From NCBI GenBank assembly GCA_017623055.1, contig JAGAPX010000027.1, forward strand, positions 1 through 55,252: DNA of 55,252 nucleotides, in the 5' to 3' direction. Shown in pieces: positions 1 through 55,252 of this stretch. The translations under genes and the position numbers were made by a program. Each line of letters opens with the position of its first letter. Position 1 is the first letter of the stretch. Below the pieces are notes generated by a model. The model searched no databases and had not been told where the DNA came from. It saw only the letters and a program-made list of their open reading frames with translations. The DNA comes from Phascolarctobacterium sp. (GTDB lineage: Bacteria > Bacillota > Negativicutes > Acidaminococcales > Acidaminococcaceae).

Positions 1-671
1 GTACCGCTCAAAGTAATCACTGTTGCCCCTTGGGCATTCAACGCACCACCACTACCGGTACTACCAGAATCGTTACCTTTAAAAGTGCTATTGATAATAT
101 TAACAGAGCTACCTGCGCTACCACCATTGGCAATAATCGCACCGCCCTCATTACTAGAATTGTTTTCAAAAATGGTATTGGTAATGGTGGCATTACCCGT
201 GCTTAAATACAAAGCACCGCCCATGTAAGCAGATTTATTGTTTTTGAAAACACTGTCACTAATATCCACATCACCAGTAATATGCATTACCGCATAACGT
301 CTTGCAGTACCAAGATTGGTATTATTTTGAATGGTGCTATCGTTAATGGTAATCTTGCCACCGGTAGCAGAGCTATACAAAACAGAACCATAAGAGTAAT
401 TATCACCGCTACTATTTTTATTGATATTTTCTAAAACGCAATCGTCTATGGTAAGGGTGCCACCAGTATGGTTAATGGCATATTGGCTAGAGTGGGTAAA
501 ATTCATATTGCCAATAGTATCACCGCTAAAAACGGTGTCATGGGAAACATGTTGCGGAGTAGTAATCTCTGCTGCCAAAGCGTTGCCTGTAATAATAAAA
601 GTCATAAGTGCTCCAAGAGCTAAACCTCTATGCAAAAATTTCGGGAACAAGCCTTTACGATGACTCTTCAT
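1..671 (-). CDS. Pmp-repeat autotransporter-like surface protein (N-terminal part)
   Basis: The reading frame is open from an ATG at 671 to the window edge (223 codons), so the C-terminus is missing. An SD (GAGGAG) lies about 8 nt upstream. Residues 1-33 form a long Sec signal peptide: basic start, hydrophobic core, cleavage near ALA-A. The rest is a Ser/Thr/Asn/Gly-rich beta-helix with units typical of polymorphic outer-membrane protein repeats. FxxN motifs at 142-145, 168-171 and 197-200 are each followed by GGA(L/I), at 151-154, 176-179 and 208-211. Such passengers are usually secreted through a C-terminal autotransporter barrel, and a barrel of that kind is seen in a different gene at the right end of the window. 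A surface or adhesin role is inferred. It could instead be a non-barrel-anchored exoprotein. Confidence 0.8.
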   Translation of the reverse strand, partial: MKSHRKGLFPKFLHRGLALGALMTFIITGNALAAEITTPQHVSHDTVFSGDTIGNMNFTHSSQYAINHTGGTLTIDDCVLENINKNSSGDNYSYGSVLYSSATGGKITINDSTIQNNTNLGTARRYAVMHITGDVDISDSVFKNNKSAYMGGALYLSTGNATITNTIFENNSSNEGGAIIANGGSAGSSVNIINSTFKGNDSGSTGSGGALNAQGATVITLSG

Positions 672-842
672 AAGTTTCACTCCTCATTTGTAAGAATGCA
701 TTATAAATAATTTCATTTTGATAGTTTACCCCACAGTAAGATTACCGTGGGGTATTTTGTTGTAGCTGTATATTAACGGGTGGTGCTGCGCAGACGCCAC
801 CCGGTAAGCGTAATATTTACAGCTTTTAGCAAATTCATTATA
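672..842 (-). promoter_or_regulatory. Leader of the surface-protein gene: two -10 boxes and two hairpins
   Basis: No convincing gene lies between 671 and 983. Reading the minus strand, TATAAT boxes occur at 842-837 and 705-700, giving possible long (about 160 nt) and short (about 22 nt) leaders. Neither has a good -35. The long leader would contain two GC-rich hairpins in AT-rich surroundings: 777-803 (CGGGTGG/CCACCCG around a CTGCGCAG core) and 727-754 (an 8-bp stem, TACCCCAC/GTGGGGTA). The second hairpin is followed by TTTTG only in plus orientation, where no gene precedes it, so it is not an obvious terminator. Regulation of the surface protein by leader structure or dual promoters is inference. 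Confidence 0.35.
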
Positions 843-965
843 GTACAAAGCAAATTTTTTATTGTTACAGCGCTCTGTATTTTCAATGAAGTTTCTGGAG
901 AATGCAAACTTTTGGCAAGTACAGCTTGTTTTTCCTGTGAAATATTTATTTTGCCCCACCCTCGT

Positions 966-973
966 GATAAAAT
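966..973 (+). promoter_or_regulatory. Extended -10 directly upstream of cca
   Basis: TGATAAAAT fits an extended -10 (TGnTAnAAT), ending 10 nt before the cca ATG at 983. The -35 region (TTTATT at the right distance) is poor. A start about 7 nt downstream would give a leaderless or nearly leaderless mRNA, matching the absence of an SD. Prediction by eye only. Confidence 0.35.
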
Positions 974-982
974 AAAGCTATT

Positions 983-2485
983 ATGAAAAGCAAACTTCCC
1001 TTTTATATAAAAAGCATATTGAGCGCTCTAAATTCCAATGGCTTTGAAGCCTACGTAGTAGGCGGAGCAGTGCGAGACCTTCTTCTTGGTATTGAACCTG
1101 GTGATTTTGACGTAACCACCAGCGCCCATCCTGAACAGGTCTTAAAAATCTGTCACGCCCAAAATTGGTGTACTGTTGATAATTTAGGCAATAACTTTGG
1201 CTGTATCATCGCTATTGTGGAAGACGTACCTGTGGAAATCACTACCTTCCGTGGCGAAGCCTACGGCACGGACGCTCACAAGCCGGAAAAAGTCTGGTAT
1301 TGCGAAACTCTCCGTGAAGATCTAAGCCGTCGCGATTTTACAGTAAACGCTATGGCACTTGACCTTGACGGTAAGCTGTATGATTATTTTGGCGGACAAG
1401 AGGATTTGCAAAATAAAATCCTCCGCACCGTTGGCAAAGCAAGCCAACGCTACGAAGAAGATGCCTTGCGTATGTTTAGAGCGTGTCGTTTTGTGGCGCA
1501 GCTTGGCTTCAATTACGTGCAGGAAGATGATTTGCTTCCTTCCTTCGGAATGGAAGGCACACCTTACCGATTAGAGCAAAACTTTAAATTCCCCATAGAG
1601 CGTTGTGCAGGTTTATCCTTGGAGCGAGTGCGCAAAGAAATTGAAAAATTATTGGTAAGCCCTTACGCAGGTAAAGGCTTGATGCTTCTTTTGGCGACAG
1701 GCTTGGCAAACGCAACCTGTCGAGTTAAGGAGAATGGTGTATTTACAGAAATCCCCATCCTGCCGGAGCTGGAACACCTTGCAGGCTTACACCAAAATCC
1801 CCGCTTTCATCCTTACGATACGTGGGAACATACCTTAACAGCTATCGACAATAGCCCTCGCGATTTAACCATCCGTTGGGCGTTACTCTTACACGATGTT
1901 GCCAAAGGCTTGCCCGACGTGCGTAAGCTGAACAAAGAAGGTCAACCCAGCGACCACGGACACGAAGCAAAAAGCGCAGTCATCGCTACAGAAATTATGG
2001 CTCGCTTCCGCTACCCTGAAAAGTTTAGCAAGCTTATCGTGTGGTTGGTAGCAGAGCATATGCGTTTTGCTCCCATGCTCATAACTGGCGAAAAAACCTT
2101 GCTCCGTTGGGTACGCAGTGAAGCTACCAGCGGAACCTTCCGAAACCAAAAGGAACTGACCAATGCTTACGAACTTTTAGTAGAAGGTTTCCTTGCGGAT
2201 ATGGGAGCTACTAATGCAGCAAAACGTCCAGAACTTATGGAAAACGGCAGGCAACTTGGTGAGCAGGTTATCGCCCTGGCTCGTGAAAAGATGCCTGTTG
2301 TAACCAGCGACCTTGCCATCAGCGGTAAAGACCTACTGGAAATTATCCCCCAAGCACAAATAAAAAACGCACTCCCCTATCTTCTAGAGAGAGTGCAAAG
2401 TGGTAACCTTGCCAACGAAAAAGAGGCTCTTCTTTCCGCATTGAAGAAGAACCTTTCTAAACACAATGACAGCTTCCAAAATTAA
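983..2485 (+). CDS. cca: CCA tRNA nucleotidyltransferase with HD domain
   Basis: Adds or repairs the 3' CCA end of tRNAs (class II nucleotidyltransferase/poly(A) polymerase family). The N-terminal catalytic head shows GGAVRDLLLG, the metal-binding GDFDV (DxD) and RRDFTVNAMALD, followed by the RNA-binding neck and body. An HD module with LLHDVAKG and a downstream AEH motif sits around residues 300-390. The length of 500 aa fits the HD-containing form. The tRNAs in this window carry an encoded CCA, so repair is the likely main job here. No Shine-Dalgarno is visible before the ATG, and an extended -10 lies only 10 nt upstream (see promoter entry). The next gene follows by 66 bp and is probably cotranscribed. 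Confidence 0.92.
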   Translation: MKSKLPFYIKSILSALNSNGFEAYVVGGAVRDLLLGIEPGDFDVTTSAHPEQVLKICHAQNWCTVDNLGNNFGCIIAIVEDVPVEITTFRGEAYGTDAHKPEKVWYCETLREDLSRRDFTVNAMALDLDGKLYDYFGGQEDLQNKILRTVGKASQRYEEDALRMFRACRFVAQLGFNYVQEDDLLPSFGMEGTPYRLEQNFKFPIERCAGLSLERVRKEIEKLLVSPYAGKGLMLLLATGLANATCRVKENGVFTEIPILPELEHLAGLHQNPRFHPYDTWEHTLTAIDNSPRDLTIRWALLLHDVAKGLPDVRKLNKEGQPSDHGHEAKSAVIATEIMARFRYPEKFSKLIVWLVAEHMRFAPMLITGEKTLLRWVRSEATSGTFRNQKELTNAYELLVEGFLADMGATNAAKRPELMENGRQLGEQVIALAREKMPVVTSDLAISGKDLLEIIPQAQIKNALPYLLERVQSGNLANEKEALLSALKKNLSKHNDSFQN

Positions 2486-2551
2486 AAGGAACATTCCAAA
2501 ACGAAATGCTCCTCCTGAAATTAGGACAAAGCTTTTCAAATTGAAACACTG

Positions 2552-3304
2552 GTGATGAAAATGAACGACACTTTAAAAATTATAGGTGGCTTAGCAATTT
2601 GCGGTGCAATTTTTGCAGGAGCAAGTACTCTTTTAAATAGCGTTACCCCTACTGGCGATACAACCAATTCTACGGGCGGAGGTGCTGCCAAATACGAAGG
2701 TAAGCAGGATATTAAGAGCAGTCCTTACTTTGCCGCCCCCGATATTTATAATATGCAGCCCAACGAAAATTTAGTACTGCTTCCCAAATTTAAAACTCGT
2801 CAGCAAATTACAGGCTACACCTGTGCCCCTGCTGCTGTCGCCATGGTTGTTGAACATTTTTTAGGCAAACTTCCCCATAGTGAAATGGAAATAGCTAAAA
2901 TTATGGGAACCAATAATATTAACGGCACCACCGTAAAAGGCATTGCCAAATATTTTAAGGACTTAGGTTGGAAAGTAAAATCTTCCGCCACAGAAGATGC
3001 TCCCAATAAATTTTCCGTCTTTATCCGCTGGGTACAAAGTAACTTGCGTGACAACACTCCTATCATCGTAGAAAATGTGGAGTGGGGCGGGCACTATCGT
3101 GTAATTATAGGCTATGACTCCATGGACACCCAGTATCCCGGCGACGACGTACTCATCATGGCAGACCCCTTCGATCTTGCCGACCATGTACAAGACGGCT
3201 ACAATATCGAGAACGCACAAAAATTTTATTATATGTGGTTCGATCACCAGCTTTACAGCAAATCTGAACAAAATAAAATTTGGCTCACCGCTAAGCCTAA
3301 ATAA
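2552..3304 (+). CDS. Exported C39-like cysteine-protease-fold protein
   Basis: Residues 6-28 form a single hydrophobic segment with a short basic start (signal anchor or uncleaved signal), followed by a Gly/Thr/Ser-rich linker. From about residue 75 the protein matches the peptidase C39-like (papain-like) fold: TGYTCAPAAVAM with the presumed nucleophile Cys91, GGHYRVIIGY with His181, and ADPFD with Asp205. C39 domains usually process double-glycine leaders inside ABC exporters. Here there is no ABC or membrane-transport module and no peptide substrate gene nearby, so this is the stand-alone C39_2 type, whose substrates are generally unknown. The first codon is GTG at 2552, but ATG at 2555 or 2561 could equally start. 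It follows cca by 66 bp and ends at a strong terminator. Confidence 0.7.
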   Translation: MMKMNDTLKIIGGLAICGAIFAGASTLLNSVTPTGDTTNSTGGGAAKYEGKQDIKSSPYFAAPDIYNMQPNENLVLLPKFKTRQQITGYTCAPAAVAMVVEHFLGKLPHSEMEIAKIMGTNNINGTTVKGIAKYFKDLGWKVKSSATEDAPNKFSVFIRWVQSNLRDNTPIIVENVEWGGHYRVIIGYDSMDTQYPGDDVLIMADPFDLADHVQDGYNIENAQKFYYMWFDHQLYSKSEQNKIWLTAKPK

Positions 3305-3310
3305 AAACGA

Positions 3311-3354
3311 AAACCTCGTATCTACCGTAATAGTAAATACGAGGTTTATTTTTT
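3311..3354. terminator. Bidirectional terminator
   Basis: An 11-bp stem AAACCTCGTAT/ATACGAGGTTT (3311-3321 with 3337-3347) has T-rich flanks on the plus side and an A-tract giving U-rich RNA on the minus side. It sits between two convergent genes (C39-like and Spx/ArsC-like). Confidence 0.9.
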
Positions 3355-3703
3355 ATAAGCCTTTAGCCTGCCATTCCTTTTCCTTAAAGCCTGCTAAAAC
3401 AAAATCTTCAGTTACAACCAAAGGACGCTTCACCAGCATACCATCAGTTGCCAAAAGTTGAAGTTGTTCTTCTTCGCTCATAGTAGGTAACTTATCTTTA
3501 AGTTGCAATTCTTTATACAGCATTCCACTAGTATTGAAGAAGCGTTTCAAAGGCAAGCCGCTTAATTTGTACCAGGCAGTAAGCTCTTCCAAGGTAGGCT
3601 TATCTTCTTTAATATGGCGCACAGTATATTCCACACCTTTTTCTTTTAAATACTTCTCTGCCTTTTGGCAGGTAGTGCATTTAGGATAACAAACAAACAG
3701 CAT
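3353..3703 (-). CDS. Spx/ArsC-family thioredoxin-fold protein
   Basis: A small ArsC/Spx/YffB-family protein of 116 aa. It begins with a beta strand leading into YPKCTTCQKA, whose CxxC is at the usual active-site position. It ends with the family motif KRPLVV, where the Arg follows the cis-Pro loop. This arrangement fits the YffB/Spx-like branch more than true arsenate reductases, and no ars genes are present. The ATG at 3703 has a GAGGTG SD 6 nt upstream. An upstream GTG at 3712 would overlap that SD and the ctpA stop. It is the last gene of the envelope operon, 1 nt after ctpA. Redox regulation or RNA-polymerase binding (Spx) cannot be decided from sequence alone. Confidence 0.75.
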   Translation of the reverse strand: MLFVCYPKCTTCQKAEKYLKEKGVEYTVRHIKEDKPTLEELTAWYKLSGLPLKRFFNTSGMLYKELQLKDKLPTMSEEEQLQLLATDGMLVKRPLVVTEDFVLAGFKEKEWQAKGL

Positions 3704-3704
3704 T

Positions 3705-4874
3705 TTATTCACCTCGTTTGCTTAACTCTTCTTGCAAATATTTTTCGGCAGCTTTCAGTTGCACATCCTCCGTTGCATTTTCAGGAAGCTCTACCACAAT
3801 GTCAGGCTCGATACCTACGTTATGAATGGATACACCGGAAGGAGTATAGTATTTTGCCGTAGTAACTTTGATGGCAGTTGCTGCGTCCAAACGGTAAACA
3901 CCTTGTACGCTGCCCTTACCAAAAGTTTTTACACCAAAAAGCTTGCCAGCTTTGGTATCTTTAATTGCGCCTGCCACAATTTCAGAAGCAGAAGCACTGC
4001 CCCCGTCAACAAGCACTGCCAAAGGATATTTAATCTTAGGCAAATCGGAATTCTCTACAAACTGACTACCATCATTATAGATAATGGAAACGATAGGTCC
4101 TTTAGGTACGAACTTCTTAGCAACGGCAACGCCATCATCTAAAACGCCACCAGGATTGCCACGCAGGTCGAGGATGGTTGCTTGCATGCCTTCCTTTTCC
4201 AACTTTTCGTATTCCTTAGCAAAGTCAACGCCAGTTTTTTCGTTGAACATTACGATGCGGATGTAGCCAATCTTAGAATTAGGCAACATCTCCGCCCCAA
4301 CGGATTGAGTTTTAATCTCTTTGCGGATAACGCGGACAGTTTTTTTCTTGCCGTCTTTTTCCACAAGCTTTAAGGTAACTTCGGTACCAATTTCACCACG
4401 AATTTTAGTAGCAACCTCTTCCATGTTCATATCCTTGGTCAGCTTGCCATCTACTTCGATAATTTTGTCCCCGCCCTTAATGCCAGCTAAAGCACCAGGG
4501 TTATCTGGCAACGCAGAAATTACCACGTAATCATCGTTACGCTTACCAAAGACGATACCAATTCCCCCAAAGCTACCAATGGTAGCCTCGGACAAATCAG
4601 CAAAAGCTTTCTTATCTAAATAAACAGTGTACGGGTCATCCAAAGATTTCACCATACCGTCAATGGCACCGTCAAACAATTTAGCGTTATCGACTTTGCC
4701 ATCAAAATTATGCTTTATTACATACATAGCGCGTAAAAACTTTAAAGTTTCTGCAGCATTCCCTGTCAACTGCTGCATTTGCCAGCCTACAAAACATAAC
4801 GTAACAAACACAGACACAAGGCAGTAAGCTATAATTTGTAAATTTCTTTTACTAAACAATTTCACTGCCCCCAT
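3705..4874 (-). CDS. ctpA: S41 C-terminal processing peptidase
   Basis: A serine protease of the CtpA/Tsp family that cleaves extracytoplasmic proteins near their C-termini. One N-terminal transmembrane anchor (about residues 12-31) is followed by a PDZ domain (about 100-175) containing GGIGI and GDKIIEVDG. The S41 core has LDLRGNPGG, the nucleophile region GGSASASEIV (residues 291-300) and the general-base lysine in FGKGSVQ (Lys320). The length of 389 aa is normal. ATG at 4874 has little SD. A GTG at 4865 is preceded by GGGGG and may be the true start. It lies 15 bp downstream of the M23 gene and at the end of the FtsEX cluster, the usual Firmicute arrangement. It probably trims wall hydrolases or their regulators. 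Confidence 0.92.
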   Translation of the reverse strand: MGAVKLFSKRNLQIIAYCLVSVFVTLCFVGWQMQQLTGNAAETLKFLRAMYVIKHNFDGKVDNAKLFDGAIDGMVKSLDDPYTVYLDKKAFADLSEATIGSFGGIGIVFGKRNDDYVVISALPDNPGALAGIKGGDKIIEVDGKLTKDMNMEEVATKIRGEIGTEVTLKLVEKDGKKKTVRVIRKEIKTQSVGAEMLPNSKIGYIRIVMFNEKTGVDFAKEYEKLEKEGMQATILDLRGNPGGVLDDGVAVAKKFVPKGPIVSIIYNDGSQFVENSDLPKIKYPLAVLVDGGSASASEIVAGAIKDTKAGKLFGVKTFGKGSVQGVYRLDAATAIKVTTAKYYTPSGVSIHNVGIEPDIVVELPENATEDVQLKAAEKYLQEELSKRGE

Positions 4875-4889
4875 TTAAAACAATTCAAA

Positions 4890-6062
4890 TCATTGTGGCG
4901 GTAAGTAATCCAGAGGCTCTGTCAGCTCGCCGTGCAAACGTGCTTCAAAGTGACAGTGCGGGCCAGTGGACCAACCAGTGCTACCAGCGTAAGCAACAAC
5001 AGTACCTTGTTTTACATATTGACCTTCGTAAACTGCCAGCTCATTGTTATGAGCGTACAAGCTTACCAAACCTCTACCATGGTCAATCATAATGGTATTG
5101 CCATAACCACCAAGCCAACCGCTATAAACAATGGTGCCGTCAGCAGCAGCTTTAATAGGCGTGCCATAATCAACGGCAATGTCCATGCCGCTGTGGTATT
5201 TTGTTGTACCAAAAATCGGATGGGTACGCCAGCCATAGTAAGAAGTAATTTCGCCATGACAAGGCCAAATAAAACGATGCTTGCTAGCTTGCGGAGTTTG
5301 CTCCTGCGCAGGAGGCGCACTGCCAATCATACCATTAGATTCCATTTGGCGAATCATATTAGCAATATTTTCGGACAGCTCCAGCAAACGCTCGTATTCG
5401 TACTCAGCCTGTTGCTTTTCTTCATTTTTCTTATAGAGGATTTGGGCACGTTCTTCACGAACCGCACTCAAATCTTGTTTTCTTGCAGAAAGGTCACGTT
5501 CATTGACACGAACGTCACGCATACATTCGTCAAGCATTTCTTGGCGTTCATTCATCTCTTTTGTAGATTTTGCCAACCCATTCAAAAGAGCAGAGTCTTG
5601 GTTGAGAACTTTTTTCAACAAATACATACGTGATGCAAAATCACGGAAGTCGCTTGCTCCCAACAGCACATCTAAATAATTTACTTGACCATTAATATAA
5701 ATATCACGCAAGCGTTTACGGAACACTTTCATATGCTCTGTTTGCTGTTTTTTTGCAGCATCAAGCTTGGTAGTATTTTCTTGGATAAGATATTCCAACC
5801 ACTCTCTTCTGCCTTCCAAGTGGTTAACATCTTTTTGCACTTGGTGTAAGCGATACACCGTAGCATTCAAATTATCGCTGGCTCTTTCGGCTTCGCGCCT
5901 TGCTTTCGCTCTGCGCGCTTCCATTTCCTGCATTTGCGTTTGCACTTCACTAAGTTCTGCCCTTTTATTATCCACTTCATTTGCAAAAGCAAAACTATTA
6001 AGCAAAGGAATGACTGCAAGCCAGCAGGCGATTACGCCCATACACAAGCCTTTCATCTTCAT
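4890..6062 (-). CDS. EnvC/PcsB-like M23 murein hydrolase (activator)
   Basis: A secreted peptidoglycan hydrolase or hydrolase activator. A signal peptide (residues 1-27) precedes a long Glu/Arg/Gln-rich coiled coil (about 28-245), a short Pro/Gln linker, and a C-terminal LytM/M23 domain. The zinc motifs look intact: HSGMDI (HxxxD) and GPHCHFE (HxH), so it may be catalytic itself, unlike degenerate EnvC. The coiled-coil plus LytM layout is that of EnvC and PcsB-type partners, which FtsEX controls across the membrane. Here ftsE and ftsX are immediately upstream (20 bp) and ctpA is immediately downstream, which supports that role. Confidence 0.9.
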   Translation of the reverse strand: MKMKGLCMGVIACWLAVIPLLNSFAFANEVDNKRAELSEVQTQMQEMEARRAKARREAERASDNLNATVYRLHQVQKDVNHLEGRREWLEYLIQENTTKLDAAKKQQTEHMKVFRKRLRDIYINGQVNYLDVLLGASDFRDFASRMYLLKKVLNQDSALLNGLAKSTKEMNERQEMLDECMRDVRVNERDLSARKQDLSAVREERAQILYKKNEEKQQAEYEYERLLELSENIANMIRQMESNGMIGSAPPAQEQTPQASKHRFIWPCHGEITSYYGWRTHPIFGTTKYHSGMDIAVDYGTPIKAAADGTIVYSGWLGGYGNTIMIDHGRGLVSLYAHNNELAVYEGQYVKQGTVVAYAGSTGWSTGPHCHFEARLHGELTEPLDYLPPQ

Positions 6063-6082
6063 AATCTTCCTGCTCGCCTCCG

Positions 6083-6970
6083 TTACACACGCAAAAACTT
6101 ACGCAGGGAAATGTAACTACCCAAAGCGCCAATGCCAATACCGGCTAAAAGCAAAAAGATTGTCAGATATGTCATTAAAGGTTGAGTGGGCAACAAGGGC
6201 AGGAATGCCAAGGTTGCATGAATGGTGTTCATCAAAGAAGCATAAGAAATATTTAAGAGAATGTTAGCAACAACTGCACCTAAGAAACCTAAGGTCATAC
6301 CTTCCAGCATAAAGGGCCAACGGATAAACCAATCGGTTGCGCCAACATATTTCATAATTTCAACTTCTTTGCGACGAGCAAAAACCGTCAAACGGATAGT
6401 ATTGACGATAATAAAGAGGGTTGCCGCACCTAAGAAAAGTGCAATCATAATACCACTAAAGCGCAGTACTCTAATTAAATGGAACAAATGCTCTACCACA
6501 TCTTGTCCAAAGCGAGCAGTTTCTACCTTGGGCATTTTAGTGATTTCATTGGTGATTTCCTTAATAACATCAGGACTTTTTACCTGCACATCAAAAGAAT
6601 TCGGGAAAGGATTATCTCCACCTAAGGACTCCAAAATCTTTTGTTGATCACCTAAACGTTCCTTAAAGCGTTCCAAAGCTTCCTTCTTGGAGATAGGCGT
6701 AACCTTAACGACACCATTCATTTTTTCAAGCTTTACTTTCATTGCGTCAAGCTCATCTTGGCTAGCATCGTCCTGCATGTAAACGCCAACTTGTACTTGC
6801 TTTTCCAAATGTTGTGCCAAATTATTGGTGTTAAGAAACATCAATAAAAAGATGCCTAATACCATCAAGGACACTGCCACCGTAGAGATGGAAGCAATAC
6901 TCATGAAACCATTGCGACGGATGGATTTATATGTTTCGCGTACAAAATATTCCTTGGTACTAAAGTTCAT
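6083..6970 (-). CDS. ftsX: Cell division protein FtsX (ABC permease)
   Basis: Membrane subunit of the FtsEX complex that passes ATP hydrolysis to periplasmic wall hydrolases at the septum. TM1 lies near residues 20-45, followed by an extracytoplasmic loop of about 130 residues, then three TM segments in the FtsX/MacB-type permease domain, including the LTVFARRKEVEIMKYVGA loop characteristic of FtsX. I place the start at the ATG at 6970 (MNFSTKEYF), giving 295 aa, the usual family length. The longer frame to 6997 would overlap ftsE by 38 nt. With the 6970 start the genes still overlap by 11 nt, indicating translational coupling. Confidence 0.93.
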   Translation of the reverse strand: MNFSTKEYFVRETYKSIRRNGFMSIASISTVAVSLMVLGIFLLMFLNTNNLAQHLEKQVQVGVYMQDDASQDELDAMKVKLEKMNGVVKVTPISKKEALERFKERLGDQQKILESLGGDNPFPNSFDVQVKSPDVIKEITNEITKMPKVETARFGQDVVEHLFHLIRVLRFSGIMIALFLGAATLFIIVNTIRLTVFARRKEVEIMKYVGATDWFIRWPFMLEGMTLGFLGAVVANILLNISYASLMNTIHATLAFLPLLPTQPLMTYLTIFLLLAGIGIGALGSYISLRKFLRV

Positions 6971-7646
6971 ATCCGTACACCCCATTCTTTTCGTCACGTA
7001 CGATATAGCCTTTTTCGATGGCGATAACGCGCTTACCCATACCGTCTACGATTTCCTTGTCATGGGTTGCCATAACAATGGTTGTACCGGTTTCATTAAT
7101 CTCTTTAAAAATTTCCATAATGTCCCAGCTAGTTTCCGGATCCAAATTGCCAGTAGGTTCGTCGGCAATAACCAAAAGAGGATCATTAACAATTGCCCGG
7201 GCAATAGCGATACGTTGCTGTTCGCCACCACTTAATTCGTTGGGATAAGCATTGGCACGATTGCGCAAGCCAACCAGTTCCAACACATTCATTACTCTGC
7301 GTTTAATCTTACGATAGGGAGCTTCGATTACCTGCATGGCAAAAGCAACATTTTCATATACAGTTCTATCCGGAAGCAAACGATAATCTTGGAAAATAAT
7401 TCCCAGCTGACGACGCAAATAGGGAATTTCTTTATCTTGTAAATTAAGAATGTCTATGCCATTAACAAAAATATTACCAGTAGTAGGTAATTCTTCACGG
7501 AACAACATTTTAATAAAAGTGGATTTGCCTGCGCCGCTAGGGCCAACAACAAAGACAAATTCACCGGGTTCAATATGAACATTTACGTCTTGCAAGGCTT
7601 TTGCCCCATTGGTATAAACCTTGCTTACATCGGACATTAAAAGCAT
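6960..7646 (-). CDS. ftsE: Cell division ATP-binding protein FtsE
   Basis: Cytoplasmic ATPase of FtsEX. Walker [11 protein letters not shown]-loop FQDYRLL, ABC signature LSGGEQQR and Walker [11 protein letters not shown] are all present in 228 aa, with an H-loop ATHDKEIV. The ATG at 7646 is preceded by GAGGGTA. It overlaps ftsX and lies 30 bp after csaB with no terminator between them, so it belongs to the same transcript. Confidence 0.95.
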
Positions 7647-7676
7647 TACCCTCGTTCTCCCTTCGCTAATTTTCTA

Positions 7677-8753
7677 TCATTTAAGTAATTCAAAAGCCAG
7701 CTGCGAATTTTCTAAGGCTTTGGTACGCAACTGCACTAAACGTTCATTACCAGTATTCTCAGATTTTAAAGTTTTTTGCGCCGCGAATATTAAATCATCA
7801 GCAGCAAATTTTTCAATGGCACCAATATTAGTGCCGTTAATTTCTTTGACGAAACCATCAATCTTAGGATCATAGGACAAAGCGATAAAAGGCACTTCCA
7901 TTACCGCCGCGAAAATTAAGGCATGCAAACGCATCCCGATAAGCAGGGAGAAGTTCCCCATCAACGCCAAGAACTGCTCCGTATCAAAAGCAGCATCAAG
8001 AATTATAGCATCTTGCTCCATAAATTGTTGCAGCTTTTTGCAGACCGCAACATCTGCAGGATACTGTAAAGGCAACAAAACAATTTGTACCTTGGTTTGA
8101 ATAACCAAAGCATCAGCAGCTTTAGCAAGTTCCTGCAAATATTTATTGCTACTCCCCCAACTACGTACGGAGATAGCAACTACTTTCTTATCTTGACTTA
8201 CATTAAATCCTTGTAACAACTTAAGCCCTTGCTCTTTATCAGCTTGAGCAAGGGTTAAAACTGCATCTGCAGTCAAGCGTACTTTTTCACTATCCACACC
8301 AATACGCTCCAGTTCTACCAAAGAATCAGTATCACGCACGGTAATCAAATCCGCTTTGCTGCAAACATATTTGGTCAGCTTACGCAATACATTGGAACGA
8401 ATGGGACCAATGCCATGTGCGAAAAGCATAACTTTTTTATTAAGTAATTTGCCCAACCAGATTATCGCTAAATAATATAGTAGGCTTTTTTTACTAGTAA
8501 CATCCTGCAACAGACTGCCACCACCACTTAAAAGCAGGTCACAATTTGCCACTGCAGAATAAATCTCTAAAGGACTAAAACGATGCACGGAGTTTACCAA
8601 ATGTTTGGTAGCAGTGCTTTGAGGATTACCGGAGATAACAGTCAAATCCACAGATGCTTCTGTCTTGCGCAATGATTTTACGATGGCAGTAAGCATCGCT
8701 TCATCTCCGGCATTGGCAAATCCATAATATCCGGAAATTACAATCTTACTCAT
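7677..8753 (-). CDS. csaB: Polysaccharide pyruvyl transferase CsaB
   Basis: Transfers pyruvate ketals from phosphoenolpyruvate to cell-wall polysaccharide in the Gram-positives where it was studied. The pyruvate modification anchors SLH-domain proteins there. The N-terminus ISGYYGFANAGDEAML and the later GIGPIRS, GGSLLQD and MRLHALIFA motifs are typical of the CsaB/PS_pyruv_trans family, and the length of 358 aa is usual. It overlaps the DUF5693 stop by 4 nt (ATGA-type coupling). In Negativicutes the SLH proteins are outer-membrane OmpM proteins reported to bind polyamine-modified peptidoglycan, so the acceptor of this enzyme is not obvious. Confidence 0.88.
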   Translation of the reverse strand: MSKIVISGYYGFANAGDEAMLTAIVKSLRKTEASVDLTVISGNPQSTATKHLVNSVHRFSPLEIYSAVANCDLLLSGGGSLLQDVTSKKSLLYYLAIIWLGKLLNKKVMLFAHGIGPIRSNVLRKLTKYVCSKADLITVRDTDSLVELERIGVDSEKVRLTADAVLTLAQADKEQGLKLLQGFNVSQDKKVVAISVRSWGSSNKYLQELAKAADALVIQTKVQIVLLPLQYPADVAVCKKLQQFMEQDAIILDAAFDTEQFLALMGNFSLLIGMRLHALIFAAVMEVPFIALSYDPKIDGFVKEINGTNIGAIEKFAADDLIFAAQKTLKSENTGNERLVQLRTKALENSQLAFELLK

Positions 8754-10849
8754 TGCTCAAGATATCTCCTTTTGAGTTTCATAAATTGGGGCATAGCAAT
8801 GGCAACTACAGTTACCAAAATAATACCAATAACTGCACCCATTGCGTAACCATCGATGGCACGAACAGTACTCATAAACACTGGGGTGCGCATATGACAG
8901 AAAGTCTGTACCAAAGAAGCTTGCCCAATTACTGCACCACAAGTCAAAGCATATTGCATTAAACGCGGAGCATTATAGTACGCAGCATAAGCAGCCAAGA
9001 AAAAGGCAGGATGCCCAATCATAAATTCTTTTTGACGAGGGCGCGCATACATTAATTGTTCCAACAAAAGGCGCATCTTTACTTCGATTGCCGCCACAGG
9101 AACGCCTGCACTATGACCACTGCGAGCCACAAAGTATAAAAGGATGATACCAAGCACACCCAATAAAGCAATATGCTTAAAGGTAATGGGTTTATTAAGC
9201 AGATCGTTCACTCTGCTAACTGCAACTTTCACGCCAGCACCCATCACACCCAGCATATCGTAACGTTTTACATACAAAATAGTCATCAAAACCAAAGGCA
9301 TAATAAAGGTAAGTTTTACGCCACGGTAAATGTCGATTTCTAAAAGGAAACGACTATCTGCCAAGATGGCAGCCAAGTACATACCACCCACTAAGGACAT
9401 CAGCACAGCCAACGCCAGTTGCCAAGTAGAATTTAAAATTACCTTCAACGCACTTACAGAACTAGTCTTTGTTTTATCCCAAATGTCCAAAATAACATTC
9501 ATGGATAATACCGGGAAGAATACTGCCGCACCAAAGGCAAGAGCTTGACGCATTACAAGACCACGTCCTGCAAGAATAATTGCTCCCATTACAGCAGTCA
9601 TTACTCCCCACAAAATGATTTGTTTGGAATTGGTAAGCTCCACCAATTGCGCCAAGTAGATTACCGCACCAGCTAAAACAGCTGCACCGATAATAACAAA
9701 GGCAATTTTATTGGGGAAGTAGGGACCTGTATAACCATTCTTTATAGTAGAAGCTTCTGCCTCGAAAAGACCAGCTTCACCAATTTTAAAACCACGAGCT
9801 TTTACATTAGCAGTAATATCTTTCACGTACTGCAAGTTCATTGTTAAAAGATCTTGCCCGTTTTGAGACAAGAAGTAGGGACGAATATAATTAACGCGTA
9901 CGTTACGCTCCTCGTCAGTCAGTGCCCAACGACGTAAGCCTTCGCCCACGCTAATCTTCTTTTGCTCCAAGCTATCAATAACATAAGTACGCACAGCCTT
10001 GTAGTTAAGTGCTTCTGCCAAGGGCACCAAGCCTTCAACCTTCGCAAATTGCAGCTGAGTATAATGCTCCTGCATTATCAGCTTGCGATCGTCTAATTTC
10101 TTTGCCATGTAGTCAATTTTGTTAGGATAACCTACAACTTCAGGACCAGCAGGCATATAAGCATTAACTTCCACACCGGATTTAGCGATGCGATTAAAAA
10201 TGCTATCAATTTTTTCTTCAGTTACGTTTACGAAATTTTGTGGACGAACAATTACATTAAAGCCTAAACTTGCCACCTTACGCATTTCACTGCTAGACAA
10301 TCCCAAGGGTGCTTGCAAAATGCCAACAGGCTCTCTCACTGCATTAATGGGAAGCAGATCAGTACTACCAAGAGCTTCGATAATAGGAGGATTGCTATTA
10401 ATCATACGAGCACGTTCTGCACCATAACGAATACGTAAATCTTCCCAAGCTTCTTCAAAAGCAGTAGCATCATTACCTTCAGCAATGTACACAGCGTTTT
10501 CCTTAATATCTTTCACATTAGAAAAAACACCAGTATCATTGCCTAAAACTTTTGCTTGACGCAGTTCTTTACCAGTTACAAGTTTGATGGCACCAATTTT
10601 GCCCAAGCGTTCTAACGAAGTATCAAACACCATTAAAGAATTAATGCCTGCTTCCTGAAACTTTTTCAGGACAACTTCTTCAGAAACGCCCTCCAGTGCT
10701 GCCAGCTTGCGCAGGTCTTTGTATTCCATGGCCATTTCCACAGAATTATTTCTTTGTTCAATTGCATGGCGGTTCCAGTTGACCCACAAAGCACAAACTA
10801 AACCTACTAATATTACAGCTACAAGCACCGGATTATAACGGCTCTTCAT
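8750..10849 (-). CDS. DUF5693-family multi-pass membrane protein
   Basis: A 699-aa protein with one N-terminal TM segment (about 8-25) and an extracytoplasmic region of about 350 residues. The C-terminal half (about 380-690) has roughly eight or more hydrophobic helices. The size, the layout and its place directly before csaB match the DUF5693 family of Firmicutes, which has no established biochemical role. Translational coupling to csaB (4-nt overlap) suggests it supplies, flips or polymerises the glycan that CsaB modifies. That is inference from context, as no catalytic motif was recognised. The SD is AGGTGAAAATTA before the ATG. It follows prfB by 28 bp. Confidence 0.7.
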   Translation of the reverse strand: MKSRYNPVLVAVILVGLVCALWVNWNRHAIEQRNNSVEMAMEYKDLRKLAALEGVSEEVVLKKFQEAGINSLMVFDTSLERLGKIGAIKLVTGKELRQAKVLGNDTGVFSNVKDIKENAVYIAEGNDATAFEEAWEDLRIRYGAERARMINSNPPIIEALGSTDLLPINAVREPVGILQAPLGLSSSEMRKVASLGFNVIVRPQNFVNVTEEKIDSIFNRIAKSGVEVNAYMPAGPEVVGYPNKIDYMAKKLDDRKLIMQEHYTQLQFAKVEGLVPLAEALNYKAVRTYVIDSLEQKKISVGEGLRRWALTDEERNVRVNYIRPYFLSQNGQDLLTMNLQYVKDITANVKARGFKIGEAGLFEAEASTIKNGYTGPYFPNKIAFVIIGAAVLAGAVIYLAQLVELTNSKQIILWGVMTAVMGAIILAGRGLVMRQALAFGAAVFFPVLSMNVILDIWDKTKTSSVSALKVILNSTWQLALAVLMSLVGGMYLAAILADSRFLLEIDIYRGVKLTFIMPLVLMTILYVKRYDMLGVMGAGVKVAVSRVNDLLNKPITFKHIALLGVLGIILLYFVARSGHSAGVPVAAIEVKMRLLLEQLMYARPRQKEFMIGHPAFFLAAYAAYYNAPRLMQYALTCGAVIGQASLVQTFCHMRTPVFMSTVRAIDGYAMGAVIGIILVTVVAIAMPQFMKLKRRYLEQ

Positions 10850-10877
10850 TAATTTTCACCTTTTTCGCAAACTTGAA

Positions 10878-11984
10878 TTAAACTTTCTTTTGTTGGCTGC
10901 GCAGATAGGTTTCGATGAAGTTCATCAAATCACCATCCATAACAGCTTGAATGTTACCAGATTCGCAACCGGTACGATGGTCTTTAACCAAGGTATAGGG
11001 TTGGAATACATAGGAACGAATTTGGCTACCCCATTCGATTGCTTGATAATCACCAGCAAGGTCATTAATCATAGCATCTTGTTTAGCCTTTTCGTATTCA
11101 TACAATTTAGCACGTAAGAGTTGCAAGCAACGTTCACGGTTTTGAATTTGGGAACGTTGGGTTTGACATTGAACTACGATACCAGTAGGTTCGTGAGTCA
11201 TACGTACTGCGGATGAAGTTTTATTTACGTGTTGTCCGCCCGCGCCGGAAGCACGATAGGTATCAACACGAACTTCGTCCATATTAATGTTAACTTCTAC
11301 GGAATCGTCGATTTCAGGCATAACGTCTACTGCCGCAAAGGAAGTATGACGACGTGCGTTAGCATCAAAGGGAGAAATACGCACCAAGCGATGTACGCCT
11401 TTTTCAGATTTCAAGAAGCCATAAGCATTATGACCGTTGATTTGTACGGTAGCACTTTTTACGCCAGCTTCATCACCGGGCAGGAAGTCCAACACTTCCA
11501 CTGCAAAACCATTTTGTTCTGCAAAGCGGGTGAACATACGGTAAAGCATGGAAGTCCAGTCCTGAGCTTCGGTACCACCTGCACCAGCGTGCAAGGTCAA
11601 AATAGCATTGCTGCCATCATATTCGCCACTTAAGAGCATACCCAGTTCCAAATGTTCCAAATCAGCTTTGCATTTTACAAGCAGTTCGTCCATTTCGGGA
11701 ACAAGGCTCTCGTCGCCTTCTTCAGTTGCCATTTCCCACAAAGCTTCCAAATCATCAACATCACTTGCCAACTTGTGGAAACCATCAACTTCTTCTTTCA
11801 AGGAGTTAACGTCTTGAGCAATCTTTTGTGCTTTTTCCGGGTCGTCCCAAAAAGTAGGGTCGCCCATTCTATGTTCTAATTCAGAAATGCGGTCCTCTTT
11901 GTTGACAATGTCAAGAGAACCTTTCATTTCTTCTAATTTTGCCTGTAAATTGTTGATTTCAGGTCTATATTCTTCAATCAGCAA
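10878..11984 (-). CDS. prfB: Peptide chain release factor 2, no frameshift, TTG start
   Basis: Terminates translation at UGA and UAA. The catalytic motif GAGGQHVNKT is present. The codon-recognition SPF motif appears as RISPFDANARRHTS. In many bacteria codon 26 is an in-frame UGA bypassed by +1 frameshifting. Here the corresponding stretch reads GGT TCT CTT GAC, so the gene is continuous and the autoregulatory frameshift is absent. The first codon is TTG at 11984. No upstream in-frame start is possible before the SD AGGAAAGG, and the resulting 24 residues before the LD position match RF2 in length. It lies 57 bp downstream of secA, a common Firmicute pairing. Confidence 0.95.
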   Translation of the reverse strand: MLIEEYRPEINNLQAKLEEMKGSLDIVNKEDRISELEHRMGDPTFWDDPEKAQKIAQDVNSLKEEVDGFHKLASDVDDLEALWEMATEEGDESLVPEMDELLVKCKADLEHLELGMLLSGEYDGSNAILTLHAGAGGTEAQDWTSMLYRMFTRFAEQNGFAVEVLDFLPGDEAGVKSATVQINGHNAYGFLKSEKGVHRLVRISPFDANARRHTSFAAVDVMPEIDDSVEVNINMDEVRVDTYRASGAGGQHVNKTSSAVRMTHEPTGIVVQCQTQRSQIQNRERCLQLLRAKLYEYEKAKQDAMINDLAGDYQAIEWGSQIRSYVFQPYTLVKDHRTGCESGNIQAVMDGDLMNFIETYLRSQQKKV

Positions 11985-12041
11985 GTTCGTAACAACCTTT
12001 CCTAAGCAAATTTAGTTATTAAATACAGTTTTCACTGCAAA

Positions 12042-14459
12042 TTATTTTTCTTCTTCTACGATTTTAGCTTCTTCAATAGCGTTAGCTTCCGCAGGTTGTT
12101 GTTCAGTTACAACATTTACGTGATAGATGTAACGTACAACGTCGTCTTGGATTGCGCCAATCATAGCTTCAAACATATCGTAAGCTTCAAATTTGTATTC
12201 AACCAACGGGTCTTTTTGACCGTAAGCACGGAGACCTACACCTTCACGGAGCAAATCCATAGAATCCAGATGTTCCATCCAATGGTTATCTACAACTTTA
12301 AGCATTACAAGGTTTTCCAGTTCACGCATCAGTTCAGAACCGATGGCAGCTTCACGAGCTTTGTAGTGCTCATCAGCAACCTTGTGGAGGTATTCGTCCA
12401 ATTCTTCACGGCTCAGGTTGCCCAACTCGTCAGCTTTAAGCATACCGTAGGGAGCGAAGAATTCTTCTGCGTAGCGAATCAGCGCCGGCAAATCCCAGTC
12501 TTCAGAATAAACTTCGGGAGGAGCATACATAGCCATGGTACGGTCTACAACCTTTTCTACCATTTCCATGATGTTTTCGCGCAAATCTGCCTTGGCAAGA
12601 ATCTTTTTACGTTGAGCGTAGATAACTTCACGTTGTTGATTCATAACGTCGTCATATTCCAAAACGTATTTACGAATGTTAAAGTTACGGCCTTCAACTT
12701 TCTTTTGCGCATTTTCAATGGATTTAGTTACAAGGCTATGTTCGATGGGTTCATCATCTTCCATACCCAATTTATCCATAATGCCTGCGATATTATCACT
12801 GCCAAAGAGACGCATCAAATCGTCTTCCAAGGACAGGAAGAATTTAGAGGAACCAGGGTCACCTTGACGAGCGCAACGACCACGCAATTGGTTATCAATA
12901 CGACGGCTTTCGTGACGTTCAGTACCAATGATGTGCAAGCCACCAAGTTCAGGTACGCCTTCACCAAGCACAATGTCAGTACCACGACCTGCCATATTGG
13001 TAGCAATGGTAACTGCGCCGTATTGACCAGCATGAGAAATAATCTCTGCTTCTTTTTCGTGGTACTTAGCGTTCAAAACGTTATGAGAAATACCACGACG
13101 TTTAAGCATTGCAGAAAGTTCTTCAGATTGAGCGATAGAAGTAGTACCTACGAGAACAGGTCTACCAGATTTATGACAAGCTTCGATTTCGTTAACTGCA
13201 GCTTTGTACTTGGCAAGCTTAGTTTTGTAGATAACATCCGGAGCGTCAGTACGAATCATAGGTTTGTTGGTAGGAACAACCACAACGCTTAAACCGTAGA
13301 TTTTTTGGAATTCTTGTTCTTCGGTTTTAGCAGTACCGGTCATACCAGCCAGCTTGTTATACATACGGAAGTAGTTTTGGAAGGTAATGGTTGCCAAGGT
13401 TTGGCTTTCACGTTCTACTTTTACGCCTTCTTTAGCTTCGATTGCTTGGTGCAAACCTTCAGAGAAGCGACGACCAAACATCAAACGACCGGTGAATTCG
13501 TCAACGATGATAACTTGACCATCTTTTACAACGTAGTCACGGTCACGGTGCATCAAAGCTTTTGCTTTCAAAGCACACATCAATTGGTGGGAGAAGTCAA
13601 TACCGTGCTCGGTATCATACATATTATCAATGCCAAGCATTTTTTCTGCTTTAGCAATACCAATTTCAGTAGGAGCTACTTGTTTGGTTTTTTCGTCAAC
13701 AGTGTAATCTTCACCTTCGGACATAGAGCCTGCAACTTGAGCAAGTATTCTATACAAATCAGTAGATTTTTCACCAGGACCAGAAATGATAAGCGGAGTA
13801 CGAGCTTCGTCAATCAAGATACTGTCAACTTCGTCGACGATACAGTAGTTTAGTTCGCGTTGTACCATTTGGTCAACGTTTACTACCATATTGTCACGCA
13901 GGTAGTCGAAACCAAATTCATTGTTAGTACCATAGGTAACGTCTGCCATGTAAGCCGCACGACGTTCATGGGGATTCATATCATGAACAATCAAGCCTAC
14001 AGACAAGCCTAAGAATTTGTAAATGCGGCCCATGTCTTCGCTGTCACGTTTAGCCAAGTAATCGTTGACAGTTACAACGTGTACACCTTTACCGGTAAGA
14101 GCGTTCAAATATACGGGCAAGGTTGCTACCAAAGTTTTACCTTCACCAGTACGCATTTCGGCAATTTTACCGCGATGAAGTACTACACCACCAATCATTT
14201 GCACGTCAAAATGACGCATACCAGTTACGCGACGAGAAGCCTCGCGCACTACTGCAAATGCTTCCGGCAGTAAATCGTCCAAGGTTTCACCTTTTTGCAG
14301 ACGAACTTTAAACTCGCTAGTCTTAGCAGCAAGATTTGCAGAGCTTAAAGATTCCATAGATTTTTCCAAACTATTAATCTTATCTACAATAACTCTAATT
14401 TGTTTCAATTCTTTCTCGTTGGGATCACCGAAAATTTTCTTTAAAATGCTATCGAGCAA
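12042..14459 (-). CDS. secA: Preprotein translocase ATPase SecA
   Basis: Motor ATPase that drives preproteins through SecYEG. Walker A is MRTGEGKT (about residues 103-109). [27 protein letters not shown], the AGMTGTA motif and TNMAGRGTD complete the DEAD motor, followed by the preprotein cross-linking, scaffold and wing regions. The C-terminus is short and acidic (ending in EEEK) and lacks the CxCxSGx8CH zinc motif that binds SecB or lipids in many SecAs. The best start is TTG at 14459: an AAGGAG SD is 8 nt upstream, and it gives [11 protein letters not shown] as in other SecAs. The GTG at 14468 overlaps that SD. It has its own promoter upstream. Confidence 0.96.
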
Positions 14460-14514
14460 AACTATCACTCCTTGATTTATATTATGCGAGAAAAGACACT
14501 ACACCTAACTATAA

Positions 14515-14543
14515 ATTATAACAGAAATATTTTTGAAAAGCAA
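14515..14543 (-). promoter_or_regulatory. Promoter of secA and the envelope operon
   Basis: On the minus strand a -35 TTGCTT (14543-14538), a 17-nt spacer and a -10 TATAAT (14520-14515) lie directly after the raiA terminator and about 55 nt before the secA start. No comparable promoter or terminator was seen between secA and 3705, so this may drive about 11 kb. Confidence 0.75.
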
Positions 14544-14573
14544 AAAAGCACAGAACAAAGTTCTGTGCTTTTT
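14542..14573. terminator. Terminator of raiA
   Basis: A 14-bp perfect stem, AAAAAGCACAGAAC/GTTCTGTGCTTTTT with a 3-nt loop, has T runs on both strands. It lies between raiA and secA. Confidence 0.92.
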
Positions 14574-14601
14574 GTGAAGTTTTAAGTTACTCAATTAATC
14601 G

Positions 14602-15132
14602 CTATTTTAATTCAGGAGAGAGCAAACCATACTTGCCATCCTTACGACGGTAAACAACGTTCACACCGTCATGTTCAGGATCATAGAATACGAAGAAGTC
14701 GTGGTTCAGCAGGTTCATTTGCAAAATTGCTTCTTCTACATTCATAGGATGCAAAGCAAATTTTTTGCTCTTGATGATTTCGAATTCACCATCTTCTTCA
14801 ACGGGAGCAGGTGCCGTAGCAGGAGCTTCTGCAAAGTTAGCATATTTTCTCTTCATCAAGCGAGTTTTATATTTATGGATTTGGCGTTCAATTTTTTCAA
14901 CAACCAGATCGATAGAAGAATACATATCTTTGGTGGATTCCTGAGCTCTCAGCAAAATACCGCTAGCCGGAACAGTGATTTCTGCGATATGATAGCCGTG
15001 CTCAATTTTAAGCACTGCAGAGATGTCACCTACAGCTTTGAATTGTTTGGTGATTTTGGCAATTTTCTTTTCAACATAATCTTTCATTGCCGGAGTTACT
15101 TCAACGTTTCTGCCTTTTACATTAATACTCAT
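14602..15132 (-). CDS. hpf: Long-form ribosome hibernation factor (HPF/RaiA)
   Basis: Binds the 30S decoding region in starvation and, in the long form, dimerises 70S into 100S ribosomes. The N-terminal S30AE domain (about 1-100) starts SINVKGRNVEVTPAMKDYVEKKI. An Ala/Pro-rich linker (about 118-130) is followed by the C-terminal dimerisation domain (about 125-176) with VVYRRKDGKYGLL. The length of 176 aa is typical of long HPF. An AAGGAGGT SD precedes the ATG. Position upstream of secA-prfB is the common Firmicute order, here separated by a terminator. Confidence 0.94.
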   Translation of the reverse strand: MSINVKGRNVEVTPAMKDYVEKKIAKITKQFKAVGDISAVLKIEHGYHIAEITVPASGILLRAQESTKDMYSSIDLVVEKIERQIHKYKTRLMKRKYANFAEAPATAPAPVEEDGEFEIIKSKKFALHPMNVEEAILQMNLLNHDFFVFYDPEHDGVNVVYRRKDGKYGLLSPELK

Positions 15133-15285
15133 AGATCTTACCTCCTTGATATTTCAAGGTATTAAGGAATGTTACTTCCTTCTTTGATATACTAATTCGA
15201 CACGTTTAGTATAATTCCTGCAAAATCTATCACTATTCGTAAAATTATATTTCTTCAAGCAGTAAACTGTAACATTTTAACAATC

Positions 15286-16017
15286 TTAGAGAATTTTGGA
15301 AAGGAAGCTCTTGGTGCGTTCTTCTTTTGCGTGGAAGAAAATATCGTCGGGAGTACCTTCTTCCAAAATGTTGCCTTCGTAAAGGAAGATAACACGGTCG
15401 CCTACTTCACGAGCAAAACCCATTTCGTGAGTAACAACAATCATGGTCATACCTTCGTGAGCCAAGGTTTTCATAACGTCCAATACTTCGTTAATCATTT
15501 CCGGGTCAAGAGCAGAAGTAGGTTCGTCAAAAAGCATAACCTTAGGTTTCATACACAGAGCACGAGCGATGGCAACACGTTGTTGTTGACCACCAGAAAG
15601 TTGTTCAGGATAAGCACCAGCTTTATCAGCCATACCAACCTTTTCCAAATATTTTTTAGCAGTAGCTTCAGCTTCTTCTTTTTTAACGCCACGCACTTTC
15701 ATGGGAGCAAGCATTAAATTTTCCAAGACAGTCATATGCGGAAAGAGGTTAAAGCGTTGGAACACCATACCAACTTCTTTACGCACATCGTTAATGCTAG
15801 AATCGTTTTTCAAAACAACGCCATCAATGGCAACGGTACCACCGGTAGGTTCTTCCAAGAAGTTCATGCAACGAAGCAGAGTACTCTTACCACAACCGGA
15901 AGGTCCGATGATTACCAGCACTTCTTGTTCTGCAATGGTAAGGTTTACGCCACGCAAAACGTGCAGGTTGCCGAAGCTTTTATGTAAGTTTGTAATTTTA
16001 ATCATTTCTTTTGTCAT
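15286..16017 (-). CDS. Polar amino-acid ABC transporter ATP-binding protein
   Basis: GlnQ/HisP-type ATPase, 243 aa: Walker [11 protein letters not shown]-loop FQRFNLFPH, signature LSGGQQQR, Walker [16 protein letters not shown]-loop VTHEMGFA. It overlaps the permease stop by 4 nt. It powers uptake of a polar amino acid bound by one or both upstream binding proteins. No terminator was found between its stop and the raiA leader, so read-through toward raiA is possible. Confidence 0.93.
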
Positions 16018-16670
16018 TTGGTTTCAAACTTCCTTTCAAGCACAGCAACAAATCTTGCAACCATAAATACCATTACAAGGTAAATTAACGCAACACACAT
16101 CCAAATTTCAAAGGACGCATAAGTACGAGCGATAATAAGTTGTCCGCGACGGGTCAATTCTTCAAAGCCGATTACAGAAACCAAGGAGGAGTCTTTCAGC
16201 ATAGCAATGAATTCGTTGCCCAAAGGCGGAATAATGCGTTTAAATGCTTGAGGCATAATGATGTAACGCATGGTTTGCGCCCAAGTCATACCCAAGCTAC
16301 GACCAGCTTCCATTTGGCCGGGGTCAATGGATTGAATACCTGCACGGAAAATTTCTGCGATATATGCACCGGAGTTAATAGAACACGCAGAGATAGCTGC
16401 GAAGAACGGGTCAACGCGACTACCGGTAATACCAGGCAGAGCAAAGTAAACCAAGAAGATTTGTACCAACAGCGGAGTGCCACGGATAAAATCAACATAA
16501 ATATTTGCCAGATAGCGCAAAGCTTTTACATTGCACAAACGCGCAATACCAACCATGCAGCCAATCAAAAGACCGAAGCCTACACTAAGAGCAGTAATTT
16601 CCACAGTAATGGCTGCACCAGCCAAAAGCAGCGGGAAAGAACTTGCAATCAAATCAAAATTTAAATCCAT
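16014..16670 (-). CDS. Polar amino-acid ABC transporter permease
   Basis: HisM/GlnP-type inner-membrane permease with about five TM helices. The conserved EAA loop reads [25 protein letters not shown] when joined across residues 137-161. ATG at 16670 (MDLNFDL) is preferred because the GAAGGG SD is 9 nt upstream. The ATG at 16679 abuts that SD. It is cotranscribed with the ATPase (overlap) and with the binding protein 76 bp upstream. Confidence 0.9.
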
Positions 16671-16745
16671 CCTTTTCATCCCTTCTACATTGGGACATCA
16701 AATAGCTTTCTTCACTTAACTTCTAAACTTCAAATATGGTACAGA

Positions 16746-17522
16746 TTATTTTTTAACTTCACCGAACCAGGTTTTGTAGATTTTGTCAAATTCGCCGTTC
16801 TTTTTCAGTTCAGCCATAGCTTTGTTGATGTCTTGAACTAATTGAGTGTTCTTTTTATTTACAGCAATGCCGTATTCTTCAGCTTCCATAACTTCGCCAA
16901 CAGTTTTAGCAACTTTGTCGCCGCCTTGAGCCAGGTAGTAGCCAACTACAGGAGCGTCGTTAATAACAGCGTCAGCACCGCCATTTTTCAATTCCATGGA
17001 TGCTTCACTTTGAGTGTTGAACGCTACAACTTTAGCGCCTTCAACGCTTCTAGATTTTTTCTCACCAGTAGTACCGATTTGGCAAGCAATGCGTTTGCCT
17101 TTCAAATCATCAATGGTTTTGATATCGTTGTTATCTTTGTTAACCATGATAATCAAACCGGAAGTGTAATACGGGTCAGAGAAAGTAATAACTTTTTTAC
17201 GTTCTTCGGTAATGCTCATGCCTGCGATTGCAACGTCAATGTTACCGCTGGTCAGAGCCGGAATGAGAGCGTCAAAGCCCATGTTTTGTATTTCTACTTT
17301 GTAGCCTGCTTGTTTACCGATAGCACGGATAAGGTCCATGTCAAAGCCGGTAAATTCTTTGCTACCTTCTTTTTGGAACTCAAAGGGAGCGAAGGAAGGT
17401 TCAGTTGCTACGCGCATAATTTTTTCAGGAGCAGCAGCTTTCTTTTCGCCACCGCCACAACCAGCAAGGAGCAAGCTACAAGCTGCCAAAACAGCCATCA
17501 TCATAATTAATAATTTCTTCAT
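16746..17522 (-). CDS. Amino-acid-binding lipoprotein, transporter-linked copy
   Basis: A periplasmic solute-binding protein of family 3. A lipoprotein signal ends in the lipobox LLLAGC. The mature protein has the GFDMDLIRAIGKQAGYKVE region and a C-terminal WFGEVKK. The ligand-binding Arg/Asp set of this family (ITEERKK, DAVINDAPV) is present. It is very similar over its full length to the adjacent protein at 17654-18424, including an identical final stretch of over 20 residues, so the two arose by tandem duplication. It precedes the permease and ATPase and is probably their primary receptor. The amino acid is not predictable here. SD GGGGG is 7 nt before the ATG. Confidence 0.92.
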   Translation of the reverse strand: MKKLLIMMMAVLAACSLLLAGCGGGEKKAAAPEKIMRVATEPSFAPFEFQKEGSKEFTGFDMDLIRAIGKQAGYKVEIQNMGFDALIPALTSGNIDVAIAGMSITEERKKVITFSDPYYTSGLIIMVNKDNNDIKTIDDLKGKRIACQIGTTGEKKSRSVEGAKVVAFNTQSEASMELKNGGADAVINDAPVVGYYLAQGGDKVAKTVGEVMEAEEYGIAVNKKNTQLVQDINKAMAELKKNGEFDKIYKTWFGEVKK

Positions 17523-17602
17523 AATAAATCCCCCTCATATTTTTCTCTATGCTATTGGGCTTTAAGCCCTTTTAGCCAATGGGTAACGATATTAAAATAA
17601 AG

Positions 17603-17641
17603 AACGGAGCACAAGCGTTCTTCACCACACTGTGCTCCGTT
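17603..17641 (-). terminator. Hairpin terminator between tandem binding-protein genes
   Basis: An 11-bp stem AACGGAGCACA/TGTGCTCCGTT (17603-17613 with 17631-17641) is followed on the minus strand by CTTTATTTTAAT. It ends, perhaps partially, transcription of the upstream binding protein. A second small palindrome, GGGCTTTAAGCCC (17557-17569), lies between it and the next gene and lacks a U-tract on this strand. Confidence 0.65.
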
Positions 17642-17653
17642 AAGACCGACTTA

Positions 17654-18424
17654 TTATTTCTTTACTTCACCAAACCAGGTTTTGTAAATCTTGTCAAATT
17701 CGCCGTTCTTTTTCAGCTCAGCCATAGCTTTGTTGATGTCACCAACCAATTTGTCGTTGCCTTTTTTAACAGCAATACCGTATTGTTCAGCTTCCATAAC
17801 TTCGCCAACGGTTTTAGCAGTCGCATTACCACCTTGTGCCAGGTAGTAGCCAACAACGGGGCTATCATTGATTACAGCGTCAACGCCTTTGTTTTTCAAT
17901 TCCATAGCAGCTTCGGTATTAGTGTTGAATGCAACAACAGTAGCACCTTGTACAGTTCTGGATTTCATTTCGCCAGTAGTACCGATTTGGCAAGCAATAC
18001 GTTTGCCTTTCAAATCGTTAATGGATTTGATTTCGTTGTTGTCTTTGTTAACCATAACAACGAGACCGGAAGTGTAGTACGGTTCAGAGAAGCTTACTGC
18101 ACCTTTACGTTCTTCGGTAATGGTCATGCCTGCGATGGTAGCATCAATGTTACCAGCGTTCAAAGCAGGGATAAGAGCATCGAAGCCCATGTTCATAATT
18201 TCAACTTTGTAACCAGCTTGTTTACCGATGGCACGGATAAGATCCATATCGAAACCGGTGAATTCGCTGCTACCTTCTTTTTGGAATTCGAAGGGTGCAA
18301 AGGTAGGTTCAGTACCTACACGCAAAACTTTTTCAGCAGCTTTCTTTTCGCCGCCGCCACAACCAGCAGCCAACATAGCAACTGCTGCGATGATAGTCAT
18401 CATTAAAATAAGCAGTTTTTTCAT
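17654..18424 (-). CDS. Amino-acid-binding lipoprotein, paralogous copy
   Basis: Family 3 solute-binding lipoprotein, 256 aa from ATG 18424 (MKKLLILMM), which has a GGAGATTTTAAG SD context. The longer frame to 18520 runs through its promoter and was rejected. The lipobox is MLAAGC. It closely matches the neighbour at 16746-17522. Differences cluster around residues 120-200 (GEMKSRTVQ versus GEKKSRSVE, GNATAKT versus GDKVAKT), so ligand preference may have shifted. It has its own promoter (TTGCCG-17-TATAAT) and a terminator, so it can be expressed apart from the transporter and may feed the same permease with a second ligand. Confidence 0.92.
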   Translation of the reverse strand: MKKLLILMMTIIAAVAMLAAGCGGGEKKAAEKVLRVGTEPTFAPFEFQKEGSSEFTGFDMDLIRAIGKQAGYKVEIMNMGFDALIPALNAGNIDATIAGMTITEERKGAVSFSEPYYTSGLVVMVNKDNNEIKSINDLKGKRIACQIGTTGEMKSRTVQGATVVAFNTNTEAAMELKNKGVDAVINDSPVVGYYLAQGGNATAKTVGEVMEAEQYGIAVKKGNDKLVGDINKAMAELKKNGEFDKIYKTWFGEVKK

Positions 18425-18479
18425 CTTAAAATCTCCTTTCAAATTTTTAATCAACAATTCTGCATAAAATTTACATATA

Positions 18480-18508
18480 ATTATATACCCAATCATCCTA
18501 AACGGCAA
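18480..18508 (-). promoter_or_regulatory. Promoter of the paralogous binding-protein gene
   Basis: On the minus strand: -35 TTGCCG (18508-18503), 17-nt spacer, -10 TATAAT (18485-18480), about 50 nt upstream of the ATG at 18424. Its presence shows that the structured RNA region further upstream is a separate transcription unit rather than this gene's leader. Confidence 0.75.
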
Positions 18509-18552
18509 GACTTTCTTCATATAATTAATACGTAAATTTTATTGGAACTTTA

Positions 18553-18781
18553 TGCGACACGGCTGACCTGGTCTTCGCCCCCACACTCGCCTGCTGGGTG
18601 GTTCGCTCCTAAGCTTCAGCTCCCCACTACTACACCTCTCGCCAAAAATAATTATGCGTTATACGCTGCGGCAGGACTTACTTCTAAGCTGCACCGTGCT
18701 CATAGCAAATTTTTACGCTACTTACGTGGATCGTTTCGCCTGCAACTGGCATCGACTTGCAACCACAGACCCGAGTCGCAC
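18553..18781 (-). ncRNA. Structured non-coding RNA, about 230 nt, family not recognised
   Basis: The 5' and 3' ends pair into a 10-bp closing helix with one mismatch: TGCGACTCGG (18780-18771) with CCGTGTCGCA (18562-18553). A GTCT/AGAC extension follows immediately inside. Internal hairpins include TAGC/GCTA with a 10-nt loop, GCAG-CTTA/TAAG-CTGC and GCGT/ACGC. The region is clearly GC-richer than the flanking intergenic DNA. A near-consensus promoter starts transcription exactly at the helix. No SD-led ORF is present. No SRP GGAAGG core, RNase P signature, cobalamin B12 box or tmRNA acceptor was found. A 6S-like or raiA-motif-like RNA is conceivable by size and closing stem, but unproven. No U-tract follows the 3' end, so maturation by trimming is suggested. 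Confidence 0.7.
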
Positions 18782-18787
18782 TAGGAT

Positions 18788-18816
18788 ATTATATGCTTTT
18801 CAAAAATTTTCTGCAA
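18788..18816 (-). promoter_or_regulatory. Near-consensus sigma-A promoter of the structured RNA
   Basis: On the minus strand: TTGCAG (18816-18811), exactly 17 nt, then TATAAT (18793-18788). The expected start at 18782/18781 is the first base before the closing helix of the RNA. This is one of the best promoters in the window. Confidence 0.85.
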
Positions 18817-18883
18817 GCCTCTATTTCACATTTATGAAGAAAGTGATATACTAAGTACACTAACCGATGATGGGCGGATAAAA

Positions 18884-19501
18884 ATGATTGCTTTACCACA
18901 ATGTCTGGAATTTCCCTACGATGATCGCAGCAGGGAAGTTTGCGACTTTTACTTACAAATTTTAGAAATTAAAAATAAAAGTGTCTTTATGCACAGCAAG
19001 CAGGTTGCCAACTATTCTGCGAGCATTGCCGCAAATATTGGCTTGCCTCCTGCAGAAGTTGCCTGCATTAAAACAGCAGCACTCCTTCACGATATAGGAC
19101 AGCTTTCCGTACCGAACCTTGTTCTTTCCAAGGTTCCCTACCTTACCAAACGTGAAGAAGCTGCTTACAAGCGTCACTGCTTGGCTGGCGCAGCTATGCT
19201 GGAAAACTTTCCAGAATTTGGACATATTATCAGCATTATCCGTTCGCACCACGAAAAATTCGACGGCACAGGTTATCCCAAACGTCTAAAAGGGCAGAAC
19301 ATCCCTTTGGGAGCACGCATCATCGCCGTGGCAAATTATTATGACCGTTACATCAACCCCTGCACTCAGCACTGGCAAAAAACTCATGCCGAAGCAATTT
19401 CTGAACTGCAAGATAAATCCGGTCAAGACTTTGATCCCCATATCGTAAAAGCTTTTATTGAAAGCGTATTGCCCTCGGCTATTGAAGCTCATAATATTTA
19501 A
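18884..19501 (+). CDS. Compact HD-GYP domain protein
   Basis: 205 aa, essentially one HD-GYP domain with no sensor or receiver part. It carries LLHDIGQLSVP, KRHCLAGAAML, IRSHHEKFDGTGYP (the GYP signature), IPLGARIIAVANYYDRY and a final DFDPHIVKAF. HD-GYP proteins are metal-dependent phosphodiesterases for cyclic dinucleotides. The metal ligands (H, HD, H, HH, D) appear present. The usual Lys of HDIGK is Gln, and the DALTxxRPYR segment is replaced by a short DRYINPCTQ, so activity or substrate may be altered. The ATG at 18884 is preceded by GGGCGGATAAAA. It is monocistronic, divergent from the RNA gene and followed by a strong terminator. Confidence 0.82.
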   Translation: MIALPQCLEFPYDDRSREVCDFYLQILEIKNKSVFMHSKQVANYSASIAANIGLPPAEVACIKTAALLHDIGQLSVPNLVLSKVPYLTKREEAAYKRHCLAGAAMLENFPEFGHIISIIRSHHEKFDGTGYPKRLKGQNIPLGARIIAVANYYDRYINPCTQHWQKTHAEAISELQDKSGQDFDPHIVKAFIESVLPSAIEAHNI

Positions 19502-19540
19502 AACTCTGACTAACTTACACAAGAGAGTCAGAGTTTTTTA
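19501..19540 (+). terminator. Terminator after the HD-GYP gene
   Basis: The 11-bp stem AAACTCTGACT/AGTCAGAGTTT (19501-19511 with 19526-19536), starting within the stop codon, is followed by TTTATTTT. Confidence 0.9.
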
Positions 19541-19608
19541 TTTTGCATAATTAGGTAACAGAGTTTTTCTACATTAGATTTCTACAATCACTTACAGAAA
19601 AAACAAAA

Positions 19609-19634
19609 AGCACTTCAACCGAAGTTGAAGTGCT
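19609..19634 (-). terminator. Terminator of the tRNA cluster
   Basis: A perfect 11-bp stem, AGCACTTCAAC/GTTGAAGTGCT with a 4-nt loop, is followed on the minus strand by TTTTTGTTTTTT. It lies 10 nt after tRNA-Val. Confidence 0.93.
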
Positions 19635-19643
19635 AAGTTCCGA

Positions 19644-19719
19644 TGGTGGTCGCTGACGGGATCGAACCGCCGACATTCTGCTTGTAAGGCAGACGCTCTC
19701 CCAGCTGAGCTAAGCGACC
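19644..19719 (-). tRNA. tRNA-Val (TAC)
   Basis: 76 nt including encoded CCA. Acceptor pair GGTCGCT/AGCGACC, anticodon loop CTTACAA (anticodon TAC), T-loop GTTCGATCC. Last of three tandem tRNAs on one transcript. Confidence 0.97.
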
Positions 19720-19721
19720 AT

Positions 19722-19796
19722 TGGTGACCGGTAGGGGAATCGAACCCCTGATACCGCCGTGAAAGGGCGGTGTCTTAACCGCTTGACCAACCGGCC
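19722..19796 (-). tRNA. tRNA-Glu (TTC)
   Basis: 75 nt including encoded CCA. Acceptor GGCCGGT/ACCGGTC (one G-U pair), anticodon stem CCGCC/GGCGG, loop CTTTCAC (anticodon TTC), T-loop GTTCGATTC. Two nt separate it from tRNA-Val. Confidence 0.97.
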
Positions 19797-19799
19797 AGG

Positions 19800-19875
19800 T
19801 GGCTCCCCGAGTAGGACTCGAACCTACGACATACGGATTAACAGTCCGCCGTTCTACCGACTGAACTATCGGGGA
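19800..19875 (-). tRNA. tRNA-Asn (GTT)
   Basis: 76 nt including encoded CCA. Acceptor TCCCCGA/TCGGGGA, anticodon loop CTGTTAA (anticodon GTT), T-loop GTTCGAGTC, discriminator G. First of the cluster, 3 nt before tRNA-Glu. The AT-rich 110 bp upstream (19876-19986) hold no gene. Confidence 0.97.
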
Positions 19876-19986
19876 ATATCTCTGATGTTTTGCGTTGCTC
19901 AACATCACGAATGTTATTATAAAGGGAATTTATTTGTTTGTCAACACTTTTTCTAAAACTTTAAAAAAAAAATTTTTGAGCAATTT

Positions 19987-20454
19987 TTAGAGGGCTTTTA
20001 CCTTTACCACAATCTTTTGTACGTCGCTCAATTTGCCGTCACGTTGGCAGTTGGGACGATGCAGTTCCCACGGGAAGAAGATGGCAAAATCCCCTGCACT
20101 TAATTTAACGCAATTGGGTTCAGCAGGGTCTTCGTAAAAGAGTACGTCATTTTCTTTGCTCAAGTCTTCAGTTACTACATACTTTTCTTCGTAGGGAGCA
20201 AACCAAATCTCTTCTTCACCACGAGCGATGAATTGTACGTCGATGTAATCGTTATGTTTTTCACTACGACGTTCTGCCTTCGGTTCAGTTGCGTAAGTAT
20301 TTACGCGAGCAAAAACATTGCGACCGTCAATTTCGTATTCACCATTTTCAATATGGCAGAAATCAGTTGCAGCAATATATGCCAAAGCTTTTTGCAAGCC
20401 TTCGCTTACATAAGGAAGAACTTTTGCGATATCACTTTTATTACCAGTAATCAT
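19987..20454 (-). CDS. YhcH/YjgK/YiaL-family beta-barrel protein
   Basis: A 155-aa cupin-like protein of the DUF386 (YhcH/YiaL) family. Typical motifs are KHNDYIDVQFIARGEEEI, LSAGDFAIFFPWELHRPNC (metal-binding His and Glu) and the terminal VVKVKAL. In enterobacteria a member (NanQ/YhcH) acts as a sialic acid anomerase, and others lie near sugar catabolism genes. No sugar pathway adjoins it here, so the substrate is open. ATG at 20454 has an AGAAGGTG SD 6 nt upstream. The GTG at 20463 overlaps it. Probably monocistronic. Confidence 0.85.
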   Translation of the reverse strand: MITGNKSDIAKVLPYVSEGLQKALAYIAATDFCHIENGEYEIDGRNVFARVNTYATEPKAERRSEKHNDYIDVQFIARGEEEIWFAPYEEKYVVTEDLSKENDVLFYEDPAEPNCVKLSAGDFAIFFPWELHRPNCQRDGKLSDVQKIVVKVKAL

Positions 20455-20583
20455 GTAAATCACCTTCTACTTTCATTGTATAGGTATATTTTAACATAAA
20501 TGCTTTACAAAAGCGACGGGGCATAATAAAATGCTTATATCTATGATTAGAAACAAGCAAAAATAATTTGTAAGAGGTATAAA

Positions 20584-22140
20584 ATGAGCTACTTAAACGT
20601 CACTAATGTTTCCCACTCTTTTGGCGGTCGCCAAATTTTGGAAGATGTTTCTTTTAAATTATTGCGCGGTGAGCACGTTGGCCTTGTTGGTGCTAATGGC
20701 GAAGGTAAATCCACCTTCTTGAACATCGTTACAGGTCACTTGCAACCGGATGAAGGCAAAGTAGAATGGCCCGGTAAAGTAAGCGTTGGTTATCTTGACC
20801 AACAAAGCACCTTGGAAAAAGGTATGACCATCCGCGAAGTACTGCGCACTGCTTTCCAAGGCATGTACGAAATGGAACAACAAATGTTGGACCTGTACGA
20901 CAAAATGGGCGACGCTACTCCCGAGGAACTGGACAAGATGATGAACACCGTTGGCGAAATCCAATCTGAACTGGAACACAGCGGTTTCTACTCCCTTGAC
21001 GCTAAAATTGAAGAAGTTGCTAACGGCTTAGGCTTGGGTAGCGTTGGTCTTGACCGTGACGTTGCAGACCTTTCCGGTGGTCAACGTAGCAAGGTTCTGC
21101 TGACCAAATTGTTACTGCAAAACTCCAACATTCTGCTTTTGGACGAACCTACCAACTATCTTGACGTTGAACATATTGAATGGCTCACCAAGTTCCTGCA
21201 AAACTACGAGCACGCATTCATCCTTATCTCCCACGACATTACCTTCCTTAATAATGTAGTAAACGTTATCTATCATTTGGAAAACAGCAACTTGACCCGT
21301 TACACCGGCGACTACAACCGCTTCCAAGAAATGTATGCTATTTACAAATCTCAACAAGAAGCCGCTTACGAGCGCCAACAACAAGAGGTTGCTAAACTGG
21401 AAGACTTCATTGCCCGCAACAAGGCTCGCGTTGCAACTACTAATATGGCAAAAAGCCGTCAACGTAAGCTGGACAAGATGGAAATGATTGAAAAGCCTCG
21501 CGAAAAAATTAAACCCACCTTTAAATTCCGCGAAGCTCGTACTCCCAGCCGCTTCATCGTTGAGGCTAAGGACTTGGTATTAGGTTATGATACGCCCCTT
21601 ACCCGTCCCGTTACCTTCAATTTGGAACGTGGTCAAAAAATTGCCATCCGTGGTGTAAACGGTTTGGGTAAAACCACACTCCTCAAAACCATTCTTGGTC
21701 TTATCCCCCCTGTTAGCGGTAAGGTTGATCTGGGCGAATTCCTGCAACCCGGTTACTTTGAACAAGAAGAACGTGAGAAAAACGAAAAAACTGCTTTGGA
21801 AGACGTGTGGGATGAATATCCCGGTCTTACCAATTACGAAGTTCGTGCTGCTCTCGCAGGCTGCGGCTTAACTAACGAACACATCACCAGTAAAGTTTTC
21901 GTTCTTAGTGGTGGCGAAGCTGCCAAAGTACGTCTTTGCAAGCTGATGCTGAAAGACATCAACTGGCTGGTACTGGACGAACCTACCAACCACTTGGACG
22001 TTGACGCAAAAGAAGAATTGCAACGTGCTATTAAAGCCTTCAAAGGTAGCGTCCTGCTCGTATCCCACGAACCTGAATTCTACGAAGGATGGATTGACAA
22101 AGTGTGGAACATCGAGGACTGGACAACTAAAATCATCTAA
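20584..22140 (+). CDS. ABC-F family ATPase (YbiT/YkpA-like)
   Basis: A soluble protein with two ABC domains in 518 aa. ABC1 has GANGEGKST, LSGGQRSK and LLLLDEPTNYLD. A charged interdomain linker (P-site tRNA interaction motif, about 245-315) follows. ABC2 has GVNGLGKTT, LSGGEAAK and WLVLDEPTNHLD. It has no membrane part. ABC-F proteins bind the ribosomal E-site and rescue stalled or antibiotic-bound ribosomes. The short linker and lack of a C-terminal extension resemble the housekeeping YbiT/YkpA group rather than a resistance factor. AGAGG SD, single-gene unit with its own terminator. Confidence 0.92.
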   Translation: MSYLNVTNVSHSFGGRQILEDVSFKLLRGEHVGLVGANGEGKSTFLNIVTGHLQPDEGKVEWPGKVSVGYLDQQSTLEKGMTIREVLRTAFQGMYEMEQQMLDLYDKMGDATPEELDKMMNTVGEIQSELEHSGFYSLDAKIEEVANGLGLGSVGLDRDVADLSGGQRSKVLLTKLLLQNSNILLLDEPTNYLDVEHIEWLTKFLQNYEHAFILISHDITFLNNVVNVIYHLENSNLTRYTGDYNRFQEMYAIYKSQQEAAYERQQQEVAKLEDFIARNKARVATTNMAKSRQRKLDKMEMIEKPREKIKPTFKFREARTPSRFIVEAKDLVLGYDTPLTRPVTFNLERGQKIAIRGVNGLGKTTLLKTILGLIPPVSGKVDLGEFLQPGYFEQEEREKNEKTALEDVWDEYPGLTNYEVRAALAGCGLTNEHITSKVFVLSGGEAAKVRLCKLMLKDINWLVLDEPTNHLDVDAKEELQRAIKAFKGSVLLVSHEPEFYEGWIDKVWNIEDWTTKII

Positions 22141-22148
22141 TAAACAGC

Positions 22149-22178
22149 AAAGGCATTACCGAAAGGTAATGCCTTTTT
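22149..22178. terminator. Bidirectional terminator
   Basis: A 12-bp stem, AAAGGCATTACC/GGTAATGCCTTT with GAAA loop, plus T-tract, lies between the ABC-F and desulfoferrodoxin genes (convergent). Confidence 0.93.
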
Positions 22179-22189
22179 ATTATGCCCTT

Positions 22190-22570
22190 TTAAAATTTCG
22201 CTACCCACAAGCCGTGGAGATTGCAGTACTCATAAACTGCCAACGGTTTTTCATCTTCAGCGAGAAGGAACTCTGCATTGGGTTTTTCGCCAGCGTTCAA
22301 TACTCTGCGATGACCGCCTTTGTCAGTTTCCAGATATACCCATTGAATCCAATGTTCCGGAACCATGGGATGATCTACGCTACCAACATTCACAACAACT
22401 TTGTTGCCTTCAACAGTGAATACGGGAACATGTTTTTCTTGAGCTGCGTCAGTAGTGTTGGGAACAAGCTCTACCATTTTTTCGCCACAGCACATCATCG
22501 GCACACCGCCGTCATGAATCAAGCCGATCATATTACCACAATGTTTGCACAGGAAAAATTTTCTAGTCAT
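22190..22570 (-). CDS. dfx: Desulfoferrodoxin (superoxide reductase)
   Basis: Reduces superoxide to hydrogen peroxide without making oxygen, a typical anaerobe defence. The N-terminal desulforedoxin-like centre I has CKHC and MCCG (four Cys for Fe). Centre II of the neelaredoxin fold has EKHVP, DHPM, EHWI and the Cys/His pair in CNLHG near the end. All expected ligands are present, so this is the two-centre form (126 aa from ATG 22570). ATG 22570 has GGAG 8 nt upstream. A GTG at 22579 overlaps that SD. Confidence 0.95.
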   Translation of the reverse strand: MTRKFFLCKHCGNMIGLIHDGGVPMMCCGEKMVELVPNTTDAAQEKHVPVFTVEGNKVVVNVGSVDHPMVPEHWIQWVYLETDKGGHRRVLNAGEKPNAEFLLAEDEKPLAVYEYCNLHGLWVAKF

Positions 22571-22629
22571 TTTTCTCACTCCTTATTTATTTTAAATTCG
22601 TATTTAATTCCTTGGACTTCTATGCTTTT

Positions 22630-22658
22630 ATTATAAACGTTACGAGCTAACAATACAA
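22630..22658 (-). promoter_or_regulatory. Promoter of desulfoferrodoxin
   Basis: On the minus strand: TTGTAT (22658-22653), 17-nt spacer, TATAAT (22635-22630), about 60 nt before the ATG. Confidence 0.65.
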
Positions 22659-22704
22659 TGACTTCACTAATTTTTCACGAAGAAAATTCCACGGAAAATT
22701 ATTT

Positions 22705-23340
22705 TCATTTACGTTTATTGAAAAGCTTAAATAAATCTACCTTCTCTTCAGACATAAATTGGTAACCAGGAGCAAGCTCTGCCGCACGGTCACGAGCTGC
22801 TTCTAAATCATGAAACACGTCCCACTTCGCCTGCACAAGTTGCTTGCCATACAAACGCAATAAAAAAGCAGGGTGATAAGTCGCAATACAATCAAAACCT
22901 TGGCGAGTACGAAACCATTGTCCGCGGTCACGGGTAATACGCATCTCGGGAGTTCCTAAGTAATGCATGGCAACACCACCCAAGGCTACAACAACTTTGG
23001 GTTTGATAATCTCAAGCTCCCTGTCCAGCCAAAGCTTAGCGCAAAAATCAGCTTCCGCAATATCAGGAGTACGATTATTTTTAGGACGACATTTAATTAC
23101 GTTAGTAGTAAGCACTCTATCGCGAGTCATCTTCGCCGCCCACAACGCTTTATCCAACAGTTGTCCGGAAGGACCAATCAACGGACAACCGTAATCATCT
23201 TCCACACTACCAGGTCCCTCCCCCACAAAAACTATGGGGCTTTCCGGATTGCCAAACCAGCCAACAGGACTTTTACAATCCTTGCGTAAATAACATTGGC
23301 TACAATTATTCAATTCATTTTCTAAATCTTTTAAATCCAC
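22705..23340 (-). CDS. Family 4 uracil-DNA glycosylase (Fe-S)
   Basis: Removes uracil from DNA in base-excision repair. An N-terminal CSQCYLRKDC and later KCRPKN and FCAK supply the four cysteines of the 4Fe-4S cluster typical of family 4. The active-site motif is VGEGPGSVED and the C-terminal motif is YHPAFLLR. The length of 211 aa is normal. It starts at GTG 23340 with a GGGGGAATAGATT SD context. It lies 18 bp after the lipase-like gene on the same strand. A link to the adjacent superoxide reductase gene (oxidative and DNA damage) is only suggestive. Confidence 0.92.
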   Translation of the reverse strand: MDLKDLENELNNCSQCYLRKDCKSPVGWFGNPESPIVFVGEGPGSVEDDYGCPLIGPSGQLLDKALWAAKMTRDRVLTTNVIKCRPKNNRTPDIAEADFCAKLWLDRELEIIKPKVVVALGGVAMHYLGTPEMRITRDRGQWFRTRQGFDCIATYHPAFLLRLYGKQLVQAKWDVFHDLEAARDRAAELAPGYQFMSEEKVDLFKLFNKRK

Positions 23341-23358
23341 AATCTATTCCCCCGCAAC

Positions 23359-24732
23359 TTAGTAATAGCAGAACAGCTTTTGTTGTTCCACAGTCACAAA
23401 GGGTAAATGCCTTTGCAATTCTTCTTTAGCGCTGAGCAAATTTTCACCGGTAGCTTGAATATTACCAGTAGCAGAAACCTTTTTGGCAAAGGTAACAATG
23501 CTCATCAAAGAACCATCTGCTTTAAACACACCTTGGTTCAGCACAATATACCAGTAATCTTTATCTTTAGATTGATTTCCGTCAATACCACAGATAACAA
23601 CGTATTCGGCACCAACTTCCCTGCTTAAACGCATAATGTCTTCGTGACGATAAAAGGTTTCTGCGTTAAGAGCGTCATCCATAACTACATAGGAAGGCAA
23701 CATTCCCATATACTCTTCTGCAATCAAACGCTTGATATCCGGAACGTAGGGACGCTTTGCCAAACCGGGAGAGCTATGCATCCACAAGGCAACCAAGGGT
23801 TTTCCAGCAGTAACCTTGTTGTAAGGCAAGGCCTTAGTAATTCCAGCAGCAACTGCTTTATCAAAGGCTTTATAATATTCGCTAACGCTGTAGTCAACAT
23901 ACATGGCAATATCGTGATTATTACTGCTAATTCTCGGAGAGATATGGTACTTTACATGCTCACCAAATTGTTTATAGCCTCCAAAGAAAGTTTGCAGACT
24001 ACCGGGAATTGGGTCAGAAGTATTGGTAACACGTAGCAAATCAATTTTATCGCCATATTCCATAGCGAACTCATCATTACCAATAGCAGGCGCTCCAAAA
24101 GTAATAACGGTAAATTTTTCCTTAGGCATTCCTAAACTGATAAGTCTTTCACCCAAAAGAGTAGCAGCTGCACCGCCAAGACTATGACCAGTCAAAATCA
24201 AATGAGAGTTAGGCGTTTCATAAACCTTTTTGAAAACGCCCTTGAACTTGCTGTTAGCATCCACTACGGAAGAACGCAGAACGGAATCCACATAAGTATT
24301 AAAACCTTCGTGTACGGCAGGCTTCTTTTCTTGGGGATCACGTTTAGCAATTGCTTCCATTTCTTCTAAAGTTGTACCACCATAAGCAGTATGGGAAGTT
24401 TTCAGATTGATGCCCCAATCTTTTTTATTGGTAGTACCTTTAAAGGTAACCATATAAAGCTCCATACCGCAATCAGCACAAGTGTTGCTGGCAATGGAAA
24501 AATTGGTACGCACATCTTCGTCCTCAAAGGTATAGGGAGCAATCTCCCAACCGTGACTACGCATAAAGCTGAACTCACTGGAACGCTCCGGCAAGTACAC
24601 GCCCAAGCAGGACGCAGCAGAAATAGCTGTATAGTAGCTATCACGCAATTGTTCTTTTATAGATTTTTCTGCGGCAAAAGCAGTAGTGCCATAAAAGCAT
24701 AGGCACAAAAGTGCAAGCAGAATTTTTTTCAT
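23359..24732 (-). CDS. Exported class 3 lipase-like protein
   Basis: A Sec signal peptide (about residues 1-21, ending AFAA) is followed by an alpha/beta-hydrolase of the lipase class 3 type. The nucleophile elbow is LILTGHSLGGAAATLLGERL (Ser in GHSLGG), an Asp follows in NTSDPIPG, and a His lies in the HDIAMYVDYS stretch. Family members act on lipids, but specificity cannot be read here. After the lipase core (about residue 320) comes a second domain of about 140 residues with no recognised family. It resembles small periplasmic beta/alpha domains. ATG 24732 has a GGAGGA SD 7 nt upstream. The ATG at 24747 overlaps that SD. In a diderm it would act in the periplasm or beyond. Confidence 0.78.
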   Translation of the reverse strand: MKKILLALLCLCFYGTTAFAAEKSIKEQLRDSYYTAISAASCLGVYLPERSSEFSFMRSHGWEIAPYTFEDEDVRTNFSIASNTCADCGMELYMVTFKGTTNKKDWGINLKTSHTAYGGTTLEEMEAIAKRDPQEKKPAVHEGFNTYVDSVLRSSVVDANSKFKGVFKKVYETPNSHLILTGHSLGGAAATLLGERLISLGMPKEKFTVITFGAPAIGNDEFAMEYGDKIDLLRVTNTSDPIPGSLQTFFGGYKQFGEHVKYHISPRISSNNHDIAMYVDYSVSEYYKAFDKAVAAGITKALPYNKVTAGKPLVALWMHSSPGLAKRPYVPDIKRLIAEEYMGMLPSYVVMDDALNAETFYRHEDIMRLSREVGAEYVVICGIDGNQSKDKDYWYIVLNQGVFKADGSLMSIVTFAKKVSATGNIQATGENLLSAKEELQRHLPFVTVEQQKLFCYY

Positions 24733-24806
24733 AGGGTAATCCTCCATTTGATAAGTATTCCTGCCTTAATTATAAAATACTTTCTGGAAAATGACAAACA
24801 AGCAAA

Positions 24807-24838
24807 AAACTCCACCCTACTTTCGTAGAGTGGAGTTT
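24807..24838. terminator. Terminator after the sugar-transport operon
   Basis: A 14-bp stem AAACTCCACCCTAC/GTAGAGTGGAGTTT with one mismatch; on the minus strand it is followed by TTTG. Confidence 0.88.
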
Positions 24839-24842
24839 AATT

Positions 24843-25598
24843 TTAGATTTCGTATTTAGCTTTCAGTTCAGCAAGGTGTGCTTCCAGTTCAGTGGTGTTT
24901 TCAAAGCCACAGCAGTATTCCATTACGAGGATTGCTTTGGGAGCGTGGGTCTTAATTGCCGGGAACAGTTTGTCCCAGTCAATGGTGCCTTGCCATACGG
25001 GCAAATGGTCGTCGCCATTACCATCGTTGTCGTGAATGTGGAAGGCAAATAATTTGCTGCCCAATTTTTCTACAACAGCAGGAATATCCCAACCGTTAAC
25101 GTGAGCATGACCTGTATCAATCAAGGACATTGCTTGAGGGAAGCGTTCAAAAAGTGCATAGTATTCTTCCAAGGTGAAGAGCACGTTGCCTTTGGAGCGC
25201 AGGCCTACATTTTCGATTACCAAGGTTACGCCGTACTTTTGCGCCATCTCCAACAGTTCTGCCAAACGGGAGATTACCAGCTCTTGACCAGCTTTGATAT
25301 CAGCGGGCAAACATTCGTTGGTATGTACTACTACGAATTGGGAGTTAATTTTTTGCGCATATTTGAAGGTTGCTTCAAAAGCAGGCAGGTAGTTGAGGTT
25401 AGCTTCGTCAGCCAAATCAACTGCTACGCAGGGACCATGAATGCTAAATTCGCGGTCGCCCCAAACAGCGGTTTCTTCGTCCCAATAATAGTCATGACCA
25501 AATTCATAGAAAAATTCAATTCCGTATTCAGTGTTCAGCGGACGGATGCCAAATTTTCTGAAGCCGGGGAAAAGCAAATCACTTACTGCAATTTTCAT
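24843..25598 (-). CDS. Sugar phosphate isomerase/epimerase-like TIM barrel
   Basis: 251 aa of the xylose-isomerase-like/AP endonuclease 2 fold. Acidic and His metal ligands sit in VIENVGLR, SLIDTGHAHVNG, FHIHDNDGNGDDHLP and VMEYCCG. Such proteins isomerise or epimerise sugars or inositols using a divalent metal. It is the last gene after the carbohydrate ABC transporter (3 bp after the ATPase), which implies it acts on the imported compound. The sugar is not identifiable. Confidence 0.82.
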   Translation of the reverse strand: MKIAVSDLLFPGFRKFGIRPLNTEYGIEFFYEFGHDYYWDEETAVWGDREFSIHGPCVAVDLADEANLNYLPAFEATFKYAQKINSQFVVVHTNECLPADIKAGQELVISRLAELLEMAQKYGVTLVIENVGLRSKGNVLFTLEEYYALFERFPQAMSLIDTGHAHVNGWDIPAVVEKLGSKLFAFHIHDNDGNGDDHLPVWQGTIDWDKLFPAIKTHAPKAILVMEYCCGFENTTELEAHLAELKAKYEI

Positions 25599-25601
25599 TT
25601 T

Positions 25602-26681
25602 TTACTCCTTAACATAACCAATGTTCATTTCGGTTTCCACGTCAAACAAGTTTACATTATTCCAGTCGAAGTCGAAGCCAACTACATCGCGCAGGTCGAT
25701 GTTTTGGTTGCTGTCTTGGATAAAGAAGGTTTGGCCATCAGCCAAGGTAAGGCTTGCGGTTTTAAGGTTACCGGTGTTTTCCATAAAGTCCACGGTGCCT
25801 TTAACCATTGCTTCGTCAAATTTGGGAGTAGCAGCTTCAGGACGCAAGCCGAAGATAACTTCCTCACGAGTGCCAACAATTTTCAGCCATTCGTCAGGAA
25901 TTTCTACGCTGCATTCACCGATTACAATGTTGCTGCCCTCAATACGAGCTTTAACAACGTTCATTGCCGGGGAGCCGATAAAGGTAGCAACGAACACGTT
26001 TGCCGGATGATGATAAATAGTATCCGGAGTATCAATTTGTTGAACTTTACCTTTATTCATAACCGCAATACGATCAGCAACGGTCATTGCTTCGATTTGG
26101 TCATGGGTAACGTAAATCATGGTAGGACGGAACATTTCGTGAATCTTTACAAGTTCAGTACGTGCTTTTTGGCGCAATTGAGCGTCAAGGTTGGAAAGAG
26201 GTTCGTCCAACAAGAAGTAGGGAGATTGTTTAACCAGCGCACGGCACAAAGCAACACGTTGTTTTTGACCACCGGAAAGTTCGTGGGTCTTTTTGTGTTC
26301 TTGACCACGCAGGTGGAGGATGTCCAGTGCTTGATAGGTGCGTTTTTCAATTTCTTCTTTAGGAAGTTTTTGCAATACTAAGCCAAAGGTGATGTTGTCC
26401 CAAACGCTAAGGTGCGGGAACAGTGCGTAGCTTTGGAATACCATTGCGATGTTACGTTCTCCGGGAGGAATGTCGTTAACAACTTTGCCATCCATGTAGA
26501 GCTCGCCACCAGTAATTTCTTCAAAGCCTGCAATCATACGCAGGGTAGTGGTTTTGCCGCAGCCGGAGGGTCCCAAGAGAATTAAGCGTTCGCCTCTGCG
26601 AATTTCTAAGTTCAAATCTTCTACGACAACAGTTTTGCCGTAGGCTTTATTTACGTGAGAAAATACAATGCTATGATCCAT
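25602..26681 (-). CDS. Carbohydrate ABC transporter ATPase (UgpC/MalK type)
   Basis: 359 aa: Walker A GPSGCGKTT, Q-loop FQSYALFPH, signature ELSGGQKQR, Walker B PYFLLDEPLSNLDAQLR, H-loop VTHDQIEAM. A C-terminal TOBE/OB-type regulatory domain (about 240-359) includes GLRPE, typical of CUT1 ATPases. TAATG overlap with the upstream permease gene. Confidence 0.93.
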   Translation of the reverse strand: MDHSIVFSHVNKAYGKTVVVEDLNLEIRRGERLILLGPSGCGKTTTLRMIAGFEEITGGELYMDGKVVNDIPPGERNIAMVFQSYALFPHLSVWDNITFGLVLQKLPKEEIEKRTYQALDILHLRGQEHKKTHELSGGQKQRVALCRALVKQSPYFLLDEPLSNLDAQLRQKARTELVKIHEMFRPTMIYVTHDQIEAMTVADRIAVMNKGKVQQIDTPDTIYHHPANVFVATFIGSPAMNVVKARIEGSNIVIGECSVEIPDEWLKIVGTREEVIFGLRPEAATPKFDEAMVKGTVDFMENTGNLKTASLTLADGQTFFIQDSNQNIDLRDVVGFDFDWNNVNLFDVETEMNIGYVKE

Positions 26682-27508
26682 TAGCCTTTAACCCCCGAGT
26701 TCATAAATGTATTGATGATGAATTTTTGGCAGAAGCCATAGAGAATCAGAGGCGGCAAACTGGTCAAGGTTGCAACCGCCATTGCGATGCCCCATTCACT
26801 ACCACCTTCGGCACTAATAAACATTTGCAGTGCCAAGGGCAAGGTGTAGGTGTCTTTGTCTTGCAAAATCAGCAAGGGCCAGAAATATTCGTTCCAAGAA
26901 TTGATGAAGAACAGAATGGAGTTAGCCAAGAGCGCCGGTTTAATCAAGGGCATAATAACCTTGGTCAAAACTTGGCGAGGTTTAGCTCCGTCAAGAACTG
27001 CTGCTTCAAGAAGCGCTTTAGGTACGCTACGCATGGTTTGACGCATCAGGAATACACCCATGCCGTCTACCAAGCAAGGCAGCATTACACCCCAAGGAGT
27101 GTTGAGCAGTCCTAATTTTGCCATCATCAAATAGTTGGGCATAATCAAAACAGTGATAGGGATAAAGAAGGTAAGCAGCATGCCGTTGAAAATGCTTTCT
27201 TTGTATTTGAAATCATAATAAACGAAAGCGAACGCTGCCATAACGCTGGTTACGGTTTTGGAAATGGTAACCATTGCTGCGATAAAGAAGGTGTTCCAAA
27301 TATAGGTAAATAAGGGGAAGTTTCCTAAAACCGTGGTGTAGTTATCAAAAGTAACAGGCCAGGGCAACGGGTTCAAGGTAGATTCAAAAACTTGGTTCAA
27401 GTCTTTGAGAGAGGTAGAAATCATGAACACGATGGGCCACAAGGTCAAGAAGATAGCTACCACGAGGAAAACGTGCCATATTAATTCTTGTCGAGTCTCA
27501 GTTTTCAT
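26681..27508 (-). CDS. Carbohydrate ABC transporter permease (MalG/UgpE type)
   Basis: 275 aa with about six TM helices and the EAA loop LLEAAVLDGAKPRQVLTKVIMP, read in two pieces around residues 165-186. It overlaps the partner permease gene by 11 nt and the ATPase gene by 1 nt. Inner-membrane half of a CUT1 sugar importer. Confidence 0.92.
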   Translation of the reverse strand: MKTETRQELIWHVFLVVAIFLTLWPIVFMISTSLKDLNQVFESTLNPLPWPVTFDNYTTVLGNFPLFTYIWNTFFIAAMVTISKTVTSVMAAFAFVYYDFKYKESIFNGMLLTFFIPITVLIMPNYLMMAKLGLLNTPWGVMLPCLVDGMGVFLMRQTMRSVPKALLEAAVLDGAKPRQVLTKVIMPLIKPALLANSILFFINSWNEYFWPLLILQDKDTYTLPLALQMFISAEGGSEWGIAMAVATLTSLPPLILYGFCQKFIINTFMNSGVKG

Positions 27509-28376
27509 AATATACTTTCTTCTCCAGATATTTATTCTTCACATAAAGGAATGCCATATATACGAACATGGTGATTACAGCGTAAGCAGCAGCCTTACCG
27601 GTTTGGAAGAAGGTGAAGCCGTATTGGTAAACAATATAAACCAAGTTGGAGGAACCTTGGTCAGGACCACCTTGAGTAAGCATGTTTACAGGAACCAAAA
27701 CGTGTTGCAAGCTGAATACAACCGTTATCGTAAAGACGTATATAGCAGTTGAAGAGGTCATCGGCAAAATAATTTTTTTGAAGATTACCCAGTTGGAAGC
27801 GTTTTCCAGCTTAGCAGCTTCAATCATTTCTTTGGGAACAGCAACCATTGCTGCCAACATAATGATAAGATTGTAGCCAAAGAACTTCCAGCCGATGATA
27901 GTGCAGATAGCAAAGATTACAAGATAGTTTTCCTTGAACCATCTGGGGGAAGTAATATCAAAGGCACTGAGGATAATGTTAATAGGACCAGCCAGAGGAT
28001 TATAAATCCACAGGAACAAGATACTAGCTACTGCCAAGGACAGGGTTGCCGGCAAGAACAGCGCACTGCGATAGAAGTTGTTCCATTTTTTAATCAAGTG
28101 ACCCAAGATGTAAGAATAGAAGTAGGGCAGTACGAAAATCAAAATCAACATGAAGCCGATGAAGAGCACGGTGTTAATCATGATTTTGATAAGCTCGGGA
28201 CTTGATAAGATATCAGCAAAGTTTTTGAAGCCCACATATTTCATAGTGGGGCTTACCATATTCCAAGAAAAGAAGCTTAAATAGATGTTTTGAATCAGTG
28301 GCCAATAGAAGAATACCAGAAAGAGTATGATGGACGGAATCAAATACACCAAGGCTTCCTTGACATTTCTACTCAT
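27498..28376 (-). CDS. Carbohydrate ABC transporter permease (MalF/UgpA type)
   Basis: 292 aa with six predicted TM helices and the EAA loop MIEAAKLENASNWVIFKKI, which contacts the ATPase. An AAGGAG SD precedes the ATG. It lies 96 bp downstream of the binding-protein gene, with a stem-loop in the gap that may lower expression of the membrane parts relative to the receptor. Confidence 0.92.
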   Translation of the reverse strand: MSRNVKEALVYLIPSIILFLVFFYWPLIQNIYLSFFSWNMVSPTMKYVGFKNFADILSSPELIKIMINTVLFIGFMLILIFVLPYFYSYILGHLIKKWNNFYRSALFLPATLSLAVASILFLWIYNPLAGPINIILSAFDITSPRWFKENYLVIFAICTIIGWKFFGYNLIIMLAAMVAVPKEMIEAAKLENASNWVIFKKIILPMTSSTAIYVFTITVVFSLQHVLVPVNMLTQGGPDQGSSNLVYIVYQYGFTFFQTGKAAAYAVITMFVYMAFLYVKNKYLEKKVYYEN

Positions 28377-28437
28377 AAATACTCCTTAAAATAAGCAAAA
28401 CGTTAATTTTACAACCTATCCGTAAAAACACATAGAA

Positions 28438-28461
28438 GGGCTGCCTCAAAAGAGACAGCCC
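28438..28461 (-). terminator. Stem-loop between sugar-binding protein and permeases
   Basis: GGGCTGCCTC/GAGACAGCCC, 10 bp with one mismatch and a 4-nt loop. The following minus-strand sequence (TTCTATGTGTTTTT) is only moderately U-rich, so a partial terminator or mRNA 3'-stabiliser is more likely than full termination. Confidence 0.6.
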
Positions 28462-28472
28462 TCAGCATCAAA

Positions 28473-29768
28473 TTACAGCAAATCGTTAACTTTTTTAGCA
28501 GTTTCTTTCAGTGCTTCAGCAGCAGGTTTTTCACCGCTCAAGATAACGTCACGAACGTCGATCAACATTTGTTCAGCTTGTAAGCCATTAGCGCCGGGGA
28601 AGGAAGCCCATTTAACAGCTTTCGGCATCAAAGACAAAGCAACTTGAATGTTTTTGTTTTCTTCAGCCATTTTTTTGAAGCCTTTGGGATCTTCAGCAAT
28701 GCCTTTGCGGGGCGGCAGGTAACCGGTACCGGTAGACCATTTTACGAGAGCTTCGGGGGATTGCAAGTATTTAATGAATTCACAAGCAGCTTTTTCTTTA
28801 GCAGCATCTTTGGAGAATACCATCAAGAAGTTACCGCCTGCAGCAACGCGAACCGGTTTGCCTTCGAATTCAGGGAAGGAAGCAACTTTAACGGGGAATT
28901 TAGCGGTTTTTTCGAAGTTAGCGCGTTTACCGATGGTGGTGCAAACCATACCAAGTTTGCCGGACAGGTAAGCTTGGAAGCCTTCTTCGTTGGTAGCGTG
29001 CAAGCCGCTACCGTCTTTAACCATGTCAGCCATCAATTGGAATGCTTCTGCAGCTTCCGGAGTATCGAAACCAGCTTTGATTTTGCCGTCAACTTTTTTC
29101 AGCATTACGCCACCATTGGATTCGATGATAGCTTGTTGTGCCCAGTTGTCAGCATATTCTTGCATGAAGAAGCCCATGTTGCCGGTTTTGTCTTTAATGG
29201 TTTTAGCATAGGTTTTAACTTCAGCCCAAGTTTTGGGAGCTTCGGTCAAACCAGCAGCTTTGAAGATTTCGGGGTTGTAGTACAGTACGGGAACGGAGAT
29301 GGAGTACGGCAAGCCAACTTGTTTGCCATCTTCAGTTTGAGCCAATTCCAATACGTTGGGCAGGAAGTTGTCTTTCAAGAAGTTGGGGTCGCCAGCTTTA
29401 GCGAAAGCGTCGTTCAGGTTAACGGATTGGAAGTTTTCAGCAGCATAGTTCAGGAAAGAGTAACCCATTTGAACTACGTCCGGGTTTTTGCCGGAAGCAA
29501 TAGCAGCTTGCAAGTTTTGGGTCAAGCCTTTGTACATATCGGGGTTGTATTTTTCTACAACTTCGATGCCAGGGTTTTTAGCGTTGAAGTCTTTTACCAA
29601 TTCTTTTACGGTAGCGCCGCCGAAGCTTTCAGCAGCAACGTGCCAATATTCGATTTGTACTTTTTTACCAGCGTCAGCTTTCTTTTTGTCACCGCCACCG
29701 CAACCAACGATTGCACCGGTAGCAAATAAAGAAATCATTGCAGCCGCCAAAACTTTTTTCAAGTTCAT
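28473..29768 (-). CDS. Extracellular sugar-binding lipoprotein (family 1)
   Basis: 431 aa. A signal with lipobox TGAIVGC is followed by a Gly/Lys linker. The family 1 solute-binding fold carries IEYWHVAAES, LVKDFNAKNPGIEV, an AAIASGKNPDVVQMG stretch and WAEVKTYAKTI. It is the receptor of the CUT1 importer downstream. Similarity in architecture to UgpB is evident, but glycerol-3-phosphate specificity is not established. AGGAGG SD. Confidence 0.92.
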   Translation of the reverse strand: MNLKKVLAAAMISLFATGAIVGCGGGDKKKADAGKKVQIEYWHVAAESFGGATVKELVKDFNAKNPGIEVVEKYNPDMYKGLTQNLQAAIASGKNPDVVQMGYSFLNYAAENFQSVNLNDAFAKAGDPNFLKDNFLPNVLELAQTEDGKQVGLPYSISVPVLYYNPEIFKAAGLTEAPKTWAEVKTYAKTIKDKTGNMGFFMQEYADNWAQQAIIESNGGVMLKKVDGKIKAGFDTPEAAEAFQLMADMVKDGSGLHATNEEGFQAYLSGKLGMVCTTIGKRANFEKTAKFPVKVASFPEFEGKPVRVAAGGNFLMVFSKDAAKEKAACEFIKYLQSPEALVKWSTGTGYLPPRKGIAEDPKGFKKMAEENKNIQVALSLMPKAVKWASFPGANGLQAEQMLIDVRDVILSGEKPAAEALKETAKKVNDLL

Positions 29769-29838
29769 GAGTTATTCCTCCTTATTTTAAAAACAATTTA
29801 AAACCAAATTTAGTCACTCCAAAAGAAGAGCTATCTCC

Positions 29839-29868
29839 ATTTTAATGGGACGACAAGAGTCCTGTCAA
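29839..29868 (-). promoter_or_regulatory. Promoter of the sugar-transport operon
   Basis: On the minus strand: TTGACA (29868-29863), 18-nt spacer, TAAAAT (29844-29839). Within the spacer lies GGAC-N7-GTCC, a small inverted repeat that could be an operator. The rest of 29769-30040 holds the divergent asparaginase promoter, with a TATAAT at 29992-29997. Confidence 0.65.
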
Positions 29869-30040
29869 GAAAAAACGTCAACTTTGTGACAATTTCTATT
29901 ATTTTTTCTCAAAAAGAACAGGGACTTGTAAAGCCATACAGGGACTAAATTTGCCCCGAAAGATTTTTCAACAGGTTTTCCCTGAAAATGTTATAATGTT
30001 TTAAAATGAAAGAAAGCTTGTTAAAACGGAGGCTTCCATT

Positions 30041-30973
30041 ATGAAAAAAATTCTTATGCTGGGAACAGGAGGTACCATTGCCTGCGTTCCTTCTGAAAAC
30101 GGACTTGTCCCTGCTCTCGATGGCAAGACCTTAGTAAAAATGGTTCCAGAGCTGGCAGGCTTGTGCCATATAGATTACAAACAAATTCTAAATTTAGACA
30201 GCAGTAATATTGCTCCCAAGCATTGGCAGATTATTGCTAATGCATTGGCAGAAAGCTACGATAACTACGACGGCTTCGTCATCACCCACGGCACGGACAC
30301 TATGGCGTATTCCGCCGCAGCTTTAAGCTGGATGATACAGGGTTGTAAAAAGCCTGTTGTCTTTACCGGTGCACAGCTCCCCATCACCGCAGAAGGTACG
30401 GACGCAAAAGCCAATGTGTACAACGCATTTCTTGTTGCCACCAGCCAAGCCCAAGGCATCTGCCTTGCTTTTGGTAAATTCGTTATCCACGGTTTGTACG
30501 CTAAAAAAATGTGTAGCGAAAGCTTCGACGGATTCTACAGCATTAACCGCCAGCCCATGGCGACCATTGAAGACAACCAATTCACCTGGAACTCTTACGA
30601 AGGTGCAGGAAGCTCGGGAAATAAATTCACCTTGAACACCGCCTTAGAAGAAAAGGTTGCAGTAGTTAAAGTAACCCCGGGGCTCTCCCCTGACATTTTA
30701 GACTACTACCTTGACCGCGGGTACAAAGGTATAATTTTAGAAAGCTTCGGCGCGGGCGGTGTCCCTAACGACGAAAACAACTGGTTACCGAATTTAGAAA
30801 GACTCATTCAAAATGGAGTGCGTGTTGTCTGTGCGACCCAGTGTACCTACGATGGAGTGAACCTTTCAGTTTACCCTATTGGCACCCTCGCCCAAAAGCT
30901 TGGTGCTGAATCGGCTGGAACCCTTACAATTGAAGCAACTCTTACCAAATTGATGCACGATCTTGCAAAATAG
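30041..30973 (+). CDS. ansA: Type I L-asparaginase
   Basis: Hydrolyses asparagine to aspartate and ammonia. The N-terminal threonine motif is TGGTIACV (Thr12) and the second catalytic motif is VITHGTDTMAYSAA (Thr/Asp pair). DSSNIAPKHW carries the substrate-contacting Ser. No signal peptide and 310 aa fit a cytoplasmic type I enzyme. It has a GGAGG SD and a terminator shared with the convergent GNAT gene. Confidence 0.92.
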   Translation: MKKILMLGTGGTIACVPSENGLVPALDGKTLVKMVPELAGLCHIDYKQILNLDSSNIAPKHWQIIANALAESYDNYDGFVITHGTDTMAYSAAALSWMIQGCKKPVVFTGAQLPITAEGTDAKANVYNAFLVATSQAQGICLAFGKFVIHGLYAKKMCSESFDGFYSINRQPMATIEDNQFTWNSYEGAGSSGNKFTLNTALEEKVAVVKVTPGLSPDILDYYLDRGYKGIILESFGAGGVPNDENNWLPNLERLIQNGVRVVCATQCTYDGVNLSVYPIGTLAQKLGAESAGTLTIEATLTKLMHDLAK

Positions 30974-31009
30974 AAAGCTCTGTCTGAAATTCAGACAGAG
31001 CTTTCGTTT
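30973..31009. terminator. Bidirectional terminator
   Basis: A 15-bp perfect stem (30973-30987 with 30991-31005, GAAAGCTCTGTCTGA and its complement), 3-nt loop, followed by GTTTTT. Confidence 0.94.
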
Positions 31010-31597
31010 TTAAAACTGCTTATTAAATTCTTCCAGCACTTTTTCTACAGCGCTTGCTTCCACATTTGGAAAGTTCACGAACTCTTGAGGAGCATTTTCT
31101 TTTTCTCCAATCTCTTTAGCCATCCACACAACATCAAGCCATCTGTCATGCTTAAAGCCTGCTTTCGGAAAGGTTCCAATAAATTCGTAGCCAATGGCGC
31201 GGTGCATCTCAATGCTATGCACATTGTCTCCTGTAATGCAGGAATAAAGGTTCTTAATATTTTGTAGCGCCATCAATTTTTCTAAGGCACCGTACAAAAT
31301 TACACCCAAACCTTTTCCCTGAGCCTGAGGGGCTAAATAAATCGTTACCTCTACGTCCCAATTATAAGCAGCACGCTCCAAATAACGATGTGCGTAAGCG
31401 TAACCCACAATCTCGCCGTCCTCTTCTAAAACAAGATAAGGATACTCCGCAGAGATTACTTTAATCCGTTTTGTAAATTCTTCCAACGTCGGCACAGTAT
31501 ACTCAAAAGAAATGCAGGTGTCAGTTATAAAGGGAGTGTACACTTTTAGGATTTGCTCCGCGTCGCTTAACTGCACTTGTCTAATTTTGTAGGTCAT
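31010..31597 (-). CDS. GNAT acetyltransferase (phosphinothricin acetyltransferase-like)
   Basis: 195 aa from ATG 31597 (GAGGGG SD 6-7 nt upstream). A TTG at 31600 is less likely. GNAT features are a strand with VGYAYAHRYLERAAYNWDVE, the acetyl-CoA loop APQAQGKGLGVILYGALE, and NVHSIEMHRAIGYEFIGTFPKAGFKHDRWLDVVWM, read here in separate pieces of the C-terminal half. The last pattern is that of the Pat/Bar/YncA group, which acetylates phosphinothricin or methionine sulfone-like compounds. A physiological role in detoxifying amino-acid analogues is inference. Confidence 0.85.
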   Translation of the reverse strand: MTYKIRQVQLSDAEQILKVYTPFITDTCISFEYTVPTLEEFTKRIKVISAEYPYLVLEEDGEIVGYAYAHRYLERAAYNWDVEVTIYLAPQAQGKGLGVILYGALEKLMALQNIKNLYSCITGDNVHSIEMHRAIGYEFIGTFPKAGFKHDRWLDVVWMAKEIGEKENAPQEFVNFPNVEASAVEKVLEEFNKQF

Positions 31598-31651
31598 CAA
31601 AATCCCCTCATCAATTCAAAATAATTTAGTACTCCTCAAAGAGGAAGCCTT

Positions 31652-33214
31652 TTATCTATGTTCCACATATACTTCAAACATTCTGTTCCAAGGCAGGGTG
31701 AAGCGATAATTCTTCACAGCTTCACCAAGCATAGGCTCTGCAACGCTCACAATTAAATTAGTAATATCTTCTTCTGCCACCGCAGTTTGTTCCTCGTTAA
31801 GTCCGCTGTTAGGCCAATACTTACGCCAGATTAAATTACGGTACACGTCCATACGCACGTTGGATTGGTAAGCCCAATCGTCTAAATAACGCACGTCCAG
31901 AAGCTGGCGCTTACCAGCTTCGGAGTACTGCTCACTAAGCAAGCCTTGTGCCAAAGCGTAGCCCAAGGAATTGCCGGCAGTGTTCCAGCCTGCGTAAGAT
32001 GCAAGCTTGTATTCCAAGCCATTAGCAAAAATATTGCTTACTAAAGAGTTGTCTGCACCATTACCATACTTCACGTCAGCAACAGCAACAGCCTTCCCAT
32101 TGTTGGTCATTACGTCTAACAGCTTAGTGAACTTCTCCACTCCCCCTGTAACAAGATAATCATTTTCAGGAGAGCTTGCCTCCAAAGTTATACCATCCTG
32201 CGGAGTGTTAATGGCAAGTACTAAATCTGCACGCTTATGATTAAAGATAGGTACGGCACCAGCAACGTAAACGTGCTGTCTTGCACTCATAGCAATGGTA
32301 TCGTCCTCGTAGGCAGGCACAGTAGCACCACCCTCTCCGGGAGCGTAAACAATTTGTACCAACGGAATTTCGTAACGCAGCTTGGTAGAAGCACGACTGA
32401 GAAGCAACAAGCCAAGCTGATCTGCCCCTGCAAAAAAGCGAATACGTTCTTTAGGAAGCTCGTTAACTAAAAACTCCATCTCCCTCGCTTCACGATGTGC
32501 TTGGCTAAACTCGGCAGTATCGTCCCTGCCAATGAGCAGGTAATCAAAGTCGCCACTTTCCACGCCGTGAAGGAGCAGTTCCGTAGCCTTAATGTTATTA
32601 CCACGACGGGTGTACATATCAGCTAAAATTTCTTGAGGAATGGCTTGACGCAGTTTGCGCAGTTCCCTTTTTTCACGATAGCCAATCTCTTTTGCTTCCA
32701 GCTTATCTTCCAGTTCACCTAAACGGAAAAGTCTTGCTCCCCACTCCTTGTAATATGCAGGCTCTACGGGAGCAGCACTGCGTTTAGGCGAGCGCATAAT
32801 GGTTGTAAAAACATAAACCAGTTGGTCGCGGAAGCCTTTCTTCAACTCAACCAATCTATCGGCGCGGTGCTTCAACACTTCCAAAGGAATATGGTGGGTG
32901 CGTGAATCAACCAAGCCTCCGTAAACGAGAGCGTCAGAAGAAATAACCATTGCCAAAGATTCATCAGCGTTTTCTAAAAGCCAATCGAATAGAGCGTCAG
33001 GGTCGCCACCCTTTTCCGCACCGGCAATGTACTCTATTGGAGGAGTTTTAACCTCCCAACCTGCTGCTTCCATTGTCTCTACCGGATACGCCAAGCATAC
33101 CGGTCTATTATCCAAGGGAACATACAACAACGTGCCCTTAATCTTAGGCGCAGCTAAAGTAATCTGGCAACAAAGCATTGCTAAAATAAAAATGAACGCC
33201 TGCAACTTTTTCAT
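31652..33214 (-). CDS. DUF4127-family exported protein
   Basis: 520 aa from ATG 33214, with an N-terminal signal peptide (about 1-21, ending TLAA). The body begins LLYVPLDNRPVCLAYP and includes MVISSDALVYGGLVDSRTH, FDYLLIGRDDTAE and VLAINTPQDG, read as separate motifs. These mark the DUF4127 family found mainly in Firmicutes. The family has no established function. The several conserved acidic, His and Arg clusters suggest an enzyme or binding protein. It is monocistronic, between the GNAT gene and an amino-acid transporter. The start is weak in SD (AGAG). Confidence 0.75.
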   Translation of the reverse strand: MKKLQAFIFILAMLCCQITLAAPKIKGTLLYVPLDNRPVCLAYPVETMEAAGWEVKTPPIEYIAGAEKGGDPDALFDWLLENADESLAMVISSDALVYGGLVDSRTHHIPLEVLKHRADRLVELKKGFRDQLVYVFTTIMRSPKRSAAPVEPAYYKEWGARLFRLGELEDKLEAKEIGYREKRELRKLRQAIPQEILADMYTRRGNNIKATELLLHGVESGDFDYLLIGRDDTAEFSQAHREAREMEFLVNELPKERIRFFAGADQLGLLLLSRASTKLRYEIPLVQIVYAPGEGGATVPAYEDDTIAMSARQHVYVAGAVPIFNHKRADLVLAINTPQDGITLEASSPENDYLVTGGVEKFTKLLDVMTNNGKAVAVADVKYGNGADNSLVSNIFANGLEYKLASYAGWNTAGNSLGYALAQGLLSEQYSEAGKRQLLDVRYLDDWAYQSNVRMDVYRNLIWRKYWPNSGLNEEQTAVAEEDITNLIVSVAEPMLGEAVKNYRFTLPWNRMFEVYVEHR

Positions 33215-33264
33215 AAGTATCAACTCTTTTCTATGTAACGCATTACTGCATGAAATACAAGAAT

Positions 33265-33300
33265 AGCCCTAATCGTAGAGTTCTACAATTAGGGCTTTTA
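33265..33300 (-). terminator. Terminator of the second amino-acid transporter operon
   Basis: A 15-bp stem with one mismatch: AGCCCTAAT-GTAGA paired with TCTAC-ATTAGGGCT (33265-33279 with 33282-33296), just after the ATPase gene on the minus strand. T-tract on the plus side, moderate U-richness on the minus side. Confidence 0.8.
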
Positions 33301-33316
33301 ATCCTGCTGAGTTCAC

Positions 33317-34063
33317 TTATTGTTGAAATCTTCCTAAAAACTCCTTAGTTCTGGGGTTCTTAGGATTCTTGAACAGTACTTCCGGAGCATCGTCCTCAGC
33401 GATAACGCCTTGGTCGATGAAGATTACACGGTTAGAAACATCACGGGCAAAAGCCATTTCGTGAGTTACGATAACCATGGTAAAGCCGGATTCTGCCAAG
33501 TCGCGGATAACACGCAATACTTCGCCAACCATTTCCGGGTCAAGTGCAGAAGTAGGTTCGTCCATCAAAAGGACTTCCGGTTCCAATGCCAAAGCACGAG
33601 CAATGGCAACACGTTGTTTTTGACCACCGGAAAGCTGGTGGGGTTTAGCATTGATGTAGCTATCCATGCCAACATGTTTCAAATATTTTAAAGCAGTTTC
33701 TTTTGCTTCCTCTTTAGATTTACCTAAAACCTTGATTTGACCAACAGTGCAGTTTTCCAGTACGGTCATATTGTTGAACAGGTTAAAAGATTGGAACACC
33801 ATACCAACTTTAGTACGGAACTGGGTAAGCTTTTTAAAATGCTTCATTACAGATTCACCACGATAGCAAACGTCGCCACCAGTGGGATGTTCCAAATAGT
33901 TTACGCAACGGATGAGAGTGGACTTACCGCTACCGGAAGGACCGATAACGCACACTACGTCACCACGATAAATATCAAAGCTAATACCTTTTAAGATTTC
34001 ACGTTCGCCAAATGCCTTTTTCAGATCATGAACGGAAACTAAAAGCTCTCTATCTTGTGCCAT
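33317..34063 (-). CDS. Amino-acid ABC transporter ATPase
   Basis: 248 aa of the GlnQ/HisP group: Walker [11 protein letters not shown]-loop FQSFNLFNN, signature LSGGQKQR, Walker [16 protein letters not shown]-loop [11 protein letters not shown] 34063 shares a base with the permease stop (TGATG), and an AAGGACGG SD is 8 nt upstream. It works with the permease and binding protein upstream. Confidence 0.93.
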
Positions 34064-34860
34064 CAATCAAACCGTCCTTTCTGTTTTTTAGTAGGCAGGG
34101 GTACGTGACCGCAGGGGTCAGCCATAGGGTCATAGTTAACCAATTGATAATCTTTGGGACCATCCATCTTGCTTTCAACCCAACGCAGTAATCTAGACGC
34201 AGTAAATGTCATAATAAAATAGATTACGCAGGTCAGGAAGAAGATTTCAAAGTATTTGTAGTAAACACCCGCAGCAGATTTGGACGCAAAGTACAATTCA
34301 GTTACGGAAATTACGTTCAATACGGAAGTATCTTTAATATTGATGATAAGGTTGTTGCCCAATTGAGGCATTACGTTACGCAATGCTTGGGGCAAAATTA
34401 CGTTGTACATAATTTGGAAGTGGTCCATACCAATAGCGATAGCTGCTTCCTTTTGACCGGGGTCAACGGATTCGATACCACCGCGCACGGTTTCTGCCAT
34501 ATACGCACCGGTGTTGATGGATACAACGAAGAAACCCGCAAACATAGGAGACATATCAATATTGAACACACTCATTGCGCCATAGTACACAACCATGGCT
34601 TGTACAATCATAGGTGTACCACGGAAAACTTCTACGTAAGCATCTAAAAGGCGTTGCAAGCATTTAATTGCACCTTTTTTAAATGCGCTGTCATTATCTT
34701 CCATGGGAATAGTTTGAATGATACCTACTACCAAACCGATTAAGCAACCAATAAAGGTACCTACTACGGCAAGAAGTAAGGTTACGCCGGCACCGGTCAG
34801 CAAAACTGAACCGTATTCTTCCATTAGGAAGAAGACCCAGCCAAAAAATGTTGTTGGCAT
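34063..34860 (-). CDS. Amino-acid ABC transporter permease
   Basis: 265 aa HisM-type permease with about five TM helices and the EAA loop [20 protein letters not shown]. Compared with the first transporter's permease it has an extra N-terminal stretch and a longer charged tail ([21 protein letters not shown] in two parts). AGGAGC SD. It follows the binding-protein gene by 86 bp containing a strong stem-loop. Confidence 0.9.
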
Positions 34861-34904
34861 TACAATTGCTCCTTATTTTAATTACAATATAATAATAGTA
34901 GAAA

Positions 34905-34926
34905 AGGGCGACGAATGCGTCGCCCT
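34905..34926 (-). terminator. Stem-loop between binding protein and permease
   Basis: Perfect 9-bp GC-rich stem AGGGCGACG/CGTCGCCCT with 4-nt loop. On the minus strand TTTTCTACTATTATT follows. It probably terminates part of the transcripts or protects the binding-protein mRNA, favouring excess receptor. Confidence 0.75.
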
Positions 34927-34946
34927 AATTTTAAATCTGTATCAGA

Positions 34947-35789
34947 TTATTGAGCCAAAGGTTGTTTTTTGATAGCTTCAGCCATGATTTTGTCATGGTC
35001 AGCTTTAGTCATGCCGCCCAGAACTTTGTTCATAGCGTCAACCAATTGTTTGTTGCCTTTTTTAACTGCGATACCGATTTCAACATCTTCCGGAGAAGTT
35101 TTGAAGCCTTTGCCTTCTGCGAAGGTAAGCATGGTCAATTCGGGGTTAGCGAATTCAGCAGCTCTTGCAGTCGGGATATCGGTTACAATCAAGTTAGCTT
35201 TGCCGGATTTCAGAGCAACAATCATACCGGGAACGTTGTCGATAGCGGGCAATTTTTTAACTTCGGGAACTTGGTCGATTTGGTCGTACCAGATGGTGTT
35301 GATTTGAGAAGTTGCAACAGCACCTTTCAAATCAGCAACGCTTTTAGCTTCTGCTTGCGGAGTGCCTTTTTTAACAAGAGCGACTACGTCAGCATAGTAG
35401 TACGGCAGGGTGAAGTCAACGGTTTCTTTACGTTTGGAGGTAATGGACATACCAGCGATAGCAGCATCGATTTTGCCGGATACTACTGCAGGGGGCAGAC
35501 CATCCCATTCGATTTTGTGTACTTCAAGTTTAGCGCCCATGGAATCAGCCAATTTTTTAGCGATGATTACGTCGTAGCCATAAGCAAATTCTTTGGAGCC
35601 AGCGATTTGAACAGCACCGCCATCAGCAGAAGTTTGGGACCAGTTGTAAGGAGCGTATGCACATTCCATACCAACTTTCAAAACTTTTTGGTCAGCTTTC
35701 TTTTCGCCGCCACCGCAACCAGCGGACAGAGCAACAGCAGCAATCATAGCGCCACAAGCAGCAAATTTTAACATTTTTTTCAAGTTCAT
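34947..35789 (-). CDS. Amino-acid-binding lipoprotein
   Basis: Family 3 solute-binding lipoprotein, 280 aa from ATG 35789 (AAGGTG-region SD). The lipobox is VALSAGC. It contains AYGYDVIIAKKLADSMGAKLE, read in two parts, the binding loop ITSKRKETVDFT and MTKADHDKIMAEAI near the end. It is only distantly similar to the two tandem receptors at 16746-18424, so this importer serves a different ligand. First gene of its operon. 35790-36016 upstream is AT-rich and contains only the guaB terminator. Confidence 0.92.
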   Translation of the reverse strand: MNLKKMLKFAACGAMIAAVALSAGCGGGEKKADQKVLKVGMECAYAPYNWSQTSADGGAVQIAGSKEFAYGYDVIIAKKLADSMGAKLEVHKIEWDGLPPAVVSGKIDAAIAGMSITSKRKETVDFTLPYYYADVVALVKKGTPQAEAKSVADLKGAVATSQINTIWYDQIDQVPEVKKLPAIDNVPGMIVALKSGKANLIVTDIPTARAAEFANPELTMLTFAEGKGFKTSPEDVEIGIAVKKGNKQLVDAMNKVLGGMTKADHDKIMAEAIKKQPLAQ

Positions 35790-35963
35790 AAATAACACAC
35801 CTTTCCTTGTGTAAATAACTTATAAATTACTTAATACTTTACTATAATGAACAGAAAAAATCAATATTGTAACGCAATTTATTATGTATACATACTAAAA
35901 AATTACAGAAATACTCAAAGCAAAAGACAATCTCCATTTTGAGAAACTATTTTAGTAAACAGA

Positions 35964-35995
35964 AACACCTCGCTACTTTTCAGTAACGAGGTGTT
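35964..35995 (-). terminator. Terminator of the purine operon
   Basis: AACACCTCG-TAC/GTA-CGAGGTGTT, a 12-bp stem with one mismatch and a 6-nt loop, lies 21 nt after guaB on the minus strand. Confidence 0.88.
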
Positions 35996-36016
35996 AATTT
36001 TAAGCTTAGCCTTTAA

Positions 36017-37528
36017 TTAGCGGGGGAAGTCGTTGTTCAGATTGTCTCTTACAACAACGTCATGAGCGCCACCTTCTACCAAGGATGTTGCAGAAATCAA
36101 AGTGATTTTAGCTTTTTCTTGGAGTTCAGGAATGCTCAGAGCACCGCAGTTGCACATGGTGGAACGAACTTTGCTCAAGGTCAGGTTAACGTTATCTTTC
36201 AAGCTACCTGCATAGGGAACATAGGAGTCAACGCCTTCTTCGAAGGACAGTTTGGAAGCACCACCCATGTCATAACGTTGCCAGTTACGAGCACGAGCAG
36301 AACCTTCGCCCCAGTATTCTTTCATGTAGTTGCCGTTGATGTTAACTTTTTTGGTCGGGCTTTCGTCAAAACGAGCGAAGTAACGACCGAGCATCATGAA
36401 GTCAGCACCCATAGCGAGAGCCAAAGTCATGTGGTAATCATATACGATACCGCCGTCAGAGCAGATAGGTACATAAATACCGGTTTCTTCAAAGTATTCG
36501 TCACGAGCTTTAGCAACTTCAATCAAAGCAGTTGCTTGGCCACGACCGATACCTTTTTGTTCGCGGGTAATGCAGATGGAGCCGCCGCCAATACCAACTT
36601 TAATGAAGTCAGCACCAGCTTCGGCCAAGAAGCGGAAACCTTCACGGTCAACTACGTTGCCTGCACCAACTTTAACGGTGTCGCCGTAGTGTTCGCGAAT
36701 CCAGTCCAGAGTAATTTTTTGCCATGCGCTGAAGCCTTCGGAGGAGTCAATGCACAGTACGTCGCAACCAGCTTCAACCAAAGCAGGTACACGTTCAGCA
36801 TAGTCGCGGGTGTTGATACCAGCGCCTACGATATGACGTTTTTGTTCGTCAAGCAATTCCAAGGGATATTCTTTGTGGGTCAAGTAATCTTTACGGAATA
36901 CCATGTAGAGCAAACGGCCTTCATCATCGATGATGGGCAGAGTGTTCAATTTATGTTCCCAAATAATGTCGTTAGCTTCTTGCAAAGAGGTGTCTTTGCC
37001 AGCAACGATCATTTTTTCAATGGGAGTCATAAATTCTTTAACTTGGGTATTGGGGTCCATACGGCTGGGACGGTAGTCACGGCTGGTAACGATACCTTCC
37101 AATTTACCATTAACGGTGCCGTCAGAGGTAACAGCAACGGTGGAGTGACCGGTGCGTTCTTTCAAAGCGATAATATCTGCCAAAGTGCTGTCAGGACGGA
37201 TATTAGAATCGCTGCTTACGAAACCTGCACGATGGCTTTTTACACGAGCAACCATTGCAGCTTCATCTTCGATGGATTGGGAACCATAGATAAAGGAAAT
37301 GCCACCTTCTTTAGAAAGAGCAACAGCAAGTTTCTCACCGGAAACGGATTGCATGATTGCAGACACCATGGGAATGTTCATGGTAATGGCGGATTCTTCA
37401 CCTTTTTTGAATTTTACCAGCGGAGTACGCAAATCAACATTAGCGGGAATGCATTTTTCAGAGGAATAACCAGGCACTAACAAATACTCACTAAAAGTAT
37501 GTGCCGGCTCGTCATAATAAAAAGCCAT
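36017..37528 (-). CDS. guaB: IMP dehydrogenase, Tritrichomonas-type subclass
   Basis: Oxidises IMP to XMP, the first committed GMP step. It has 503 aa: a split (beta/alpha)8 barrel with a CBS pair at about 110-220. The catalytic loop is GGSICITRE with Cys319. Asp261, SDGG with Asp358, GRYF with Arg382 and the flap pair Arg418-Tyr419 (NWQRYD) are all present. The canonical bacterial loop is GPGSICTTR, so this is a divergent subclass. The total length and each of these residue numbers coincide with those I recall for the Tritrichomonas foetus enzyme. Last gene of the purine operon, 42 bp after purD, AAGGATG SD. Confidence 0.93.
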
Positions 37529-37570
37529 CGTCTCATCATCCTTTACTTAAAATTTTAGATTTTATATATT

Positions 37571-38848
37571 TTATCTCTTTAAGGCTCTCCACGCAATATC
37601 TTTTCTATAAAAAACCTTATCAAAATTAATTTTTTCTACAGCAGCATAAGCGCGGTCACGAGCGTCACGAATATTCTTGTCTACAGAGGTTACGCCAAGC
37701 ACGCGTCCGCCTGCAGTTACAATCTTTCCATCTACCAATTTAGTGCCTGCGTGGAACACAACGGTAGCTTCATCAGCGTTGGCTTCTGCCAAGCCGCTAA
37801 TTTCTTTGCCGTTTTCATAGCTACCGGGATAACCGCCGGAAGCCATTACTACGCAAACAGCAGCTTTGTCAGACCAAGCAACTTCAACTTCGTCCAAGGT
37901 GCCGGTTGCGCAAGCAAGCATAATTTCTGCCAAGTCGCCGTCCAGAAGCGGAAGAATTACTTGGGTTTCAGGGTCACCAAAACGGCAGTTAAATTCTACA
38001 ACCTTAACACTGTCACCGTTAATCATAAGACCAGCGTAGAGACAACCTTGGTACGGAGTACCTTCTTGAGCCATAGCAGCAACTACAGGTTTCAAAACTC
38101 TTTCGGTTGCCTTAAGGCGAAGCACGTCAGTCATTACGGGGGCAGGAGCATAAGTACCCATACCGCCAGTGTTGGGACCTTCATCATTATCAAAGATGCG
38201 TTTGTGGTCTTGAGCAGCAATCATGGGAACAACAGTCTTGCCGTCGGTGAATGCAAGGAGAGAAGCTTCTTCGCCTTCCATGAATTCTTCCAATACCACG
38301 CGAGCGCCTGCGTTACCAAATTTTTGGTCAGCCATCATGTCGTCAATAGCTTCCAGTGCTTCTTCCTTAGTCATAGCAACTACAACGCCTTTACCAGCAG
38401 CCAAGCCATCAGCTTTAACTACGATGGGAGCACCTTTTTCTTCAACATAAGCTTTTGCAGTTTCGATATCCTCGCACACTTTAAAGAAAGCAGTAGGAAT
38501 ATCATACTTAGCCATCAATTCTTTAGAGAATGCTTTGGAGCCTTCCAATTGAGCAGCAGCTTTAGAAGGCCCAAACACAGGCAAGCCACGACGTTTGAAA
38601 ACGTCAGCAATGCCTGCAACAAGAGTTGCTTCAGGACCAACAACGGTCAAATCGATGCCATTGTCTTCTGCAAAGTCCGCAACTTTTTCCAAATCATCCA
38701 AGCTCAAAGAAATACATTCACATTTGGGGAGTTCAGCAATGCCGGGGTTGCCCGGAGCAGCCAAAATGCTTTCAACCTTGGGGCTTTGTGCCAGCTTCCA
38801 CGCCAAAGCGTGTTCACGGCCGCCGCCACCAATCAATAAAATTTTCAT
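37571..38848 (-). CDS. purD: Phosphoribosylamine-glycine ligase
   Basis: Makes GAR from phosphoribosylamine, glycine and ATP. It begins KILLIGGGGREHALAWKLAQ (split motif GGGGREHAL). The ATP-grasp core includes VKADGLAAGKGVVVA, and EFNCRFGDPETQ carries the metal ligands. 425 aa is standard. It lies 13 bp after purH(N), with GAGAGG as SD. Confidence 0.96.
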   Translation of the reverse strand: MKILLIGGGGREHALAWKLAQSPKVESILAAPGNPGIAELPKCECISLSLDDLEKVADFAEDNGIDLTVVGPEATLVAGIADVFKRRGLPVFGPSKAAAQLEGSKAFSKELMAKYDIPTAFFKVCEDIETAKAYVEEKGAPIVVKADGLAAGKGVVVAMTKEEALEAIDDMMADQKFGNAGARVVLEEFMEGEEASLLAFTDGKTVVPMIAAQDHKRIFDNDEGPNTGGMGTYAPAPVMTDVLRLKATERVLKPVVAAMAQEGTPYQGCLYAGLMINGDSVKVVEFNCRFGDPETQVILPLLDGDLAEIMLACATGTLDEVEVAWSDKAAVCVVMASGGYPGSYENGKEISGLAEANADEATVVFHAGTKLVDGKIVTAGGRVLGVTSVDKNIRDARDRAYAAVEKINFDKVFYRKDIAWRALKR

Positions 38849-38861
38849 ATTAGTACCTCTC

Positions 38862-39455
38862 TTATTCAGCCAGTACTTTCTTCAGGTAATCGCTAATCAT
38901 AGCGTCATATTCTGCAGTGTGGGTAAATGCTTCGAGAGCAAGTTCTTTACGGGTACGAGCATCAACGTCGCCAGTTTCTTTGAGCATTGCCATCAAGCCT
39001 TCATAACGGGAAGGATAGGTTACGATAACAACGTCTTTAAAGTTTTTAGCAGATGCACGAACCATTGCAGGACCACCGATATCAATGTTTTCGATTGCTT
39101 CAGCTTCGGTTACGCCCGGTTTAGCAACGGTTTCACGGAAGGGATAGAGATTTACTACAACCAAGTCGATAGGAGTAATTTCATGTTTAGCAAGTGCAGC
39201 CATGTGTTCCGGGTTGCTACGAACTGCCAAGATTGCACCATGGATTTTCGGGTTCAAGGTTTTTACACGACCATCCATGATTTCGGGGAAGCCAGTTACA
39301 TCGCTAACGTAGGTTACAGGGATGCCTGCTTCTTTAATTGCGTTCATGGTACCACCGGTAGAAATAATTTCAACACCGTTTTCGTTCAGGAAACGAGCCA
39401 ATTCTACAATGCCAGTTTTATCGGAAACGCTCAATAAAGCTCTTTTAATTTTCAT
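38862..39455 (-). CDS. purH: IMP cyclohydrolase only (PurH N-terminal half)
   Basis: 197 aa matching just the MGS-like IMP cyclohydrolase domain of Pur[44 protein letters not shown] in pieces, LYPF and [16 protein letters not shown]. The AICAR formyltransferase half (about 310 residues) is absent. The frame ends cleanly and purD begins 13 bp later with its own SD, so this looks like a genuine stand-alone protein rather than a frameshifted PurH. The formyltransferase must be encoded elsewhere (separate PurH C-domain, or a PurP/PurV-type enzyme). It makes IMP from FAICAR for GuaB in the same operon. Confidence 0.93.
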
Positions 39456-39468
39456 CTATACTTACCTC

Positions 39469-40080
39469 TCAATTCAAAATTTTAACTTTTCTACCTTCGA
39501 TTACCAATTTGCCTTCTGCCCAAAGCTTGAGAGCTTCCGGCATAGCCTTATGCTCTTGTTCCAAAATACGGGCAGCCAAGGTATCGTGGGTATCATCATC
39601 CAAAACAGGTACAACCTTTTGCAAAATGATGGGACCGGTATCGGTACCTTCATCTACAAAATGCACGGTGCAGCCGGTAAACTTCACGCCGTATTCCAAA
39701 GCTTGACCTTGACCGTCAAGACCGGGAAAGCTGGGCAGCAGTGCGGGATGAATGTTAATAATTTTATTGTGCCATTTGCTTACGAAGTTACCGCTCAAAA
39801 TACGCATGAAGCCTGCCAAAACTACCAGTTCGCAGCCTGCTTCTACGAGAGCAGCGTGGATTTTATCTTCAAATTCTTCTTTGGAAGCACATTCCTTGCG
39901 AGCCACAACTACAGTTTTGATACCTACGTTTGCAGCACGTTCAAGTGCGTAAGCATCAGCCTTGTCGCTGATTACCACGCCAATTTCCAAAGGCAGGTAG
40001 CCGTCGGCAATTCTATCCAGCACAGCTTGGAGATTACTGCCACGACCACTAACTAATACGCCAGCCTTACGATTATTCAC
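39469..40080 (-). CDS. purN: GAR transformylase, folate-dependent
   Basis: 203 aa: VLVSGRGSNLQA, VVLAGFMRILS, NIHPALLPSFPG and VHFVDEGTDTGPII (catalytic Asn/His/Asp set). The GTG start at 40080 overlaps the last 8 nt of purM. Adds the formyl group to GAR with 10-formyl-THF. Confidence 0.95.
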   Translation of the reverse strand: MNNRKAGVLVSGRGSNLQAVLDRIADGYLPLEIGVVISDKADAYALERAANVGIKTVVVARKECASKEEFEDKIHAALVEAGCELVVLAGFMRILSGNFVSKWHNKIINIHPALLPSFPGLDGQGQALEYGVKFTGCTVHFVDEGTDTGPIILQKVVPVLDDDTHDTLAARILEQEHKAMPEALKLWAEGKLVIEGRKVKILN

Positions 40081-41134
40081 TGAACACTCCGCCTTTCATG
40101 ACGGTTTTTTTGCTGCCTTCTACAACCTTGCCCAGTTCAAAGAATTCTTCGCCAGCAGCACGCAGATGTTCACGTACAGCGTCAGCTTCAGCAGCATCGA
40201 TTACCAGAACCATACCTACGCCCATGTTAAAGGTGCGGTACATTTCTTTCCAGGGAACATTGCCCCATTCTTGCAATTTTTTAAATACAACAGGAACTTC
40301 CCAGCTAGTAGCGTCAACTTCTGCATCGCAGTTTTCCGGCAAAATGCGGGGAACGTTTTCGTAGAAGCCGCCACCAGTAATGTGAACCATGCCGTGAATG
40401 TCAAATTTTTCAATCAAGGGCAGGCAGGATTTGGGATACAATCGGGTCGGAGTCAAAAGTTTTTCGCCCAAGGTGCAGCCAAATTCAGGAATTTCGGTAT
40501 TCATGTCAAAGCCCATAGCTTCGAAGCAGATTTTGCGAACCAAGGAGTAACCATTGGAATGTACGCCACTGGAAGGCAAGCCAAGGAGCACGTCACCGGG
40601 TTTAACTTTTTCGCCGGTAATCATTTTGCTCTTATCAACTACGCCAACGCAGAAACCAGCAATATCGTATTCACCTTTAGCGTAGAAGCCAGCCATTTCT
40701 GCAGTTTCGCCGCCAATCAAAGCGCAACCGGATTCTTTACAAGCATCAGCAACACCTTTAACGATGTTAGCAACTTTTTGAGAATCAACCTTATCTACTG
40801 CAATATAGTCAAGGAAGAACAGGGGTTCTGCGCCTTGTACCAAAATGTCGTTAACACACATAGCAACTGCGTCTTGACCAATGGTATCGTGTTTGTCAGC
40901 CATGAAAGCCAATTTCAGTTTGGTGCCAACGCCGTCAGTACCGGAAACGAGAATAGGTTCTTTGTATTTGCCACTGTTCAGAGCAAACAAACCGCCAAAG
41001 CCACCCAAGTCACCGATAACTTCGGGACGATAGGTAGCTCGAACGCTGTCTTTCATCAATTCTACTGCTTTATTACCAGCGTCAATATCAACGCCGGCAT
41101 CAGCATAGGTAAGTTGTTTCTTTTCTTCGCTCAT
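40073..41134 (-). CDS. purM: AIR synthetase
   Basis: 353 aa: YADAGVDIDAGN, GVGTKLKLA, GGETAEMAGFY, LPSSGVHSNGYSLVRK and ITGGGFYENVPRI mark PurM, which closes FGAM to AIR with ATP. AGGAGG SD. It lies 71 bp after purE and overlaps purN. purF, purL/Q/S and purC are not in this window. Confidence 0.96.
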   Translation of the reverse strand: MSEEKKQLTYADAGVDIDAGNKAVELMKDSVRATYRPEVIGDLGGFGGLFALNSGKYKEPILVSGTDGVGTKLKLAFMADKHDTIGQDAVAMCVNDILVQGAEPLFFLDYIAVDKVDSQKVANIVKGVADACKESGCALIGGETAEMAGFYAKGEYDIAGFCVGVVDKSKMITGEKVKPGDVLLGLPSSGVHSNGYSLVRKICFEAMGFDMNTEIPEFGCTLGEKLLTPTRLYPKSCLPLIEKFDIHGMVHITGGGFYENVPRILPENCDAEVDATSWEVPVVFKKLQEWGNVPWKEMYRTFNMGVGMVLVIDAAEADAVREHLRAAGEEFFELGKVVEGSKKTVMKGGVFSE

Positions 41135-41205
41135 GTCTTCCTCCTATTTTCTAGCGAGAGTTTTATGTTCATCTTTAATTACTTCGTTATACCACATCGT
41201 GTGGT

Positions 41206-41700
41206 TTATTGACTTTGACGCATTGCAGCAAGCTTTTCGCCTTTAGCTTTAACTTCTTCCTGCATTTTCTTGCGGTCTTCTGCTAATTTATCTACTAATT
41301 CAGGATATTTAGTTGCCAAAATTTGTACAGCAAAAAGCGCTGCGTTCTTCGCACCGTTGATTGCCATAGTTGCAACAGGAATGCCAGCAGGCATTTGCAC
41401 GAAGCTCAAGAGAGCATCCATACCATTAAGCGGAGTTGCATTAATAGGAATACCAATTACAGGCACGGTTGTATAAGCAGCGATAACGCCACCTAAGTGA
41501 GCAGCTGCACCAGCAGCGGCAATGATAACTTCAACGCCACGTTCGCGGGCGGTCGCCGCAAATTCATGTACGATGTCCGGAGTGCGGTGGGCAGAAGCTA
41601 CTACTACTTCCACTTCCACACCAAAACCAACCAAGGTTTTTTCCGCAGGTTCTAAGATGGGCCAGTCAGAATTACTGCCCATAATGATTGCAACTTTCAT
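41206..41700 (-). CDS. purE: N5-CAIR mutase (class I PurE)
   Basis: 164 aa: IIMGSNSDWPIL, VASAHRTPD, AAGAAAHLGGVIAA and MPAGIPVATMAI. These are class I PurE motifs, implying use of N5-CAIR from a PurK not seen here. First gene of the purine operon with a strong SD (GGGAGG) and a roughly 100-nt leader. Confidence 0.95.
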   Translation of the reverse strand: MKVAIIMGSNSDWPILEPAEKTLVGFGVEVEVVVASAHRTPDIVHEFAATARERGVEVIIAAAGAAAHLGGVIAAYTTVPVIGIPINATPLNGMDALLSFVQMPAGIPVATMAINGAKNAALFAVQILATKYPELVDKLAEDRKKMQEEVKAKGEKLAAMRQSQ

Positions 41701-41836
41701 AAATAACCTCCCGAATATTATGTCTAACTAAAAAACAAAACCCAAGCAAAATTTTCTAACTTGTTGAAGTAACTAAAATCTGTCTCGGGCTTCGGTGTAA
41801 ACTCATACATTATAATTTTACCAATCACTTTTGCAA
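41701..41836 (-). promoter_or_regulatory. Purine operon promoter and attenuator-like leader
   Basis: On the minus strand: -35 TTGCAA (41836-41831), 16-nt spacer, -10 TATAAT (41814-41809), start near 41802. The leader can form AAGCCCGAG/CTTGGGTTT (41792-41784 with 41746-41738), immediately followed by TTTTGTTTTTT, a terminator-like end upstream of purE. The 37-nt loop holds ACTT-CAAC-AAGT. It does not match the guanine, PRPP or ZTP riboswitch consensus that I know. The remaining 41837-41981 is AT-rich with no gene. CGAAC elements there (near 41877 and 41974) hint at PurR boxes but lack the canonical spacing. Confidence 0.55.
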
Positions 41837-41981
41837 GTGTCAAATTTGTTATGAACTTTACAATATCCTCAAAAATTTATTGTTCGAAACTGGGCTAACG
41901 AAAATCATAGTTCTTAAAAATTTTTAGTCGTTATCGGAGATTTTTTGTTGAATAAAAACAAACAGGATTCAACGAACAAAA

Positions 41982-42015
41982 ATCCCGAAACTGGAAGTTA
42001 CTCCAATCTCGGGAC
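41982..42015 (-). terminator. Terminator of clpB
   Basis: ATCCCGA..TGGA paired with TCCA..TCGGGAC (41982-42015), followed on the minus strand by TTTTTG. 21 nt after the clpB stop. Confidence 0.85.
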
Positions 42016-42036
42016 TAAGGTTTAATTTTTAAGTTT

Positions 42037-44580
42037 TTATTTTACAGCAACATCTACGTTTTCACCATTCATGAACACTTCGATGCTATCGCCATTTTTA
42101 ATTTCGCCAGCCACAATTTTACGAGCCAGCAAGTTTTCTACAGTATGAACAATCAAGCGTTTCAAGGGACGTGCGCCAAAAGCGGGGTCAAAGCCTGCAC
42201 TTGCAAGGTGTGCCACAGCTTCATCGCTTGCAGTAAGCTTAATCTCCAGTTGTTTTGCAAGGCGTTCTGCCAATTCTTTAAGTACCAGCTTAACAATGTC
42301 TTTGATTTGTTCAGCTTGCAAGGGTTTGAACACTACAATATCGTCCACACGGTTGAGGAACTCCGGACGGAAGAAGTTCATCAGCATTTGTTGTACGTCG
42401 TCGCGGTCAATATTACCTTGTTTGCGCATAATTTCTGCACTGCCAAGGTTACTGGTCATAATAATCAAAGTATTTTTGAAATCAACGCTTCTGCCTTGAC
42501 CGTCAGTTAAGCGACCATCATCAAGCACTTGCAAGAGTACGTTGAACACATCTGCGTGAGCTTTTTCGATTTCGTCCAAAAGAATTACGCTGTAAGGATG
42601 ACGGCGAACTGCTTCAGTCAGTTGACCGCCTTCATCGTAACCAACATAGCCCGGAGGCGCACCAATCAAACGGGACACAGTATGTTTCTCCATGTATTCA
42701 CTCATGTCAATGCGCACCATATTGCGTTCATCATCAAAGAGCACTTCTGCCAAAGTTTTTGCCAGCTCAGTTTTACCTACACCGGTGGGGCCAAGGAAAA
42801 TGAAGCTACCAATAGGACGATTGGGATCTTTGATACCAGCGCGAGCACGTACAACTGCTTCACTTACAGCCTTAACAGCTTCGTCTTGCCCAACCACACG
42901 TTGGTGCAGGATTTCTTCCAAGTGTACCAATTTTTCACGTTCGCCACTGCCAAGACGAGCAACGGGGATACCAGTCCAAGTGCTGACAACTTTGGCAATA
43001 TCTTCTTCGTCAACTTCTTCTTTCAAGAGAACGTGGTCATTACCCTTTTCGTCCTTCACGGAAAGGTCTGCCAATTCTTTTTGCAAGGCAGGCAGGCGAC
43101 CGTATTTCAATTCAGCCAGCTTGTTCAAATCGTAATCGCGTTCAGCTTGCTCCATTTCTTGTTTAACGGAGTCAATTTCTTTTTTAACTTCACGCACACG
43201 GGCGATGGAAGCCTTCTCCCCGTCCCAACGTGCTACTAATTCGTCATTTGCTTTACGCAATTTAGCAAGTTCTTCTTCAATTTTCGCAAGGCGAGCCTTA
43301 GATTGGTCGTCTTCTTCCTTGCTCAAAGCTTGGGCTTCAATCTCCAGTTGCAAAATGCGACGTTTGCTTTCGTCAAGTTCTGCAGGAAGGCTGTCAATTT
43401 CAGTACGCAGTCTTGCAGCTGCTTCGTCCACAAGGTCGATGGCTTTGTCAGGCAGGAAGCGGTCGTTGATGTAACGGTTGGAAAGTACCGCCGCCGCAAC
43501 AAGAGCCGCATCTTTAATACGTACGCCGTGATGAACCTCGTAACGTTCACGCAAGCCACGCAAAATGGAGATGGTGTCTTCTACACCCGGTTGTTTTACC
43601 AAAACGGGTTGGAAGCGACGCTCCAAAGCACTGTCCTTTTCAATGTACTTACGATATTCGTTCAAGGTAGTTGCACCAATGCAACGCAGTTCGCCACGTG
43701 CAAGCATAGGTTTTAAAATATTGCCTGCGTCCATGCTGCCTTCTGCAGCGCCTGCACCAACAACGGTGTGGAGCTCGTCAATAAACATAATGATTTGACC
43801 AGCGCTATCAGTAATTGCTTTGAGAACTTTTTTCAAGCGTTCTTCAAATTCGCCACGGAACTTAGCACCTGCTACGAGAGAAGCTAAATCCAGAGCGTAC
43901 AAGGTTTTATTCTTCAAGTTTTCCGGCACGTCACCAGCTACAATGCGCCTTGCCAAGCCTTCTGCAATGGCAGTTTTACCAACGCCGGGTTCACCGATGA
44001 GTACGGGGTTATTCTTTTTACGACGGCTCAAGATTTCGATAACACGACGAATTTCTTCGTCACGACCGATAACCGGATCCAGCTTGCCTTCGCGAGCCTT
44101 CGCAGTTAAATCTTGACCGAATTTTTCCAAAGTCTTTTTGTTTTCTTCGTCGCCTGCACTATTTTCGTATTGCATGTAGGCAGCCTCCACTTTCTTTTTG
44201 TCGATACCATATTTTTTGAACAGGGAAACTACGTCGCTGTCACCATCGCTAACAATGGTTGCTACCAAATCGCCAAGAGTAATTTCGTTTTTACCACTTT
44301 GGCTTAAAATCGCCATCACGCGGGCGAAAGCAGTACCCATCATCAGTTGACGGTCTTGACCTTTCACACCGGGGATTTTTTGTACCAAAGCCTTAGCCTC
44401 TGCAGTGAAGGCATCTGCGTTTACGTGTAGAGTTTGCAGTAAAAATTTAAAGAAGCCGTCACTTCCGCACAAAGCAGCTACCACATGGGCGGTAGTTAAT
44501 TCTTGATGATAATTCATTACAGCTTGTTGTTGCGCTGCTTCGAGGACACTTTTTACATTTTCGCTAAAATTTTCGTTCAT
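42037..44580 (-). CDS. clpB: ClpB disaggregase
   Basis: Hexameric AAA+ chaperone that, with DnaK, dissolves protein aggregates. Layout: Clp N-domain (1-140), AAA1 with GEPGVGKT (196-203), the long coiled-coil M domain (about 390-515), AAA2 with GPTGVGKT, a pore loop GYVGYDE and a sensor-2 GARPLKR near the C-terminus. 847 aa is slightly shorter than E. coli ClpB. AGAGG SD. The 78-bp divergent region with the next gene shows no CIRCE inverted repeat. Confidence 0.96.
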
Positions 44581-44658
44581 TATTACTACCTCTTTCTTGC
44601 CAAACTGTTATATAATAAAATGTAACTCACTTATAGATTTCTCACGGAGGTATTTGTT

Positions 44659-45720
44659 ATGAACACATCCATGATTGTTTATCGCCTTTTTGACGTTGCA
44701 GATGAAATAAATCTTGATTTAGTACAAGCACTGTGGACCAGCCGTAATAAAATTGCTTCCCGCTTGCGCTTGGATAGAATTTCCACAAAATCCATTACCT
44801 TTAAAAATCCGCCTGTCCTTGTTGAACTGGGCAACCACGATTTGGAAATCAACGGTAAAACTTATTTTACTGAAGTTAAAGCCCGCATCTTCGACATCGG
44901 TGTAATCAGCCTCATCCTGCGCATTGAGTTTGAAGAAGACGTAACCGAAGCAGAATATCTTGATATGGCTATTGCCAGCGAAAATATGCCGGAAGACAAA
45001 ATTCGCGAGTACTTGGATTCCGTACTGGAAACCATCGAGCAAGCCTGCACCAAGAAACGTGTTTCCGACTTTGAGGAAGATTTTGTTGTTTATTACTTCA
45101 AAGACGAAATGCCTAAGTGGGACATCGTGCCCCTGCTTTTGAAAGATAAAACTCCTGTTAGCGAGCAAACTCGTTGCAACACTCTTGCCAACTGCTTCTC
45201 CTACAGTGACGACATTACCTATCTTGCTTGGGACAGCGCTCTTGTTTATGACAAGACCGGCAGCCTCGACGTGCCTGACCTGCTGGAATTTGCCAACGCG
45301 CAATTCCTTGAACTGCGTTACTACGACAACGCACTTGCTGATGCCATCGACCGTAGTTACGATGAGCTGGAAGAAGCTAACGTTGCCAATAAGGCTAACC
45401 GCGTAGAAGCTTACCGTCGTATTCGTAGTCGCCTGATGGAAATTATGGCAGATATCAGTAACATTATGGGCAATATCAACAACGCCTTGCAAGTTACGGA
45501 AGATATTTTCTACGCTCGCATCTACACCCGTTACCTTGAACTTTTGAAGGCAACTGTTTGGAAGGACAACATCGATTACAAGCTGAACACCATTCAACGT
45601 ACATACACCTTGATGAACGAGGAAGTTGCCAGCTACCGTTTGGAACGCATGAGCATTACCTATGCGGCAATCTTGGCAGGCATCCTGCTTGTTTCCATTG
45701 TAGGATTGTTCTTCAAATAA
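44659..45720 (+). CDS. C-terminally anchored protein resembling RMD1/DUF155
   Basis: 353 aa, with one hydrophobic segment at the very end (about 331-351). The N-terminal half is a mixed alpha/beta domain and the middle carries LDVPDLLEFANAQFLELRYYDNA. A long helical, charged region (about 220-325) precedes the C-terminal TM. This order (soluble domain, Leu-rich LLEFANA..ELRYYD helix, coiled coil, tail anchor) resembles the RMD1/YagE DUF155 (COG1723) family, known from yeast and mitochondria with poorly defined roles. The assignment is tentative. GGAGG SD, divergent from clpB, followed by a strong terminator. Confidence 0.55.
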   Translation: MNTSMIVYRLFDVADEINLDLVQALWTSRNKIASRLRLDRISTKSITFKNPPVLVELGNHDLEINGKTYFTEVKARIFDIGVISLILRIEFEEDVTEAEYLDMAIASENMPEDKIREYLDSVLETIEQACTKKRVSDFEEDFVVYYFKDEMPKWDIVPLLLKDKTPVSEQTRCNTLANCFSYSDDITYLAWDSALVYDKTGSLDVPDLLEFANAQFLELRYYDNALADAIDRSYDELEEANVANKANRVEAYRRIRSRLMEIMADISNIMGNINNALQVTEDIFYARIYTRYLELLKATVWKDNIDYKLNTIQRTYTLMNEEVASYRLERMSITYAAILAGILLVSIVGLFFK

Positions 45721-45755
45721 TTGGTGACAATAAACTAAAAAGTATTTGTAATTTT

Positions 45756-45789
45756 ATTGCAGGAGGGTAACGCCTTCCTGCAATTTTTA
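45756..45789 (+). terminator. Terminator after the DUF155-like gene
   Basis: Stem ATTGCAGGA-GG/CC-TCCTGCAAT (45756-45767 with 45773-45784) followed by TTTTTATTAT. Confidence 0.9.
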
Positions 45790-45811
45790 TTATAACAACA
45801 AATGTCAAAAT

Positions 45812-45874
45812 GTCAAATGGTTTTGTTTGACTTTTTGATTAAATATTGACTTTTGTTATTTTGGGTAGTATAAC
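45812..45874 (+). promoter_or_regulatory. lrgAB promoter with upstream inverted repeat
   Basis: -35 TTGACT (45846-45851), 17-nt spacer, -10 TATAAC (45869-45874), 40 nt before the GTG start. Upstream lie GTCAAA-N8-TTTGAC (45812-45831) and an extra direct TGTCAAA copy (near 45803), which form an operator-like element for an activator. Confidence 0.6.
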
Positions 45875-45913
45875 AATGTAGCAAACTACTTTATTTGAAA
45901 GAAGGAATACCTA

Positions 45914-46285
45914 GTGACTGCAAGTTCATTACTCCAAGGCTTCGCCTTGCTTTTATTTTTACAATGGATTAGCACAGAAATCATTGCCTTTTTAGGAATC
46001 CCCTTTCCTCCGCCGCTTTTGGGCATGTTAATTTTAACAGCACTCCTTTGCACGGGAGTAATCAAGGAAAATTATATTGAAGATATCTGCACAGCGTTGA
46101 TTGACAAAATGGCTTTGCTCTTTTTGCCTGCGGGCGTAAGTATGATTTTGTACCTTGACGTTATCAAGGCAGAGCTGTTGCCAATTTCTCTCACCGTCAT
46201 TTTAAGTAGCGTAATTATTTTGTGCAGTACTGCTCTTGTTTTAGAAATGCTTCTGCGCAAAAAAGAAAAAGGAGGTCAGCAATAA
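45914..46285 (+). CDS. lrgA: CidA/LrgA-family holin-like protein
   Basis: 123 aa with four TM helices: LLQGFALLLFLQWISTEII, then GIPFPPPLLGMLIL (family motif P-x-PLLGM), LLFLPAGVSMILY and a last helix with a Lys-rich tail. LrgA/CidA proteins act with LrgB in murein hydrolase export control or, in later work, pyruvate uptake. GTG start with AAGGAA SD. The stop overlaps lrgB (TAATG). Confidence 0.88.
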   Translation: MTASSLLQGFALLLFLQWISTEIIAFLGIPFPPPLLGMLILTALLCTGVIKENYIEDICTALIDKMALLFLPAGVSMILYLDVIKAELLPISLTVILSSVIILCSTALVLEMLLRKKEKGGQQ

Positions 46286-46992
46286 TGTTTCCTGAAGCTT
46301 TGCTTAACTCTCCTTTATTCGGTATAGGACTGACCATAATTATTTATTGCGCTTGCGAATTTTTGGTACATCGTTTAGAGCTGAACATCATTCCACCCGT
46401 AGTTTTTGCCTGCCCAGCAATCATTTTATTTTTACTTTATGTTCCTAACGTAAGCTACCAACAGTACAAAATTGGCGCGGACTTCATTAATTTTATGCTT
46501 GGCCCTGCAACCATCGCACTTGCTTTGCCCTTGTACCGCAACCGCAAGGTAATCAGTGCCAACGCTTTGAGCATCACCATTGGTATTTTAGTTGCAACCC
46601 TCTCTGCAATTTTTAGCGTGTACCTTTTGGGCAAAACCCTTGGTGCTAGCGAAGCAGTTTTGCTTTCTATGATACCTAAGTCTGTAACCAATCCCATCGC
46701 TCTTGAAATCACCAAGACCATTGGTGGCATTCAGCCTTTGACAGCAGCTGTAGTAATCAGCACTGGTATGTTGGGTGCTACAATTAACCACAAGCTTTTA
46801 AAACTTTTGGGCGTAAAGAACGACATCGCCGCAGGCATTGCCATTGGCGCATCAAGCCACGGAATTGGTACCAGCGTTTGCGCTCACGTCAGCGCAGTTC
46901 AACTGGCAACAGGTGGCGTGTCCATCGCCTTGACCGGTGTGGCGACCTCCATTTTAATACCACTCCTCTTACCATTCTTAAAAACTCTATAA
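46285..46992 (+). CDS. lrgB: LrgB-family membrane protein
   Basis: 235 aa with about eight TM helices. Typical motifs: SVTNPIALEITKTIGG and ASSHGIGTS. Start ATG 46285 with GGAGG SD inside the lrgA end. The frame extends further upstream, but only as a shadow of lrgA. Partner of LrgA: antiholin/pyruvate transport function is known only from other Firmicutes. Confidence 0.9.
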   Translation: MFPEALLNSPLFGIGLTIIIYCACEFLVHRLELNIIPPVVFACPAIILFLLYVPNVSYQQYKIGADFINFMLGPATIALALPLYRNRKVISANALSITIGILVATLSAIFSVYLLGKTLGASEAVLLSMIPKSVTNPIALEITKTIGGIQPLTAAVVISTGMLGATINHKLLKLLGVKNDIAAGIAIGASSHGIGTSVCAHVSAVQLATGGVSIALTGVATSILIPLLLPFLKTL

Positions 46993-47000
46993 ACAAATTA

Positions 47001-47035
47001 AGCACAAGCTTCCAATGAAGCTTGTGCTTTTTAAT
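47001..47035. terminator. Bidirectional terminator
   Basis: A 12-bp perfect stem, AGCACAAGCTTC/GAAGCTTGTGCT with 4-nt loop, followed by TTTTTAATTT, between the lrgB and methionine operon ends. Confidence 0.93.
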
Positions 47036-47296
47036 TTACAAATGATGAATTGCTCCACGCAGTTCCGTGAAAACAACTTTTGCTTTATCAACGGGAATAA
47101 CCGTGCAGGGAAGTGCTCTTAAATCTTCAACTCGCCAGCCTTGTTTTTGCTCTGCCAATTTTTCCAGAGCTTCTTCCAAATCAGAAGCAACTACAATAGC
47201 AATGGCATCTAAATAGAACTCGCTGTTAAGGCAGGGTTCTTCTATCATACTGTGAGAATGATACGTCTTATTGTGACGCCATAAGTAAATGTTCAT
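47036..47296 (-). CDS. Small protein of unknown function, last gene of the MetH operon
   Basis: 86 aa from ATG 47296, which follows a clear GGAGGTG SD. The longer frame to 47392 overlaps MetH and is rejected. The sequence opens MNIYLWRHNKTYHSHSM and has a central AIAIVVASDLEEALEKLAEQ segment predicted as strand-helix, resembling a small alpha/beta (ferredoxin-like) fold. No TM, signal or known domain was recognised. The 25-bp gap after MetH implies cotranscription and a possible role in the methionine or B12 cycle, unproven. Confidence 0.7.
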   Translation of the reverse strand: MNIYLWRHNKTYHSHSMIEEPCLNSEFYLDAIAIVVASDLEEALEKLAEQKQGWRVEDLRALPCTVIPVDKAKVVFTELRGAIHHL

Positions 47297-47321
47297 CAAG
47301 ACAGACACCTCCATTTGCAGA

Positions 47322-49682
47322 TTATTTTTCAAAGTATTCATTAACAAAATTAACCGCACTGACTGCAGAAGGCGCATACCAATCTGCTCCAATCGCGCGA
47401 GCGTATTCTTCAGTCAGCACCGCGCCGCCCACAACTACCTTGCATTCAACTTCTTTGCGTAACGCTTTGATGGTTTCTTCCATCGCCGCAACAGTAGTGG
47501 TCATCAAAGCAGAAAGGCCTACGACTTTCGCGTCATGCTCTTTAGCAGCGGCAACTACAGTTTCCACGGGCACGTCCTTGCCCAAGTCGATAACCCTATA
47601 GCCGTAGTTTTCCATTAAAACTTTGACAATGTTCTTGCCAATATCGTGAATGTCGCCTTGCACAGTTGCGATAATTACTTTTTCGCCGTTAGCCTCGCCA
47701 CTTCCTCCTACGGAATCACGAATAACGTCGAAGGCAGCCTTCGCCGCGTCCGCACTCATAAGGAGCTGGGGCAGGAACAAGGTTTTATTTTCAAAACCAT
47801 CGCCCACAAAATCGAGAGCAGGAATCATATATTTATTGATAACTTCCAGCGGTGCTTCCTTTTCCAGAGCAACTGCTGTCGCTTTTTTACTTTCGCCAAT
47901 CAAGCCCTTAACTATCGCATCAAAAAGGCTCATCTCGCTAACTACTGTTGCCCCTGCTTTCGGAGCATTGGAGTAACGAGTAACATATTCCTTACAACCA
48001 TCATCCAAACCACAAAGAGCGAGGAAGCTGTAGTATGCATCCATCATCATCTGACTTTGCGGATTGATAATGGCACTGGTCAACCCAGCCTGCAACGCAA
48101 GAGTATAGAACACGCTGTTGATAAGCTCACGTCCGGGCAAGCCAAAGGAAATATTGGAAACACCCATCACAGTGTTAATGCCTCGTTTACTCATCGCACT
48201 GATAACTTCGCAAGCAACCTTGGCATTATCGCTACCAGTACTAATAGTCAAAGCCAAGGGATCAACCGCAATATCCCTGCTGGAAATTCCATACTCCCCA
48301 GCTTTGGCAATAATTTTTTCTGCAATGGCAACGCGTCCTGCCACATCTAAAGGAATACCGCCATCGTCAAGGCACAAAGCTACAACAACTGCACCGTATT
48401 TTTTCACCAAAGGCAGAACCTTTTCCAAGCTTTCTGCTTTGCCATTGACGGAATTGAGCATAGGCTTGCCATTGTACAAACGCATGGCACGTTCCATAGC
48501 TTCGTAATTAGAAGTATCAATTTGCAAGGGAGTATCAGTAATTCCTTGGAGAGCAAGCACTGCCTTACTCAACGCTTCAACTTCGTCAAGACCAGGCATG
48601 CCCACATTCACATCAAGAATATGACTGCCAGCACCAATTTGCTCCAAGCCCAAGCGACAAATATAATCATAGTCCGCATTTTGAAGTGCTTCCTTCAAGC
48701 GAGGCTTACCTGTGGGATTAATGCGCTCACCAATAATCAAAGGAACTTCGCCGAAAACAACAGCTTTGCCGTAGCTGGAGACAGCGGTAACATTCAGATC
48801 ACGTCTGCCACCTGCGGGCAAGCCTTTGCATTTTGCAATCATCGCTCCGATATGAGCAGGAGTTGTACCACAGCAACCACCGGCAATGCTTACGCCTTCG
48901 CTAATCAGATTGTACATTAAATCGGCAAATTCTTCAGGTCCAACATCAAAGCAGGTCTTGCCATCACGTTCTACGGGCAAGCCTGCGTTGGGATTAAGAA
49001 CGATGGGCAAGCTAGTAAATTTTAAAAGCTGAGGCAACAGCTTTTGCATTTGGGCAGGACCAAGTCCACAGTTAAAACCAATGGCGTCTGCACCCAAGCC
49101 TTCTACCATTAAAGCAGCAGCGGCAACGTCGCCACCAGTTAGAAGCTTGCCGTCAATATCAAAGGTCATAGTAACAACAACAGGCAGGTCACAGCTCTCC
49201 TTCACCGCCAAAATTGCTGCTTTCGTTTCGTAGGTATCGCTCATTGTTTCGATGAGCACTAAATCCGCGCCGGCAGCACTGCCCGCACGAACAATTTCTC
49301 CGTAAATATCAACAGCTTCCTCGAAGGGCAGGTCGCCATAGGGAGCAAGGAGTTTTCCGGTGGGTCCTAAATCCAACGCCACAAAGGCTTTCTCAAAATT
49401 AGCACAAGCTTCTTTGGCATTGCTTACCCCTGCGGCAACCACGTCTGCAGTTTTGATATCGGTGCCTGCAAATTTCAAACGGTTGGCACCGAAGGTATTA
49501 GTCTTGATTATGTTAACACCAGCTTCAAGATAAGCGGTGTGTACTTCTTTAATTATGTCAGCGTGAGTAAAGTTCCAAAGTTCCGGAAGCTCGCCCGGTT
49601 TTAAACCTCGAGCTTGCAGCATGGTACCCATTGCTCCGTCGAAAAACAGGAGCTCACTGCCAAGTAGATCTTTAAAATTCAT
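47322..49682 (-). CDS. metH: Cobalamin-dependent methionine synthase core (no reactivation domain)
   Basis: Transfers the methyl of 5-methyl-THF to homocysteine through cob(I)alamin. 786 aa in four modules. The homocysteine-binding barrel (about 1-290) has FNCGLGPAQM and GGCCGTTPAHIGAM supplying the zinc cysteines. The pterin-binding barrel (about 310-570) has IIGERINPTGKPRL. The B12 cap (about 590-660) and B12 Rossmann domain (about 665-786) follow, with GDIHDIGKNIV providing the axial His (DxHxxG). The C-terminal AdoMet activation domain of E. coli MetH (about 330 aa) is missing and is supplied by the adjacent gene. It starts at ATG 49682, overlapping that gene by 4 nt. Confidence 0.95.
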   Translation of the reverse strand: MNFKDLLGSELLFFDGAMGTMLQARGLKPGELPELWNFTHADIIKEVHTAYLEAGVNIIKTNTFGANRLKFAGTDIKTADVVAAGVSNAKEACANFEKAFVALDLGPTGKLLAPYGDLPFEEAVDIYGEIVRAGSAAGADLVLIETMSDTYETKAAILAVKESCDLPVVVTMTFDIDGKLLTGGDVAAAALMVEGLGADAIGFNCGLGPAQMQKLLPQLLKFTSLPIVLNPNAGLPVERDGKTCFDVGPEEFADLMYNLISEGVSIAGGCCGTTPAHIGAMIAKCKGLPAGGRRDLNVTAVSSYGKAVVFGEVPLIIGERINPTGKPRLKEALQNADYDYICRLGLEQIGAGSHILDVNVGMPGLDEVEALSKAVLALQGITDTPLQIDTSNYEAMERAMRLYNGKPMLNSVNGKAESLEKVLPLVKKYGAVVVALCLDDGGIPLDVAGRVAIAEKIIAKAGEYGISSRDIAVDPLALTISTGSDNAKVACEVISAMSKRGINTVMGVSNISFGLPGRELINSVFYTLALQAGLTSAIINPQSQMMMDAYYSFLALCGLDDGCKEYVTRYSNAPKAGATVVSEMSLFDAIVKGLIGESKKATAVALEKEAPLEVINKYMIPALDFVGDGFENKTLFLPQLLMSADAAKAAFDVIRDSVGGSGEANGEKVIIATVQGDIHDIGKNIVKVLMENYGYRVIDLGKDVPVETVVAAAKEHDAKVVGLSALMTTTVAAMEETIKALRKEVECKVVVGGAVLTEEYARAIGADWYAPSAVSAVNFVNEYFEK

Positions 49683-50305
49683 TCTTCAACCTCCCTATAG
49701 GGACAATTTATATTATTACAACTCAGACACTTTTTCCAAACACAAGACTCTTCTTCCGACAAGCCAATCACTGCCGTCACCGACTTACTCGGCGCCATCA
49801 TCAACCCATCCGTCAAAGTTAAGCCTAACTTTTTCTCACATTCTAAGATTGAGAACAGCTTGCGTTGCTCCGACAAATCCCAGTCGCCATAACCGGGAGA
49901 AAAACGTGGACGTTGGTGCAATTCCGTATCTACACGTTCCTGCACTTCATCACAATAGCCTTCGATAATCGTCGCCGCCACTGCCTGCGCTGCAGCACCT
50001 TCACTTACACTTTCAAGGGCAAGCCTGCGCACAGCAATATCCACCTTTGCACCCAAGGTCGCCGCCAAAAGCAGAACCTCTTTGCAACCAGCAAGATGCT
50101 TTGCCAAATCTTTAGAAGTAAATTTTACGCCACAGTCCAGCAGCACACCGTCTTCTAAAATTTCGCAAGAGTGCTTTTGTAGAACGTGTCGAGCCTGCAC
50201 CTCGTTACGCAATTTCAAAAAAACTGTATCGACCAAAATTCCCGCCGCTTCATCATTAGTCTGCGCCCTTAAATAACGCAAGGCTTCGGCTCTTGCGTAT
50301 CTCAT
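49679..50305 (-). CDS. Stand-alone MetH reactivation-domain protein
   Basis: 208 aa. The AdoMet-binding motif of MetH activation domains appears as RPRFSPGYGDW, followed by GLTLTDGLMMAPSKSVTAVIG in two parts. An extra C-terminal cluster CVWKKCLSCNNINCPYR carries four cysteines in an arrangement that could bind a metal or cluster and is not in E. coli MetH. The N-terminal half is shorter than in the fused domain. Coupled by 4-nt overlaps to both metF and metH, so it probably reactivates oxidised cob(II)alamin with AdoMet and a flavodoxin- or ferredoxin-type donor. Confidence 0.85.
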   Translation of the reverse strand: MRYARAEALRYLRAQTNDEAAGILVDTVFLKLRNEVQARHVLQKHSCEILEDGVLLDCGVKFTSKDLAKHLAGCKEVLLLAATLGAKVDIAVRRLALESVSEGAAAQAVAATIIEGYCDEVQERVDTELHQRPRFSPGYGDWDLSEQRKLFSILECEKKLGLTLTDGLMMAPSKSVTAVIGLSEEESCVWKKCLSCNNINCPYREVEE

Positions 50306-51156
50306 TTTACAATCTCCGACAAATTATTCATGATGCCACCGATGATTTCTGGACGATTCATGGTATAAACGTGAATGTTCTTAAAGCCGTTGGCAATAAG
50401 GTCAATGATTTGTCCTGTAGCATAAGCAATACCGGCTTGCTTCAAGGCTTCCGGTTTATCCGCAAATTTTTCTACGATGGCACGGAACTGGGGTGGAAGT
50501 TTAGTCCCGCTCAGCTGGCAAATGCGATTAATCTGCCCCGCGTTGGTTACAGGCATAATACCGGGAACTACGGGCACATGAATACCTGCGGAAAGCAGGC
50601 GGAACATATAATTGTAGAGAACCGTGTTATCAAAAAACATTTGAGTTACTAAAAAATCTACGCCTGCATCGATTTTATATTTGGTGTTTTCAATATCTTT
50701 ATCGAGAGTTCCAGCTTCAGGATGTCCTTCGGGATAAGCAGCACCGCCTACACAGAAGTCGCCATTCGCTTTGACAAACTTCGCCAAATCGCTGGCGTGA
50801 GCAAAATAACCATCATGTACCGCGTCGGGCAAATCCCCACGCAAAGCGAGTATGTTGCTAATTCCATTATCCTTTAATTGTTGGAGCACTTCTATAATTT
50901 TTGCTCCATCAGATTTCACGCAGGTCAAATGCGCCAACGCAGGTATGCCGTTATCCTGCACTCCTTTGGCAATAGCAACGGTGTGCCCGACGGAGGTTCC
51001 CCCTGCGCCATAGGTAACGCTCATATAGGAAGGCTTCACCAACGCAATCTTGCCAACAATGTCCAATGCGTTTTGCAGTTCCGCACCTTGTTTGGGCGGA
51101 AAAAGCTCGCAGGAAATATTTATTTTATCTTGATTTAACACATCTATAATTTTCAT
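50302..51156 (-). CDS. metF: 5,10-methylenetetrahydrofolate reductase
   Basis: 284 aa FAD barrel: ISCELFPPKQGAELQN, VTYGAGGT, ALRGDLPD, MFFDNTVLYNYM and PGIMPVTN are typical MetF motifs. The ATG at 51156 has AGGGGG 7 nt upstream, so the GTG at 51162 is unlikely. It supplies methyl-THF to MetH downstream. First gene of the operon. Confidence 0.94.
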   Translation of the reverse strand: MKIIDVLNQDKINISCELFPPKQGAELQNALDIVGKIALVKPSYMSVTYGAGGTSVGHTVAIAKGVQDNGIPALAHLTCVKSDGAKIIEVLQQLKDNGISNILALRGDLPDAVHDGYFAHASDLAKFVKANGDFCVGGAAYPEGHPEAGTLDKDIENTKYKIDAGVDFLVTQMFFDNTVLYNYMFRLLSAGIHVPVVPGIMPVTNAGQINRICQLSGTKLPPQFRAIVEKFADKPEALKQAGIAYATGQIIDLIANGFKNIHVYTMNRPEIIGGIMNNLSEIVK

Positions 51157-51190
51157 AAGCACGCCCCCTAAAACACAACATATTTAAAAT

Positions 51191-51229
51191 ATTGTATCAA
51201 AGGTTAGTTGCATTAGGCAAATTTGCCTA
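51191..51229 (-). promoter_or_regulatory. metF promoter with a perfect palindrome over the -35
   Basis: On the minus strand: -35 TTGCCT (51220-51215), 18-nt spacer, -10 TACAAT (51196-51191), start near 51184. TAGGCAAATTTGCCTA (51214-51229) is a perfect 16-bp palindrome that covers the -35, the layout of a repressor operator. No S-box or T-box features occur in the short leader (about 28 nt). Confidence 0.65.
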
Positions 51230-51284
51230 CAACGCTTCTAATTTTTAAAGGAAGTATGATACGAATGTTACAGAAAAAGAAGAA

Positions 51285-51308
51285 CCCACCAACCTTTCGG
51301 TTAGTGGG
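51285..51308 (-). terminator. Terminator of tRNA-Ser
   Basis: CCCACCAACC/GGTTAGTGGG, 10 bp with one mismatch and a 4-nt loop. On the minus strand TTCTTCTTTTT follows. Confidence 0.88.
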
Positions 51309-51319
51309 AATAATTTTCT

Positions 51320-51408
51320 TGGCGGAGATGGTGGGATTCGAACCCACGGTACCTTGCGGTACAACTGATTTCGAGTCAGGCGCGTTATGACCACTTCGCT
51401 ACATCTCC
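51320..51408 (-). tRNA. tRNA-Ser (CGA)
   Basis: 89 nt with encoded CCA and a long variable arm (TACCGCAAGGTA). Acceptor GGAGATG/CATCTCC, anticodon loop CTCGAAA (anticodon CGA), T-loop GTTCGAATC. Reads UCG codons. Its own terminator follows. Confidence 0.97.
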
Positions 51409-51433
51409 AGTTTTTAAATTATAACCTAATTTT

Positions 51434-51937
51434 TTACTCATTACAACCGCAGTCACATTTCTGCTCCTGCTTCTTTATTTTGTTCTCCTTGCGTCTGCGT
51501 TTGAAAAACTCTTTCATTACGCCAGCGCACTCTTCTTCGCACACACCACTGACAACTTCGGCGCAATGGTTCAAATTAGGATTGGTGATGATATTAAAAA
51601 TAGATTCTGCACCGCCAGCCTTTACATCGGGGCAACCATACACCACCCTATCAATCCTACTATTAACGATAGCACCACTGCACATGGGGCAGGGTTCCAC
51701 CGTAACGTACAAAGTGCATCCACTTAAACGCCAGCGTGCCAATTTTTTGCAGGCTTCTTCTATTACAATAACTTCTGCGTGGGCAGTAGCGCTTTGCCAA
51801 GTTTCCCGCATATTATGGGCACGGCACACCACTTCTCCATCGTGGACAAGCACTGCGCCAATGGGAATCTCTCCCAGCTCCGCAGCCTTGCGAGCTTCAT
51901 CAAGGGCAAGCTGCATATAATAACGGTCGTCCATCAT
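51434..51937 (-). CDS. tadA: tRNA adenosine(34) deaminase
   Basis: Converts wobble A34 to inosine in tRNA-Arg(ACG). 167 aa cytidine-deaminase fold: HAEVIVIEEA (His ligand and catalytic Glu) and EPCPMCSGAIV (two Cys ligands). The C-terminus has a basic stretch and ends CDCGCNE, an unusual Cys-rich tail. ATG 51937 overlaps the stop of the ABC-F gene. Confidence 0.95.
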   Translation of the reverse strand: MMDDRYYMQLALDEARKAAELGEIPIGAVLVHDGEVVCRAHNMRETWQSATAHAEVIVIEEACKKLARWRLSGCTLYVTVEPCPMCSGAIVNSRIDRVVYGCPDVKAGGAESIFNIITNPNLNHCAEVVSGVCEEECAGVMKEFFKRRRKENKIKKQEQKCDCGCNE

Positions 51938-53871
51938 CCTTCACTCGCCTCCATCAATTGCTCCCATTTTTCCATAAGCTCCATAATTTTATTTTCGTAC
52001 TCGTCGTGCTCCGCCGCCATTGCAGCACTTTGGGCAGGGTCTGCGTGGTTAGCAGGGTCAGCCATCTTCATTTCTAAAATTTTCATCATAGCTTCCTGCT
52101 CACGAATGCTCAATTCAACTTTAGGTAAAAGCTTTTTAGCTTCGTCAGGACTATAACGACGTTGTTTATTTTTCGCTTCTACTTTTTCAGGAGAAGACTG
52201 CACTACATTTTTCTTAGCCTGCTGTTCCGCATAAGCCTTTTGTTTTTCCAGTTCAGCTTCTCGTTCTGCAAGAAGTGCTGCCTGTTTAGCACGTTCTTCT
52301 TGATAAAATTCGTAGTTGCCCTTGTAATCCTTAACTTGGCAATCTTCAATCTCCCAAATGCGGTTGGCAACTTCGTTTACAAAATAACGGTCATGGCTTA
52401 CTACAAGCACAGTTCCATCAAAGGTAGTCAACGCAGCCTCAACAGTTTCGCGAGCCATAATGTCCAAATGGTTGGTAGGTTCGTCCAGTACCAAGCAGTT
52501 CGCCCCATCGAGGACAAGCTTCAGTAAAACCAAGCGAGCCTTCTGCCCTCCACTTAGAGTGCCAATTTCCTTGAACACATCGTCCCCGTGGAAAAGCATT
52601 CCACCCAGCATGGAGCGAGTGTGCTCTTCCGTGAAGCCATATTCAATGACGAAGTTTTCCAGCAAGGTCTGCTGGGGATTAAGTCTTTCATAGGTTTGGG
52701 AGAAATAACCGATCTGTACGCGACTACCAATCTTTGCCTTACCTTTTAACGGGTCAACCTCGCCTAAGATAGTTTTCAAAAGTGTGGTCTTACCCGTACC
52801 GTTGGCACCTAAAAGAGCAGCCTTCTCCCCTCGACGCAGGGTAAGGTTAATGCCCTTGGCAAGAACGTTGTCCCCGTAGCCAATAGTTAAATCTTCCATA
52901 ATAAGTACCCTGTCAGCACATTCTGCCGCAGGAGGAAGCCTCAATTCAAATTCTTCATTATATACAGGCGCGTCAATGCGTTCCAATCTATCCAGTTGGG
53001 ACTGGCGACCACGAGCCATTTTACTTTTTATACCAGCTTTGAAACGACGGATATAAGCTTCTGTTCTGGCAATATATTCTTGTTGAGCGTTGTAGGCAGC
53101 CTCCAAGGTTTGAGTTTGAATTGCCTTTTGCTCCAAATATTTAGTGTAATTACCCTTAAAGCTTTGCAGCTTGCCGCCTTCCATTTCTAAAATGCGAGTT
53201 GCCACGTTATCCAAAAAGGCACGGTCATGGCTGACAACAATCAAGCCGCCACGAAACTCTTTCAAATAACCTTCCAACCATTGGGTCATAAGAATATCCA
53301 AATGGTTAGTAGGTTCGTCAAGAATCATAAAGTCCGGATTGCGGACGAGGGCAGCCGCTAACATCAAGCGAGTTTTCTGACCACCGCTCAAGGTTGTAGC
53401 GTCCTTCTCCCACCAATCTTCTTTATAGCCTAAGCCAATCAGCACGCGTTTAATGCGAGCTTCCAAATTATAACCGTCAATATGCTCATAGCGTTTGGTA
53501 ACACGAGCATATTCTTCCAACACTTCTTCAAGCTCTTCGCCGTCTAAATCGGCAGAGGCTTCTTCCAATTGTTGAAGCTTGTCTCGCAGATTTAAAACTT
53601 CCAGACAACTATTCATCATAAATTGCCAAATGGTTCCTGCAATATCAGTAAAGCCTTGTTGCACGTAGCCAACGCTGGTGCCAGGCTCAAACTTAATCAC
53701 ACCGCTATCCACATAATCGGGATTAAGCAGACAACGAAGCAAGGTAGTCTTGCCACTACCATTAACACCTACCAGTCCAAGATGCTCGCCCTGTTCAACC
53801 ATGAAGCTGACATTTTTAAATATTTCGTTTATTCCAAAGGCTTTTGCCACATTATCTACGATTAGTTGCAT
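51934..53871 (-). CDS. ABC-F ATPase, Uup-type with C-terminal coiled coil
   Basis: 645 aa: ABC1 (GVNGSGKTT, LSGGQKTR, DEPTNHLD), a linker with an RRFKAGIKSKMARGRQSQ motif, ABC2 (GANGTGKTT, LSGGQKAR, DEPTNHLD) and a charged C-terminal region (about 525-645) with a Lys/Glu/Gln coiled coil, as in Uup-like ABC-F proteins. No TM helices. Acts on ribosomes (E-site) or, for Uup, is tied to DNA and ribosome stability. The coupling to tadA suggests a translation role. Second ABC-F in the window and clearly different from the one at 20584. Confidence 0.9.
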   Translation of the reverse strand: MQLIVDNVAKAFGINEIFKNVSFMVEQGEHLGLVGVNGSGKTTLLRCLLNPDYVDSGVIKFEPGTSVGYVQQGFTDIAGTIWQFMMNSCLEVLNLRDKLQQLEEASADLDGEELEEVLEEYARVTKRYEHIDGYNLEARIKRVLIGLGYKEDWWEKDATTLSGGQKTRLMLAAALVRNPDFMILDEPTNHLDILMTQWLEGYLKEFRGGLIVVSHDRAFLDNVATRILEMEGGKLQSFKGNYTKYLEQKAIQTQTLEAAYNAQQEYIARTEAYIRRFKAGIKSKMARGRQSQLDRLERIDAPVYNEEFELRLPPAAECADRVLIMEDLTIGYGDNVLAKGINLTLRRGEKAALLGANGTGKTTLLKTILGEVDPLKGKAKIGSRVQIGYFSQTYERLNPQQTLLENFVIEYGFTEEHTRSMLGGMLFHGDDVFKEIGTLSGGQKARLVLLKLVLDGANCLVLDEPTNHLDIMARETVEAALTTFDGTVLVVSHDRYFVNEVANRIWEIEDCQVKDYKGNYEFYQEERAKQAALLAEREAELEKQKAYAEQQAKKNVVQSSPEKVEAKNKQRRYSPDEAKKLLPKVELSIREQEAMMKILEMKMADPANHADPAQSAAMAAEHDEYENKIMELMEKWEQLMEASEG

Positions 53872-53937
53872 TTTAACAAACTCTTTTCCAGTTTAATTAT
53901 CATCATTCATTTTACCAAAAACTCTTAGCAAAATCAA

Positions 53938-53979
53938 AAGACCTCAAAAGTTAGCGCTTCATCTAACCTTCGAGGTCTT
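53938..53979 (-). terminator. Terminator after the autotransporter
   Basis: AAGACCTC/GAGGTCTT outer stem (53938-53945 with 53972-53979) with inner GTTAG/CTAAC. U-rich on both strands. It separates the autotransporter from the ABC-F gene. Confidence 0.85.
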
Positions 53980-53989
53980 ATTTTTTAAT

Positions 53990-55252
53990 TTAGAACTTCC
54001 ATTCCAAAGCACATTTAGCATACAGAGTGTTGCCACCGTGCCGGTAAATATCAGTACCTAAATTAAAGGTTACGTCTAATTTAGTGGGGTTCTTGAAGGT
54101 CATACCTGCCATCAAGCTAAGACTGTCCCTACCGTAGTTATCTACGTCACAACCAAAAGAGTTTCCGCCAAAATCACGGAAGGATGCACTAATGCTACCA
54201 GCATCGTCCAAAAGCTCATGATTCCAGGCAATGGCAGCATTTGCTTGCCAATAAGTGCGGTCTTCCAAAATTTTAGGAGTAGTTTGCATGCAATAACCCA
54301 CTTGGGTACGCAAGGAATCATAGGTTCCGCTATCCAAACTTAATCTACCGGCACTATTACCTTCCTCATCAATGGAAGGATGATGTGCAAATGCGTAATC
54401 TATTGCGGCAAAAGGTCCAAACGTAATTGCTTTTGCTTCTTTTTCATAAGCACCGCCAACTCGCACATTACCGGAGAACGCTGTAAAATCACTATCAACT
54501 TTGCCAGTATAGCCGTTGAAATTAAACTTGCGTTGCATTTCCAAATCTTCCACACCAAGGCGGGCAATACCAAAAGTGCGCCAGCCATTCCAGCTTTCCG
54601 GTGCATATTTTACTTGTGCGCCAAGATAAATACCTTCTCCTGTTAAGCGACCGCTTTCCGCGCCAGTAGTAGATTGATGATTTAAAGCAGCGTGCCAACC
54701 AACGGTAACATCGCCCAATGTGCGTTCCATTGCACCAATCATACCGGTGTTATTACTCTTATAACCACTTCCGTTTTTGATATGGTCTGTTTCAGAAGCG
54801 TAGGGAATTACGATATTATGCCACTTGCCTTTTTCTTTGACATTGGTTGCAGGAGCAAAGGAGCCACCAACAGCAAAATCAGAAAGCATTCTGTGTAAGT
54901 CCATGGTAGCCATTGCGCCATAACCGTAAGTTGCAGGAAGCAGTTGACATAAAGCGTTGTTGATTTCCCTATCGGTTTTCATGAAGTCAATAGCAGAGAG
55001 CATATCTTTCCATTCAGTTTTCCTCTCACTCGAAAGATTGTTGATATTGCCATCTACATTTTCAATAGCTTGGCTAATAACAGCTTCGTCCTTGCCACGT
55101 TCAACATCTTTAAAGCTGCGTTCAGTTGTAATGGAAACGAAATTACTTTCACTTCCTGAACCTTGTTCTGCAGTCATCGTCAATGTTTTGGTAATCTTAT
55201 AGCTGTCATTATCACTTTCAGCTACTTGGGCTTTCTCCCCATTCATATCCAC
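53990..55252 (-). CDS. Autotransporter C-terminal beta-barrel (partial)
   Basis: 420 codons, open at the right edge. The apparent first codon GTG at 55252 is internal, so the passenger lies outside the window. The last about 280 residues are a classic autotransporter barrel: alternating hydrophobic/polar strands such as VTVGWHAALNHQ, YLGAQVKYAP, FGPFAAIDYAF, LSLMAGMTF and VTFNLGTDI. The protein ends in the aromatic C-terminal signature LEWKF for outer-membrane insertion. The preceding 130 residues include an acidic linker (VDGNINNLSS) and the start of the autochaperone-like region. It shows that the organism has an outer membrane and BAM-type assembly. It is not the same gene as the N-terminal fragment at 1-671. 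Confidence 0.9.
   Translation of the reverse strand: MDMNGEKAQVAESDNDSYKITKTLTMTAEQGSGSESNFVSITTERSFKDVERGKDEAVISQAIENVDGNINNLSSERKTEWKDMLSAIDFMKTDREINNALCQLLPATYGYGAMATMDLHRMLSDFAVGGSFAPATNVKEKGKWHNIVIPYASETDHIKNGSGYKSNNTGMIGAMERTLGDVTVGWHAALNHQSTTGAESGRLTGEGIYLGAQVKYAPESWNGWRTFGIARLGVEDLEMQRKFNFNGYTGKVDSDFTAFSGNVRVGGAYEKEAKAITFGPFAAIDYAFAHHPSIDEEGNSAGRLSLDSGTYDSLRTQVGYCMQTTPKILEDRTYWQANAAIAWNHELLDDAGSISASFRDFGGNSFGCDVDNYGRDSLSLMAGMTFKNPTKLDVTFNLGTDIYRHGGNTLYAKCALEWKF

Follow-up and report, generated by a model that had tools for sequence, protein, structure and literature searches.

What is encoded in the DNA that separates an amino-acid transporter operon from a divergent HD-GYP-like gene in Phascolarctobacterium sp. 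(assembly GCA_017623055.1, contig JAGAPX010000027.1)? The window, i.e. the whole stretch of DNA that was analysed, is 55,252 nt long. A first-pass annotation of its letters had claimed a structured RNA gene at this place and left three options: a 6S-type RNA, a raiA-motif RNA or an undescribed family. The raiA RNA (ModT) is a non-coding RNA that is abundant and widespread in bacteria, with thousands of species known to carry it. The features of the locus that concern the RNA itself are as follows.

18741..18747 (-), first half of pseudoknot pk-1, P3 loop AGUUGCA, RNA positions 33-39 (pairing, covariation; PMC11751092)
18687..18693 (-), second half of pk-1, UGCAGCU, RNA positions 87-93 (pairing, covariation; PMC11751092)
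18771..18779 (-), closing helix P1a, 5' strand, pairs with 18554-18562 with one U-U mismatch
18554..18562 (-), closing helix P1a, 3' strand, pairs with 18771-18779
18554..18779 (-), raiA RNA (RF03072; ModT), full length (Rfam match, family spread, covariation)
18787..18815 (-), RNA promoter TTGCAG-17-TATAAT (sequence; conserved position in relatives)

Identity and structure of the RNA

That 18779-18554(-) encodes the raiA RNA is virtually certain. A scan with 4,227 Rfam families gave a match to RF03072 at 18554-18779(-), scoring 195.5 bits where the gathering score is 101.3; the alignment spans positions 1-209 of the 209 in the model and is not truncated, and a permissive search (E<=1) found no other Rfam family at the locus. 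The structured RNA gene is thereby confirmed on the minus strand, as one gene with an RNA proper of 226 nt, present in a single copy in this genome. The confident match makes it a member of a known family and rules out an undescribed one; this family already has a solved structure, knock-outs and a record of trans action. Could the locus instead encode an RNA of the 6S type, a binder of RNA polymerase? Its end-closing helix, length, likely abundance and housekeeping style resemble those of 6S RNA (RF00013), but there is no match to the 6S model here at E<=1, and a separate, confident 6S RNA is found elsewhere in the same genome (G000:C34:23446-23628, 86.3 bits), which leaves this reading with almost no probability. 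The locus shows that an unaided reading of sequence is able to pick out a raiA RNA.

The RNA region is rich in GC, 54.4% vs 43.1% in the window, a level reached by just 0.2% of pieces of the same size. The enrichment described earlier for some 230 nt thus stands, as do the complementary ends with one mismatch, but the closing helix, put at 10 bp, consists of 9 pairs with a U-U mismatch (RNA positions 6 and 221). It is intact in near relatives. The single-sequence fold is no better than that of shuffles in free energy (z = +1.09); free-energy folding was therefore dropped as evidence, and the structural claim rests on homologues.

Homologues are plentiful. RF03072 is present in 57 of the 59 genomes of the host's family, one copy each, and in 149/200 sampled genomes of its class. 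Fifty-six copies, 55 of them distinct in sequence, were aligned and scored for covariation over pk-1 and the helices seen by cryo-EM in the published structure, which contains both pk-1 and pk-2 (PMC11751092); pk-2, with two pairs, is too short and invariant for such scoring. The structure drawn in Rfam was set aside, because pk-1 appears in it as a nested helix and two positions that mismatch are shown as paired. Standard pairs occupy 98.3% of cells in the distinct sequences, and changes on both sides occur at 22 pairs, with 223 such cells vs 53 in shuffles. When the partner is slid by one column, pairing falls to 30-41%. Helices P1 and P3-P8 are conserved; covariation is located in P1, P5, P7 and P8, and P3, P4 and the greater part of P6 are nearly invariant. 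The closing helix covaries strongly (double changes at 9/12 pairs of P1a/P1b). The seven-pair pk-1, which joins the P3 loop with the pk-loop, is paired in 98.2% of cells and carries compensatory changes at two pairs, U-A to C-G and A-U to G-C.

Transcription and the adjoining operon

Is the RNA a transcription unit of its own, or the leader of the genes that follow? The -10 of its promoter is perfect and the location is as described before, but the -35 is weak, TTGCAG matching TTGACA at 3/6 positions; a generic promoter scan omits the site for this reason. The RNA is expected to start at ~18780-18779, about 8 nt past the promoter. Exact TATAAT lies 4-13 nt upstream of the RNA in 28/41 host-family loci (shuffles place it in that interval in 2.2%), and all 28 have TTG at a spacing of 16-18 nt. 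The distance to the RNA is conserved across genera, with weaker promoter variants in one genus (g17). Sequence and this cross-genus conservation point to a sigma-A promoter belonging to the RNA, which is very probably transcribed independently.

The 3' end is less uniform. A T-run directly follows the P1 3' strand in most relatives (>=6 T in 8 nt at 28/40 loci), which suggests that there P1 plus the T-run may end transcription. The window's genus has only 3-4 T behind P1, and a terminator search at this locus found no intrinsic terminator behind the RNA; read-through into the transporter operon is thus possible in this genus. In Clostridioides difficile, ModT occurs in a short and a long form with different 3' ends (PMC11706538). 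Downstream are the following features.

18480..18508 (-), operon promoter-like site TTGCCG-17-TATAAT, 10/12 matches
17654..18424 (-), GlnH-type substrate-binding protein 1 (Pfam PF00497; NCBIfam GlnH-like below cut-off)
16746..17522 (-), substrate-binding protein 2, 81% identical to protein 1 (domain and identity comparison)
16014..16679 (-), GlnP-type permease (profile searches)
15286..16017 (-), GlnQ-type ATPase (profile searches)
14602..15132 (-), long-form HPF, gene hpf/raiA (PF02482 and PF16321; TIGR00741 above cut-off)

The RNA is named after the raiA gene, which encodes the ribosome hibernation factor HPF. In the window hpf/raiA lies 3.4 kb downstream of the RNA, beyond the glutamine-type ABC transporter operon, and it is found on the same strand, downstream within about 5.1 kb, in 30/36 evaluable host-family loci. 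Soares and colleagues, as cited in PMC11706538, place comFC upstream of the RNA in 74% of cases and raiA downstream of it in 66%, and on these figures the layout is typical of the RNA family, with the transporter operon inserted between RNA and hpf. The binding-protein genes stand in tandem (16746-18424); relatives carry one to three copies.

A cis-acting role of the RNA, as leader or riboswitch of the amino-acid transporter operon, is what the Rfam type label of RF03072 suggests ('Cis-reg; riboswitch'). The two share a strand, the first binding-protein gene has its start codon 130 nt downstream of the RNA, in this genus no terminator lies in between, and the transporter comes after the RNA in most host-family loci. 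Nonetheless the operon has a promoter-like site of its own at 18508-18480, as had been proposed (the region holds 3 such sites vs 1.6 expected), and the neighbours vary: at one locus (L036) hpf, not the transporter, directly follows the RNA, and four others (L043, L047, L050, L058) have no orthologous transporter operon or hpf within 8 kb. The T-runs of most relatives also argue against a leader, as do deletions in C. difficile and C. acetobutylicum that were complemented in trans (PMC11706538). The riboswitch reading was rejected on these grounds and is very unlikely to be correct.

A divergent HD-GYP-like gene and the question of c-di-GMP

On the other side of the RNA is a gene in the opposite orientation.

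18884..19501 (+), HD-GYP-like protein with motifs HDIGQ and HHEKFDGTGYP (PF13487, 133 bits)

The gene is divergent from the raiA RNA at all 40 evaluable host-family loci. Outside the family it is divergent from the RNA at 8/15 sampled loci, each of the eight belonging to a single other family of the class (f28). The copies keep HHE..DG.GYP, and in nearly all of them the Lys of HDxGK is replaced by Q, H, L, T, S or M; in the window's copy, the AVAD-like motif also carries Asn where Asp is expected. The pairing is not universal, since an HD-GYP profile scan of named genomes returned generic HD-GYP proteins with the raiA core pattern at 0/80 loci; the closest scanned locus, in Megasphaera micronuciformis (L091), has no raiA RNA within 4 kb. 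Behind the HD-GYP-like gene, three tRNA genes are arranged in a row (19647-19875(-)), and a tRNA triplet is also found near two other loci (L036, L049).

Does the RNA act through c-di-GMP here, with this gene as partner? Deletion of ModT raises c-di-GMP in C. difficile (PMC11706538), and the constancy of the divergent neighbour is in keeping with such a role. Against it is the want of enzymes: a domain search of this draft genome, which would miss unknown cyclases, detected no GGDEF domain, and none was detected for EAL. A GGDEF match is absent from 30/59 host-family genomes (domain search, drafts), of which 28 keep a full-length raiA RNA; in one of the other two none was found (G039) and in the second the piece is cut at a contig end (G040). 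EAL was likewise undetected by domain search in 12/13 of the GGDEF-free genomes tested. The replaced Lys of HDxGK and the Asp to Asn change are further evidence against this role, which is improbable. The RNA and the degenerate protein might alternatively work as a pair in this lineage, with the protein acting as a nucleotide sensor or enzyme that is tied to the RNA and has given up its c-di-GMP role; we consider this equally improbable, yet if true it would offer a first protein handle on the mechanism of the raiA RNA family.

Spo0A is found in 0/59 host-family genomes, and a c-di-AMP cyclase in 55/59. With no Spo0A in the host family and no GGDEF or EAL detected in this genome, the clostridial c-di-GMP and sporulation phenotypes are unlikely to represent the universal role of the RNA; we infer that they are downstream outcomes in clostridia and not its general function. 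The raiA RNA is retained where Spo0A, GGDEF and (12/13 tested) EAL are missing from nearly complete genomes, and such species are clean hosts in which to look for a general function, free of the clostridial phenotypes. What the locus adds to a known family are two modest leads, its HD-GYP-like neighbour and the hosts that lack GGDEF.

Possible function and variation among relatives

How might the RNA work? For ModT, a SigA promoter, abundance, half-life, trans complementation and orthologue exchange have been reported (PMC11706538), and the raiA RNA is a monomer (PMC12286853). By analogy with these relatives, the Phascolarctobacterium RNA would be transcribed in growing cells from a housekeeping sigma-A promoter, would adopt a compact monomeric fold secured by two pseudoknots and should be very stable and abundant. 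The first-pass view of an abundant housekeeping-type RNA is in line with what has been published on relatives (PMC11706538). It would act in trans, probably bound to protein, and may time the exit from exponential growth; action in trans is, by the same analogy, likely. It would not control the adjoining operon as a riboswitch. The explanation as a whole (identity, own transcription, trans action, no riboswitch role) is held with high confidence. As to the molecular step, the preferred reading is an RNA-protein particle that acts on a general step of translation or RNA metabolism, because the RNA is kept in an organism that has neither sporulation nor detectable c-di-GMP enzymes, and because it remains near the gene for ribosome hibernation. 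This last proposal is tentative, and the odds are rather against it.

In comparison with the raiA RNA family (RF03072; ModT in C. difficile), the window's copy is alike in model length, in all helices and pk-1, in high GC for its genome, in a TATAAT promoter at the start point and in the nearness of an hpf/raiA gene. It differs in one P1 mismatch, in having no terminator behind it and in the transporter operon that precedes hpf; its P7 stem-loop exceeds that of most relatives by ~20 nt. These differences do not depart from the family. Among the sampled genomes listed under one family of the class (f15), most of them near complete, none has a raiA RNA match; this lineage may have lost the RNA. 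A raiA RNA of 285 nt in another relative (L049:7925-8209) has an internal duplication, the pk-loop/P6 segment (GCAGCTTAGAAGTAAGTCCTGCCGCAG) recurring inside its P7 loop.
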